Source of the DNA: an uncultured Saprospiraceae bacterium
GTDB lineage: Bacteria > Bacteroidota > Bacteroidia > Chitinophagales > Saprospiraceae
NCBI GenBank assembly: GCA_937929945.1
Contig: CALFUK010000156.1
Location: forward strand, 1 to 49,714
Length of the DNA: 49,714 nucleotides
Reading direction: 5' to 3'
In this document: piece by piece, positions 1 to 49,714 of the stretch
How positions within the stretch are numbered: position 1 is the first letter of the stretch
Layout: every line of letters begins with the position of its first letter
Made by a program: the position numbers and the translations under genes
Notes under the pieces: model-generated
Databases searched by the model: none
Told to the model about the DNA's origin: nothing
Seen by the model: only the letters and a program-made list of their open reading frames with translations

Positions 1-369
1 CTGGAGCAGGATCGAATACAGATATTCGATACTGCACATCAAGTAAAAAGGGTGGAAATAATTGCATCATCTACTTTTATATTTTTCGGAGCATTGAGTT
101 GTTTTACCACGATTTATAAGGGAGCCGGTTTTCCAATATCATTTATGATGATCGTTGGCATAGGATTACTTTTTAATAGCTTCAGATTTACCCGTGAAAG
201 TTCTATTAACTTAAAGGAAGTAACAGAGATTAAATACGTGACTCGTTTTGGTAAACATTATTGGATTGATATTTATATTGGAAAGAAGATAAGAAGAGTC
301 ATGAGTACAGAAAGACTTTCCGAATTTTTGAAAGATAAATTACCTCAAGTAGATAAAACCATTGTGTGA
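1..369 (+). CDS. Small membrane protein, 5' end outside window
   Basis: The reading frame is open from base 1, so the GTG at 52 is probably internal and the gene begins before the window. What remains is about 122 residues. Two hydrophobic segments (the first around ASSTFIFFGALSCF, the second around ISFMMIVGIGLLF) are followed by a charged cytoplasmic-looking tail with alternating beta-like segments (ITEIKYVTRF-like, HYWIDIYIGKK). Two membrane helices followed by a small beta domain resemble bacterial PH-like membrane proteins, but I do not recognise a specific family. It ends with TGA at 367-369, just before a strong hairpin. Coding is likely; function is unknown. Confidence 0.6.
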   Translation: MEQDRIQIFDTAHQVKRVEIIASSTFIFFGALSCFTTIYKGAGFPISFMMIVGIGLLFNSFRFTRESSINLKEVTEIKYVTRFGKHYWIDIYIGKKIRRVMSTERLSEFLKDKLPQVDKTIV

Positions 370-416
370 TTATTTAACATCAAGCCAGTATTTTCTGGTT
401 TGGTAAAGATTGAAAT

Positions 417-458
417 AAAAAAAGGGCTACACTTCATATGAAATGTGGCCCCTTTTTT
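417..458. terminator. Bidirectional intrinsic terminator
   Basis: An inverted repeat at 424-451 (arms GGGCTACACTTCAT and ATGAAATGTGGCCC, one mismatch and one G-T pair) is flanked by an A-run on the left and a T-run on the right. It can therefore terminate transcripts from both sides. It sits between the convergent ends of the small membrane protein (369, plus) and the E2 gene (478, minus). Confidence 0.85.
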
Positions 459-477
459 ATTTTAAATCCTAAAAGAT

Positions 478-1749
478 TTATGCCAGTATTCTAACTGGAT
501 TCTCTAAGAATGATCTGAGTGTATTCAGGAACTGTGCTCCCGAAGCACCATCTACGATACGGTGATCGCATGATAGCGTGACCTTCATGATGCTGGCGGC
601 CTTAATCTCACCATCCACCACTACAGGTTTCTGAATGATGGAGCCCACAGCCAAGATACAAGCATCTGGCGGATTGATGATCGCCGTGAATTCTTCTATG
701 CCAAACATTCCCAGATTAGAAATCGTAAATGTATTGCCCTGCATTTCCTGAGGTGTCAGTTTTTTATTGCGCGCTTTTCCAGCTAGTTCTTTGACCTCTG
801 CATTAATCATGGTCAGTGGCTTCACATCCGCGTTTCTCACTACGGGTACGACCAGGCCATCAGGCACGGCTACTGCTACACCTACGTTGACCTCTTCGTG
901 TACTTTTATCTTATCGCCCAGCCATGACGCATTGATGTTAGGATGCTTTCTGAGCGCTGCTGCTGACGCCTTCACTACTAAGTCATTAAATGAGATCTTA
1001 ATATCTGGATCAGAGTTGATATCCTTTCTTGCAGTGATGGACTTGTCCATATTGATTTCTACTGTGAGGTAGAAGTGCGGAGCGCCAAACTTACTCTCTG
1101 CGAGCCTCCTGGCTATGATCTTCCGCATCTGGCTGATAGGCTGCTCACCATACTGCACTGTCTGCGATAGCATCGGTGCTGGTACAGCAGCTCCAGCTGA
1201 TGACGCAGCAGCTGCTGGTACATAGCTTTCGATATCTCTCTTGATGATTCTGCCGCCTTCTCCGCTGCCTGTGACGGTGGATAGGTCTATATTCTTAGAG
1301 TCTGCCATGGACTTAGCCAGTGGCGATGCTTTGATGTGTGAGTCAGATTCTGCCTTGGGAGCAGCTGGCAGAGGATCAGCAGTTGCGGCTGGAGCAGGAC
1401 TGATCGCATCAGTGGATTCTTTGCTCCCTTCTGCAGAGGCACTTTCGGGTGCAGCGCCATCGGAAGAGGGCTCAGAAGATTCTGCTTCTTTGAGGAGTGC
1501 TTCGAAGTCTTCTCCTTTCTCTCCGATCACTGCGAGCACACCATTCACCGGTACAGGCCCTTCTGCTACGCCGATGTGCAGCAGGACTCCTTCGTGATAA
1601 CTTTCCAGCTCCATTGTTGCTTTATCAGTTTCTACTTCTGCAAGGACGTCACCGGGCTCGACAGCGTCACCTACTTTTTTTAACCATTCTACGATGTTGC
1701 CTTCTTCCATCGTATCGCTCATACGAGGCATTCTAATTATTTCAGCCAT
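478..1749 (-). CDS. pdhC: Dihydrolipoamide acetyltransferase (E2) of pyruvate dehydrogenase complex
   Basis: This is the E2 core of a 2-oxoacid dehydrogenase complex. It moves the acetyl group from E1 to CoA through a swinging lipoyl arm in the cytoplasm. Residues 1-75 are one lipoyl domain with the lipoyl-lysine motif ETDKATME (Lys43). A Pro/Ala/Ser-rich linker covers about 80-140. An E3/E1-binding peripheral domain follows (ASPLAKSMA ... GRIIKRDIE, about 141-177), then a second linker and the catalytic domain, ending with the active-site motif DHRIVDGA (His396). The 423-residue length is normal for a one-lipoyl-domain E2. Pyruvate is the most likely substrate, but other 2-oxoacid complexes cannot be excluded because E1 is not adjacent. 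The protein needs lipoylation; lipA lies at 28.4 kb. The ATG at 1749 is followed at once by a good lipoyl domain, which supports the start. Confidence 0.93.
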   Translation of the reverse strand: MAEIIRMPRMSDTMEEGNIVEWLKKVGDAVEPGDVLAEVETDKATMELESYHEGVLLHIGVAEGPVPVNGVLAVIGEKGEDFEALLKEAESSEPSSDGAAPESASAEGSKESTDAISPAPAATADPLPAAPKAESDSHIKASPLAKSMADSKNIDLSTVTGSGEGGRIIKRDIESYVPAAAASSAGAAVPAPMLSQTVQYGEQPISQMRKIIARRLAESKFGAPHFYLTVEINMDKSITARKDINSDPDIKISFNDLVVKASAAALRKHPNINASWLGDKIKVHEEVNVGVAVAVPDGLVVPVVRNADVKPLTMINAEVKELAGKARNKKLTPQEMQGNTFTISNLGMFGIEEFTAIINPPDACILAVGSIIQKPVVVDGEIKAASIMKVTLSCDHRIVDGASGAQFLNTLRSFLENPVRILA

Positions 1750-1989
1750 GTCAAATTGTAGTTGTGAATTTCAATATTACCGTAAAATTACAATTAAATG
1801 AGGAATCGATTGGAATCTGATCCTCAGATGTTAACAGCGAAGTCATACAATTGTTAATCGGAGAGTGCATATTCAGCTTACAGTAGGATTGTAACAAGGT
1901 GGAAATCTGATAGTGTCAGCTTAAGTCATTGATTAGTAGCTATTTAATCTGGTAATCTCTGAATGGAATAGACTGATGTGGTGAGTCTC

Positions 1990-2019
1990 TTGAGAAGACT
2001 TCATCTTTTCATACTTTTG
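1990..2019 (+). promoter_or_regulatory. Bacteroidota-type promoter of recR
   Basis: TACTTTTG at 2012-2019 matches the TAnnTTTG minus-7 box of Bacteroidota perfectly. A TTG at 1990-1992 lies 19 bases upstream, where the minus-33 box should be. The recR ATG starts at 2024, only four bases after the box, so transcription would begin at or next to the start codon and the mRNA would be leaderless or nearly so. Confidence 0.6.
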
Positions 2020-2023
2020 CCTT

Positions 2024-2641
2024 ATGGGATATTCCTCCAAACTCATAGAACGTACAGTAGAAGAGTTCTCTCAGCTGCCCAGTATTGGGAAGAAGTCAGC
2101 TTTCAGGCTGGTCTTGCACCTGATCAGTCAGCCACAGGATAAGGTCAAAGAATTCACCGACGCCATCAATCATATGAAGGCTAATCTCAAGACCTGTGCT
2201 GAGTGCTATAATCTCTCGGACGAAGCGGTCTGTTCGATCTGTAAGAATCTGAGCCGGCAGCGCACTACCATCTGTGTCGTAGAGTCTGTGAGAGATGTCA
2301 TTGCCATAGAAGAGACAGATCACTACAATGGACTATACCATGTACTGGGTGGTGTCATCTCTCCACTGGAGGGGATAGGTGCTGATGATATCAAAATACA
2401 AGAACTGATAGACCGCATCTCAGCTCAAGGTGTCACGGAGGTGATCATGGCGCTGAGCCCAACCATAGAAGGGGATACCACCATCTTCTACATTTCTAAA
2501 CTGCTGCAAGGTAAAGCGATAAACATCACCACGCTATCTCGGGGCGTAGCTTTCGGTAGCGAGCTGGTCTATACTGACGAATTGACCTTGGGCAGATCCA
2601 TCTTAGCCAGAGTCCCCTATGGTCAGAACCATGATAAATAG
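2024..2641 (+). CDS. recR: Recombination mediator RecR
   Basis: RecR acts with RecO (and RecF) to load RecA onto gapped single-stranded DNA during recombinational repair. The 205-residue length is typical. The N-terminus has the helix-hairpin-helix region (FSQLPSIGKKSAFRL, residues 15-29). It is followed by a four-cysteine zinc finger (CAEC at about 57-60 and CSIC at about 69-72), a Toprim domain from about 80 (CVVES, then YHVLGGVISPLEGIG), and the usual C-terminal TLSRGVAFGSELVYTDE segment. The start ATG at 2024 gives the standard N-terminus. The next gene begins five bases after the stop. Confidence 0.97.
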   Translation: MGYSSKLIERTVEEFSQLPSIGKKSAFRLVLHLISQPQDKVKEFTDAINHMKANLKTCAECYNLSDEAVCSICKNLSRQRTTICVVESVRDVIAIEETDHYNGLYHVLGGVISPLEGIGADDIKIQELIDRISAQGVTEVIMALSPTIEGDTTIFYISKLLQGKAINITTLSRGVAFGSELVYTDELTLGRSILARVPYGQNHDK

Positions 2642-2646
2642 CTGAC

Positions 2647-4563
2647 TTGAAGGATCTCAGCATCATCATCGTCAGTTATAATGTGAGGCTGTATCTACAC
2701 CAGTGCATTAACTCGATCATAGAGCACAGCCCTCAACTTAAGAAGGAAATCATCGTCGTCGATAATAACTCAAAGGATGGTACGATATCATACCTCAAAG
2801 GTGTTTTTCCCGATCAGATCCACTTCATAGAGAATGCTGAGAATCGAGGCTTTGGTCGAGCTTGTAATCAGGGCTTAGCTGTGGCTACGGGTCAGTACAC
2901 TCTTTTTCTTAATCCCGATACACTCCTCCATGATGACTGCTTACATCAGTGCATTCAGTTCTTGAAGTCACAACAAAATATAGGTCTTCTCGGTGTCAGA
3001 ATGATCGATGAGCACGGAGTCTACAGACCAGAATCTAAGCGCCATCTGCCGACAGCCAAGGCGTCATTCATCAAGCTTTTTGGTATGTCAGCCAGCTTGG
3101 CTAAGCGTGATGAAGCGTACTATGATGATGAGTCTGGCGAGCAAGAATCTGCGCGTGTAGAAGTTTTGACAGGTGCATTTATGATGGGGGCTACGACGAC
3201 ACTTCGACAGCTTGACGGCTTCGATGAAGACTATTTCATGTATGGAGAAGACATCGATATCAGCTACCGAAGTCTCTTAGCTGGCTATGAGAATCATTAC
3301 TTAGGTTCGCAGACCATGACTCATTATAAAGGGAAGAGCTCTACCGATGATCAACATCACTTGACGCATCACTTTTATGGAGCCATGCAGATCTTTTATG
3401 ACAAACACTATGGGCCGCAAGATTCTCGCCTGTTTGCTCTGGCAGTCAGTCTGGGCATTACATTGAGGAAGTGGCTGAGCTTGCTGAAGCGGGTGACTCT
3501 GCTTCTGGTGAGACCAGTAGCGGAATATGTCATGTTCTTGGCCGGATTTTTATTGATCAAGTATGGCTGGGCCACTTCTTATTTTAGTGACAGTAGCTAT
3601 TACGACAGCTCTGGTATTAATGCGAGCCTTAGTCTTTATGCTTTGCTATGGGTGGGACTGATTGCCTTAGGCTCTGGCTATCGTCATTACTACAGTAAGG
3701 TGAGGTATATCTCACAGGCCATATTGGGGTGCGGTATTATCTTGATTATATATGCTCTATTGGATAATACCTGGAGATCATCGCGCGCGATCATCGGATT
3801 GTCTACAGTATGGGTGCTGGTCTCTGGGCTAACGCTAAGATCACTGATCAAATATTTTCATGATACACTTAATCCGCAGGCTGCTATGACCGTAGGCCTG
3901 ATCGCATCAAAGGAAATCTCACGAGAACTGCTCAGGCAAAACCAAGAAAACAAAAGTAGTCAATCACAACTCATAGCGATCTCTCCAGATGGCGCATCAT
4001 CAGTTGATTCTGGTGTCTATGCAGGGACAATCACTGATCTCAATTACTTGATTGATCATCATGGGATCGACCGGATCCTGATGCAGTCAGAGCTGGTATC
4101 AGTGGACCAGATCATGGAGATCAATAAAGAGCAGGCAGCTAAAGGCATCCAACTCTCTATGATCGACGACTACCAGATACCTTCTTTACTTCGCGACAGA
4201 GCGAATCATGGTTTGGGACTGGATGCTCTCCAAGTGAGTTTTCCTATTGCTTATGCAGAGTCCAAAGTATTGAAACGAGCTTTCGATGTGGTGATGGCAG
4301 TAGCCTTGCTTCCGGTTTCGATTTTTAGCCGTATCTCTACAGTAGCCTTGATTCAATGCATCATGGGCCAGAAGACCATCATCGGCTATAATCAAGAGGA
4401 TCAGTTATTTTCGAGACTGCCCGTGCTGAAGTTGGGGATCATAGAGCTTAGTTCAGAGCTGCACAGTCAGGTTCAGATTCACCGTTTGAATGTTGCATAT
4501 GCCATGCAGTATTCACCATCTTTGGATTTTAAAATTTTGACTCGGTATTTATTTAAAGATTGA
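2647..4563 (+). CDS. GT2 glycosyltransferase fused to membrane and degenerate sugar-phosphate-transferase region
   Basis: Residues 1-250 form a family 2 glycosyltransferase of the WcaA/rhamnosyltransferase type: an N-terminal SIIIVSYNVRLYLHQCI strand-helix, the nucleotide-binding DNNSKDGT, the LNPDTL acidic motif, and GEDIDISYR near the acceptor site. Several membrane segments follow at about 270-400. A Rossmann-like region (about 410-530) then resembles the CoA-binding-3 domain found N-terminal to polyprenyl-phosphate sugar transferases. The end (KRAFDVVMAV, then SLDFKILTRYLF) looks like the membrane anchor and tail of such a transferase, but I see no KFRSM-like or PGLTG-like catalytic motif. 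The start is a TTG five bases after recR, and no ATG fits the conserved N-terminus. Role inferred: cell-surface polysaccharide assembly. Strong for GT2, moderate for the rest. Confidence 0.85.
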   Translation: MKDLSIIIVSYNVRLYLHQCINSIIEHSPQLKKEIIVVDNNSKDGTISYLKGVFPDQIHFIENAENRGFGRACNQGLAVATGQYTLFLNPDTLLHDDCLHQCIQFLKSQQNIGLLGVRMIDEHGVYRPESKRHLPTAKASFIKLFGMSASLAKRDEAYYDDESGEQESARVEVLTGAFMMGATTTLRQLDGFDEDYFMYGEDIDISYRSLLAGYENHYLGSQTMTHYKGKSSTDDQHHLTHHFYGAMQIFYDKHYGPQDSRLFALAVSLGITLRKWLSLLKRVTLLLVRPVAEYVMFLAGFLLIKYGWATSYFSDSSYYDSSGINASLSLYALLWVGLIALGSGYRHYYSKVRYISQAILGCGIILIIYALLDNTWRSSRAIIGLSTVWVLVSGLTLRSLIKYFHDTLNPQAAMTVGLIASKEISRELLRQNQENKSSQSQLIAISPDGASSVDSGVYAGTITDLNYLIDHHGIDRILMQSELVSVDQIMEINKEQAAKGIQLSMIDDYQIPSLLRDRANHGLGLDALQVSFPIAYAESKVLKRAFDVVMAVALLPVSIFSRISTVALIQCIMGQKTIIGYNQEDQLFSRLPVLKLGIIELSSELHSQVQIHRLNVAYAMQYSPSLDFKILTRYLFKD

Positions 4564-4659
4564 AAAGAGAGTGCCATTAGCTGTACCAATGTGGGGAAGA
4601 AAGAGTTAGAGTAAGGTCTTGGCCATCAATAAGCGATAAAAAAGCTCTCAGGAAAAAAA

Positions 4660-5113
4660 TAGGGCGCATCTAAAGAGACTCCGGCGGAGGATTAAATTGC
4701 GTTATCTGCTGATTAGCAAGGGATCTTAAAGTTAAATGTATGAAACCCCGATACCTAAGATTTAGAAACCCGACGAAATGATTAAACGTAGTTGATTTGC
4801 TGACAGGCATTCAGTTCTAAATTATAAACATATGAAACGTCTATGAGGTAGATAATTAAGACACCCAAGGGGATGATTGAACTCTGTTATTTGCTGATTG
4901 GCATTCAGTTCCAAAATTTAAACATATGAAACGTCTATGACGTTGATAATTAAGACACCCAAGGGGATGATTAAACTTAGCTATTTGCTGACAGGCATTT
5001 CGCCCTGAAATTTAAACATATGAAACGTCTATGACGTAGATAGTTAAGACACCCAAGTGGATGATTGAACTTAGTTATTTGCTGATTGGTATTTCACCCT
5101 GAAATTTAAACAT
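4660..5113 (+). repeat. Tandem 94-bp repeat array ending at the start codon of the next gene
   Basis: Units begin with ATGAAA at 4740, 4832, 4926 and 5020, and the amidohydrolase ATGAAA is at 5114. Spacings are 92, 94, 94 and 94 bases. A more decayed partial unit covers about 4660-4739. Conserved blocks in each clear unit are ATGAAACGTCTATGA, ATAATTAAGACACCCAA, GGATGATT, TTATTTGCTGA and AAATTTAAACAT. By hand, units 4832 and 4926 differ at about 14 of 94 positions without gaps. The upstream units are the most diverged. A copy on the other strand lies at 34267-34360. The 4564-4659 stretch before the array holds nothing I recognise. Confidence 0.93.
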
Positions 5114-6301
5114 ATGAAAGCGATCATCAAGCGCAAGGCGAACCAATTACACCAGCAAGTGGTCGAGTGGCGGCGGCACATCCACGCAAACCCAGAACTA
5201 TCATTTGAGGAATATGAGACCAGTCAATACATCGCATCGATCTTAACAGCACTCGGCATAGATTACACAGATGGCTGGGCTAAGACGGGTATCGTGGCTG
5301 TCATCAAAGGCAAAAAGCCAAAGAAGAAAGTGGTGGCGCTGAGAGCAGACATAGATGCCCTCCCGATCCAAGAAAAGAATAGAGTCCCTTATAAATCTAA
5401 AAATAAGGGCGTCATGCACGCCTGCGGACATGATGTCCATACCGCTAACATGCTGGGAGCAGCAGCCATACTTCATGGTCTGAGAGATAAATTTGAAGGG
5501 ACAGTCAAAATCATCTTTCAGCCAGGAGAGGAGAAGCTGCCTGGTGGAGCCTCGCTCATGATCAAAGAAGGGGTACTGGACAATCCCAAACCAGATCTCA
5601 TCATGGCCCTGCATGTACATCCTCCTCTGGAGGTGGGAAAGGTAGGTTTCAGACCAGGTGTGTATATGGCCTCAGCTGATGAGCTCTATGTCAGCATCAA
5701 GGGCAAGGGTGGTCATGCAGCAGTCCCGCAGAATTGCATTGACCCGATTTTAATCAGCTCACATCTCATCACTGCGCTGCAGCAAGTCGTGAGTCGACGA
5801 GCGAATCCTAATATACCTTCTGTACTGTCATTTGGTAAAATTAATTCTATAGGTGGAGCGACGAATATCATTCCCAATGAAGTGAAACTGGAGGGCACCT
5901 TCAGGACATTCGATGAAGCTTGGCGTAAGCAGGCGCACAAGATCATGAAGTCTACAGCAGAGACATTGGCTGCTTCTATGGGCGGGTCATGCGAATTCAC
6001 CATAGCGAAGGGGTATCCTTTTTTACTCAATAATGAATCGCTGACAGAGCAGATGCACCAAGAAGCGAAAACTTATTTAGGTGACGAACAGGCTGTCAGC
6101 TTACCGATCCGGATGACAGCAGAAGATTTTGCCTTCTATTCGCATCAGATTCCTGCCTGCTTCTTCCGATTGGGTACTGGCAATAAAAAGCGGCGAATCA
6201 CCTCGCATGTACATACTGATACCTTCAATATAGATGAAGAAGCACTGCTTCATAGCATTGGTCTGACGAGCTGGTTAACCATACAAGCGTTAAAATCTTA
6301 A
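5114..6301 (+). CDS. M20-family metal-dependent amidohydrolase (N-acyl-amino-acid / hippurate hydrolase type)
   Basis: This 395-residue protein belongs to the M20D amidohydrolases, which split N-acyl amino acids (including N-acetyl-diaminopimelate, hippurate and auxin conjugates in relatives) with two metal ions. The catalytic block MHACGHDVHT (Cys104, His106, Asp107, His109), the acidic QPGEEKLPGG (Glu139/Glu140), the metal-binding ALHVHPP (about 166-171) and the dimerisation domain (GKGGHAAVPQ onward) are all present, as is MTAEDFAFYSHQIP near the end. There is no signal peptide, so it is cytoplasmic. Its ATG and second codon lie at the position where the next 94-bp repeat unit would begin, so the array supplies its whole upstream region. 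The exact substrate cannot be told. Confidence 0.9.
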   Translation: MKAIIKRKANQLHQQVVEWRRHIHANPELSFEEYETSQYIASILTALGIDYTDGWAKTGIVAVIKGKKPKKKVVALRADIDALPIQEKNRVPYKSKNKGVMHACGHDVHTANMLGAAAILHGLRDKFEGTVKIIFQPGEEKLPGGASLMIKEGVLDNPKPDLIMALHVHPPLEVGKVGFRPGVYMASADELYVSIKGKGGHAAVPQNCIDPILISSHLITALQQVVSRRANPNIPSVLSFGKINSIGGATNIIPNEVKLEGTFRTFDEAWRKQAHKIMKSTAETLAASMGGSCEFTIAKGYPFLLNNESLTEQMHQEAKTYLGDEQAVSLPIRMTAEDFAFYSHQIPACFFRLGTGNKKRRITSHVHTDTFNIDEEALLHSIGLTSWLTIQALKS

Positions 6302-6378
6302 TACTTAATTAATTACGAATCAATTATTTATCAATATAAATAATTTGTAATATTTATACATATTACTATTTTTATTAA

Positions 6379-6386
6379 TATGTTTG
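6379..6386 (+). promoter_or_regulatory. Minus-7 box (TAnnTTTG) for the NtrC-type regulator
   Basis: TATGTTTG matches the Bacteroidota minus-7 consensus and lies 15 bases before the ATG at 6402. I see no clear TTG at minus 33. The surrounding 6302-6400 stretch is very AT-rich. Confidence 0.4.
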
Positions 6387-6401
6387 TACAAATTATTTTC
6401 C

Positions 6402-7679
6402 ATGGCCAGAATATTAGTCGTCGATGACGATAAGAGCATCCGCAAGACCTTAAGAGACATCTTAGAATTTGAAAAATATGACGTTTCAGAGGCGTCTGAT
6501 GGGCTCGACTGCATTGTCAAAATCAAACAAAATGCCTTCGATGTCATCATCATGGACATTAAGATGCCCAAGATGGACGGCATGGAAGCTATTGACAAAA
6601 TCCAGACCATGGCGCCACAGATACCGGTCATTATGATCTCGGGACATGGCAATATCGATACGGCAGTAGAAGCTGTAAAGAAGGGCGCTTTTGACTTCAT
6701 CCAGAAGCCACCAGATCTCAATCGACTACTCATCACCATTCGCAACGCAATGGATAAGTCGACTCTGATCTCAGAAACTAAAGTGCTCAAAAAGAAAGTC
6801 CATAAATCAAAAGTCCAAGAGATCATTGGCGAATCAGAATCAATAGGCCTGATCCATGAAACCATAGATCGAGTCGCTCCAACAGAGGCAAGGATTCTCA
6901 TCAATGGTGAAAATGGTACAGGTAAAGAGCTTGTCGCCCGCTGGATACACGAGAAAAGCAGCCGAAAAGATGGTCCTATTATAGAAGTCAATTGTGCAGC
7001 TATACCATCAGAGCTGATCGAAAGTGAGCTGTTTGGGCATGAAAAGGGATCATTCACATCTGCTCATAAGCAGCGTCTGGGTAAGTTTGAACTTGCTAAT
7101 GAGGGCACTCTCTTTCTGGATGAAATAGGCGATATGAGTCTGTCTGCACAGGCCAAAGTGCTCCGAGCACTACAAGAAAGCAGAATCACCAGAGTCGGTG
7201 GGGACAAAGAAATACAAGTCAATGTCAGGATCCTAGCAGCGACGAATAAAGACCTAAGATCACTGATCCGTCAAGGAAAATTCAGAGAGGATCTCTATCA
7301 CAGATTGGCCGTGATCATCATCAAGGTGCCATCGCTGAATGAAAGATTAGAAGACATTCCACTTCTGGTGAAGCACTTTTCAACTCAGATCTGTCAAGAA
7401 TACGGAGTCGCAGAAAAGAAATTTGCCAGTAATGCCATCAAGCAATTACAAAAGCTGAGCTGGACGGGTAACATAAGAGAACTCAGAAATGTAGTCGAAA
7501 GACTAATCATCCTAAGTGGGGAGGAGGTATGTAAGCAGGAAGTCGTGAAGTATGTGACACCTAATAACAGCCAGCATCGCTACTCTCTCGATGAGCTCTT
7601 TAATGCATATGATAACATCAGTGATGTGCAAAGTTTTGTCAAGAAGGAATATGACAATCGCAATGGCGTCCTAGCTTAA
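6402..7679 (+). CDS. NtrC/NtrX-type response regulator lacking the Fis DNA-binding domain
   Basis: Residues 1-120 are a receiver domain (ILVVDDDKSIRKTLRDIL, phospho-acceptor in IIMDIKMPKMDG, KKGAFDFIQKP). An AAA+ sigma-54-activator domain follows, with Walker A GENGTGKELVA, the ESELFGHEKGSFTSA loop, Walker B GTLFLDEIGDMS, and WTGNIRELRNVVERL at its end. The sigma-54 contact loop, usually GAFTGA, reads GSFTSA. After the AAA+ domain only about 50 residues remain and the protein stops where the Fis-type helix-turn-helix should begin, so direct DNA binding is not expected. I place the start at the ATG at 6402 (MARILVVDD) rather than the upstream TTG at 6384. A strong terminator follows at 7704. 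No partner kinase is adjacent. Confidence 0.9.
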   Translation: MARILVVDDDKSIRKTLRDILEFEKYDVSEASDGLDCIVKIKQNAFDVIIMDIKMPKMDGMEAIDKIQTMAPQIPVIMISGHGNIDTAVEAVKKGAFDFIQKPPDLNRLLITIRNAMDKSTLISETKVLKKKVHKSKVQEIIGESESIGLIHETIDRVAPTEARILINGENGTGKELVARWIHEKSSRKDGPIIEVNCAAIPSELIESELFGHEKGSFTSAHKQRLGKFELANEGTLFLDEIGDMSLSAQAKVLRALQESRITRVGGDKEIQVNVRILAATNKDLRSLIRQGKFREDLYHRLAVIIIKVPSLNERLEDIPLLVKHFSTQICQEYGVAEKKFASNAIKQLQKLSWTGNIRELRNVVERLIILSGEEVCKQEVVKYVTPNNSQHRYSLDELFNAYDNISDVQSFVKKEYDNRNGVLA

Positions 7680-7703
7680 AATAGTACAAAAATATACACT
7701 AAG

Positions 7704-7736
7704 AAGCCTATTCGCACGTATGAGAATAGGCTTTTT
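7704..7736 (+). terminator. Intrinsic terminator
   Basis: A perfect 10-bp stem (AAGCCTATTC / GAATAGGCTT) with a ten-base loop is followed by five T residues. It closes the transcript of the NtrC-type regulator and insulates the LOG gene that starts at 7764. Confidence 0.85.
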
Positions 7737-7763
7737 CATGGATTAAAATAAAGCAAAACGAAT

Positions 7764-8468
7764 ATGACGAATATCAAATTAAAGAAGTGGACGAAGATAC
7801 CTGGGCAGAATGCCTGGACTATGTTTAAAGTCATGGCAGAATTCGTACAGGGATTTGAGCGGCTGAATAAGATCGGACCCTGTGTCTCTATCTTTGGCTC
7901 GGCGCGAACTAAGCCAGATCATAAATACTACAAGCTTTCCACCGAGCTAGCGAAGCGTATGGTCGAAGAGGGATTTGGTGTGATCACTGGTGGAGGTCCT
8001 GGTGTTATGGAAGCGGCTAATAAGGGAGCATACGAACAGGGAGGGCCTTCTGTAGGACTTAACATAGAGCTGCCCTTCGAGCAAAATGACAATCGCTACA
8101 TTGATCCCGATAAGAATCTAGATCACCGATATTTCTTCATCAGGAAGGTGATGTTCGTCAAATATGCACAGGCATTTATAGCACTCCCTGGTGGTTTTGG
8201 GACTCTTGATGAATTATTCGAAGTATTGACCTTGATTCAGACCAAGAAGATCACTCAAGTGCCTGTGATATTAGTTGGAAGTGAGTTTTGGACAGGCATG
8301 AAAGACTGGATCACGACGACCATGCTGGAAGCTAATGGGAACATCAGCCCCGAAGACCTTGATCTTATCCCAATCACTGACGACATCGATGAAGTCATAA
8401 AAATTATTCTTGATTTTTATTCAGGAGAAGGAGATCACCAGCTGGAGCCCAATCTTTCATTGGATTAA
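7764..8468 (+). CDS. LOG-family protein (TIGR00730), cytokinin-riboside-monophosphate phosphoribohydrolase type
   Basis: This is a Rossmann-fold protein of the LONELY GUY family; characterised members hydrolyse nucleoside 5'-monophosphates to free base and ribose 5-phosphate. The diagnostic motifs are VITGGGPGVMEAANKGAY (about 74-91) and PGGFGTLDELFEVLT (about 142-156), with SIFGSARTKP near the N-terminus. At 234 residues it is longer than minimal LOGs, with an N-terminal extension of about 40 residues seen in the larger bacterial subgroup. It is cytoplasmic. Many members in this subgroup have no verified substrate, so the activity is inferred from the family only. It is transcribed alone, convergent with the oxidase gene. 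Confidence 0.9.
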   Translation: MTNIKLKKWTKIPGQNAWTMFKVMAEFVQGFERLNKIGPCVSIFGSARTKPDHKYYKLSTELAKRMVEEGFGVITGGGPGVMEAANKGAYEQGGPSVGLNIELPFEQNDNRYIDPDKNLDHRYFFIRKVMFVKYAQAFIALPGGFGTLDELFEVLTLIQTKKITQVPVILVGSEFWTGMKDWITTTMLEANGNISPEDLDLIPITDDIDEVIKIILDFYSGEGDHQLEPNLSLD

Positions 8469-8487
8469 GCGCGTATAAAAAGACAGT

Positions 8488-8512
8488 AAAAATAACGACG
8501 ATTATACCGTCG
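8488..8512 (-). terminator. Probable terminator of the R2-like oxidase gene
   Basis: Read on the minus strand, a short GC-rich stem (CGACG / CGTCG, seven-base loop) overlaps the last codons of the oxidase gene and is followed by TTATTTTT. The stem is only 5 bp, so efficiency is uncertain. Confidence 0.45.
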
Positions 8513-9392
8513 CGATAGCCTCACTCATGACTTCGGCCATGCTTTGGTTGCGCGCTTTCTCTATTCGTTGGTATCGTTTCTGAAACTGGTCTAAGGCATA
8601 GGCATCAATGATAGCTGGATCAATCCCAAAGGGAATGACATCCCACATCTCATAGCCTTCTTTGACCACATTCATCGCCAGCGGCAGCAGCATGTTCATC
8701 TGATCTTGCACGGCCTGCCATACTTCATCCCCATTCTCAGCAACCAGACGCGATATCAGGTAGATGCCGTAGGCTACATGTCTGGATTCATCTTGCTTTA
8801 GCTTAGTGGTGAATTCTACCATACCTGGCATGAATCCTTTTTCTTTGCAGATGAGGTTGAGCAGGTAATACCCAGTTTCAGCCAGCGTACCTTCTACGAT
8901 CATATTGTAAGTGACAGAAGCTCTCGCCTGATTCACAGGAGATGGATCTGAGATCAGATTATCCATCACATTGGGCAGAATATCATTGAATATGGTCTTA
9001 TAGGAATTGACGATCAGATGATCAAAATCATACAGCTGACCATCAAGTACTACAGTCAGGAACTGGTTAAATCCATCCACGTGCTTAGCCTCTTCCCATA
9101 GGAATGAAGTCAAGAACATTTCTTCTTCTAACCTGCCTTCTTTTGCGATGGCCATAATCAATGGCAGTAGGTCCAAAGTCACAGCTTCCTCACCAGCTTG
9201 AAACTGTGCGATCGGCTGCAGAAAAAATTCTTTCTCTTCTGGACTGAATGCTGCGAAATCCTTAGCATCCTGCGAAAAGTCAAAGTCTCTTGGATTCCAC
9301 ACACCATACTTTTTTGCTTTCTCCCAGAGTCTCATGGGTAGTGATTCTCTGTCTAAGCCAGTACCATTTGTGGTTTGATATTGATTTCGCAT
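8502..9392 (-). CDS. R2-like ligand-binding oxidase (R2lox)
   Basis: The protein has the ferritin-like fold of the ribonucleotide reductase small subunit but belongs to the R2lox group. These carry a Mn/Fe cofactor, bind a long-chain fatty-acid-like ligand and form a Val-Tyr ether crosslink. All expected residues are present: Glu68 and Val71 in GEEAVTLDLLPL, Glu101 and His104 in WEEAKHVDGFNQFL, Tyr162 and Glu167 in YNMIVEGTLAETGYY, Glu202 and His205 in DESRHVAYGIYL. The crosslink pair Val71-Tyr162 and the six metal ligands match the known R2lox pattern. Length 296 is normal, and there is no ribonucleotide reductase large subunit nearby. The physiological reaction is unknown for the whole family. 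The divergent GMC oxidoreductase 82 bases away is a possible partner (inference). Confidence 0.92.
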   Translation of the reverse strand: MRNQYQTTNGTGLDRESLPMRLWEKAKKYGVWNPRDFDFSQDAKDFAAFSPEEKEFFLQPIAQFQAGEEAVTLDLLPLIMAIAKEGRLEEEMFLTSFLWEEAKHVDGFNQFLTVVLDGQLYDFDHLIVNSYKTIFNDILPNVMDNLISDPSPVNQARASVTYNMIVEGTLAETGYYLLNLICKEKGFMPGMVEFTTKLKQDESRHVAYGIYLISRLVAENGDEVWQAVQDQMNMLLPLAMNVVKEGYEMWDVIPFGIDPAIIDAYALDQFQKRYQRIEKARNQSMAEVMSEAIATV

Positions 9393-9473
9393 ATTTTAAT
9401 TTTATCTTTTGTGTATTTGTCGTTCAATAATACTGAATAGATTCTATATTAAGGACCATAGAAAAGATAGATT

Positions 9474-11126
9474 ATGAAGGAAACATATGACTACGTCATC
9501 ATCGGTGCTGGATCAGCGGGCTGTGTCATGGCTAATCGACTCTCAGCGGACCCGTCTCATGCTGTACTCTTGATCGAGGCAGGTGGACCTGATAGACACC
9601 CTTACATTCATATCCCAGGTGCTTACCCTAAAAATCACAAATCAAAACGCGACTGGGGCTTTTGGACGACGGCTCAGGCGCATGTGAATGATCGAAAAAT
9701 ATACTTGCCCAGAGGAAAAACTCTTGGCGGCTGCAGCTCAACGAATGCCATGGCCTATGTTAGAGGTAACAAGAGTGATTTTGACCACTGGGCCTCGCTG
9801 GGTAATCAGGGATGGTCTTATGAAGAGGTGCTTCCGCTATTTAAAAAATCGGAAAATAATCAAAACCTTGACGAGCTGGACGAGGCTTATCATGGTACTG
9901 ATGGTGAGCTGAAAGTTTCCTTACAGCATCAAATTTCCACACCACTAGCCCAGACATTTATTGATTCTTGCCAGGCTACGGGCATCGACGCTAATCAAGA
10001 CTATAATGGCAGATCGCAAAAAGGAGTGGGGCATTTTCAATTTACGATCGCAGATGGTAAAAGACAGAGCACAGCTGTCGCCTTTCTGAAGCCAGTCATG
10101 GATCGACCTAATCTCACAGTCGTCACTCATGCTCACGTGACGCAGCTGCTGATGGATCATGATGAAGTCACTGGTGTCAGATTTAAAAAGGGCCAATCGA
10201 TAACAGAGGTGTCTATCCAGAAAGAAGTCATCCTGAGTGCTGGCGCATTCCAATCTCCGCAGATACTGATGCTCTCTGGGATAGGTCCTCGCGAGCATCT
10301 TCGACGCGCTGGCATAGAGCTCAGACATGAACTTCCAGGTGTCGGCCAGAATCTACAGGATCACTTGTTCTATGGAGTGAGTGCGCTCACGAAGCGCCCT
10401 GAAGGTATGAATCATCACCTATCCATCCCTGGTCAGCTGAAAGGTCTGTGGTCCTACTACCGGTCCAAGACGGGGCCACTCGTATGCAGTCCCCTCGAGG
10501 CGGTGGCATTTCTAAACATTGATGAACCCAGCGCTGAGATCAATTTTCAGATGCATTTTGCTCCGATCTCATTTGGAGAAGGTTACGATTATGATGTCTA
10601 TGATGTCAATAGCTATCCGCATCATGATGGCGTGTCTATTTTACCTACCCTTTTGCATCCAAGGAGTAGAGGGGAGGTAAGACTGGCATCAGCAGATCCT
10701 CTGGCGCCTCCAGTGATTGATCCTAACTTTCTGAGTGATGAGAAGGATTTAGAGCAGTTAGTAAAGGGAGGTCAGTTAGCACTGGATATCATCAGGCAGG
10801 CTCCCTTCGCAGCTAAGCTCGGCAAGATCATAGCTCCTCTCCAGCATAACAGCGCAGCTGATATCGAGGAGCACATCAAAAAATCGGTAGAGACTGTCTA
10901 TCATCCAGTAGGAACTTGTAAAATGGGGCAGGATGAGATGGCCGTAGTCGATCATGAATTGAGAGTCTCGGGCATAGGCAGGCTCAGAGTCGTAGACGCC
11001 TCCATCATGCCTACGATCGTCAGTGGAAATACGAATGCAGCGTGCATCATGATAGCTGAAAACGCAGCCAATATGATCTTAGGTCAGGTACCAGTGAGTC
11101 AGGAGAGGGTGGGAATATCATTGTAA
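9474..11126 (+). CDS. GMC-family FAD-dependent alcohol/choline oxidoreductase
   Basis: This 550-residue flavoprotein belongs to the glucose-methanol-choline family (choline dehydrogenase BetA / alcohol dehydrogenase AlkJ branch) and oxidises an alcohol to an aldehyde. The dinucleotide-binding site DYVIIGAGSAGCVMANRL is at residues 6-23 and LLIEAGG follows. The GMC signature GGCSSTNAMAYVRGN is near residue 85. The C-terminus has the catalytic His in VYHPVGTCKMG (His477) and the conserved SGNTNAACIMIAENAA (around 517-532). There is no signal peptide. The gene diverges from R2lox with a short shared upstream region. No betaine aldehyde dehydrogenase or BetI is adjacent, so choline is not a safe substrate call. 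Confidence 0.9.
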   Translation: MKETYDYVIIGAGSAGCVMANRLSADPSHAVLLIEAGGPDRHPYIHIPGAYPKNHKSKRDWGFWTTAQAHVNDRKIYLPRGKTLGGCSSTNAMAYVRGNKSDFDHWASLGNQGWSYEEVLPLFKKSENNQNLDELDEAYHGTDGELKVSLQHQISTPLAQTFIDSCQATGIDANQDYNGRSQKGVGHFQFTIADGKRQSTAVAFLKPVMDRPNLTVVTHAHVTQLLMDHDEVTGVRFKKGQSITEVSIQKEVILSAGAFQSPQILMLSGIGPREHLRRAGIELRHELPGVGQNLQDHLFYGVSALTKRPEGMNHHLSIPGQLKGLWSYYRSKTGPLVCSPLEAVAFLNIDEPSAEINFQMHFAPISFGEGYDYDVYDVNSYPHHDGVSILPTLLHPRSRGEVRLASADPLAPPVIDPNFLSDEKDLEQLVKGGQLALDIIRQAPFAAKLGKIIAPLQHNSAADIEEHIKKSVETVYHPVGTCKMGQDEMAVVDHELRVSGIGRLRVVDASIMPTIVSGNTNAACIMIAENAANMILGQVPVSQERVGISL

Positions 11127-11410
11127 AAAAAATGTAAGATTTCTGTCATAACCGAATCAGAGTCAGATGTGCGGCCACTATTGAATATTAGTATTTTATA
11201 CATGCGACTATATTTACATATTACTTTGAAAGACACTTTTTAGCCTATTTGGTAGTTTTTGCATTCAGACTTTAACTTATCTGTATGCATTTTGTAGGTA
11301 GCCAAGTGTGCTATTTATTGAGATAATCAGGGGAATAAGCCGTAATTTGTAAGTCTAAAGTCAATTCTTTGTTGGATTGAAATTTGAGTTGGTCTTATTG
11401 TCGCCTGATT

Positions 11411-14400
11411 ATGAAAATTATCCCCGTACTGGTAAGTTTTATAATGAGCTTGTTGAGTTTTTCAAGCTTTGCGGGGCACGCCTTTATCTTGAGCGAACCT
11501 ATCTGCTCTAACCTTTCAGTCTACAATAACTCTTCTTGCAATCAGAAAATATATTCGGAGCTTATCGGTGGCGATTCACCGGTGGTAGAATTACTTGGTG
11601 AAGTGCCGGCAGGAGAGCAAATGGATTTTGGTACGACTGCAGAAATAGCTTACATCTATGCAGAAGCTCCATCAGGAGAAGTGACAGCAGGCTACCTAAA
11701 GTCTGATTGCATTGACATAGAGCTGAAGATCACATCATGTAGTTCTCAAGAAGTACAACTTGACAGTCCGTGTGTTTTTGAAGGGATCAACTACTCTTTA
11801 GACTCAAGGACCAGCCAATCAATCGAAAATAATCTGATTTCGCTGACCTGTGGTCAGTCCATGGACATCTTCTTCCTGGATCAAGCTGGTAAATGGGTCA
11901 TCGAATACCCAGATAATTCGCTTAAAGTACACACAAGCGGTGCCAGCTTCAACATCACTTCTTCAGCTAAGATATCCGACTCAGGAAAATATGCAGCCTA
12001 TTGGTTTGCCACTAATGGATGCAGAAATAGGAGTGAATTCATCGTACAGACACTTAATTGTTGTGAGCGAGAGATGGCTGACATTCCAGACGTCAATATC
12101 TGCGAAGGCGAGAGTATCATCATATCACCAGAGTTTAGTGACATACCTCAGTGCATAGATCTGAGATCAGACTATGCTTCCTCTGTGTATGCTTATTCTG
12201 GCAGAGTAGACGACATTAATAATATTCTCGGCGAACCTGATAATTCAGGGGCCATTCTCTGGAAGGCAGGGACATCAAGCGCTACCTACATCACGGTAGA
12301 CCTAGGATCCATACTGCCTTCAGGCACTGAGATCTGCATTTTAACCAGGATAGCGCACTGTCAGCGAGTGGACTCTAATGATTCGCAATTTTCGATTCAT
12401 GCTTCAGCCTCAGTCTTCGGATTTAAAAGGATCGCGACAAAGACGATGCCTCTGGATACTAAGTATGAAGAAATATGCATCACGGTAGACGAAAATATAA
12501 GATACCTCAGGATACAAGATGAAGGGTTATGTGCATTTAGATTGGATGCGATCGAGATATCCAGTCAGCTTGCTACCACTTCCATGAGGTATACCTGGAG
12601 TGATGGCAGTACTGGAGAAAGCTTAGAAATCACTGCTTCAGGACGGTATTCAGTCCAAGTCGTCGATTGCAATGATTGTATCAGCTACCAAGAATTTGAG
12701 GTAGTAGTGGATGCCTGCGAAGTGGAATTGAACTGTGTGCAAAATGCACAGCTGCCCGAGGTCAGCGGTGAATCATTCACCATGTGTGCAGAAAGTGGCG
12801 GAATCAACGGTAGTATCTCCATCAACGATTCTGATCCAGATGGGCATACTTTAGCCTGGGATATCACAAAGACCCCCGACAATGGCACGTTTGAAATCAA
12901 TGAGTCTGGCGCCTTCAGCTATGTACCTAACTCCGGCTTTGTCGGCACAGAAAGAATCTTCTATAATGTGTGTAAGCAAGATTTCATTCCGTGTGATCAG
13001 GCAGATCTGAATTTGAGATGTGCCTCAAGCTTTGCAACAATTACGGTAAATAGGGCTGCAGTCTCGTTAGGAGAGGATAGGTCCTTGTGTCGAGGAGAAT
13101 CTTTGAATCTGCAAGTCAGTACTACAGCTGCAGCGGTGTGGAGCACTGGGCAGACTGGTCGTGAGATTTCGATCAATCAAGGAGGTATATACGCAGTCAG
13201 CATCACAGATGACAATGGATGCCAAGCAGTGGACCAAGTCGAAGTGAATGAGTATGAATATCCAGTAGCAGAACTATCTGTCAGTAATGCTATCGATTGT
13301 AACAATGCCTCTGCAGTCATTACAGCTACTGGAGGTGTAAGTTACGAGTGGGAAAGCGGACAGTCCAGCCCAGATATAGCAGTGACAGAAGCTGGAATCT
13401 ACACGGTGAGTGTCACGGGAGAAGGAGGCTGTGCAGTCACGACTGAGATAGAAGTCGAAGAAAATATCAGCCAAGTCACGGCAAGAATAAGTGGAGTCGA
13501 TCTGATCTGCTATGCAGATGACAGAGTGGATCTCAGTGCGTCTGGAGCCGATAGCTATGTGTGGAGCACAGGGGATACTGGCGCTGCCATCACAGTGAGA
13601 GGTCCAGGTACCTATGATGTTACGGCTATTGATGACGCTACGGGTTGTTCTGATACAGAATCATTCACTATCAGGTCAGTCGATATGTTTGCGGATGCAG
13701 GCCCTGACCAAAATGCCTGTCCTGGGGATGTTCTAGTATTGGGTGGATTGACCTTAGGACCAGAAGGTGCCAATTATCAATGGAGTAATGGATCATCTGG
13801 CAATCTCAGTGTCACCAATGGTGCAATAACCGTGTCCCCGACACGGACGACAACGTACGAACTGACCACCACTCTTAATGGATGCACCTCCGTCGATGAG
13901 GTGACGGTCTTCATGGACGATTTTCAGATTAGCACTAACGGGTCAGTCGAGATCTGTCCTGGGGAGGAGGTCGTCATCAGTGCGCAAGGAGCAGACTTCT
14001 ATCTATGGGAGACAGGCGCTCAGACAGCTTCGATCACAGTCAGTCCTACAGAGTCGAGGACGTACACTGTGATTGGACTCAACTCATTTGGCTGTACGAA
14101 GGAAGCCCAAGTATCGGTCACTGTATATGATCCAGTACAAGCTGTGGTAGACGCAGATCGAGCAGTATGTGTCGGCGAGACTGTCGCTCTATCAGCATCA
14201 GGCGGAAGTGTATATGCCTGGAGTAATGGTACGATTGGCCCCAATATCTCAGTCGTAGCGCAGCAGAGTACGGCGTATCAAGTCACCATTACCAACAGTC
14301 AGGGATGTCAGACAGTAGAGAATATCAATGTCGATGTAGTAGACTTACCAGATGCCAAGCTCGGAGCTGATCGATTGATATGTTCAGGTTCTGCGATAGA

Positions 14401-16777
14401 ACTTACTGCTGCAGCATCTTCCTCTTACTTATGGAGCACTGGACAGACGACCAGGTCGATCACTGTCAGTCCAAGAGAAGACACGGAATACTCTATCACA
14501 GTGTCAAATGGAATCTGTACTACATCTTCCAGTGTCCGGGTGAATGTGGCGCAATGTCTTGGACAAATCACTGGCTATGTCAGAAATGTTAATGGGGATC
14601 CGATACCTGGTGTCAATCTCAGGATATTTGATGAGTCGGATGTTAGGGTGCAGACTGCCAGTACTGACCCGAGAGGCTTTTACCGCTTCGTACAGGTGGA
14701 GGCAGGTAACTATACGATACGCCAAGAAAATTTAGAAGGCTATACAGATGTCAGTGATTTAGACGAATCCCCAGAAGACGGCATTGATAACGATGGGGTC
14801 AATAATGAAATACCCGTCATACTCTTGCCAGGTGAGACTGATGCAGATAATAACTTCGTCGACCAAGAAAATGTCAGCTCTATCACTGGGACATCCTTTG
14901 TAGACTCTGATGGTGATAACTTGCCTGATGAGCCCTTAGCTAATGTCGCCGTCATGCTGTATGACAATAACGACAATCTAATAGATGTGTCAGTGACAGA
15001 TCCCTTTGGAAGATATGGGTTTGAAGGATTGTCATCTGGCTCATATGCCGTCAGACAAGATGAACTGACTGGATACGAGCTGGTCTTGGATAGGGATCGG
15101 ACCATATCCGCTCTTGATCCAGATGGGGGTGATGATCGGGTAGATAATAAGATTGACGTAGAACTAAGTGTATCAGAAATCGATGATGGGAATGACTTCA
15201 TCGTCAGCCCGCTCAATGGTAAGATAAGTGGCTATGTCGGTCTTGATTTAGATGAAGATGGACGCTCAGAGCAAGCTGTGGTAGATTCCAGAGTCGAGTT
15301 GCTCAATCGTTTTGGTACCAGGCAGCAGATTACATTTACTGATTCGGAGGGTTATTATGAATTCTCTGATATCTTACCAGGAGAATATCGTGTTACAGCC
15401 ATAGATGGACCTAAATTTCGGGATGTGAGTGATCGAGATGAGAGTACGGGTGCGTCTGATAGCGATGGAGGATCTAATGTGGTCGATGATTTAATCACAG
15501 TGATTCTTCTACCTGGAGAGCACGATGAGGATAATAACTTTGTGGATTACATCCCTCAGGTAGGGATCATCGGGGGCTATGTACTGGAGGATCAGAATAA
15601 TGATCAGATCGGTGATCGAGGGATCAATAATGTAACGATCACCCTATATGACTTGGCTAATCAAGAAATAGCGGTCACGACCACTAATCCCGCTGGTCGA
15701 TTTCTTTTTGTAGATATGCTACCCGGTGATTATTATTTGAGAGAGACCGACCCAGTAGATGCTAATGGATTAGAGTACATAGATGTCAGTGACTTAGATG
15801 TAGGAGATCCAGATGATGAGAATGATATTGATGAAGCGAATGATATCATATACGTATCTATCGAGGTAGACGAATTTGACGATGACAATATATTTGTTGA
15901 TAAGAAGCCCTCGTCATCTTTTGTGGAGGACTGTGAGGTATTGCAGTTTGATGATTTCTCTAATGGCTTTGGTGACTTTTGGATCGATGGGGGGGATAAT
16001 GTCGAGATATCACAGCGGTATTCCAGGTCTGCACCCGCGAGCATTGACATCAGCAATGATGAAGGGCGGAATTCTTCTATCTACAGCCAGACATTAGATC
16101 TTAACACAGTGAATAGTATCACGATTACTTTCCACTACATCACCAGAGGAGTGGATGCTGGAGAGTTCTTTGTCTTCGAAGTCTCTCTGGATGGAGGAGC
16201 ATCATATACTGGTTTTGAATCTTGGTTTATAGATGCTGACTTTGTGAATGAAGAGTGGAATACTGCCATCGTATCAGTGCCAAGCGATCTGCTCTCAGCT
16301 CAGTCCTCTTTCAGAATTCGATCTGATTTTAGTAGCCGAGCGGATCATGTCTATATTGATGATATTTTGGTCGAATTATGCTTCAATGTGGAAGATGATG
16401 ACAGCTCAGCGACGTCATATGTGGATCGAACTACGGACAATCATAATTTTTATGGTGGCGAAGCGGTGACTATTCCCGCTAATCCGATGGACATGGAGTA
16501 TGGAAATGAAACCTCAAAATACACTGGAGAGCAGCCACGAATATTTCCTAATCCTGCCAAGGATATCCTACACATTGATCTAAATTATGGGGAAGAGAAT
16601 CAGACGAGTACTGCTTTAGAAGTATTTTCTACAGATGGTCAGAGACTGATTCATCAAGAAGTATTGGTTACGGGTGTCTATGCTTTAGATATTTCGCAAT
16701 TAAATCCGCAGCAGCTCTACATTCTCAATGTAAGGACACACGGGCGAACCAAGTCCTATCGGTTTTTCAAATTATAG
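11411..16777 (+). CDS. Giant T9SS-secreted surface protein with Ig-like and SdrD B-type repeats
   Basis: The protein has about 1,788 residues. I start at the ATG at 11411 because it opens a good signal peptide (MKIIPVLVSFIMSLLSFSSF); an upstream TTG at 11384 would spoil it. In order there are: a cysteine-rich N-terminal region; a cadherin-like module near 450-545 (DSDPDGHTLAWDI, YVPNSGFVGTERIFY); eight Ig/SprB-like modules with a W-[SE]-x-G core (WSDG, WSTG, WESG, WSTG, WSNG, WETG, WSNG, WSTG), one before and seven after the cadherin module, up to about residue 1050; four SdrD B-like domains (about 1050-1500) with acidic, probably calcium-binding loops; a jelly-roll-like domain near 1505-1655; and a type A T9SS sorting domain (IFPNPAKDILHIDL) over the last 80 residues. 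It is exported and probably anchored or released at the cell surface. An adhesin or gliding role is inferred only. Confidence 0.9.
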   Translation: MKIIPVLVSFIMSLLSFSSFAGHAFILSEPICSNLSVYNNSSCNQKIYSELIGGDSPVVELLGEVPAGEQMDFGTTAEIAYIYAEAPSGEVTAGYLKSDCIDIELKITSCSSQEVQLDSPCVFEGINYSLDSRTSQSIENNLISLTCGQSMDIFFLDQAGKWVIEYPDNSLKVHTSGASFNITSSAKISDSGKYAAYWFATNGCRNRSEFIVQTLNCCEREMADIPDVNICEGESIIISPEFSDIPQCIDLRSDYASSVYAYSGRVDDINNILGEPDNSGAILWKAGTSSATYITVDLGSILPSGTEICILTRIAHCQRVDSNDSQFSIHASASVFGFKRIATKTMPLDTKYEEICITVDENIRYLRIQDEGLCAFRLDAIEISSQLATTSMRYTWSDGSTGESLEITASGRYSVQVVDCNDCISYQEFEVVVDACEVELNCVQNAQLPEVSGESFTMCAESGGINGSISINDSDPDGHTLAWDITKTPDNGTFEINESGAFSYVPNSGFVGTERIFYNVCKQDFIPCDQADLNLRCASSFATITVNRAAVSLGEDRSLCRGESLNLQVSTTAAAVWSTGQTGREISINQGGIYAVSITDDNGCQAVDQVEVNEYEYPVAELSVSNAIDCNNASAVITATGGVSYEWESGQSSPDIAVTEAGIYTVSVTGEGGCAVTTEIEVEENISQVTARISGVDLICYADDRVDLSASGADSYVWSTGDTGAAITVRGPGTYDVTAIDDATGCSDTESFTIRSVDMFADAGPDQNACPGDVLVLGGLTLGPEGANYQWSNGSSGNLSVTNGAITVSPTRTTTYELTTTLNGCTSVDEVTVFMDDFQISTNGSVEICPGEEVVISAQGADFYLWETGAQTASITVSPTESRTYTVIGLNSFGCTKEAQVSVTVYDPVQAVVDADRAVCVGETVALSASGGSVYAWSNGTIGPNISVVAQQSTAYQVTITNSQGCQTVENINVDVVDLPDAKLGADRLICSGSAIELTAAASSSYLWSTGQTTRSITVSPREDTEYSITVSNGICTTSSSVRVNVAQCLGQITGYVRNVNGDPIPGVNLRIFDESDVRVQTASTDPRGFYRFVQVEAGNYTIRQENLEGYTDVSDLDESPEDGIDNDGVNNEIPVILLPGETDADNNFVDQENVSSITGTSFVDSDGDNLPDEPLANVAVMLYDNNDNLIDVSVTDPFGRYGFEGLSSGSYAVRQDELTGYELVLDRDRTISALDPDGGDDRVDNKIDVELSVSEIDDGNDFIVSPLNGKISGYVGLDLDEDGRSEQAVVDSRVELLNRFGTRQQITFTDSEGYYEFSDILPGEYRVTAIDGPKFRDVSDRDESTGASDSDGGSNVVDDLITVILLPGEHDEDNNFVDYIPQVGIIGGYVLEDQNNDQIGDRGINNVTITLYDLANQEIAVTTTNPAGRFLFVDMLPGDYYLRETDPVDANGLEYIDVSDLDVGDPDDENDIDEANDIIYVSIEVDEFDDDNIFVDKKPSSSFVEDCEVLQFDDFSNGFGDFWIDGGDNVEISQRYSRSAPASIDISNDEGRNSSIYSQTLDLNTVNSITITFHYITRGVDAGEFFVFEVSLDGGASYTGFESWFIDADFVNEEWNTAIVSVPSDLLSAQSSFRIRSDFSSRADHVYIDDILVELCFNVEDDDSSATSYVDRTTDNHNFYGGEAVTIPANPMDMEYGNETSKYTGEQPRIFPNPAKDILHIDLNYGEENQTSTALEVFSTDGQRLIHQEVLVTGVYALDISQLNPQQLYILNVRTHGRTKSYRFFKL

Positions 16778-16877
16778 GCTACAGCCATAAATACAATTTT
16801 ACTATCATTTTTTTGTTATTTAGCGGATGGTCTGATTCTGCATAAAGCTGATGTAAGGCTGGTACTCCATAAACTAC

Positions 16878-17402
16878 ATGATAGACCCACTCTGGAAGAA
16901 AGTACAAGATGATGATGTAGAGGCTTTTAATGAGCTCTATCATAGCTATGTGAATCAGCTTTACAATTATGGTTTGAGATTTACCAGCAGATCAGATATC
17001 ATTAAGGACACAATACAGAATCTGTTTATTCACTTTTACCAGAAGAGACACGATATCAATATCACGAGCTCTGTCAAAGCCTATCTGATCACCTCCATGA
17101 GGAGAAGCATCATCGAGGCTGTCAAGGATATTCACCAAAGTACCGACTACGATTTTGATGCACAGCTAGAATTTGTGGACTCTGTAGAAGAGAATTTGAT
17201 CCGAGAAGATGAAAAACAAGAGCTGAAAGACAAACTGGACCAGGCAAAAACTGGATTGACTAAGCGACAAGCTGAAGCGATCTACTTGAAATTTGACTCA
17301 GGCTTAGAGTATTCAGAGATATGTGACATAATGAATCTAACAAAAGAAGCGGCGTATAAGCTTGTAAATGAGGCACTTAAGAGATTATCTAAAAATTTTT
17401 AG
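16878..17402 (+). CDS. ECF-type RNA polymerase sigma factor (FecI-like)
   Basis: This 174-residue protein has region 2 (FNELYHSYVNQLYNYGL, then IIKDTIQNLFIHFYQKR) and region 4 (LTKRQAEAIYLKF, then YSEICDIMNLTKEAAYKLV). These are the two domains of extracytoplasmic-function sigma factors that direct RNA polymerase to a few target promoters. The next gene is a FecR anti-sigma factor and the one after that a TonB-dependent receptor. This gives the usual Bacteroidota arrangement, in which the receptor's substrate releases the sigma factor through FecR. The gap to fecR is 277 bases, in which I see no gene. It starts 100 bases after the giant surface protein, which could be a target, but there is no direct evidence. 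Confidence 0.92.
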   Translation: MIDPLWKKVQDDDVEAFNELYHSYVNQLYNYGLRFTSRSDIIKDTIQNLFIHFYQKRHDINITSSVKAYLITSMRRSIIEAVKDIHQSTDYDFDAQLEFVDSVEENLIREDEKQELKDKLDQAKTGLTKRQAEAIYLKFDSGLEYSEICDIMNLTKEAAYKLVNEALKRLSKNF

Positions 17403-17679
17403 AAAATAAATTAATAAAACTGACTAGATCAATGGCTAAGTGTCCCTCTTATAAGTACAGTCTTTAATTAGACTAAGATTTATATTGCAAATAGTTGCAG
17501 TATTTAAATTGAATTTGACTTTGGACAATCACCTGCTACGATCTCATCGAATCGAACAGGGTCATAACGCTGACTCACATCATTCGATATTTTTATTAAG
17601 TACGGGTATGCATTTCAAAAATGATCAAGCGGTGATTGTTCCTTTTTTTAGTTAAATTTATAACCAACTTAATCCTTTA

Positions 17680-18702
17680 ATGTATCATCCCCTAAACATA
17701 CAAGACTTACTATCTAATCAGACTTTCAGAGCATGGGTTTTAGACAGCGCTTCTTCTGAGAATAGTGAGTGGGACTTATACCTTCAAAGATATCCTGAAG
17801 AACAGGAAACCATCAACAAAGCAATTTACATTCTCAAATCTATTTCTTCCAGTAAAGCTAACATAAGTCTTGCAGATAGAAATCAGATTCTTTCCAATAT
17901 CACAAAAGAAATTTCTACTCCACAAGAGTCTGTTACAAAGAAACAGACACCAATAAGAAAAATGATAGCTCCAATTATGGCAGCTGCGGCAAGTCTCGCT
18001 CTCTTCCTTTTCGCTTCTAACTACGAAAGTCATCCTTTAGAATTTCAGTCTATGGGTGGATCTATTGCTCAAGCTAATTTGGCTGATGGTTCTATTGTTA
18101 CCTTACAAGGTAATTCTCGTATCTGGATGCAAAATGCGTTTGCTGATGGTGAGAAAAGAATCATCCACTTAGAAAATCAAGCATTTTTTGATATCAGTTC
18201 GTCACCAGCAGTGGGGTCAAATGAGTTTTCTGTTGTCACTGACCTTGCGACCATAGATGTATTAGGTACGCGGTTTTTAGTGGACGAGGATGAATTTGAA
18301 GTGACTGTCGTCGTAGAAGAGGGTAAAGTCAAAGTTACGCCAACTGAAAATAGCGCCAACACTGAACCTGTCTACCTAACTGCCGGAGATAAATTAGTGA
18401 TGCACATGGATCACTCTGTAGAAACAACTAAACTGTCAAGCGTCATGAAATATACCTCCATTAAAGATGGAGCGATTTTATTTGAAGGTGCGACGACCCA
18501 AGATTTCATTGAAGATATAGAAGACTATTTCGATTACCATGTGATCGCTCCAGAAGCACTGCTTACCAGTAAAAGGGCCTTTGACGGTACCTTTCCCAAC
18601 CAAGATATTGACCTCATCATGAAATCGTTCTCCACTACTTTAGGTGTCTCGTACACGATAGAGGGACAAGAAATTAAGATAGAATACCCCCAAAAGGATT
18701 AG
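17680..18702 (+). CDS. FecR-family anti-sigma factor
   Basis: FecR proteins cross the inner membrane, hold the ECF sigma factor in the cytoplasm and read the state of the outer-membrane receptor from the periplasm. Here the cytoplasmic N-terminus (about 1-92) is followed by one membrane helix (about 93-113, APIMAAAASLALFLFAS). The periplasmic FecR domain comes next (QANLADGSIVTLQGNSRIW, DLATIDVLGTRFLV, VVVEEGKVKVTP), then a C-terminal DUF4974-type domain (DFIEDIEDYFDYHV, RAFDGTFPNQDIDLIM) typical of Bacteroidota. Length 340 is usual. The receptor gene begins 27 bases downstream, so the two are probably co-transcribed. Confidence 0.93.
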   Translation: MYHPLNIQDLLSNQTFRAWVLDSASSENSEWDLYLQRYPEEQETINKAIYILKSISSSKANISLADRNQILSNITKEISTPQESVTKKQTPIRKMIAPIMAAAASLALFLFASNYESHPLEFQSMGGSIAQANLADGSIVTLQGNSRIWMQNAFADGEKRIIHLENQAFFDISSSPAVGSNEFSVVTDLATIDVLGTRFLVDEDEFEVTVVVEEGKVKVTPTENSANTEPVYLTAGDKLVMHMDHSVETTKLSSVMKYTSIKDGAILFEGATTQDFIEDIEDYFDYHVIAPEALLTSKRAFDGTFPNQDIDLIMKSFSTTLGVSYTIEGQEIKIEYPQKD

Positions 18703-18729
18703 ATTTGAATATCTAAATTCGTCTGCTTA

Positions 18730-21714
18730 ATGCTCTCACCTATGCAATTGATTGTTAGGTACATTTTTATTTGCTTGATTTCCATGCTGGGATATACGGG
18801 TGTATTGACCCAAGTCGATTCTATTAGTACAGAATCCTCACGCATCCAATTAGCTTCATTCTTTGAGATCTTAGAAACTGAGAAAGACATATTTTTCTCT
18901 AAAGAGTCAGGCATTCTTACAGGGACCCTTATCGAATATAGTCCTCAAATTTTTGATGAGTCCATTTCAGACATTCTGAGCTACATCAGAGATAAGACAC
19001 CATTTAAGGCTATCCAGATAGCTAAAGAGTTATATTCTATAGTCCGAGAAGATAGTAAATCAAAGCTCTACGGCAGTATTGTAGATTCGAATAATCGACC
19101 CCTTCCTGGTGCTACAATATCCATCAAAGGATCTTCAATAGGCGTCGTAAGCTCCGTAAATGGAAAGTATGAATTGGAGATAGATCCAGGTAACTGGCCT
19201 CTGGTGGCCAGATTCGTCGGTATGGAAGAATCCAGATCATCAGTGGATATCGGCCCTGGTCAAAAGGTGATGTTGGACTTTGTGCTAGAAGCCAGTCCTT
19301 ATTTAGGAGAGGTGGTCGTCACTGGCTCCAGAAGTATAGAGTCTACTATCTTAGAGCACGGTACCGCTGCCAGCGTCATCGATATCGATGCTCTCAAGTC
19401 GGACTATCACAGTGGACTGACTGAGCTATTACAGTCCGAGCATCCATCTTTCTATTCAGTACATCAGAGCATAGCAGATGCCACTGATCACATCGATCCT
19501 GCTACACTCAGAAATATGGGCCCAGATCAGGTATTAGTCCTCGTAAATGGAAAGAGAAGGCACCAGAGTGCCTTAGTTAATATCAGTAATACTGTCGGAA
19601 AAGGTTCGGTATCTACGGACCTAAATACCATTCCTGTGAGTATAATCGAGCGGATCGAAATCTTACAAGATGGTGCATCCTCTCAGTATGGTTCGGATGC
19701 TATCGCTGGAGTCATCAATATCATTCTAAAAGAAAATATTGATTATTCTGAGGTCAATATCAAGTCCGGTATGACTACTTTAGGTGATGGAGCTACGCTT
19801 GATATCGGTACTAATTTTGGAGTCCAACTTAATGAATCTGGTGGATTTCTAAATCTGTCGCTCAATCATATCCAAAGAGATGCCATCAATCGATCCGAGA
19901 GATATACAGGCGCCATCTTTGGTAATGATCTAGATCGAAATCCTGAAAGTCTGATGGATTTTTTCACTCACGCTGGCTTTGGCGATGGAAGAGTCATGAG
20001 TTTTGGCAGTGCTAAGATCTCTGCGTCCACTATATTTCTCAATGCAGCGACTGATCTAGGTTCTAATGTGAATGTCTATGCCAATGGTGGTCTATCCCTC
20101 AAGTCAGGCCGCTCGACAGGTATTTATATATTTCCTTCACAACTGCAGAATCCAGTGATCCCAAATCCCAATGGATTTTCGCCGATTCTGGATACAAATA
20201 TTGACGATCGATCATTCAGTTTTGGATTTAAGAAGACCTTCACTAATGCGGTCCTCGATGTGAGTAATACGAATGGGAGAAATTCAATCAGCTACAACAT
20301 ATTAGACCAAGAGACGGCTTTTGGTCCTGCGAGTACGACTGAAGTGAACGCCGGGACAGTGGAGTATTCTCAAAATACTACCAATATTGATTATTCCATC
20401 GGTCTGGGACCGCAGGAAGATATCAAGCTCAGCGTAGGCGCCGAATTTCGCTTAGAGAATTACAATCAGATTGAAGGCGATGCAGGCTCTTATCGAGAAT
20501 ATGAGTCTCGACTCATAGACGTGAATATCGAGGACCTTTCATTATTTCCAGGGATCAGTCCTGACTATGCTTTTAAGCGGGATCGAATCAATATCGGATT
20601 CTACACAGATATTGAGACTGATGTATCTGAGCAATTCAGAATCGGTCTTTCGACTAGATTTGAAAATTATGAGGACTTTGGGAATAACCTCAGTTGGAAG
20701 GTCTTTGCCCGATATAATCCTGTGAAAGCGATCTCTATCAAAGCAGCAGCTAATACAGGCTTCAGAGCTCCCTCACTACATCAGATACACTACACCAGCC
20801 GCTCGAATCAATTTATCTCTGGAGCGGACGGTGTCTCTAAGTCCATCATCATCGATCACTTTAGCAATGAGTCATCTGCAGCGCTCAATGGATTCGAAGT
20901 AGAGCCTCTCAAGGCGGAATCATCAATTAATTATAATGTCAGCCTCGTGGTGAGACCCTTGGATCATCTCAGCCTGGCCATTACCTCATATCTTATCGAT
21001 GTGGATGATCGAATCATTATATCGAGCCGACTTTCTCGTGGTTTAGATCCAGCCATTGACAATGTTTTCAATGATCTTAACTCTAACTTCGCCCAGTTCT
21101 TTACGAACGCAGTAGGCACGACCACGAAGGGTGTAGAGATGATAGCTAAATACAGATTGCTTTTTGGAAAGCAAAGCTCCCTTGATCTGTCTCTGTCAGG
21201 TCATCTGAATCAAAGTCGTGTCAAACGGGATGCATCTGGGAATACCATCCTCAATGTCAATCCCATATTACGACCAGTGGAAGAAGCTCTGTTCAATCGT
21301 TCTGATATAGCTCTGCTGGAGTCTGCTCAGCCGAGTAGTAAGTTTATTGTTGGAGCTCAGCTCAACTTTAAGAGATTTGGGTTTCAGACGAGACTCACAC
21401 GCTTTGGAGAGATTATCTATCGACATCCTGATGATGGCTTCAGTGCTAACTGGCAGTTCAATGAGATCAGCAGAGAGATCGAGTCAAGAGATCAGACATT
21501 CGCTCCTAAGTATGTCGCTGATCTGAGTATGAAGCTAATACTCACGGATGTCTTTCATATTTCTCTGGGTATGTCTAATCTTTTCGATGCCTACCCAGAC
21601 AGAAATGATCACTCCGTCAATCTGGTGAATGGACTCTTTCCTTATAATCGTAACATCCAGCAGTTTGGTGTCCAAGGCAGGTATGGTTTTCTCAATCTGT
21701 ATATGAGACTCTAA
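18730..21714 (+). CDS. TonB-dependent outer-membrane receptor with STN-like and carboxypeptidase-regulatory-like N-terminal domains
   Basis: The 994-residue receptor has a signal peptide (to about residue 27), then an STN-like signalling domain (about 35-105) and a carboxypeptidase-regulatory-like beta domain (GSIVDSNNRPLPGATISIKG, about 115-192). A TonB-box-like YLGEVVVTGSR follows, then the plug (VLVNGKRRHQSALVN; IERIEILQDGASSQYGSDAI) and a barrel ending in an aromatic-rich C-terminus (FGVQGRYGFLNLYMRL). The STN-like domain fits control through the adjacent FecR/sigma pair. No SusD partner follows, so this is not a standard polysaccharide-utilisation pair. A secreted S9 peptidase lies downstream, which points to peptides or amino-acid-derived ligands, but a siderophore cannot be excluded. 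Confidence 0.92.
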   Translation: MLSPMQLIVRYIFICLISMLGYTGVLTQVDSISTESSRIQLASFFEILETEKDIFFSKESGILTGTLIEYSPQIFDESISDILSYIRDKTPFKAIQIAKELYSIVREDSKSKLYGSIVDSNNRPLPGATISIKGSSIGVVSSVNGKYELEIDPGNWPLVARFVGMEESRSSVDIGPGQKVMLDFVLEASPYLGEVVVTGSRSIESTILEHGTAASVIDIDALKSDYHSGLTELLQSEHPSFYSVHQSIADATDHIDPATLRNMGPDQVLVLVNGKRRHQSALVNISNTVGKGSVSTDLNTIPVSIIERIEILQDGASSQYGSDAIAGVINIILKENIDYSEVNIKSGMTTLGDGATLDIGTNFGVQLNESGGFLNLSLNHIQRDAINRSERYTGAIFGNDLDRNPESLMDFFTHAGFGDGRVMSFGSAKISASTIFLNAATDLGSNVNVYANGGLSLKSGRSTGIYIFPSQLQNPVIPNPNGFSPILDTNIDDRSFSFGFKKTFTNAVLDVSNTNGRNSISYNILDQETAFGPASTTEVNAGTVEYSQNTTNIDYSIGLGPQEDIKLSVGAEFRLENYNQIEGDAGSYREYESRLIDVNIEDLSLFPGISPDYAFKRDRINIGFYTDIETDVSEQFRIGLSTRFENYEDFGNNLSWKVFARYNPVKAISIKAAANTGFRAPSLHQIHYTSRSNQFISGADGVSKSIIIDHFSNESSAALNGFEVEPLKAESSINYNVSLVVRPLDHLSLAITSYLIDVDDRIIISSRLSRGLDPAIDNVFNDLNSNFAQFFTNAVGTTTKGVEMIAKYRLLFGKQSSLDLSLSGHLNQSRVKRDASGNTILNVNPILRPVEEALFNRSDIALLESAQPSSKFIVGAQLNFKRFGFQTRLTRFGEIIYRHPDDGFSANWQFNEISREIESRDQTFAPKYVADLSMKLILTDVFHISLGMSNLFDAYPDRNDHSVNLVNGLFPYNRNIQQFGVQGRYGFLNLYMRL

Positions 21715-21840
21715 TCTTCCATAGGCCACGACCCGTCGAAGCTGTCATCATTCGGTCAGATCCCTGATACGAGCCGCTTTCTTCCTCCTGATGATTTTTG
21801 TAAATTGCATGTGTCACTTCATCTTCATCTATTTACTACT

Positions 21841-23889
21841 ATGAATTATAGATTACTATTCAGTCTCATCTCTATCTTGTTCTTGATTCAAATCATGTCT
21901 CCAGCATATGTCAATGCACAGTCTCTGCCAGGCTTTTCTGCCATGGATGTCTTTGAACTGGAGTGGGTGGAGAAGCCGCAGATCTCACCCAATGGGACTC
22001 AGATCGTCTATGTCCGAAGAGGCATGGATATCATGAAGGATAAGAGACAGTCGAGGCTGTGGATCATCAAAGCTGATGGCTCGGATCATCAGAAACTCAC
22101 CAGCCACGATCAGAATGAATCTAATCCTATCTGGTCACCAGATGGGAGTCGCATCGCTTTCACCTCTTCCACTGACCATGGATCGGAGATCTTCATCTAT
22201 TGGATCAGCTCTGCTAAAGTGGCCAAGATATCATCATTAGAAGCTTCGCCCAGAGGACTGAGCTGGTCGCCAGATGGTCGGCACTTGGCCTTCTCCATGT
22301 TCGTGTCAGGACAAGAACTGTCTCTCGTCAAACCGCTCCAAAAACCTAAAGGCGCCGTATGGGCAGCACCGCCCAGGGTGACCACTCGGGTCAAACACGA
22401 GGCTGATGGATCAGGATATATGAGGCCAGGCTTTTCGCATTTATTCGTGATACCTGCCTCTGGTGGATCAAGTAGACAGATTACCTCAGGCTCATACCAG
22501 CATCGCTCTGCACGTGTCTGGACAGCCGATGGCGAGCACCTCATATTTTCAGCTAATCGATCTGACGACTGGGAGTATGATTTTAGAAATTCTGATCTTT
22601 ACAAAGTCAATATCAAAACTGAAGAAATCCAACAGCTGACTGATCGAGACGGGCCAGACCACAGTCCCACCATGTCTCCTGATGGGAAGACGATAGCTTA
22701 CTTAGGCTATGATGATCGGCAGCAGACCTATCAACTCACCAAGCTCTATACCATGGATGCTCATGGCGGGAATCAAGAAGAAGTGACTATAGGGATAGAC
22801 AGGTCCGTCTCATCACCTACCTGGAGTCAAGATAATCAGGGCATCTATGTCCAGTACGATGATCACGGCAATACTAAAATAGGCTATGTACCTACGTCTG
22901 GTAAGCTAAAAAAAGTGGCTGGTAATCTGGGAGGTACTGGCATAGGAAGGCCTTATGGGGGTGGCTCATTCTCTGTGTCAGATGGGGGCACCATAGTCTA
23001 TACGCATACGACGCCGGCGCATCCATCAGAGTTGGCGATCAAGCATGATGCTGATCAATCGGAGACCTTGGTGATGTCGCTGAATGATGACCTGCTGTCG
23101 TATCGAGAGCTCTCGAAAGTAGAAGAGATCTGGTATAAGTCCTCTGTAGATGGTAGAGACATCCAGGGATGGATCGCCTATCCGCCTGATTACAGTCCCG
23201 ATATAAAGTATCCGATCATCGTCGAAAATCACGGTGGCCCAATCTCTAATTATGGAGATCGCTTTTCGCCTGAGGTGCTACTCTATGCCTCAGCTGGCTA
23301 TGTCGTATTCTATCCTAACCCCAGAGGGAGTACCAGCTATGGTGAAGAATTTGGCAATCTGCTGTACCATAATTATCCTGGTGATGATTACCATGATGTC
23401 ATGGATGGCGTCGATGCTCTGATCGCCAAGGGGGTCGCTCATGAAGATCAGCTCTACGTCACTGGCGGAAGTGCTGGTGGCATCATGTCAGCCTGGATGA
23501 TCGGTAAGAATCATCGCTTTGAGGCTGCTGCAGTGGTCAAGCCAGTGATGAACTGGATCAGTAAGACGCTGACAGCTGATAATTATTATGGCTACGCGAA
23601 TACTCGTTATCCCGGTCAACCATGGGAAAACCCTCAAGTGTACTGGGATTTTTCACCTATTTCTTTAGTCGGTAATATTAAGACGCCTACTTTAGTCATG
23701 GTCGGTACTTCAGATATGAGGACTCCACTCTCAGAAGCTAAGCAGCTCTATCATGCTCTGAAGCTAAGGAAAATTGAGACTGCCTTAGTCGAGATACCAG
23801 GCGCCTATCACTTCATCTCCAATCGGCCGAGCCAACTGATCACCAAGGTGGAACATGTATTAGCTTGGTTCGAGCGATACCGAAAATGA
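21841..23889 (+). CDS. Secreted S9 family prolyl-oligopeptidase-type peptidase
   Basis: The protein combines a TolB-like beta-propeller (repeats such as NPIWSPDGSRIAFTS, GLSWSPDGRHLAFSM, SPTMSPDGKTIAYLG) with a C-terminal alpha/beta-hydrolase domain. The catalytic triad is visible: Ser544 in GGSAGG, Asp625 in GTSDMRTPLSEA, His657 in IPGAYHFI. The architecture matches acylaminoacyl-peptidases/dipeptidyl-peptidases of Bacteroidota, which trim oligopeptides. I choose the ATG at 21841 because it opens a clear signal peptide (MNYRLLFSLISILFLIQ, cleavage near AYVNA-Q); a frame extension to 21805 adds residues before it. It is probably periplasmic. Its stop lies one base from the stop of the convergent murQ. 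Confidence 0.92.
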   Translation: MNYRLLFSLISILFLIQIMSPAYVNAQSLPGFSAMDVFELEWVEKPQISPNGTQIVYVRRGMDIMKDKRQSRLWIIKADGSDHQKLTSHDQNESNPIWSPDGSRIAFTSSTDHGSEIFIYWISSAKVAKISSLEASPRGLSWSPDGRHLAFSMFVSGQELSLVKPLQKPKGAVWAAPPRVTTRVKHEADGSGYMRPGFSHLFVIPASGGSSRQITSGSYQHRSARVWTADGEHLIFSANRSDDWEYDFRNSDLYKVNIKTEEIQQLTDRDGPDHSPTMSPDGKTIAYLGYDDRQQTYQLTKLYTMDAHGGNQEEVTIGIDRSVSSPTWSQDNQGIYVQYDDHGNTKIGYVPTSGKLKKVAGNLGGTGIGRPYGGGSFSVSDGGTIVYTHTTPAHPSELAIKHDADQSETLVMSLNDDLLSYRELSKVEEIWYKSSVDGRDIQGWIAYPPDYSPDIKYPIIVENHGGPISNYGDRFSPEVLLYASAGYVVFYPNPRGSTSYGEEFGNLLYHNYPGDDYHDVMDGVDALIAKGVAHEDQLYVTGGSAGGIMSAWMIGKNHRFEAAAVVKPVMNWISKTLTADNYYGYANTRYPGQPWENPQVYWDFSPISLVGNIKTPTLVMVGTSDMRTPLSEAKQLYHALKLRKIETALVEIPGAYHFISNRPSQLITKVEHVLAWFERYRK

Positions 23890-23890
23890 T

Positions 23891-24706
23891 TTAGGTTTCA
23901 TTGGCTTTAAAATGATCCACAGCCGCTCTTACGCTGGTTTTTTCTAACAGCAGCTTCTTGGCTTCTGCGTATACGAGACCCGTCTGCGCGGCTACCATGC
24001 GTGTGCCTCGATCCACCAGCTTATCATTTGAGAGCTGCATGTCGACCATTTTATTATCCTTCACTCTGCCCAGCTTGATCATCACTGAGGTAGAGATCAT
24101 ATTCAGGATGAGCTTCTGGGCTGTCCCTGCTTTCATCCGTGAGCTTCCCGTGACGAATTCTGGCCCGACCACAGCTACGATAGGGTAGTCGGATACCTCA
24201 GTGATAGGCGCTCCAGGATTACAGGTGATGCAGCCCGTAGAAATACCATACTTACGGCATGCATCCAGGCCGTGGACCACGTACGGTGTAGTGCCTGAGG
24301 CTGCTATGCCAATGACGACATCTTCACTGCTGACATTCCATTCTTGCAGGTCTTTCCACGCCTGCTTATGGCTGTCTTCAGCGAATTCTAACGACTTCCT
24401 GATCGCACCATCCCCACCAGCCATGATGCCGATGACCCAGTCAAAAGGGACTCCGAATGTCGGTGGACATTCAGAGGCGTCTACTACACCCAGTCGGCCA
24501 CTTGTGCCAGCACCGATGTAGAAGAGTCTCCCTCCTCCTGCCATTTTTTCGGCTATCGTATCTACCAGAGGCTCGATGTCCTTGATGCATTTCTTGACTG
24601 CAGCCGCGACTTTATGATCTTCTTGATTGATGCTTTGCAGTAGCTCGGTCGTCGACATCTGATCGAGATGGCGATACAGTGAATCTTTTTCGGTAATCTT
24701 ATCCAT
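23891..24706 (-). CDS. murQ: N-acetylmuramic acid 6-phosphate etherase
   Basis: MurQ removes the lactyl ether from MurNAc-6-phosphate, giving GlcNAc-6-phosphate and D-lactate during peptidoglycan recycling. The sugar-isomerase (SIS) fold is seen from the N-terminal ATTEL-like DQMSTTELLQSIN segment and the highly conserved GAGTSGRLGVVDASECPPTFG (first catalytic Glu within it). VIGIAASGTTPYVVHGLDA and VTGSSRMKAGTAQKLILNM follow. At 271 residues it is slightly shorter than the E. coli enzyme because the C-terminal helical tail is short. The start lies ten bases after the stop of the symporter gene, so the two form an operon. Confidence 0.95.
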   Translation of the reverse strand: MDKITEKDSLYRHLDQMSTTELLQSINQEDHKVAAAVKKCIKDIEPLVDTIAEKMAGGGRLFYIGAGTSGRLGVVDASECPPTFGVPFDWVIGIMAGGDGAIRKSLEFAEDSHKQAWKDLQEWNVSSEDVVIGIAASGTTPYVVHGLDACRKYGISTGCITCNPGAPITEVSDYPIVAVVGPEFVTGSSRMKAGTAQKLILNMISTSVMIKLGRVKDNKMVDMQLSNDKLVDRGTRMVAAQTGLVYAEAKKLLLEKTSVRAAVDHFKANET

Positions 24707-24716
24707 GAGGTACTTG

Positions 24717-26198
24717 TTATAATGAGCTTCGGCGTGACTTCGATATGATCCACAGGCCTAAGAATGTCAACAACCCATTCAGGGCTAATGTCAGAAATCC
24801 AAATTGAAATCCATTGAATAATGCTTCTGAATTTTTATCAAGAATATAGCTGATCACTGGAGCAGCCAAGCATACTGCCAGGACATACTTATCTCTCACA
24901 ACTCTCTTAGTCATCATCCCAAAACTGAATAAGCCTAATATAGGCCCATAAGTATATCCAGAAACCACAAAGAGGGCATTGATGATGGCATCGTTATTCA
25001 GCGCTTTAAATATGATGATCACTGCAAATAAAATCAGTGAAAAACCCACGTGGACCTTGAGTCGCTTCTTTTTCTTGAGCTCTTCAGACTCTGTGGAATC
25101 ATTAAAATTCAAAAAGTCAATGCAGAAAGAGGTCGTCAGTGCCGTTAAGGCAGAGTCTGCACTCGAGTACGCCGCTGCGATTAGGCCCAATAGAAATACA
25201 ATGCCAATAAAGGGTGATAAATGTTCCAGTGCAAGAGTAGGGTACAGCTGGTCTGTCTTAGCTGGGATGGTCATGCCGATATGGTCAGCATAGATGTACA
25301 TGAGGGCTCCCAGCGAGAGAAAGAGCAGATTTGCAAAAATGAGGATGAAGCTGAATGTGAAAATATTTTTTTGCGCGTCTCCTAGGGTCTTGCAGGTCAG
25401 GTTCTTCTGCATCATGTCCTGATCGAGTCCTGTCATGACTATCGCGATGAGTGCGCCACTGGTGAATTGCTTAAAAAAATTATTACTGTCTTGCCAGCCG
25501 CCCTCAAAGAAGAACATCTGGGCGTAGTCACTCTGCCTGACGGTGCTGACCAGATCAGTCAGATTCAGATCCATGCCTTGTAAGATGGCAGAGATCGTGA
25601 GGACCACAGCGGATAGCATGCATACTGTCTGCAGCGTGTCCGTCCAGACGATGGTCTTAATGCCTCCCTTGAAAGTATATATCCATATCAGTATGATGGT
25701 GATCGCTACTGTCATCCAGAAGGGAATGCCATAGGCGTCCATGATGAATTTCTGTAAGACGATGGACACCAAAAATAAGCGAAATGAAGCACCGATGATT
25801 CTGGACAATAAGAAATAGAAGGATCCCGTCTTGTAACTCACCACTCCAAATCGCTCTTTTAAATATTCATATATGGTGGTCAAATTCATCCGGTAGTATG
25901 CTGGCATCAACACCGTGGCAATCACGAGGTAGCCGACTAAGTAGCCTAATACCACTTGCATGTAGCTGAAGGACTGATTCAGTCCGCCGGCACCGACTAC
26001 ACCTGGGATGGAGATAAAGGTAGCCCCCGAGAGCGAGGCACCTATCATACCGATAGCGACGAGTAGCCAAGGAGACTTTCTTTTGGCCGTGAAAAATGAT
26101 TGATTGTCACCTTCTCTTCCAGTCAGGTAGGATATGGTCATCAAGACTAAGAAGTAAGCTACGATAACGATGATCAGTGTGGAAGGAGATAGTGACAT
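24717..26198 (-). CDS. Sodium:solute symporter (SSS family)
   Basis: This 493-residue inner-membrane protein has about 13 hydrophobic segments and the SSS pattern. It has the opening helix LIIVIVAYFLVLMTISYLTG, the SFFTAKRKSPWLLVAIGMIG stretch with ASLSGATFISIPG after it, and AAAYSSADSALTALTTSF in the helix that carries the sodium-site serines. It lies 19 bases after the deacetylase-like gene and 10 bases before murQ. This makes uptake of MurNAc or a related amino sugar the likely role (inference from context). Other SSS substrates such as sialic acid or sugars are possible on sequence alone. Confidence 0.9.
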   Translation of the reverse strand: MSLSPSTLIIVIVAYFLVLMTISYLTGREGDNQSFFTAKRKSPWLLVAIGMIGASLSGATFISIPGVVGAGGLNQSFSYMQVVLGYLVGYLVIATVLMPAYYRMNLTTIYEYLKERFGVVSYKTGSFYFLLSRIIGASFRLFLVSIVLQKFIMDAYGIPFWMTVAITIILIWIYTFKGGIKTIVWTDTLQTVCMLSAVVLTISAILQGMDLNLTDLVSTVRQSDYAQMFFFEGGWQDSNNFFKQFTSGALIAIVMTGLDQDMMQKNLTCKTLGDAQKNIFTFSFILIFANLLFLSLGALMYIYADHIGMTIPAKTDQLYPTLALEHLSPFIGIVFLLGLIAAAYSSADSALTALTTSFCIDFLNFNDSTESEELKKKKRLKVHVGFSLILFAVIIIFKALNNDAIINALFVVSGYTYGPILGLFSFGMMTKRVVRDKYVLAVCLAAPVISYILDKNSEALFNGFQFGFLTLALNGLLTFLGLWIISKSRRSSL

Positions 26199-26217
26199 AG
26201 CACCAAAATTAGAAGAA

Positions 26218-27510
26218 TTATTCTGTCTTCAGACACTCTAGTAAGACTTTATCCCAACCACTCCAGCCATCGGACTCATAAAAAGAACTATTGTGCCAAA
26301 TGAAACAAAACTGGCCCTCAAAGGACTGAATGGTCTGCTTTAGGCTTGATATTTTCGAACAAGCTTGATCAGGAACCAGGCTGAGATAATCACGAAGAGT
26401 GACATCCATGGCTTGGAAAGGATGCACCAGTAAGTCAGTGGACTCTTCTCTTTCTAAGTCGTAAAAGTAGAATGGAAAACAGGTGCCAGCTCGAAAGCCC
26501 AAGGTATCCGCATAGCCCATAGAGTAGTCCTCCTTGATGCCTACGGCAATGAGATGCTGGTATGTTAGTGGTAACGAAAATCGTAAATAATGTTGTCTAC
26601 TTTTGATTATATCTTTATCGGCTAGAAGCGCTAATGTGTCCTTTTCGGACTGGAGTGCATCCTGCTTTTGATAGGACGTGTATGATGGATGCAGGCCGAT
26701 CTCAGCATGGGTGGAAACCTTCTTGATGAGCTTGCGATACGCAGGATGATCGACATAGTAAGCCGTATCGAAGGGCAGCTCGTCGCGCATCAGCCAAAAG
26801 AACACAGACTCCTTATCACATAGTAGATCTGAAAACAAACTGAATGTATCGAATGGGTCCTCTTGTTGGGTAATGGCTCTTAAGATAGTATGGCTGCGTG
26901 GGAAATCAAAGGTGACTAATGCTTTAGCGAGTCTGGTGAATTGAGCCCATAGAGGTCTCTCACTATAGGCCCAGGCGGTGTCTATATCTATAGTGGGACG
27001 AATCTGAAATACGTGCTCTTTAAATACGATTCTGGGATATTTAGCTTTGATGGCCTCTTTGAGGTAGTTCATCCACATCTCTACGACAGGTATCTGGACT
27101 AGGTCTACATGAGCGGCCCAGCTCTGAGTAGAGCAGAATCTTCCGTGCTCATCGGGACTGAATGGAAGGTATTCCTCATACCGACTCAGGCAATAGAATA
27201 CAGCAGCGAGTAGATCGAAGTCAATGTCATAAGAGCCATTTTCGGCAGAAAATAGCTGAGGTATATCGCCATCCAGCTTCATCCTTAGATCAACGGCTGA
27301 AATAGTAGATTGCCTCAGTAGACCTGAATCATAGATGCTGATATGGTCTACATCAAGCGCTGTATTTGAATGATTGAGTATGATGGATGTATCTGAAATA
27401 GCCAGTGTGGCCTGTGTCACCGATCTCACTTCTAGTCCAAGACTGTGCTCCAAGTAGGAGGCGATATAGAGAGTCCGATTAGTGATCTGAGAGCAATAGA
27501 GATATATCAC
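26218..27510 (-). CDS. Polysaccharide deacetylase-like protein (DUF7033-type)
   Basis: The 430-residue protein resembles the large Bacteroidota proteins annotated as polysaccharide deacetylase family with a DUF7033-type N-terminal part. The C-terminal half carries NodB-like motifs: the aspartate pair in RPTIDIDTAWAYSERP, EIGLHPSYTSY with the metal-type His, and a late FIWHNSSFYES. An FSAENGSYDIDFDLLAAVFY segment with SRYEEYLPF lies in the N-terminal half. I see no signal peptide. The start is a GTG (27510). As first gene of the operon with the symporter and murQ, it may act on amino-sugar or cell-wall material, but no substrate can be read from the sequence. Confidence 0.75.
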   Translation of the reverse strand: MIYLYCSQITNRTLYIASYLEHSLGLEVRSVTQATLAISDTSIILNHSNTALDVDHISIYDSGLLRQSTISAVDLRMKLDGDIPQLFSAENGSYDIDFDLLAAVFYCLSRYEEYLPFSPDEHGRFCSTQSWAAHVDLVQIPVVEMWMNYLKEAIKAKYPRIVFKEHVFQIRPTIDIDTAWAYSERPLWAQFTRLAKALVTFDFPRSHTILRAITQQEDPFDTFSLFSDLLCDKESVFFWLMRDELPFDTAYYVDHPAYRKLIKKVSTHAEIGLHPSYTSYQKQDALQSEKDTLALLADKDIIKSRQHYLRFSLPLTYQHLIAVGIKEDYSMGYADTLGFRAGTCFPFYFYDLEREESTDLLVHPFQAMDVTLRDYLSLVPDQACSKISSLKQTIQSFEGQFCFIWHNSSFYESDGWSGWDKVLLECLKTE

Positions 27511-27526
27511 AGGCTAAAATTGTCAT

Positions 27527-27553
27527 ATAATGTTCACTTTTGATGAACATTAT
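27527..27553. promoter_or_regulatory. Perfect inverted repeat in a divergent promoter region (operator candidate)
   Basis: ATAATGTTCA and TGAACATTAT form a 10-bp perfect inverted repeat around a seven-base spacer. It lies between the divergent deacetylase-like gene (start 27510, minus) and the outer-membrane protein gene (ATG 27593, plus). A minus-7-like box TAACTTTA at 27576-27583 is just downstream, placing the repeat near the minus-33 region of the plus-strand promoter. There is no T-run, so a terminator is unlikely. Confidence 0.5.
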
Positions 27554-27592
27554 AGACAGGAAATAATTAAATTCCTAACTTTAGCTACGTTC

Positions 27593-28375
27593 ATGTATAA
27601 GTACCTTATCATAATAGTCTGCAGTTGTTTTTCAATATCAGCATCAGCCCAGGTTGTCTTTCAGCCAAAACAGATTGAATATAATCTGAAAGGCGTGCTG
27701 TATGAGACGGAGACAGCTTATGATTTCAAGGTATATAACAGTGGTATATCGATTGGGATGTATTTTGGAGAGATAGAATCATACTATAACTCCAGCTACT
27801 TTTCGATAGAGCTTGCCACCATGAAAGATTTAAGAGAGCGACGACAGAATAAGAACCTTAATTTCTCGGGAGAAGGGCTATCATCTTCTTTTGTCTATGG
27901 TAAGCAGAACAGCATTTATATGTTTCGCTTTGGACAGGGTAAGAAAAAATACCTGACTGAGAAGGCCAAGCGAAAAGGACTGGCAGTGGGTCTCAGCTAT
28001 AACTATGGCCTGAGTCTGGTGCTCAAAAGACCCTATCATCTCAAAGTTGTGAATCCTGAAGGCATGGCAGAACTGCAGACTATCAGATACACGGAGGAGA
28101 ATCATGACCAATTTTTAAACTATAATTTGATTTTTGGAGGCGAAAATTACTTTACTGGATTTTGGTCGATCAGGCCTACCGTGGGAGCTCATGCTAAGAT
28201 CGGGGGTCATTTTGCTTTTGGAGCTTTCGATAAATCTATCAGAGCCGTCGAGATCGGGCTGATGGTCGATGCATTCCCCAGACGGCTCCCCATTTTAGTG
28301 GAGAGAGATGGAGTTCGCAATAAGTTTATCCACCTGAATCTATACCTGTCAGCCCAATTCGGCAAACGAAAATAA
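27593..28375 (+). CDS. Predicted outer-membrane beta-barrel protein, function unknown
   Basis: I start at the ATG at 27593 because it opens a signal peptide (MYKYLIIIVCSCFSISASAQ); the open frame extends back to 27530 without a better start. The mature protein of about 240 residues is rich in alternating aromatic/polar beta strands (SIGMYFGEIESYYNSSYFSIEL, in part; GLAVGLSYNYGLSLVLK; HLNLYLSAQFG at the end). This is the look of a small outer-membrane barrel. No specific family is recognised. Its control may be linked with the divergent cell-wall operon through the inverted repeat upstream. Confidence 0.7.
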   Translation: MYKYLIIIVCSCFSISASAQVVFQPKQIEYNLKGVLYETETAYDFKVYNSGISIGMYFGEIESYYNSSYFSIELATMKDLRERRQNKNLNFSGEGLSSSFVYGKQNSIYMFRFGQGKKKYLTEKAKRKGLAVGLSYNYGLSLVLKRPYHLKVVNPEGMAELQTIRYTEENHDQFLNYNLIFGGENYFTGFWSIRPTVGAHAKIGGHFAFGAFDKSIRAVEIGLMVDAFPRRLPILVERDGVRNKFIHLNLYLSAQFGKRK

Positions 28376-28422
28376 CTACAGATCCTGAACATAGTTCTAC
28401 TCCAACTGTCTACTAAATAGTA

Positions 28423-28430
28423 TATTTTTG
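28423..28430 (+). promoter_or_regulatory. Minus-7 box (TAnnTTTG) of lipA
   Basis: TATTTTTG matches the Bacteroidota minus-7 consensus and lies 17 bases upstream of the lipA start at 28448. No clear minus-33 TTG is seen. Confidence 0.4.
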
Positions 28431-28447
28431 CATCAAATACCGAAGTC

Positions 28448-29338
28448 TTGATCGAGTTACCAGTCGTACAGTCTAATATTGAGAATCCATCCAGCCCAAA
28501 GAGGCAGAAGCGTCCAGATTGGCTGAGGGTGAAGCTACCCATAGGAGAGGATTATAAGCGAGTCCGCAAGCTCGTCGATGAGTATGATCTGCATACGATC
28601 TGTCAGAGCGGCAGCTGTCCTAATATGGGCGAATGCTGGGGAGCAGGTACGGCTACCTTCATGATCTTGGGCAATGTCTGTACGAGGAGTTGCTCATTCT
28701 GCGCTGTGAAGACAGGCAGGCCACCAGAATATGATGAAGATGAGCCTTCCAGAGTGGCAGAGGCGATCAGGCTGATGCAGGTCAAACATGCCGTCATCAC
28801 TTCCGTCAATAGAGACGAACTAAAGGACAGAGGAGCAGAAATCTGGTACCAGACAGTCGTCCAAACTAAAGCGGCCAGCCCATCGACAACCATCGAGACG
28901 CTCATCCCCGATGTAAAAGCTAACTGGGATGCATTGGATCGAATGATCGAAGGAGGTCAAGAAGTCGTATCGCACAATATGGAGACGGTAGAGGCACTAT
29001 ATCGCAAGGTAAGACCTCAAGCTAAGTATGCCAGAAGTCTGGAACAAATCAAACGGACTAAAGCTGCAGGAAAGAGAACGAAGTCTGGCATTATGGTGGG
29101 TGTCGGAGAGACTGATGAGCAAGTCTTCAAAATAATGGATGATCTGGTAGCTCATGACTGTGATGTCCTGACCATCGGACAGTACTTACAGCCGACTAAA
29201 ATGCACCTGGCCGTGGAGACTTTTGTCCACCCCGATACCTTTGCGATGTATAAAGAGGTAGGCCTGGAGAAGGGCTTAGATTTTGTCGAAAGTGGTCCGC
29301 TGGTACGCTCATCCTATCATGCCGAAAGGCACTTATAG
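28448..29338 (+). CDS. lipA: Lipoyl synthase
   Basis: LipA is a radical-SAM enzyme that inserts two sulfur atoms into octanoyl groups on E2 and GcvH proteins. Both iron-sulfur cluster motifs are present: the auxiliary-cluster cysteines in [12 protein letters not shown] and the radical-SAM [56 protein letters not shown] and the C-terminal [11 protein letters not shown] with the conserved Ser are also there. The 296-residue length is normal. The start is a TTG at 28448, since no ATG precedes the conserved [10 protein letters not shown] segment in frame. The likely client in this window is the E2 at 478-1749. Confidence 0.96.
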
Positions 29339-29349
29339 ACTCAGGTCCG

Positions 29350-29676
29350 CTATATAATTTTCTTAGCTCGCAGCAGAAAATAGAGTCTGGCGATGGCCGT
29401 GAAGCTCATCATAATGATCCCAAACATAATCGTGATGCCCATCATCAATGTATAGACAGTCTGACCATCTAACACCGCCATGGTATCAAAGCCGGTGGCT
29501 ATCAATCCATAAAAGATATAGAGTATAGGCGCGTAGGTGAAGATCAGCGTGAATCGCATGAATGCCTTTACTTTTTGCCTTCCCAAGAGTTGAGGAATTG
29601 GAATTAATTGGATCAGAAAAAATAAGGCGAGTGGTGAAAAAAAGATGATCAGTACCTGCAGTTGCGCTTCACTCAT
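29350..29676 (-). CDS. Small integral membrane protein, unknown function
   Basis: This 108-residue protein has three hydrophobic segments (VLIIFFSPLALFFLIQLI; TLIFTYAPILYIFYGLIA; YTLMMGITIMFGIIMMSFTA) and a short basic C-terminus ending LRAKKII. There is no motif I recognise. It is convergent with lipA (stops 12 bases apart) and divergent from the heme lipoprotein gene. Coding is supported by clean membrane topology and positive-inside charge; function is unknown. Confidence 0.65.
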   Translation of the reverse strand: MSEAQLQVLIIFFSPLALFFLIQLIPIPQLLGRQKVKAFMRFTLIFTYAPILYIFYGLIATGFDTMAVLDGQTVYTLMMGITIMFGIIMMSFTAIARLYFLLRAKKII

Positions 29677-29802
29677 AAGGCTATTTATTTATAGAATTAA
29701 CTCCCAAGTAATACATTTATTTCTCTGCTTAGTTCATTGATTTTTAGACTTATATGAATCTCACCTCGATATGATAAAAATATATTAACTTGATATCATA
29801 AG

Positions 29803-29810
29803 TAATTTTG
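29803..29810 (+). promoter_or_regulatory. Minus-7 box (TAnnTTTG) giving a near-leaderless mRNA
   Basis: TAATTTTG matches the Bacteroidota minus-7 consensus and ends two bases before the ATG at 29813, so transcription would start at or inside the first codons. No convincing minus-33 TTG is present at the usual distance. Confidence 0.45.
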
Positions 29811-29812
29811 CA

Positions 29813-32800
29813 ATGAGAAAATATCTATCCCTGCTACTGGTTTTAGCTGGCTTGCTCTATCTGATCTGCATCCAAGCTTGCCAATCTGAAAAGACATTAT
29901 TTGATAAGGAATACCCAGATATCACGGTCAATCTTGACGAACAACGAGCCAAGCAAGTCGCGGATAAAATACGACAAGAAGTAGCAGTGACTCTCGCTGA
30001 TGATTTGAATTTGACACTGTGGGCGAGTGACTCCTTAGTGAATGACCCCATAGCCATCAGCATGGATCCGCAAGGCGGTGTCTACTACACACAAGGTAAT
30101 CGAATCGAAAATTCAGAGTTTGATATCAGAGGGCATCGAGACTGGATGACTCAGTCTATCTCTTGGGAGTCAGTGGAGGATCGAAGAGCCTTCATCAGGA
30201 AGACATTCACCGATGATAGTGAGCAGGCTCAGAAGCACCTGAAAGATCTTAATGAAGATGGAGTGCTCAACTGGAAAGACCTGACGATAGAGAAAGAAGA
30301 GGTCTGGAGAGTCTCAGACGAATCTGGCGATGGATATGCAGATCAAGCTAAACTCTACATAGCTGACTTTCATGAGGAAATATCGGACTTGGCGAATGGG
30401 GTAGAATATTTTGACAATGACGTCTACGTAGCTGTAGGCCCTGACCTATGGAAGACGACGGATGTGGATGATGATGGCATAGCTGATGAGGTGGAGAGCC
30501 TTGCTCACGGCTTCGCAGTACACATCGGCTTCGGTGCTCATGGCATGTCAGGAGTGACTGTCGGGCCTGACGGACGCATCTGGTGGGGCATCGGCGATAT
30601 CGGTATGAATGTCGTCGATAAAAGTGGCAAGCAGTGGAAATATCCGAACCAAGGGGTGATTGTCAGATGCGAGCCAGATGGGTCTAACTTTGAGGTCTTC
30701 TCTGCGGGACACAGAAATACGCACGAATTTGTGTTTGACGAATATGGGAATCTCTTCTCGGAGGATAATGATGGTGATCATCGTGGAGAAAGGGAGCGTC
30801 TCGTCTACATCGTCAATGGCAATGATAGTGGTTGGAGGATCAATTGGCAATTCGGAAAATACACTGATCCCGATAACAACTCCTATAAGGTGTGGATGGA
30901 TGAAAAAATGCACGTGCCGAGATGGGATGGCCAAGCTGCATACATCATCCCTCCGATCACAAACTACGTGAACGGGCCTACAGGTATGGTCTATAATCCG
31001 GGTACAGCTTTAGGTGATAAGTGGGCCAAGCATTTCTTCATTGCCGAATTCAGAGGAACGCCCGCCCGATCCCCCATACATGCTTTCACCATGAAGCCTA
31101 AAGGGGCCGGATTCGACTTGGATCAGACGCAGGAAGTGGTGAAAGGCTTATTGCCTACGGGCCTAGACTTTGGTCCAGAAGGTGCTCTGTACTTCGGAGA
31201 CTGGATCGACGGCTGGGGAGCAAAGCACGGCGGGAGGATATGGAAGCTGGACTCCAATGATGCAAGCCTATCACCGATCAGACAGCAGACGAAGAAGTTG
31301 ATCCAATTAGATTTTGGCACATTGGACAATGCTACTCTGATACAGCACATGTCCTTCCAAGATATGCGCGTCAGGATGAAAGCACAGTTTGAGCTAGCGA
31401 AGCGAGGTGACGAAGGATACGCCTCACTTAAGCGCACAGCGAATGAGGCCAATGATCAACTGCAGAAAATACATGCCATGTGGGGCATGGGCCAAATAGC
31501 CAGAAGTGACCAATCCAAAGCCAAAGATCTTGTCACCTTTCTTAATGACAGCGATCCCGAAATCGTAGCGCAAGCACTCAAGCTCATTGGTGACGCTTCT
31601 TATGACAAGGCTAAAGAAAAGATGCGCTCTCTCATCACAAGTGAGAATCCAAGAGTCAGCTTCTTCGCTACAGAGACAGCTGGAAAAATTAAAGACGCAG
31701 CTGCGGCAGACGATATCATCGCGATGCTGATAAGAAATAATGATGAAGATGTCTATCTGAGACATGCAGGTGCGCTGGCACTGTCACGAATCGGGGATGC
31801 CTCCAAGCTGAAAGCTCTTGCATCACATCAGAGCAGAGCGCTACGGACGGCAGCGGTGGTCGCCCTGAGACGGATGAGAAGTCCTGAGATAGCAGAATTT
31901 TTAGCTGATGAAGAAGAATACATTGTAGCCGAGGCGGCACGAGGGATTAATGACGACTGGTCGGTAGAAGAAGCCCTCCCACCACTTGCCGCCCTCTTAG
32001 GCGATGAGCGATTCACATTAGAACCGCTGATCAGAAGATCCATTAATGCTAATCTGAGGGTAGGGCAGACGGAGAATCTGGCTCGACTCATGGACTATGC
32101 GAATAATGCTGTAGCGCCGACTGATCTGCGCGCAGAGTCCATCGCAGCGGCAGGGACTTGGGCTAAGCCATCGGTCCTGGATAGAGTGGATGGGCGATAT
32201 AGAGGTGTGATAGAGCGTGATGATCGACAAGTGAAAGAGGCCTTTCGTGAAAATGCGAATCAATTCCTTTCTGATGCCGAAGCTGATGTCGTACTCGCAA
32301 GTCTAAAAGCGATGGAGAAACTGCGAGTAGCAGAAGCTGGAGATCAGATCTTCGGATTACTCCAGCAGCATCCTGAGAGTGATATCCGAGCTCAAGCCCT
32401 AAGATCGCTGCAGGCCATAAGCTATCCAGCTATGGATCAGGTCATGGATATAGCGCTCGCTGATAAAAGTAATACCGTGAGATCTGTAGCACTAGAGCTC
32501 ATACCAGAATCGACTATCACAGATGAAAAGGCAGTGCAGCTCTTCGAATCGATGATAGCAGAAGGCAGTATGAAAGAGCAGCAGGCGGCGCTTTCGGCCT
32601 TTGGGGCACTGCAGAGCGGAGTCGCGGTGCAGGCGCTCATGGGGTATTTTAATCAGGTGAAGTCTGGTGACTTACCCAGAGAAATACACTTGGATGTGAT
32701 CGAAGCAATGAGAGCTCAGGGAGACGAATCGCTATTGGCTGCTGTAGCAAAACATGAATCAACTTACGATAAAGAAGATTCGCTGGCGCCATACCAATAT

Positions 32801-33238
32801 GCCATGTTAGGAGGAGACAAAGGCAAAGGCAATGAAATATTCTATCGTAATGAGGCTGCGCAGTGTGTCAGATGTCATGCCATATTCGAATACGGAGGCA
32901 ATGCTGGTCCTGGCCTTCATGGACTAGCATCGCGGATGTCATCTACAGAAATACTAGAATCTCTGATCGAACCGAGCGCGACTATAGCTAAGGGCTATGG
33001 GGTGGTATCACTGGAGATGAAAGATGGAGAATCTACAGCTGGCGTTGTGGTAGATGAGACAGATCGTGACATCACAATCAAAATAGGTAAAGATGAGAAT
33101 AGAGTCATTGCTAAATCTGATGTGGCCGAGAGAGAAGATATCCCATCTAGTATGCCGGGTGTAAAGGACATACTATCGCAGATGGAGATTCGAGATTTGA
33201 TGGCCTTTCTGAGCTCACTGAAAGATGATGAGAGCTGA
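29813..33238 (+). CDS. Lipoprotein with propeller dehydrogenase domain, HEAT repeats and C-terminal cytochrome c
   Basis: The 1,141-residue protein begins with a lipoprotein signal (lipobox IQAC, Cys23). Residues about 50-490 form a sorbosone/PQQ-type beta-propeller of the kind found in PVC-type membrane-bound dehydrogenases (SAGHRNTHEFVFDEYGN, GLDFGPEGALYFGDWIDG). A long HEAT-like alpha-repeat region (about 510-1000) follows. The last part is a c-type heme domain with Cys1018-Val-Arg-Cys-His1022, then GPGLHGL and LIEPSATIAKGY. Acidic D-x-D/N-x-D-G-like loops (DLNEDGVLNWKD, DVDDDGIADE, DNDGDHRGE) suggest bound calcium. It is probably an envelope sugar or alcohol dehydrogenase passing electrons to the heme. 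The substrate is unknown. Confidence 0.88.
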   Translation: MRKYLSLLLVLAGLLYLICIQACQSEKTLFDKEYPDITVNLDEQRAKQVADKIRQEVAVTLADDLNLTLWASDSLVNDPIAISMDPQGGVYYTQGNRIENSEFDIRGHRDWMTQSISWESVEDRRAFIRKTFTDDSEQAQKHLKDLNEDGVLNWKDLTIEKEEVWRVSDESGDGYADQAKLYIADFHEEISDLANGVEYFDNDVYVAVGPDLWKTTDVDDDGIADEVESLAHGFAVHIGFGAHGMSGVTVGPDGRIWWGIGDIGMNVVDKSGKQWKYPNQGVIVRCEPDGSNFEVFSAGHRNTHEFVFDEYGNLFSEDNDGDHRGERERLVYIVNGNDSGWRINWQFGKYTDPDNNSYKVWMDEKMHVPRWDGQAAYIIPPITNYVNGPTGMVYNPGTALGDKWAKHFFIAEFRGTPARSPIHAFTMKPKGAGFDLDQTQEVVKGLLPTGLDFGPEGALYFGDWIDGWGAKHGGRIWKLDSNDASLSPIRQQTKKLIQLDFGTLDNATLIQHMSFQDMRVRMKAQFELAKRGDEGYASLKRTANEANDQLQKIHAMWGMGQIARSDQSKAKDLVTFLNDSDPEIVAQALKLIGDASYDKAKEKMRSLITSENPRVSFFATETAGKIKDAAAADDIIAMLIRNNDEDVYLRHAGALALSRIGDASKLKALASHQSRALRTAAVVALRRMRSPEIAEFLADEEEYIVAEAARGINDDWSVEEALPPLAALLGDERFTLEPLIRRSINANLRVGQTENLARLMDYANNAVAPTDLRAESIAAAGTWAKPSVLDRVDGRYRGVIERDDRQVKEAFRENANQFLSDAEADVVLASLKAMEKLRVAEAGDQIFGLLQQHPESDIRAQALRSLQAISYPAMDQVMDIALADKSNTVRSVALELIPESTITDEKAVQLFESMIAEGSMKEQQAALSAFGALQSGVAVQALMGYFNQVKSGDLPREIHLDVIEAMRAQGDESLLAAVAKHESTYDKEDSLAPYQYAMLGGDKGKGNEIFYRNEAAQCVRCHAIFEYGGNAGPGLHGLASRMSSTEILESLIEPSATIAKGYGVVSLEMKDGESTAGVVVDETDRDITIKIGKDENRVIAKSDVAEREDIPSSMPGVKDILSQMEIRDLMAFLSSLKDDES

Positions 33239-33345
33239 TTAAGGTAGATATAGTCGTTACTGATTATGGCACATATTAATCACTGGAAAATATGTCTTAA
33301 ATGTCGATATGTCATCCAGATCAAGCCTGGATGCAGGTAGATGAT

Positions 33346-33386
33346 CTGAGGTAGCATACCATAGGTAATATTAGCCTCAGGTTTTT
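33346..33386 (+). terminator. Probable terminator of the heme lipoprotein gene
   Basis: CTGAGG (33346-33351) pairs with CCTCAG (33375-33380), enclosing a smaller GGTA/TACC hairpin, and five T residues follow. A second hairpin CATCCAG/CTGGATG lies just upstream, around 33313-33333. The T-run overlaps the stop codon of the convergent mscS. Confidence 0.5.
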
Positions 33387-34266
33387 AATTGGCGGCATTG
33401 CTCGAAGCTTTTATTTTTGTCTGCTTACTCGTGATGTGATTGAAGACATGGCGGACCGTTTTTCTTCTGATTTGCCGCTGTAAGTCATAGTCCAGTCGCT
33501 TCAGCTTATACTGAAACTTGAGGTCCAAGGAGTCTTTCCTCATTTCTACGATCTTGATATTGTAAGCATCCGCCTCCAAAAATTCTTCAAAATCTCTGAG
33601 CGCCATGATCAGTTCATCTTCTAAGGACTGTATGTCATCCACCAGATTGATGTCGATCTGAAAGTCGATGCTCATGAGTCTAATATCACGCTTGGTATAA
33701 TTGATGATGTCATTTCCATAGACCTTAGAGTTAGGCATGATCAGTAAGTCATCGTCATCATTTAGTAGCTTTATTTTGAGCAGTTGTATTTCAGTGATTT
33801 TTCCTTTTTGGCCTGCGAGCTGGACATAGTCGTTGATTTCAAAATTTTTAGAAAAGCTAAAGTAAATACCTACTAAAAAGTCATTGATGTACTCCTTCAT
33901 GATGATGGAGATCGCCGCAGCGACGATACTCAATGAGGTAATCAGCGTCATCGGGTCTATGCCAAACATGCCAAACATAGCTACGATACCTCCAATGCCA
34001 ATCAGTACCTTGGCAATGTTGTTGATGCCAAACAGAAAGTTATCCTTAGAACTAGCACCGAGGCGATTTTTCTTACCATAAGAATAGCCCACAATCCGCC
34101 TGATCAGATCAATCGTGAGTACATAGATTAAGAAGCTAAATGATACCCGCAGGATATTGTGTCTGGAAGTCAAGTCATGAATGATCGGTACTGAATTAAG
34201 CAATAGGAGCAGTAAAATCAGCGCTACTAATTCTATTAATAGCCAGACTATTCTTGGTACTTTCAA
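33385..34266 (-). CDS. MscS-family mechanosensitive ion channel
   Basis: The 293-residue inner-membrane protein has membrane helices at about 7-28, 40-60 and 85-105, then the pore-lining helix of MscS channels (ITSLSIVAAAISIIMKEYINDFLVGI). It then has the beta domain (FEINDYVQLAGQKGKITEIQLLKIKL, then NSKVYGNDIINYTKRD) and a short C-terminal alpha/beta domain. Such channels open under membrane tension and release solutes on osmotic downshift. The start is a TTG at 34266. No closer ATG suits the first helix, and this TTG occupies the place of the ATG that opens each 94-bp repeat unit. The complete upstream region is one copy of that repeat. Confidence 0.88.
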   Translation of the reverse strand: MKVPRIVWLLIELVALILLLLLLNSVPIIHDLTSRHNILRVSFSFLIYVLTIDLIRRIVGYSYGKKNRLGASSKDNFLFGINNIAKVLIGIGGIVAMFGMFGIDPMTLITSLSIVAAAISIIMKEYINDFLVGIYFSFSKNFEINDYVQLAGQKGKITEIQLLKIKLLNDDDDLLIMPNSKVYGNDIINYTKRDIRLMSIDFQIDINLVDDIQSLEDELIMALRDFEEFLEADAYNIKIVEMRKDSLDLKFQYKLKRLDYDLQRQIRRKTVRHVFNHITSKQTKIKASSNAAN

Positions 34267-34360
34267 ATGTTTAAATTTTGGAACTGAATGCCTGTTAGCG
34301 AATAACTAAGTCCAATCATCTATTTAGGTGTCTTAATTATTTACGTCATAGACGTTTCAT
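34267..34360 (-). repeat. Dispersed copy of the 94-bp repeat in front of mscS
   Basis: Read on the minus strand, this segment begins ATGAAACGTCTATGACG and ends CCAAAATTTAAACAT. It aligns without gaps to the whole 94-bp unit at 4832-4925 with about 13 differences by hand. It is followed directly by TTGAAA, the start of the mscS gene, matching the ATGAAA that opens the next unit in the other array. The remaining intergenic sequence up to 34498 has an imperfect TGGCTCA/TGAGCCA pair (34365-34409) and nothing else recognised. Confidence 0.93.
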
Positions 34361-34498
34361 ATGGTGGCTCAAGATAAAGATATAGATTCACGTATCTGGA
34401 TGTGAGCCATCACATCTATTGTAAAGCTACTTTTTCATGATAAAGAACTTCGTTTAGTTGTATCAATAAAATATCTCAAGACCTAAGAGCTGGTCTGA

Positions 34499-37400
34499 TC
34501 AGATCGTCCCCTCATCGACGAGGTGGATGTCTAATCGGCTCTCATCAGTAGGCTTCTTTCGATTCAGTACCCGACGCTTAGCTAGATAGGCTAGCCAATA
34601 CATGACCGGTACGACAAAGAGAGTCAGGAATGTAGCGAAGATCAATCCATAGATCACCGTCCATGCCATAGGTCCCCAGAGTGCCGTATTGTCTCCACCG
34701 ATGAATACCTGTGGATCCAGATCAGTGATGAGCGATCTAAAATTAAAATTGAATCCGATGGCTAGGGGGATAAGCCCAAGGACCGTGGTGATAGCAGTCA
34801 AGAGCACAGGCCGGAGTCGAGTCGCGCCTCCTTTGATGATGCAGGCCTTGACATCTTCTTTTGCCATGTAGATCATGTCGCTGATGCCTTGATTCTCGCG
34901 CATGTTTTTTACTTGTAGATTAATGTAGTCGATGAGTACGATCGCATTATTCACCACGATACCGGCTAGGGCGATGATGCCCACTCCAGAGAAGACGACT
35001 GATATGGTCTTACCTGTGATGATGTACCCCAGCAGGACTCCAATGGTACTAAAGAGCACGGAGAGAATGATGATGAAAGGAGAGATCACCGAGTTAAACT
35101 GCCCGACGATAATGATGAAGATTAAAAAGATCGCGATCATAAAAGCAGAATTCAGGAAGGCAGCATCCGCAGCTTGTGATTCTTGCTCACCTGTGAATGC
35201 ATAGCTGTAGCCTCTTGGCATGGTAAAGCTTTCCATTCGCTCTCTGAGTTCTCCATTGATTTGATTCGCATTATAGCCTTCTAAGATATTAGAACTGACT
35301 GATATGACTCGACTTTGATTTTTTCGTTTGATGGAGCTGTAGGCTGCGGAGTATTCGAAGTCTGCCACGGTATTGATGGGGATCTGGACGAATCTGCCCT
35401 GCCGTGCCTGATCTCTGAAGGTGATCTTCTGGCTCAGCAGACTGTTGATGTCATTGCGGTATGCCTCATTGGATCGCAGCATGATGGCGTAGTCTTCTTC
35501 GCCGTCTTTATATTTTGATATCTCCTTACCGAAGACACTTGTCCTCAGGGAGCTGGCGATTTGTGCCGTAGAGAGGCCATAGCGTCTGGCCATCTGCCTG
35601 TCTACATGCACGAGTAGCTCTGGCTTGCCGATGACCACATCTGCTTTGAGTTCTTCGATGCCAGGTATGTCATTCTGATTGACGAATGTGATGAGGCGCT
35701 CGGAGAGAGCAGATAGTGTATCGATATCGTCACCTTTTAATTCGATGTTGATGGGGAGTCCGACTGGAGGTCCATCAGCGTCCTTATCGACCAGTACCTG
35801 CACTCCAGCGTAGCCCTGTACAGCATTCCTGATGTCCTCCATCACATTGAATGTATTCACCTCTCCACGATACTTAGAAGAGACGAAGGAGATGGTCAGT
35901 CGGGCTTTGTGCGGTGTATTACCTGGCTCGGGTGGCCGATTCGGATCAGCCGTGTCCTGCCCAATGGTGGTGAGGATATCTTCTACCACGCCACCATACT
36001 GCTCGACAGCGTCAGCTACATTTTTTTCTATTTGTAGTAAGATTTCATTAGTTGCTTCGATGTCTTTTCCGATGGGTAGGTCTACGAATACATTGACAAA
36101 GTTAGGATCTGCAGAAGGAAAAAATTCGATGGGTGGCGGATTTAGTTTGAGCAAGAAGATGGAGAAACCTAACAGGCCAAAGGTGCCAATGAAGATGATG
36201 TAAGGTCTGACGCCAGTCAAAATCAGCTTGATGAATCGATCATAAGCATTTTCTAATTTGGGTAAGGCTCGATTCTGAAATACGAAGGAAGCAGGGCGTA
36301 GAATGAAAAAATTAAGCAAAGTTAGAATGAGCGCTATGCCGATGACATTGCGAGCCCACTGGATGTCCAATAGGTGCATGGCTACGGCGAGACATAGCAT
36401 GATGAGAGCACCGATCAGTACATTGAACATTTTTCTGCGCTTCAGTGATTTAGTCTCTGCTCTCTGATCTATCTTCATGAATCTCGAAGTGAAGACAGGA
36501 TTGATGACGAGGGCTACGAAGAGGGAAGAGGTCAGTACACAGATCAGAGTGATCGGAAAGTACTTCATGAACATCCCCATGATGCCTGGCCAAAATGCCA
36601 GTGGTACGAAGGCAGCCAGCGTCGTGGCAGTAGAGGCAATGATGGGCATGGCTATTTCACCGGCGCCATACTTAGCTGCCTGTCTGCCATCATAGCCAAG
36701 CGACATATAGCGATAGATATTTTCTACCGTGACTATGGCATTATCCACGAGGAGGCCGAGAGCTAATATCAGGCTGAAGAGGGTCACAATATTCAGACTG
36801 ATATCGAAGAGATAGAGGAATAATATGCCTATCAACATGGATAAAGGGATGGCGATACCGACGAAAATGGCATTTCTCAAGCCTAAGAAAAATAGGAGAA
36901 CTAAGGTGACTAAGATCACACCAGAGATAATGCTGTTCTCGAGATTGGCGACTTCATCCCGCGTCGAGATGGAGAGATCATTAAATTTTGATATCTTTAG
37001 TTCTTCTGGAAGGGAAGGCTTTAAATCTTCCAGTAGCTGATTGATTTTGTCAGCAGCAGAGAGTAGATTTTGACCGTCTCTCTTCAGTACTTCTAGTGAG
37101 ATGACAGGCAGTCCATTAGCTCTAGCATAGCTAGCCCTATCTTCGAATCCATATGTCACAGTGGCTATATCACGGAGGTAGATGGGTTTTTCTAATTCAC
37201 TTCTGATGATGATGTTCTTGATTTCATCTATTTCAGTGAATTGGCCCAGTACCCTTACTGATCTTCTAAAATCATTATTGACCAGCTCGCCCGCACTCAT
37301 AGACATATTCTCCATGGAGATGGCTTGCTCTATATCCATAAAGGAGAGCTTGAAGCTTTCCATTTTGCGGAGGTCCACATCGATTCTCACTTCTCGCTCC

Positions 37401-37975
37401 AGTGCGCCCTTCAGTGTGACTGATGATATCTCAGGTATTTCTTCTATCTCATCACGGATGAATTCTGCATTTTTCTTCAGCTGATCCATGTTGAATGGTC
37501 CTGCCACATTCACCACGACGATGGGCTGCTTAGATACATCCATTTGCTCGACTGTCGCCTCTAAGTCTAAGTCGTTCGGCAGCTCAGACTTCGCTTTGTC
37601 CACGGCTTCTTTGACATCGTCATAAGCCTCATCGATATCGACATCTGTACCGAATTCTGCAGTGATCAGAGAGAAGTCTTGCAGTGATGTAGAGAGGATT
37701 TCTTTGATGCCTGTGATGCTCTTCAGTTCTTTCTCGATGGGCCTGGCGATGAGGTCTTCCATCTCTTCAGCGGAGTTGCCAAAGTAGGCTTGGGTGATGA
37801 TGACCTTAGGAAAGTATGCTTCTGGATATTTTTCTTTGGGCATGGCATCATAGGCATTGATCCCGAATATCAAGATCATGAATGCCAAGAGAAAAATACT
37901 AGTCCCATTATCAATCGCGAAAGTTGATAATTTGAATTCTCTTTTTTCGATACGTTCAGTCAGTTCTTCTTTCAT
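34499..37975 (-). CDS. RND efflux pump inner-membrane permease (AcrB/HAE1 type)
   Basis: The 1,158-residue protein has the RND plan: an N-terminal helix (about 18-42), a first large periplasmic loop (GIKEILSTSLQDFSLITAEF, partly), a helix bundle with the proton-relay aspartate pattern (LVDNAIVTVENIYRYMSLG), a second periplasmic loop, and a last bundle ending VIYGLIFATFLTLFVVPVMYWL. It exports compounds from the inner membrane or periplasm through an adaptor and TolC using proton force. At about 1,160 residues it is longer than AcrB, as in many Bacteroidota acriflavine-resistance-type pumps. The adaptor gene stops at 37976, one base before this ATG, so translation is probably coupled. Substrates are unknown. 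Confidence 0.95.
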   Translation of the reverse strand: MKEELTERIEKREFKLSTFAIDNGTSIFLLAFMILIFGINAYDAMPKEKYPEAYFPKVIITQAYFGNSAEEMEDLIARPIEKELKSITGIKEILSTSLQDFSLITAEFGTDVDIDEAYDDVKEAVDKAKSELPNDLDLEATVEQMDVSKQPIVVVNVAGPFNMDQLKKNAEFIRDEIEEIPEISSVTLKGALEREVRIDVDLRKMESFKLSFMDIEQAISMENMSMSAGELVNNDFRRSVRVLGQFTEIDEIKNIIIRSELEKPIYLRDIATVTYGFEDRASYARANGLPVISLEVLKRDGQNLLSAADKINQLLEDLKPSLPEELKISKFNDLSISTRDEVANLENSIISGVILVTLVLLFFLGLRNAIFVGIAIPLSMLIGILFLYLFDISLNIVTLFSLILALGLLVDNAIVTVENIYRYMSLGYDGRQAAKYGAGEIAMPIIASTATTLAAFVPLAFWPGIMGMFMKYFPITLICVLTSSLFVALVINPVFTSRFMKIDQRAETKSLKRRKMFNVLIGALIMLCLAVAMHLLDIQWARNVIGIALILTLLNFFILRPASFVFQNRALPKLENAYDRFIKLILTGVRPYIIFIGTFGLLGFSIFLLKLNPPPIEFFPSADPNFVNVFVDLPIGKDIEATNEILLQIEKNVADAVEQYGGVVEDILTTIGQDTADPNRPPEPGNTPHKARLTISFVSSKYRGEVNTFNVMEDIRNAVQGYAGVQVLVDKDADGPPVGLPINIELKGDDIDTLSALSERLITFVNQNDIPGIEELKADVVIGKPELLVHVDRQMARRYGLSTAQIASSLRTSVFGKEISKYKDGEEDYAIMLRSNEAYRNDINSLLSQKITFRDQARQGRFVQIPINTVADFEYSAAYSSIKRKNQSRVISVSSNILEGYNANQINGELRERMESFTMPRGYSYAFTGEQESQAADAAFLNSAFMIAIFLIFIIIVGQFNSVISPFIIILSVLFSTIGVLLGYIITGKTISVVFSGVGIIALAGIVVNNAIVLIDYINLQVKNMRENQGISDMIYMAKEDVKACIIKGGATRLRPVLLTAITTVLGLIPLAIGFNFNFRSLITDLDPQVFIGGDNTALWGPMAWTVIYGLIFATFLTLFVVPVMYWLAYLAKRRVLNRKKPTDESRLDIHLVDEGTI

Positions 37976-39145
37976 CTATGACTTAATCTTTATGACCTCA
38001 TTATTCAATAAGCTTCTGGCTCCATCATCGACGATGACTTCGCCCCATCTCAGACCGTAGTTAATGATGACACCATTGTCACTGTTGTCACCAGTCTCCA
38101 CATAGCGCTTGCTGCAGATGGTGTCGCCATCTGTATTTTGTTTCACCACGTAGACATATCTCTTACCGCTGACCTCCTCCTGGACTAACTCCGAGGAGAG
38201 TACGATCGCATCCTTGATTTCTGATTCTTTGATCTTCATTTCTGCCATCAGGTTAGGCTTGAGCTCGCCATTACGATTATTCAGATTGACCTCTACTTTG
38301 AAGGTCCGATTAGCTGGATCGATCATGCGTCCGATCTGAGTCACTCTGGCTCTCACGTCTTTGGAAAGAGCAGGTATATTGATGTCGACATAGTCTCCCT
38401 TTTTGATGATGCTGAGGTAGTCCTCAGGCGCATCTACCACCACTTTTACTTTATTTGTATTTAGGATCTGGACGATGGGGCCTCCCGGTGAGGTCACCTC
38501 GCCTGGCTGTCTGAATTCTCTATCGATCACACCTGAGCTAGGGCTGTACACATTTTGCTTGGACAGCTGGAAGCTGATGCTTTCTATGCTTTTTTCGATT
38601 CTTTCTTTCGAATTCTTAGCTTGCAGATACTGCACTTCACTACCGATATTCTGGTCCCACAGACTCTTCTGCCTCTGGTAGAGCGTCTTAGCCAGTTCTA
38701 ATGAAGTCTGCAGTTCTTCTATTTGCTTATTCACCGTCTCTAAGTCTATTTTAGCGATGAGCTGACCGCGCTTTACGGCCTGGCCTTCTTGGACATAGAT
38801 GTCTAGTATTCTGCCACCGATCTCACTGGAGGCATTGATCATTTCATCAGAGATGATATTCCCCTGCAGTGTGGTGTATTTTTGAAATGTGGAGGACTTT
38901 ATGGTATCCACAGTGACCAGCTTAGGCGCCTTAGTCATGCTGGGATCTTCTGCCTTGAGTTCGTCTTTGAGGCTTGCTATCTCGGCCTCCAGTGTGCGCA
39001 TCTCTTTCTCTCTATTTTTGAGGTACGCTTTTTTGCCCTCGATGTCTGTCGGTATCGTTTCTGCCTTTTCTTGCTGGCATGAGACCAAGCATAGGGCGAT
39101 GGCCAAGACTGTCAGTATGTAGCTTATATATGATTTGATTTCCAT
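37976..39145 (-). CDS. RND efflux periplasmic adaptor (membrane fusion) lipoprotein
   Basis: This 389-residue adaptor links the RND permease to TolC. It starts with a lipoprotein signal (lipobox LVSC, Cys23) and an N-terminal coiled coil (about 30-65). The first half of the barrel/lipoyl domain follows (SSEIGGRILDIYVQEGQAVKRG), then an alpha-helical hairpin (about 125-190, EELQTSLELAKTLYQRQKSL). The second lipoyl half (VYSPSSGVIDREFRQPGEV), a beta-barrel domain and a membrane-proximal domain come last. The order in the operon (TolC - adaptor - permease) is the usual one. Confidence 0.94.
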   Translation of the reverse strand: MEIKSYISYILTVLAIALCLVSCQQEKAETIPTDIEGKKAYLKNREKEMRTLEAEIASLKDELKAEDPSMTKAPKLVTVDTIKSSTFQKYTTLQGNIISDEMINASSEIGGRILDIYVQEGQAVKRGQLIAKIDLETVNKQIEELQTSLELAKTLYQRQKSLWDQNIGSEVQYLQAKNSKERIEKSIESISFQLSKQNVYSPSSGVIDREFRQPGEVTSPGGPIVQILNTNKVKVVVDAPEDYLSIIKKGDYVDINIPALSKDVRARVTQIGRMIDPANRTFKVEVNLNNRNGELKPNLMAEMKIKESEIKDAIVLSSELVQEEVSGKRYVYVVKQNTDGDTICSKRYVETGDNSDNGVIINYGLRWGEVIVDDGARSLLNNEVIKIKS

Positions 39146-39154
39146 GCTCGACCT

Positions 39155-40540
39155 CTAATTTTTTAATTTTCCTAATGCAATATCCAGATCAGTCTTAGTG
39201 AGCACTACATCGTAGAGCGCACCGATATAAGCAGCCTGGGCCTGATAGAGCGAGTTTTCAGCTTGGCTGACCTCTACGCTTGATCCGACTCCTTCTCTGA
39301 ATTTTATTTGTGTTTTATCGTAGATGCCCTTGGTCTTGGTGACGGCACTCTCTCTGTTTTGTAGCGTCTTCTTCGCATTGCGATGGGCTGTCATTGAGTT
39401 TATCACTTCTAGCTCCATGCCTTTTTCAAAATCTTCACGCTGTAGCTCTTTCTGCTTTTTGCGGATTTTAGCGCGCTCTTGCTTCGATTTTTTTTCTCTG
39501 CCATCGATCAGTGGATAGTTTAGATTTAAACCCACGAAGCCAGCAGGTAGAAAGCCTGATTCATTTCCATCAAATAAATTGTCTCGCTGTAGAGATTCTT
39601 GAATGTTGATGTTGGCTCTTAAGACAGGCCAGCGCAGACCTAATCGGTCGATGTCGTATTGGTCTAGCTCGATGGCTTTATTGAGTACTTCGTATTCTGG
39701 TCGATCAGTATAGCGCAGCTCTGAGGCTAACATGAGGTCATCTTCGAGCTGGATTTGGTCCAGCATGCTCTGCAGGTCATCAGTCAGAGCGATGTCTTTA
39801 TCGAATGGGTAGTTCATGTGGAATTTAACCAGATTCTTACTTACTTCGATCAGTTGTGTCAGATTCTCTAATTCCATCGTAAGATTATCTCTTGACAGCT
39901 CTAATCTGGTTATATCCAGCTGCTCAGCGAATCCAGCCTTGTAGATCTGAGTGGTCTCATGCAGCATGGTCTCTACGATGGAGATATTATTTTCGATGAT
40001 GATCTTATTCTCATAAGCGACGAGGGTGCCGAGGTAGGCCTTAGTCACTTCTATGATGATGTCACGTTCGGAGATTTTAGATCGGAGTCGCTCGAGATCC
40101 ACGGAGACCTTAGCCGCTTTCAGACCTTTCAGAAATACAGGGTCAAAGACCAGAGCTTGGAAGTCAGCATAGCCGGCTAAGGTGTGCTTCCTCGCGAAGG
40201 TCAGCTCGAATGTCTCAGGTGGACCAGGGTCCACCGGTTCTTGAAAGACAAATTCATTCAGAATGCCAAAGATAGCTGGTGATAAGAAGTCTTCTGTCGG
40301 CTGGACGGGTCTGATGAAATTATAATTGTAATTGACACCTAAGTTCAGCTTAGGCATACCTGCAGATTTAAATTCTTTTACGCGTGCCTCTGCATCCATG
40401 ACATTTAGCGCTTCAGCCTTCATCGCATTACTACTCTTGATGGCGTAGTCAATCGCTTGATCCAGACTGAATTCTGACTGACTACTAGCTGAGCAGATCA
40501 AGATCAGCTGGAAGAAGATGATATTTAAAAGGTGTTTCAT
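39155..40540 (-). CDS. TolC-family outer-membrane efflux protein
   Basis: The 461-residue protein begins with a signal peptide (to about residue 21) and has the two long helical repeats of TolC channels, each opening with a pattern such as LDQAIDYAIKSSNAMKAEAL and KGIYDKTQIKFREGVGSSVE. It forms the outer-membrane duct for the RND pump encoded downstream. Its ATG overlaps the stop codon of the TetR gene (ATGA), so regulator and pump are one transcriptional unit with coupled translation. Confidence 0.93.
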   Translation of the reverse strand: MKHLLNIIFFQLILICSASSQSEFSLDQAIDYAIKSSNAMKAEALNVMDAEARVKEFKSAGMPKLNLGVNYNYNFIRPVQPTEDFLSPAIFGILNEFVFQEPVDPGPPETFELTFARKHTLAGYADFQALVFDPVFLKGLKAAKVSVDLERLRSKISERDIIIEVTKAYLGTLVAYENKIIIENNISIVETMLHETTQIYKAGFAEQLDITRLELSRDNLTMELENLTQLIEVSKNLVKFHMNYPFDKDIALTDDLQSMLDQIQLEDDLMLASELRYTDRPEYEVLNKAIELDQYDIDRLGLRWPVLRANINIQESLQRDNLFDGNESGFLPAGFVGLNLNYPLIDGREKKSKQERAKIRKKQKELQREDFEKGMELEVINSMTAHRNAKKTLQNRESAVTKTKGIYDKTQIKFREGVGSSVEVSQAENSLYQAQAAYIGALYDVVLTKTDLDIALGKLKN

Positions 40541-41136
40541 AATTGATCTATTAATTGTTCGAGTCGCTTCAGTCCTTGCTTGGAGGCAATGCCGTAAATA
40601 TGGTAGCGCACAAATTCTTTGAATAACTCGTCTTTACTGTATTTCTGCAATGGGAATGTCTGCTCATCTACGATGGCTAATGATTTAGAAATGTAGAGCT
40701 TGGAGATGATGCCTGCGTCTACATTATCTCTATATAAATCTTCTTTTTTTCCTCTTGTGATGTTGTTGCTGATTACTTCTCCCATGAACTCGACTTGCAG
40801 ACTCTCTAGTTTCTTCCATTCGTTGGGATAGTATTTTTGGAGATCATAGATGACAGTAGGCTTCATCTCTCGCAGTGTCTTGACGATGTGTCTGCCAATA
40901 TTTATGTATTCTTCTACAGCATCGTATTCTTGGCTGATGATTTCGTTGACTTCGGCCTGCTCTTCTTGAATTCTGTTCAGGACGACTTTCTCTACAAGTT
41001 TGGCTTTGGTCGGAATGTACTGGTATAGGGTCTTCTTGGAGATGCCCATCTTCTTGCAGATATCATCCATACTGATGCTTTTGAGGCCGTAGCTCAGAAA
41101 TAGCTTCTTAGAGATATCGATGATTTTAATTTCCAT
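40537..41136 (-). CDS. TetR/AcrR-family transcriptional regulator of the efflux operon
   Basis: The N-terminal helix-turn-helix (IIDISKKLFLSYGLKSISM, DDICKKMGISKKTLYQYI) is typical of TetR repressors; the remainder is a variable ligand-binding helical domain. I start at the ATG at 41136 (MEIKIIDISKK), the usual distance before the helix-turn-helix, rather than a TTG at 41154. It is the first gene of the efflux operon and probably controls it together with itself. Repeated TATAGG motifs upstream could be its binding sites (inference). Confidence 0.92.
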   Translation of the reverse strand: MEIKIIDISKKLFLSYGLKSISMDDICKKMGISKKTLYQYIPTKAKLVEKVVLNRIQEEQAEVNEIISQEYDAVEEYINIGRHIVKTLREMKPTVIYDLQKYYPNEWKKLESLQVEFMGEVISNNITRGKKEDLYRDNVDAGIISKLYISKSLAIVDEQTFPLQKYSKDELFKEFVRYHIYGIASKQGLKRLEQLIDQL

Positions 41137-41151
41137 AGGCGGTATAGGCGA

Positions 41152-41159
41152 CAAAGGTA
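41152..41159 (-). promoter_or_regulatory. Minus-7 box (TAnnTTTG) of the efflux operon
   Basis: On the minus strand TACCTTTG matches the consensus perfectly and lies 15 bases before the TetR ATG at 41136. Three TATAGG motifs on the plus strand (41143-41148, 41158-41163, 41181-41186) surround it; the first two are within GGTATAGG repeats 15 bases apart. Confidence 0.5.
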
Positions 41160-41384
41160 TAGGATAAAACCTTAGGAAACTATAGGAGGGTTAATAGTTT
41201 TTCAATTACATCATAATTATCCTTATTTCAGTATTCACTTTCAGAAGGTCAGAGATATTGCATTTTGGCAGAGCCATCTATATCAGTAGTATAACCGGTA
41301 TGTATAAGTGAGCGGATGTGGATCATCCTGTATAGTAGGTGTATTGCCCTACAGTAAGTGGAGCAGCTGTAGGCTACTATAACG

Positions 41385-41411
41385 ACAGGCTGCCCCCTGT
41401 GGGCAGCCTGT
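41385..41411. other. Strong GC-rich hairpin, terminator or RNA element
   Basis: ACAGGCTGCCC and GGGCAGCCTGT form a perfect 11-bp stem with a five-base loop. It lies 15 bases beyond the stop of the 42-residue minus-strand ORF, in the right place for a terminator of the small-protein pair, but no T-run follows on either strand. Just upstream CCTACAG (41348-41354 region) can pair with CTGTAGG near 41367-41373, so the 41.33-41.41 kb stretch may be a structured RNA. Confidence 0.5.
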
Positions 41412-41425
41412 ATCATCTGATTAAA

Positions 41426-41554
41426 TTATAATATCCAAGGCAACTCATCTATTCCCATCAGAATGTGAATCCAAATAGATGGAGGAGACTTAGCACTATC
41501 AAATTCAGTTTTATATTTGGCTATGAATTCTTCTAATGGATCTTCTTCGATCAC
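41426..41554 (-). CDS. Small acidic protein, coupled to the 55-residue basic protein
   Basis: The 42-codon ORF starts with GTG overlapping the TAG stop of the upstream ORF by one base (TAGTG). It is acidic near the start (VIEEDPLEEFIAKYK) and hydrophobic at the end (PSIWIHILMGIDELPWIL). No family is recognised. The tight overlap and shared strand with the 55-residue ORF support coding, but it is short, uses GTG, and may be a chance frame. Confidence 0.4.
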   Translation of the reverse strand: MIEEDPLEEFIAKYKTEFDSAKSPPSIWIHILMGIDELPWIL

Positions 41555-41721
41555 TACTTCCCTCTTTTCTTAGACTGAGGAATTGCAGATCTACCTTTAT
41601 TTTTCATGGTGGATGCTGGGGCCTGATTGCCTACACGAGCTATTCTCTCTTGTTTCTTTTTTGCTTTCATTGCTTCTGCAGTTTTTCTTGCTGCTGCTGC
41701 TTTTGTTTTCTTGTTTTGCAT
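41554..41721 (-). CDS. Small, very basic protein of unknown function
   Basis: The 55-codon ORF opens with ATG (MQNKKTKAAAARKTAEAMK) and is almost entirely Lys, Arg, Ala and Gln in its first half, predicted helical. It ends SAIPQSKKRGK. The composition resembles small nucleic-acid- or ribosome-binding proteins, but I do not recognise a family. A second short ORF begins on its stop codon. It lies in an otherwise gene-poor stretch between the efflux regulator and the two-component system. Confidence 0.5.
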   Translation of the reverse strand: MQNKKTKAAAARKTAEAMKAKKKQERIARVGNQAPASTMKNKGRSAIPQSKKRGK

Positions 41722-41937
41722 TTGAGTGATTGTTTTACTGTTACAAATAATTTGATCATTGAATATTAATGATGTTCTGACACGTTAGGCAGAAAAGAAG
41801 GCTTTTTATTAGCCTATGTTTTACTTTTATTTAGTTATCCAAATAGCCATACATTGAAGTGATTTTGCTTAGTATTTTTCGCTTTTAAATCGATAATTCC
41901 CTTATTTGTTGATAGGCTATGATTAGTCAATCGACTC

Positions 41938-42099
41938 TCAGAAACTATCTCTATAGTTAAGATCGAATGAGCCAGACCGTCTATATTTATCAGTTATCTC
42001 TTGCTTGAGATTAGGGGCCTGACGGCGTCTTTGCTTCTTGATTTTTCTTTTAGAATCGCGAGGAGACATGTCATCTTTGAATTTAAAAATCTTCTTCAT
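41938..42099 (-). CDS. Small basic hypothetical protein
   Basis: The frame is open from 42237, but the ATG at 42099 (MKKIFKFKDDMSPRDSKRK) gives the most gene-like product: 53 residues, very basic in the middle (KIKKQRRRQAPNLKQEITD) and ending in an aromatic/polar tail (SFDLNYRDSF). The sequence before 42099 is unlike a protein N-terminus. No family is recognised. Confidence 0.45.
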   Translation of the reverse strand: MKKIFKFKDDMSPRDSKRKIKKQRRRQAPNLKQEITDKYRRSGSFDLNYRDSF

Positions 42100-42529
42100 T
42101 TTGATTTTTTGAAATGTATTAAATACTAAAAATTTCATAGGACAAATTTGAGCCATATCAAGCTGGCCTATATCAGTATATATTGGTATTTTGACTAGGT
42201 AAAATGCTGAGATGCATCGTGGATTAGAAGTGGTCATAATCAGCCGGCTTGCAGGTGCAAGCTGACCTCTATATAAATATAGGTCGTAGAGATCTTCATA
42301 GAAAAAATGGCCGTACCTGCTGGCAGCAACTTAGTGCACAGAGTGATTTGGTCTTGCAGTGATGAATGTCAAAATACATAGGATTCTTCCTGCACATCGA
42401 GCTAAAGTAATCCATCAGAAAGCTCAGAAGTGACGAAGCTCAGAACTTGTAGCACGATAGAAGTAAATGATATGTTATGTGATATTCTTACTCTGAATGA
42501 TTAGCTATCACTAAAATTACTCTACTCTA
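42100..42529. other. Gene-free stretch with palindromes
   Basis: No convincing ORF is seen. The stretch holds a perfect palindrome GCTTGCA-GG-TGCAAGC at 42247-42262 and an AT-rich stem GACCT...AGGTC right after it. These lie downstream of the NarL-type regulator on the minus strand, but without a T-run. They may be a weak terminator or part of an untranslated RNA. Confidence 0.4.
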
Positions 42530-43180
42530 TCACTCAGAATCGACTAAGCCAGACTTCATCGCATACTTTACCAAGCCAACGGTATTCTTCGCTTGCAGTT
42601 TTTCTAGTAGGTTTCTGCGATGCGTATCGACTGTCCTGATACTGATAAAGAGTTCATTAGCAATCTCTTGATTGGTGTATTCCTTGGTGATGAGGATGAG
42701 CACTTCTTTCTCTCTGGGTGTAAGCTGGACATCGTTGGCACCATTGGATTTACTTTTGCTGTCTACGGCGAATTGATTGATGATAATTGAAGATACTTGC
42801 TGGCTGTAGTAGGTCCCACCAAGGTATACGGCTCTGATGGCTTTCACCATTTCGTCTCGGCCTATTTCCTTAAGAAGGTATCCATTGGCACCTGACTTGA
42901 TGGCTTTCACGATGTAGCCTCGCTCAGCGTGCATAGATAGTATGAGTACCTTGATCTCAGGATACAGTGTTTTCACTGTAGCGGTGATGTCCAGACCAGA
43001 TTCTTTTCCTAAGGTGATGTCCATCAATATGACATCTACCGGTTCTCGCTCTAGCTTCTGAATGAGCTCCTGTGCGCTCGATGCTGAGCTACTCACATTG
43101 ATGTCATCTTCTTCATTGAGAATGGAGATGATGCCATCACTAAATACTTTGTGGTCGTCTACTATTATTACTTTTATCAT
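42530..43180 (-). CDS. NarL/FixJ-family response regulator
   Basis: The 216-residue regulator has a receiver domain (VIIVDDHKVFSDGI; phospho-acceptor Asp54 in ILMDITLGKESG; the lysine region GANGYLLKE) and a C-terminal LuxR-type helix-turn-helix (LTPREKEVLILITKEYTNQE, then RTVDTHRRNLLEKL). On phosphorylation by its partner kinase it should dimerise and bind promoters. The kinase gene stops six bases upstream, so the two form an operon. Confidence 0.95.
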   Translation of the reverse strand: MIKVIIVDDHKVFSDGIISILNEEDDINVSSSASSAQELIQKLEREPVDVILMDITLGKESGLDITATVKTLYPEIKVLILSMHAERGYIVKAIKSGANGYLLKEIGRDEMVKAIRAVYLGGTYYSQQVSSIIINQFAVDSKSKSNGANDVQLTPREKEVLILITKEYTNQEIANELFISIRTVDTHRRNLLEKLQAKNTVGLVKYAMKSGLVDSE

Positions 43181-43186
43181 GTGCTT

Positions 43187-44194
43187 CTATTCAGTAGGTA
43201 TTTCAATTGTCCCTGAAAACCCATTGCCCTCGCTGCTGTCTATGATGAATGTCCCTTTCAGAGCCTCTGTTCTGGTATATATGTTTTGCAGGCCAATGCC
43301 ACTCGTGATCATAGATTCTAAAATTGGCTGACTGCAGCCTTTTCCATCATCTTCTACTGATAATTGTATCATGTGTTCGAATCTGATAAGCTGTACGACT
43401 ATTTGCTTCGCATTGGCGTACTTTAATGCATTATTAATCAGCTCCTTAGCCATGCGGTATACAGCGATCTCTGTATACATATTTAGCCTGTCTTCACTTC
43501 CAGAAAAATAGAAGCTTACTTTTACAGTTTCGCTTTGATTGATTTTCTGGATTAGATTTTCCAGTGTGGATCGCAGACCAAAATCGCGCAGAGCGCTGGG
43601 CATTAGTGCGTGCGAGATACTGCGTATATCCTCAGATGCGTCTTTGATAAGATCCTGAATCGCATTAAATTTTAACATGGTATTTTTCTCGATGTCATCT
43701 TTGAGATCATTTTTTATACTGTCAATATTTAATTTGATGGTGGACATCAGTGGTCCTATGCCGTCATGTATTTCTTTTGAGAGCCGGTGTCGTTCCTTTT
43801 CTTGTCCCCGAAGCATAGCTGTGACGTTAGCTTGCTGCATTGTTTTTATTGGGGTGATATCATGGGTGGTGACGATCATTCCATTAGCGAGTTTTCTCCC
43901 ATTCACTGCTATGTAGGTTCCGTTTTCGAATGATAGCTCTGGTATGGCGAATGCCTGCCGAGATTTGTTGACGCTGTCTGACACGACTGAATGTAGGTTA
44001 GGCAGATGAGAGATATAGTCGGTGAGAGGGCGCTCTACCAGAGTTTCTGGGCTCTGATTGAGCTGTAAGTGCATAGACGCTAGCTGGTTGCACATGGATA
44101 TGTTACCATCCAGTGTGTAGGTTAGGATACCCAGTGGGGCATTACTCACTACAGACATTAGAAAGTCATATGCTTCTGTCTCACTAAGCAGCAT
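43187..44194 (-). CDS. PAS-domain sensor histidine kinase (NarX/DegS type)
   Basis: The kinase has a PAS-like sensor domain (SNAPLGILTYTLDGNISMCN onward), then a HisKA_3 dimerisation domain with the phosphorylated His in EKERHRLSKEIHDGIGP. A HATPase domain follows (ELINNALKYANAKQIVVQL; VEDDGKGC; GIGLQNIYTRTEAL). There are no membrane segments, so it senses a cytoplasmic signal. I place the start at the ATG at 44194, directly before the PAS domain; a GTG at 44266 in the same frame would add 24 residues of unlikely sequence. It phosphorylates the NarL-type regulator downstream. Confidence 0.88.
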   Translation of the reverse strand: MLLSETEAYDFLMSVVSNAPLGILTYTLDGNISMCNQLASMHLQLNQSPETLVERPLTDYISHLPNLHSVVSDSVNKSRQAFAIPELSFENGTYIAVNGRKLANGMIVTTHDITPIKTMQQANVTAMLRGQEKERHRLSKEIHDGIGPLMSTIKLNIDSIKNDLKDDIEKNTMLKFNAIQDLIKDASEDIRSISHALMPSALRDFGLRSTLENLIQKINQSETVKVSFYFSGSEDRLNMYTEIAVYRMAKELINNALKYANAKQIVVQLIRFEHMIQLSVEDDGKGCSQPILESMITSGIGLQNIYTRTEALKGTFIIDSSEGNGFSGTIEIPTE

Positions 44195-44378
44195 GAGCTG
44201 GATATATGAAGTAGTGAAGAGGTGATTGACCTGATGATTGTCCGTAGTACCAGCTGGAGTCCGCACAGTTGGCGAGGGTCCGTTTTTCCATAGTGGGTGT
44301 GATACTGATGATCTGGACTGCGCCGATGGCTATATCTTCTGGATTGTCAGAACTTTGAATGTCAGAATCTTCTTTCAT
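44184..44378 (-). CDS. Possible small ORF overlapping the kinase start
   Basis: A 64-codon ATG ORF (MKEDSDIQSSDNPEDIAIGA...) ends 11 bases inside the kinase gene if the kinase begins at 44194, an arrangement that could couple their translation. A minus-7-like box TACCTTTA (44413-44420 on the minus strand, seven of eight consensus positions) lies upstream of its ATG. The C-terminal half looks less protein-like. It could instead be the true N-terminus of the kinase separated by a frameshift. Confidence 0.3.
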   Translation of the reverse strand: MKEDSDIQSSDNPEDIAIGAVQIISITPTMEKRTLANCADSSWYYGQSSGQSPLHYFIYPAHAA

Positions 44379-44481
44379 TTATAAATTTATCATGCTGGAG
44401 ATGTACTGTAAATAAAGGTACTAAAGAGAGCTTACGTTTATCATACTCTTCAGCGTGTATTATTCTAATTTGTGATGAGGC

Positions 44482-45348
44482 TCACTTATCCTCAAGTTTT
44501 TTTTGATGTGACTTACGATGCTTGAAGATTAACGCCGGAATCTGCAGTGTACTCAGCTGTCTTAAGGTCGTACTTGGATCAATGATTCTATCCCAAAAAT
44601 TTCGATTGTAGGTCGAGAACACCAATAGGTCAGAGAGCTGTGTGATTGCATAGTTTTCTTGTTGTATGTATTTACTGTAGTCAGCGGATTCTAATTGTAA
44701 TGTCACCTGCGAGCTGATATGCTTCTTCACATAGTTCATCCATCTTTCAGCTGACACTTTATCTAATGCTTCTCTGTGATCTTCTATGATATGAGTCAAC
44801 TTAATAGTTATGTCTGACATCATCGTGCAGAGCGCTTCCATATGTTGAAGATTGGAGTCATTCATTTCTTTGAGTAGATAATTCACTGTTTCGATCGGCT
44901 TAAATAGCTGCTGGGGTGGCAGCACTAACATTGGTGTCATGGTGTGCAGAGTGATGGTGTCTCGAATGCTCGCACCGATGTGGTCGTGATATTTTTTAAA
45001 AATGTTCTGGCCCACAATGAGTAGATCCAGCTGGTTCTTTGAGATAAATTGATCGATAAACCAAGCTTCACGATCCCCCTTAATGGTAATATTCACCCAG
45101 TCCGCATCAATGTAGGACCCAGACTGAGTTTTGATCTTCTTGATTAAATCCTCTCTACGCTCAAAGGAATCCATGTCGAAGCCCAACTTAGAATATGTAG
45201 AAGTAGCGGAAAGCAATACGGGGTCTACACTTTCATCGAAGTGTATGATGTGTAGCTTACATCCGTAATGCTTGCAAAATGCTGATACATATCTTAGTAT
45301 GTCAGGAGATTGAATATCAAGATTGGATATTAGTAGGACTTCTTTCAT
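44482..45348 (-). CDS. Universal stress protein (tandem Usp domains)
   Basis: The 288-residue protein has two UspA-like halves. The first opens with KEVLLISNLDIQSPDILRYV and contains LDLLIVGQNIFKKYHDHIGASI, the equivalent of the Usp nucleotide-binding loop. The second half (from about 150) ends SDLLVFSTYNRNFWDRIIDPST. Glycine-rich ATP-binding residues are poorly conserved, so nucleotide binding is uncertain. It may act as a cytoplasmic stress factor. It is encoded on the same strand as the two-component system, about 100-200 bases upstream of it. Confidence 0.75.
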   Translation of the reverse strand: MKEVLLISNLDIQSPDILRYVSAFCKHYGCKLHIIHFDESVDPVLLSATSTYSKLGFDMDSFERREDLIKKIKTQSGSYIDADWVNITIKGDREAWFIDQFISKNQLDLLIVGQNIFKKYHDHIGASIRDTITLHTMTPMLVLPPQQLFKPIETVNYLLKEMNDSNLQHMEALCTMMSDITIKLTHIIEDHREALDKVSAERWMNYVKKHISSQVTLQLESADYSKYIQQENYAITQLSDLLVFSTYNRNFWDRIIDPSTTLRQLSTLQIPALIFKHRKSHQKKLEDK

Positions 45349-45589
45349 GATATTGTCCGTTTAAGTTATAGTGTCTATTTTCAATTATTTCAGATGTAAA
45401 AGTAAAGGAGTAGAATAGATTAGATCATCATACAAAAGACGTATTTCTCCTGCGCGAATTACCTATGTTGCAATGGTAATCATAAGAATACACTCAATAA
45501 AATAATGAGTATATTTCATCAAGTAAGAGTCTGCTGCCTATAGTATTCTCTACTCCAGTATAATTATGATAGCGATTAGTGAGTGCTTG

Positions 45590-46552
45590 TCATCTGACGA
45601 TTCCCAAGTGAAGGATTCTTCCTCCTGACTGATTGACTGGGCTGACACTTTTACCAATGACGATGCCGGCTTCTGGTGCTATATAGTCTGTTAATACTTC
45701 ACCAAAGATATTTCTTATCGTACCGATGTGTGATCCTTCATCGAGCGAATCTAATAAGGCCACAGATAAATTCATCAGACCACCACGATCGGTGTAGATC
45801 CAATAAGAATATTGACATATGACTGTCTCTTTTGCCGGCGCGATGATGTCGTCTCCTATCATTTGTAAGTGGCAGAGCACATTATGTATGCCTTCGATGC
45901 CGCTACGGATTAATTTTTTCTGAAAGGTATTCGGGTTGCCGACCTCGAGTGTGATGGCTGGTATATTTATGGCATCAGCTGCACCGCGCAGCGTACCGTC
46001 AGAGGGTGGGTTATGGACGATGATATCTGCATTCTGCAGCAGGGCTAGTTTTCTGGTAGTTTCGTGCTCCATATCAGCTCTGACATAGTACGAATTGATT
46101 CTACCTGCGGAGGCGGTATGTAGATCTAATAAATAGTCAAAGTGCACCACTAATCGTTTAAAGAATCGGTGGGCATAGATCTCGCTGATGTTTCCATCTT
46201 CTTTGCCAGGCATAATGTGATTGATGTCTACGCCATCATTGAAGCGTCTACTCTTACGGATATAAGCAGGTACATTCACTACGGGCACACCTATGATAGT
46301 CCCTGATAGTTCTTGGACATCTATTTCCTGAAAGAGCCGCTGGATCACGGGGATACCATTCAGCTCATTACCATGGACTGCGGCCGTCAGACCTAAGACT
46401 GGTCCATCTTGCAGGCCTCTGGCTACGATGAGTGGGATACTTACGGGGCTACCGAAGCCATCAGATATGATCTCTAGCCAGTGGTACTTTATCGAGCCCT
46501 TAGGTGTGTCTTCGATATTGAATTCTTGGACTGTTTTTATGTTATGGTTCAT
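45590..46552 (-). CDS. Succinylglutamate desuccinylase/aspartoacylase-family zinc amidohydrolase
   Basis: The fold is that of AstE/ASPA-type M14-like enzymes, which cleave N-acyl groups from amino acids. Zinc-ligand motifs are AAVHGNELNGIPVIQ (His and Glu) and LLDLHTAS (His), with the substrate-arginine-type segment GVPVVNVPAYIRKSRRFNDG and a catalytic-Glu region ITLEVGNPNTF. The C-terminal beta domain (GEVLTDYIAPEAGIVIG) is typical. The frame is open to a TTG at 46573; I use the ATG at 46552, which overlaps the ATP-grasp gene end by 11 bases. It may hydrolyse or trim the product of the ATP-grasp enzymes (inference). Confidence 0.85.
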   Translation of the reverse strand: MNHNIKTVQEFNIEDTPKGSIKYHWLEIISDGFGSPVSIPLIVARGLQDGPVLGLTAAVHGNELNGIPVIQRLFQEIDVQELSGTIIGVPVVNVPAYIRKSRRFNDGVDINHIMPGKEDGNISEIYAHRFFKRLVVHFDYLLDLHTASAGRINSYYVRADMEHETTRKLALLQNADIIVHNPPSDGTLRGAADAINIPAITLEVGNPNTFQKKLIRSGIEGIHNVLCHLQMIGDDIIAPAKETVICQYSYWIYTDRGGLMNLSVALLDSLDEGSHIGTIRNIFGEVLTDYIAPEAGIVIGKSVSPVNQSGGRILHLGIVR

Positions 46553-47549
46553 GGTGGTGTGATGCATATTCAAATATTTTATTGATTGTCATAGCGATGA
46601 TGGGTCTACCTGTCTGTCGCTCGGCTTGGGGAAATCCACCAACGCTTAATGTATTAATCTCAGAGAGAACTCGCATGCCATCATCATCCTCTAAGGTGTC
46701 GACGCCATAGATTAGAATGCCGTGCTCACGCAGGAGAGGATTAATCGTATCGACGATATGTATCTCTTGTTTCGTGGGTTCTGCAGGGACGGAGGATCCG
46801 CCCATTGCCACATTACATAGCCACGATCCTTTGGGCGGTAGTCGATTCGATGCCGCTAAGATGTCTCCATTGACGACAATGATTCGCTTATCGCCGTTGG
46901 TGACATTCTTAAGATACTTCATGGCCAGATAGCCTGATGTCTCGAGCTCTGGCTCTATCCGCGGTAGGTAGCTCTCTAAGTCCCAATCTGTCTTATCGTC
47001 GCTGATCACATGACCCACTATTTTGAGCAGTCCCTTACCACCATATTCTCGCAGCGGCTTCAGTACGATATCACGCCCTTGCGCAAAGTCCACGACTTCG
47101 GCTGCACTTTTGCACAGCTGGATAGGCGGACACAGCTCCGGAAAATTCAGTAGAAAAGACTTATTGCTGCACTCGATGATGCCTAAGGGGTGATTGATGA
47201 TGACTGCGTCAGACGCCAGCTCATGCAGAGCGACTAAAAAAGCATCACTCACAGGTCGAGGCAGACGCAGTAAGATGATATCGTAGTCGTGTGGCTTTAC
47301 CTTCAAGGCTTGTCTACTGTACTGACTCCCCGTCACCTCATACCGAAAGTCCCGTGTCACTTGTATCACCTCTAAGTCGCTCAGATGAGGGCTGGAGAAG
47401 AAGGAAGCATTCTGCGCTGACCCTCTGGTCGCCACGTGTAGACAGCTACACGCCGTGTGGGAAGCCATCTGACTCAGCAGTGCGTACAGTGAATTCTCCT
47501 TGCTGTGAGTCCTGTGGTCAGTAAGTGCCAAAATCTTGTATGTACTCAT
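46542..47549 (-). CDS. ATP-grasp ligase related to glutathione synthetase / RimK
   Basis: This 335-residue protein follows the GshB plan. An N-terminal domain ends in YDIILLRLPRPV. The central segment INHPLGIIECSNKSFLLNFP, then PELCPPIQL, corresponds to the GshB NRPQSLRDCNEKL-type block. The ATP-grasp core has DIVLKPLREYGGKGLLKI, YLKNVTNGDKRIIVVNGD, and the metal-binding end VLSEINTLSVGGF. Such enzymes join a carboxylate to an amine through an acyl-phosphate. Authentic glutathione synthesis is unproven because no gamma-glutamylcysteine ligase is recognised. It overlaps the amidohydrolase gene and lies 21 bases after the small acidic protein. Confidence 0.85.
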   Translation of the reverse strand: MSTYKILALTDHRTHSKENSLYALLSQMASHTACSCLHVATRGSAQNASFFSSPHLSDLEVIQVTRDFRYEVTGSQYSRQALKVKPHDYDIILLRLPRPVSDAFLVALHELASDAVIINHPLGIIECSNKSFLLNFPELCPPIQLCKSAAEVVDFAQGRDIVLKPLREYGGKGLLKIVGHVISDDKTDWDLESYLPRIEPELETSGYLAMKYLKNVTNGDKRIIVVNGDILAASNRLPPKGSWLCNVAMGGSSVPAEPTKQEIHIVDTINPLLREHGILIYGVDTLEDDDGMRVLSEINTLSVGGFPQAERQTGRPIIAMTINKIFEYASHHHEP

Positions 47550-47570
47550 GGTGTCAGCCGTTTCATCAGA

Positions 47571-47876
47571 TTAACCATCATTCTCTTCCGTGGATGGGTC
47601 TACGATCTCTTCTAAATTATCTTTAGCCTCGTCTGTCAGGTTGCCATCATTATCAAAGTCATTATCTTCATCTATGATTTGCCGGGCTTCTACGCGTGTC
47701 ATTCTAACTAAGTACTGGTGATCCTCTGTCTCATAGGGCAGAGCAGAGACAAATTTTCCTTCCTTATTTTTAAATTGGATGAGCTTCTTTTCGAAGCCAT
47801 AAGGGTATTCCAATTTAATTAAAGCGACTAATTCTTCACTGAGCTTTTCAAAATCTTTGATAATTCGTGGTTTCAT
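47571..47876 (-). CDS. Small acidic conserved-type protein between two ATP-grasp genes
   Basis: The 101-residue protein has a compact N-terminal half (KPRIIKDFEKLSEELVALIK, YPYGFEKKLIQFKNKEGKFV, SALPYETEDHQYLVRMTRVE) and a strongly acidic, probably disordered tail from about residue 70 (DEDNDFDNDG, then EEIVDPSTEENDG). I think similar short proteins occur in other Bacteroidota, sometimes with doubtful names, but I cannot assign a function. Its place between two ligase-like genes makes it a candidate substrate or scaffold of the cassette (inference). Confidence 0.75.
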   Translation of the reverse strand: MKPRIIKDFEKLSEELVALIKLEYPYGFEKKLIQFKNKEGKFVSALPYETEDHQYLVRMTRVEARQIIDEDNDFDNDGNLTDEAKDNLEEIVDPSTEENDG

Positions 47877-47926
47877 TTTAATTAGATTTTAAATCAAAAA
47901 GTGGCTTTATATCTAAAGATGTCAGC

Positions 47927-49363
47927 TTAGTCTAATCGTATTTCGTCTAGCAGACTCTTATCATTGTTCAGGCTCTTGAATAATTTCATTCTGAATTTAC
48001 CTTTTTTATTTACCAGCGTCTGCGCCATCTTATCGATGGCTACCATAGAGAGGACTGTCTGGATGAAGGCTTCGATTAAGTCATCCAGGCCAATGCCCAG
48101 CTTATTGAAATCTCGACGGTCTGTTAAGATGAGCCGATTCGTATCGCTACTCCAAGATCCATCTGAGTTTTTTATCGATAGGTTAGTTCCTAGCATAGCC
48201 CAGCTATCTTTACCAGTGGGTATGTCATCCACCAGCGGCTTCTCTGCTCTTCTGGCGTAGGTGCAGAGTGGCTTGATGCCATCAGGCGTCGTACTGACCA
48301 TCATGCGAATATCAGCGACATAGGTTTGGTTTTTCTGATTAGGCATCATTCCTACGTGATACAGCTTGCCAGTGGAGGTGGTGCTGCTCCAGTTAAAATT
48401 TCCGATTAGGCTCTGCACTATAAATAGATCGTAATCAAACTCCAAATCCATAAATGCATCGAGTTCTTCTTCATTGACGATGGTGTATACACCTTGGCCA
48501 GCATTGCTGTAAGGTACCTTGATGACTGCGTGACCACCCAATTTCTTCACCCATAGAGGGATCTCATTTTTGCTTACATCCCAGATGGTTTCAGGCGTAT
48601 TGATTTTCAGGCCGTACTCTCTTAATTCGGCATTGAATATGTCATAAGCTTTGGCAGCTACCATCTTATTTCGGCCACCTGCCAGGCAGGCTATGGTGGG
48701 ATTGATGATTTTAGTTTTGCAGTTCACAGGTATTCTATTCCATGGCTTCTGCGTGACATATCTGAATGCGGCTCTGATCGGCATCCATTCTGATTGGTTC
48801 TGCACATGTAGTACTCCGTCTATGAATTTAGCCGCAGCAGCATCATCGGCATCATGAAATGATACATAATGTACTGGCTCCTGCATCACATCAGCTATCA
48901 CTTCGGCATAGCCAGACACTTCCATAGGATTTTTATCATAGATCACTGCTAGGCCACCATCAATCTTATTTCTGAGGTTTTTCAGGCTGGGCTTGAAGGT
49001 ACGCTCTACTAAGAGTCGATAGCTGCCTTGCTCCTGATTGTCATCCACGAGCGGCATTGATTTCTGTCCTGAAGGGCATGAGTTATTCTCGATCACGACC
49101 ATCTGCCGCTTGCCTGCTGCTGAAGTGACATTCAGGACGTCTGCACCCGCCCATAAAAAATATTTGGATCGGTGATTCAAAATCTCTCCCAGCTTGACTT
49201 TGTCTACTGTAGGGTGCATATGGCAGTAGCGTTTAATGATCCGCTCTCGATCGAGATTCAAAAAGAAACTGACCATGGGATGTATTGTGGCGTTCAATGC
49301 TTTTGGATACCAGTGATTTACTGGTTCGAATTCATTGGGACTAATTACTCTAACTCTGTTCAC
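47927..49363 (-). CDS. ATP-grasp-like protein, probable amino-acid/peptide ligase
   Basis: The 478-residue protein starts with GTG at 49363 (MNRVRVISPNEFEPVNHWYP). The C-terminal two-thirds have ATP-grasp-like features: LGGHAVIKVPYSNAGQGVYTIV with the lysine and glycine-rich loop, FDYDLFIVQSLIGN, and late metal-site-like residues. The N-terminal domain (residues 1-200) contains VIENNSCPSGQKSMPLV and is unlike common ligases, so the fold call is moderate. No signal peptide is seen. It is the first gene of the four-gene unit, 50 bases before the small acidic protein. The product is unknown. Confidence 0.7.
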   Translation of the reverse strand: MNRVRVISPNEFEPVNHWYPKALNATIHPMVSFFLNLDRERIIKRYCHMHPTVDKVKLGEILNHRSKYFLWAGADVLNVTSAAGKRQMVVIENNSCPSGQKSMPLVDDNQEQGSYRLLVERTFKPSLKNLRNKIDGGLAVIYDKNPMEVSGYAEVIADVMQEPVHYVSFHDADDAAAAKFIDGVLHVQNQSEWMPIRAAFRYVTQKPWNRIPVNCKTKIINPTIACLAGGRNKMVAAKAYDIFNAELREYGLKINTPETIWDVSKNEIPLWVKKLGGHAVIKVPYSNAGQGVYTIVNEEELDAFMDLEFDYDLFIVQSLIGNFNWSSTTSTGKLYHVGMMPNQKNQTYVADIRMMVSTTPDGIKPLCTYARRAEKPLVDDIPTGKDSWAMLGTNLSIKNSDGSWSSDTNRLILTDRRDFNKLGIGLDDLIEAFIQTVLSMVAIDKMAQTLVNKKGKFRMKLFKSLNNDKSLLDEIRLD

Positions 49364-49439
49364 AATTATTTTAAATTATCTTCAGTTCACTATTATATGT
49401 TCGATATATCCAATTGGTCAATCGCACATTTTTGCAGGG

Positions 49440-49447
49440 CAAACATA
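49440..49447 (-). promoter_or_regulatory. Minus-7 box (TAnnTTTG) of the ATP-grasp operon
   Basis: On the minus strand TATGTTTG matches the Bacteroidota consensus, about 77 bases upstream of the GTG at 49363. No minus-33 TTG was found. The 49364-49640 gap between this operon and the lipoprotein gene holds no ORF I can support. Confidence 0.35.
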
Positions 49448-49640
49448 GGCGTGTGCTCATCGGTTATAGTACCTGGATTTACCTATATTTAGTACGAGAA
49501 TTACCTACATGTTTACATACAAGACATTGTCGATTACTTAGGTGATTGTGTCATGAGCTCCAACTTTGTTTCACAGCTTTCTGATATTTGACAGCAGATG
49601 TTTTATAGATTCGTTATATTTCGATTAAAATTAGACATAG

Positions 49641-49714
49641 ATGAAAAAGCTGATTGTACTACTTCCTTTGATGATCATGATTTGGGCTTGCTCTGGAGGA
49701 GAAAAGAACGATGG
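49641..49714 (+). CDS. Lipoprotein, N-terminal fragment running off the window
   Basis: The last 74 bases open with ATG and encode a clear lipoprotein signal: two lysines (MKKLIVLLPLMIMIWAC), a hydrophobic stretch and a lipobox IWAC followed by SGGEKND. The rest lies outside the window, so the function cannot be told. An imperfect minus-7 box (TATATTTC) lies upstream near 49616. Confidence 0.7.
   Translation, partial: MKKLIVLLPLMIMIWACSGGEKND

Follow-up and report, generated by a model that had tools for sequence, protein, structure and literature searches.

Mycobacterial interspersed repetitive units (MIRUs), which were reportedly first described by Supply et al. in 1997, form tandem arrays at many loci and have a unit size similar to that of the 94-base family analyzed here. 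REP/BIME sequences and IS200/IS605 derivatives are short non-autonomous repeats that combine a hairpin and target specificity with an arrangement in tandem clusters. A description of MIRUs is given in the accessible part of PMC12548453, and the accessible part of PMC4679880 reports direct repeats of the heptamer TAACTGA upstream of start codons, including in five Bacteroidetes. The family analyzed here resembles those heptamers in that its direct repeats cluster immediately before start codons, as far as the heptamers are described in that part of PMC4679880, but its units measure 94 rather than 7 bases and meet the start codon at an exact junction of a kind not described there; on direct reading, TAACTGA is absent from the 94-base consensus.

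The DNA under analysis, hereafter the window, is a stretch of 49,714 nt from a genome (G000) of 5.07 Mb in 211 contigs. It contains a single copy of the 94-base repeat unit (ATGAAACGTC...TTTAAACAT; 34267..34360, minus strand; nhmmer 89.7 bits) immediately before mscS, which encodes an MscS-type mechanosensitive channel of 293 aa (33385..34266, minus strand; Pfam PF00924, MS_channel_2nd, E 4.2e-14). By direct reading, the right-hand boundary of the unit is the hexamer TTGAAA (34261..34266, minus strand), which constitutes the start and second codon of mscS, and its left boundary is an ATGAAA (34355..34360, minus strand) that is probably a duplicate of the landing site. The second array of the window lies on the plus strand and ends on the ATGAAA start of an M20-family amidohydrolase gene (5114..6301, plus strand; Pfam PF01546, E 7.1e-43; NCBIfam TIGR01891). 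Counting away from the gene, it comprises the gene-adjacent unit p1 (5020..5113), p2 (4926..5019), p3 (4832..4925), the older and decayed p4 (4740..4831; nhmmer match 4739-4837, 55.4 bits) and a remnant, p5, that is older than p4 (4673..4745; partial nhmmer match, 23.6 bits). The mscS unit, read on the minus strand from 34360 to 34267, differs from p3, the reference copy of the initial annotation, at 13 ungapped positions and is directly followed by TTGAAA, which confirms the copy proposed there; it differs from p2 at 17 and from p1 at 18 positions, both again ungapped. Among five shuffled control windows, the top match of the mscS unit reached only 43-48 of 94 positions, and an alignment of 103 bases spanning the unit and both boundaries against 4829-4931 scored 123 bits (E 4.9e-29). 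By eye, an imperfect inverted repeat (TGGTGGCTCA ... TGAGCCATCA; 34362-34412) can also be discerned in the interval that separates the mscS unit from the AcrB-family gene upstream of it.

The 94-base unit belongs to a family that is spread throughout the genome. A similarity search of the genome with the mscS unit returned at least 92 matches (40 of 168 candidates were scored), and the left core GAAACGTCTATGACGTAGAT, with up to three mismatches, occurs at 234 places, as opposed to none for the reversed control. The sample analyzed consists of the window, 36 regions selected by similarity to the mscS unit and 34 selected by an exact core from about 100 of the 234 places. A hidden Markov model (HMM) built from aligned units identified 203 units in 98 arrays across the window and the other 70 stretches, with matches below 20 bits excluded from the unit count; these 98 arrays, of which those at mscS and the amidohydrolase gene are two, represent part of the family, are biased towards fresh units and may include one locus counted up to three times (one array in L165, L171 and L180). 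Arrays are composed of one (n=27), two (n=43), three (n=24), four (n=2) or five (n=2) units, and the unit consensus is ATGAAACGTCTATGACGTAGATAATTAAGACACCCAAGTGGATGATTAAACTTAGTTATTTGCTGACAGGCATTCAGTTCTAAAATTTAAACAT. At contig ends in L165 (contig C25), L171 (C49) and L180 (C102, at the contig start), an identical unit precedes the same gene start, the product of which begins MKTIALIAHDG and resembles methylglyoxal synthase by eye; these shared ends could reflect a branch in the assembly, or else a duplication or rearrangement that took place at an array. The family is MIRU-like in comprising short units at many intergenic loci, often in tandem, and in its insertion at start codons. It departs from MIRUs in its phylum, in its boundary hexamer ATGAAA, in its unit length (94, or 3n+1) and in the coupling open reading frame (ORF), with a stop over the downstream start, which is present in only part of the units and lacks codon conservation. 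Because the coupling ORF is not constant, we do not file the family as MIRU. Searches of an open-access library yielded no report of this 94-base repeat, and nothing on intergenic repeats in Saprospiraceae.

In 52 of the 98 arrays, the 3′ end coincides exactly with the start codon of a reading frame on the same strand. Arrays were classed as genic if they end on an NTG-AA from which a frame of 60 or more codons opens on that strand (30 or more if the frame runs off the contig), and the other genic arrays carry NTGAA at the place matching the TTGAAA of the mscS unit; ORFs were called mechanically, and 5 of the 52 genic frames have fewer than 100 codons or are cut by a contig end. The initial annotation took the meeting of repeat end and start codon at both loci as a sign of a functional boundary. 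The family upholds the view that this meeting is no accident, since array ends read in shifted frames open 0/77 (+1) and 5/77 (+2) frames. By the same rule, the end of 46 of the 98 arrays carries no gene start, with three of them (L047, one in L165, and L171) meeting a contig end, and five gene-less arrays (L031, L032, the minus-strand array of L039, L052 and L173) end on ATGAAATGA, which reads Met-Lys-stop. The start position is kept in some decayed arrays (L033 5892-6079, L051 3063-3161 and, numbered in the orientation of its array, L192 643-737). The proposal that the downstream genes are unrelated is borne out among the genes checked, which encode MscS, M20 amidohydrolase, SusD, FGGY kinase, semialdehyde dehydrogenase, TPP enzyme, alpha/beta hydrolase and UPF0261 proteins; the presence of SusD among them points to a host in the Bacteroidota. 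On the opposite side, an intact ATGAAA is retained at the left edge of 47/98 arrays (26/52 genic, 21/46 others); these retention counts constitute the evidence on the left junction, the left-junction profile having been selected by an NTGA-containing pattern and set aside.

Outside units, the hexamer ATGAAA occurs in the sampled DNA at 372 coding-interior sites, 82 intergenic sites and 43 start candidates. Starts hence make up 43/125 of the non-interior sites, compared to 52/98 of the arrays (Fisher p 0.006), a modest excess of starts beyond what ATGAAA itself would give. When the flanks of each array are joined, an open frame spans the junction in at most 16/84 arrays, against 308/446 ordinary ATGAAA sites, the former being an upper figure in that arrays were given three junction registers and controls one. 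This joined-flank test was used in place of the claim that no array lies inside a gene, which was dropped given that the unit itself carries stops. Much of the association with starts can thus be ascribed to an ATGAAA-containing target combined with purifying selection.

Relatives without the unit indicate where these genes start in its absence. The two same-genus genomes G001 and G002 yielded no unit, and neither did the 121 loci taken for comparison, except for the mscS locus of the genome itself. For 17 unit-bearing genes of the first set of regions, with orthologues at 45% identity or above in G001/G002, a start was found for 31 of 32 orthologues; it coincides with the aligned codon in 18 and lies no more than two codons from it in 29, although taking the start nearest to the aligned position favors small offsets. 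The second codon is AAA in 18/31 of these unit-free orthologues versus 21/118 other genes at the same loci (p 2e-5), the baseline in the unit-bearing genome itself being 35/302 genes. A different second codon (e.g. ACC, GAA, TTT or AAC) is present in 13/31, and the unit may in some genes have taken the place of the original start hexamer. Unit-free amidohydrolase orthologues start with ATGAAA (G002) and GTGAAA (G001). No mscS orthologue is listed in G001/G002; in seven of nine MscS relatives that lack the unit, an ATG lies no more than four codons from the aligned mscS start, so that the observation that the initial annotation had named as contrary to its reading, mscS starting far from 34266 in loci lacking the unit, was looked for and is not what these relatives display. 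In the closest of them (L098, 60% identity), the ATG falls on the residue that aligns with position 1; the outliers are L105, with a TTG six codons upstream, and L101, whose ATG lies ten codons downstream. For five of the nine, L098 included, the alignment begins only at residue 29 or later, and the offsets given hold for a gap-free alignment. Among GTDB contigs, L098 carries the closest MscS relative and comes from a metagenome-assembled genome labelled Saccharospirillaceae, possibly reflecting a mislabelled bin or a transfer. Since unit-free relatives start at about the same codon, the further proposal that the element delivers the start is not supported; the start is more likely its landing site, and these alignments suggest that the unit mostly lands on pre-existing starts.

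The left-end pattern of the unit was found in 3/199 genomes of the bacterial family, G000 included, and in 1/395 genomes of the phylum (G000 alone), two samples that have a few genomes in common. A profile search of 60 relatives, in which 66 candidates per genome were scored and old relics may have been missed, identified five diverged units in a genome of another genus (G049), four of them ending on the ATGAAA of a gene. These genes encode a class I aminoacyl-tRNA synthetase, which we take to be leuS, an FAA hydrolase and, by eye, two proteins with an export-type N-terminus. The fifth G049 unit (L199, partial) and the single copy of G005 lie off starts; the latter (L194) is a diverged unit located about 50 bases upstream of a presumably DUF4212-like gene. 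The left third of the unit is largely common to G005 and G049 copies and the right half has diverged; the full-length copies among them nevertheless also end on ATGAAA. At the FAH locus, G159, a genome of the same genus as G049, has the stop of the upstream gene, 15 nt and ATGAAAATC, compared to that stop, 5 nt and ATGAAAACGTC..unit..ATGAAAATT in G049, and at the leuS locus ATGGAA in G159 corresponds to ATGAAA in G049, with leuS relatives carrying GAA or GAT as second codon.

We consider it probable that the family is a mobile repeat of small size, interspersed through the genome, with ATGAAA as its target and a MIRU-like mode of action. Mobilized by an enzyme that is probably encoded elsewhere, through recombination or transposition, the unit would insert in one orientation at the hexamer ATGAAA, and sometimes at GTGAAA or TTGAAA, leaving the hexamer at both unit ends by a putative duplication of ATGAAA. 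Outside gene interiors, ATGAAA would often represent a start codon followed by AAA, and intragenic insertions would be lost, so that surviving insertions would accumulate exactly at gene starts; with interior insertions removed by selection, starts would amount to one third of the remaining ATGAAA targets. Insertion would move the native leader upstream by 94 bases and put the A-rich right end of the unit (AAAATTTAAACAT) in its place as the local translation context of the gene; this takeover is plausible, since the last bases of the unit precede the ATG, and may be the reason why the insertion is tolerated. The start codon would then preserve the right-hand ATGAAA as the entry point for later units, which predicts arrays with the oldest units at the left end and the freshest next to the gene.

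An alternative, which we regard as unlikely, is that the unit constitutes a regulatory or translation-start module, comprising leader, start and second codon, that is kept because it controls genes. Relative to the ATG, the consensus right end has A at -6, -12 and -13, all of them positive for initiation in Flavobacterium johnsoniae according to the accessible part of PMC6847099. The 13/31 orthologues without AAA allow for a unit that brings its own second codon. At -3, however, where the main Kozak-like base is A, the consensus has C, and about the same codons serve as starts without any unit. The downstream genes checked have no obvious common pathway, and a gene start is missing from the end of 46/98 arrays, although three of these run into a contig end. 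Promoter delivery, as put forward in the initial annotation, is not supported either, with the -7 element TAHHTTTG present in 0/203 units, although the test is weak, given that upstream flanks contain it in only 2/50 cases (shuffled rate 0.06). A small frame within the units has its stop overlapping the start in 34 and lying 14 nt before it in 58, the corresponding figures among the 40 gene-adjacent units at genes (classes listed) being 11 and 20. Over codons 1-11 it is not conserved as codons, with 206/637 synonymous changes versus 126/613 and 277/621 in shifted frames, and a conserved peptide in the unit was rejected by this frame test. The hairpin ACGTC-TAT-GACGT at the left end of the unit is conserved without compensatory changes and the window has no Rfam match at gathering score; a reading in terms of RNA structure was accordingly rejected.

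Preservation of the units bears on the module reading in both directions. Units abutting genes are the best preserved, with the right unit outscoring the left in 39/40 genic versus 20/31 non-genic arrays, a comparison that is partly circular in that the genic class requires an intact right-hand start, the count of full-length pairs given below being cleaner. Gene-adjacent units, however, are fresh over their whole length, including the left half, and in decayed gene-adjacent units the bases next to the ATG are not specially protected, their mean divergence being 0.161 versus 0.205 in non-genic p1 units and 0.125 in decayed inner units.

The order of units within arrays is that expected of a mobile repeat entering beside the gene. 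In all 21 pairs of adjacent full-length units that differ by at least 20 bits (17 genic, four others), the fresher unit lies to the right of the older one; pairs involving truncated units comprise seven in this order and three in the opposite one, all three non-genic. Different arrays can carry identical units (L039 p2 and L057 p1), whereas the closest pair inside any one array differs by at least 1%. Both this order and the identical units are better accounted for by repeated arrival from elsewhere, with entry beside the gene, than by tandem duplication alone. Without any transposition, old tandem arrays might have exchanged units by recombination or gene conversion and varied their copy number by slippage, a scenario that we deem quite improbable as a full account, even though local duplication or conversion clearly also happens. 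Identity is slightly higher within than between arrays, both genic (0.905 vs 0.881, p 0.0007) and non-genic (0.909 vs 0.887, p 0.0017), and the nearest neighbor of 12/79 units lies in the same array against a chance expectation of about 1.3%; the period is 94 in 47/54 fresh neighbor pairs. These identity comparisons used units of at least 90 bits, and those of identical units and period used units of at least 98 bases. The right half of the unit has two subtypes, CAGTTCCAA and TCGCCCTGA (unit alignment columns 76-84), which by eye are mosaic with other variable positions even inside one array, a point in favor of exchange between arrays. Conversion by itself, however, creates no new loci, and the single fresh units on starts (mscS, L033, L178 and L182), the two same-genus genomes in which no units were found and the strict old-left, fresh-right order all speak against exchange as the sole process.

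Searches for a vector and for a mobilizing enzyme identified neither. The 28-base left-end pattern has no exact match in viral contigs, two matches of a shorter, 17-base pattern were attributed to chance on the basis of context and HMM, and plasmid and phage collections yielded no match. The family shares with REP/BIME and IS200/IS605 derivatives its short units, target specificity and tandem clusters, and its hairpin, conserved but lacking compensatory changes, may be a further parallel. It differs from them in that its genome, a 99.77% complete draft, has no match to the Y1 transposase model (PF01797), which matches 5/14 controls; mobilization by IS200/IS605 was rejected on this basis. The single RVT_1 match of the genome is a DRT2-like gene (L259:916-2418, plus strand; contig C160; PADLOC DRT2 E 7.8e-131; NCBIfam Drt2 368 bits, under the cut-off of 390), and a 169-aa ORF upstream of it matches the PADLOC SNc+LTD model (E 6.1e-22). 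Although DRT2-type reverse transcriptases produce tandem-repeat cDNA, an origin of the arrays as integrated concatemeric cDNA of such a defense enzyme is extremely unlikely and largely refuted, as the 3.5-kb locus, upstream region included, contains no unit (best nhmmer score 0.5 bits) and a period of 94 cannot be divided by 3.

In its broadest form, the mobile-repeat reading is one that we put forward tentatively: a dedicated element of a single bacterial family might home on the translation start ATGAAA, enter only from the 3′ side, carry its own translation leader, leaving the gene functional, and build stacked, dated and directional arrays at the start codon, thereby rewriting the 5′ leaders of dozens of unrelated genes genome-wide. 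If this is true, in dozens of genes of one lineage a single small element would have taken the place of the leader directly 5′ of the gene while leaving the start unmoved, thus providing a natural experiment on translation initiation without Shine-Dalgarno sequences. It would also reopen the question of how MIRU-like repeats move, in an unrelated phylum that offers for comparison a genome in which the repeat has expanded, others that retain relics and others that have none.
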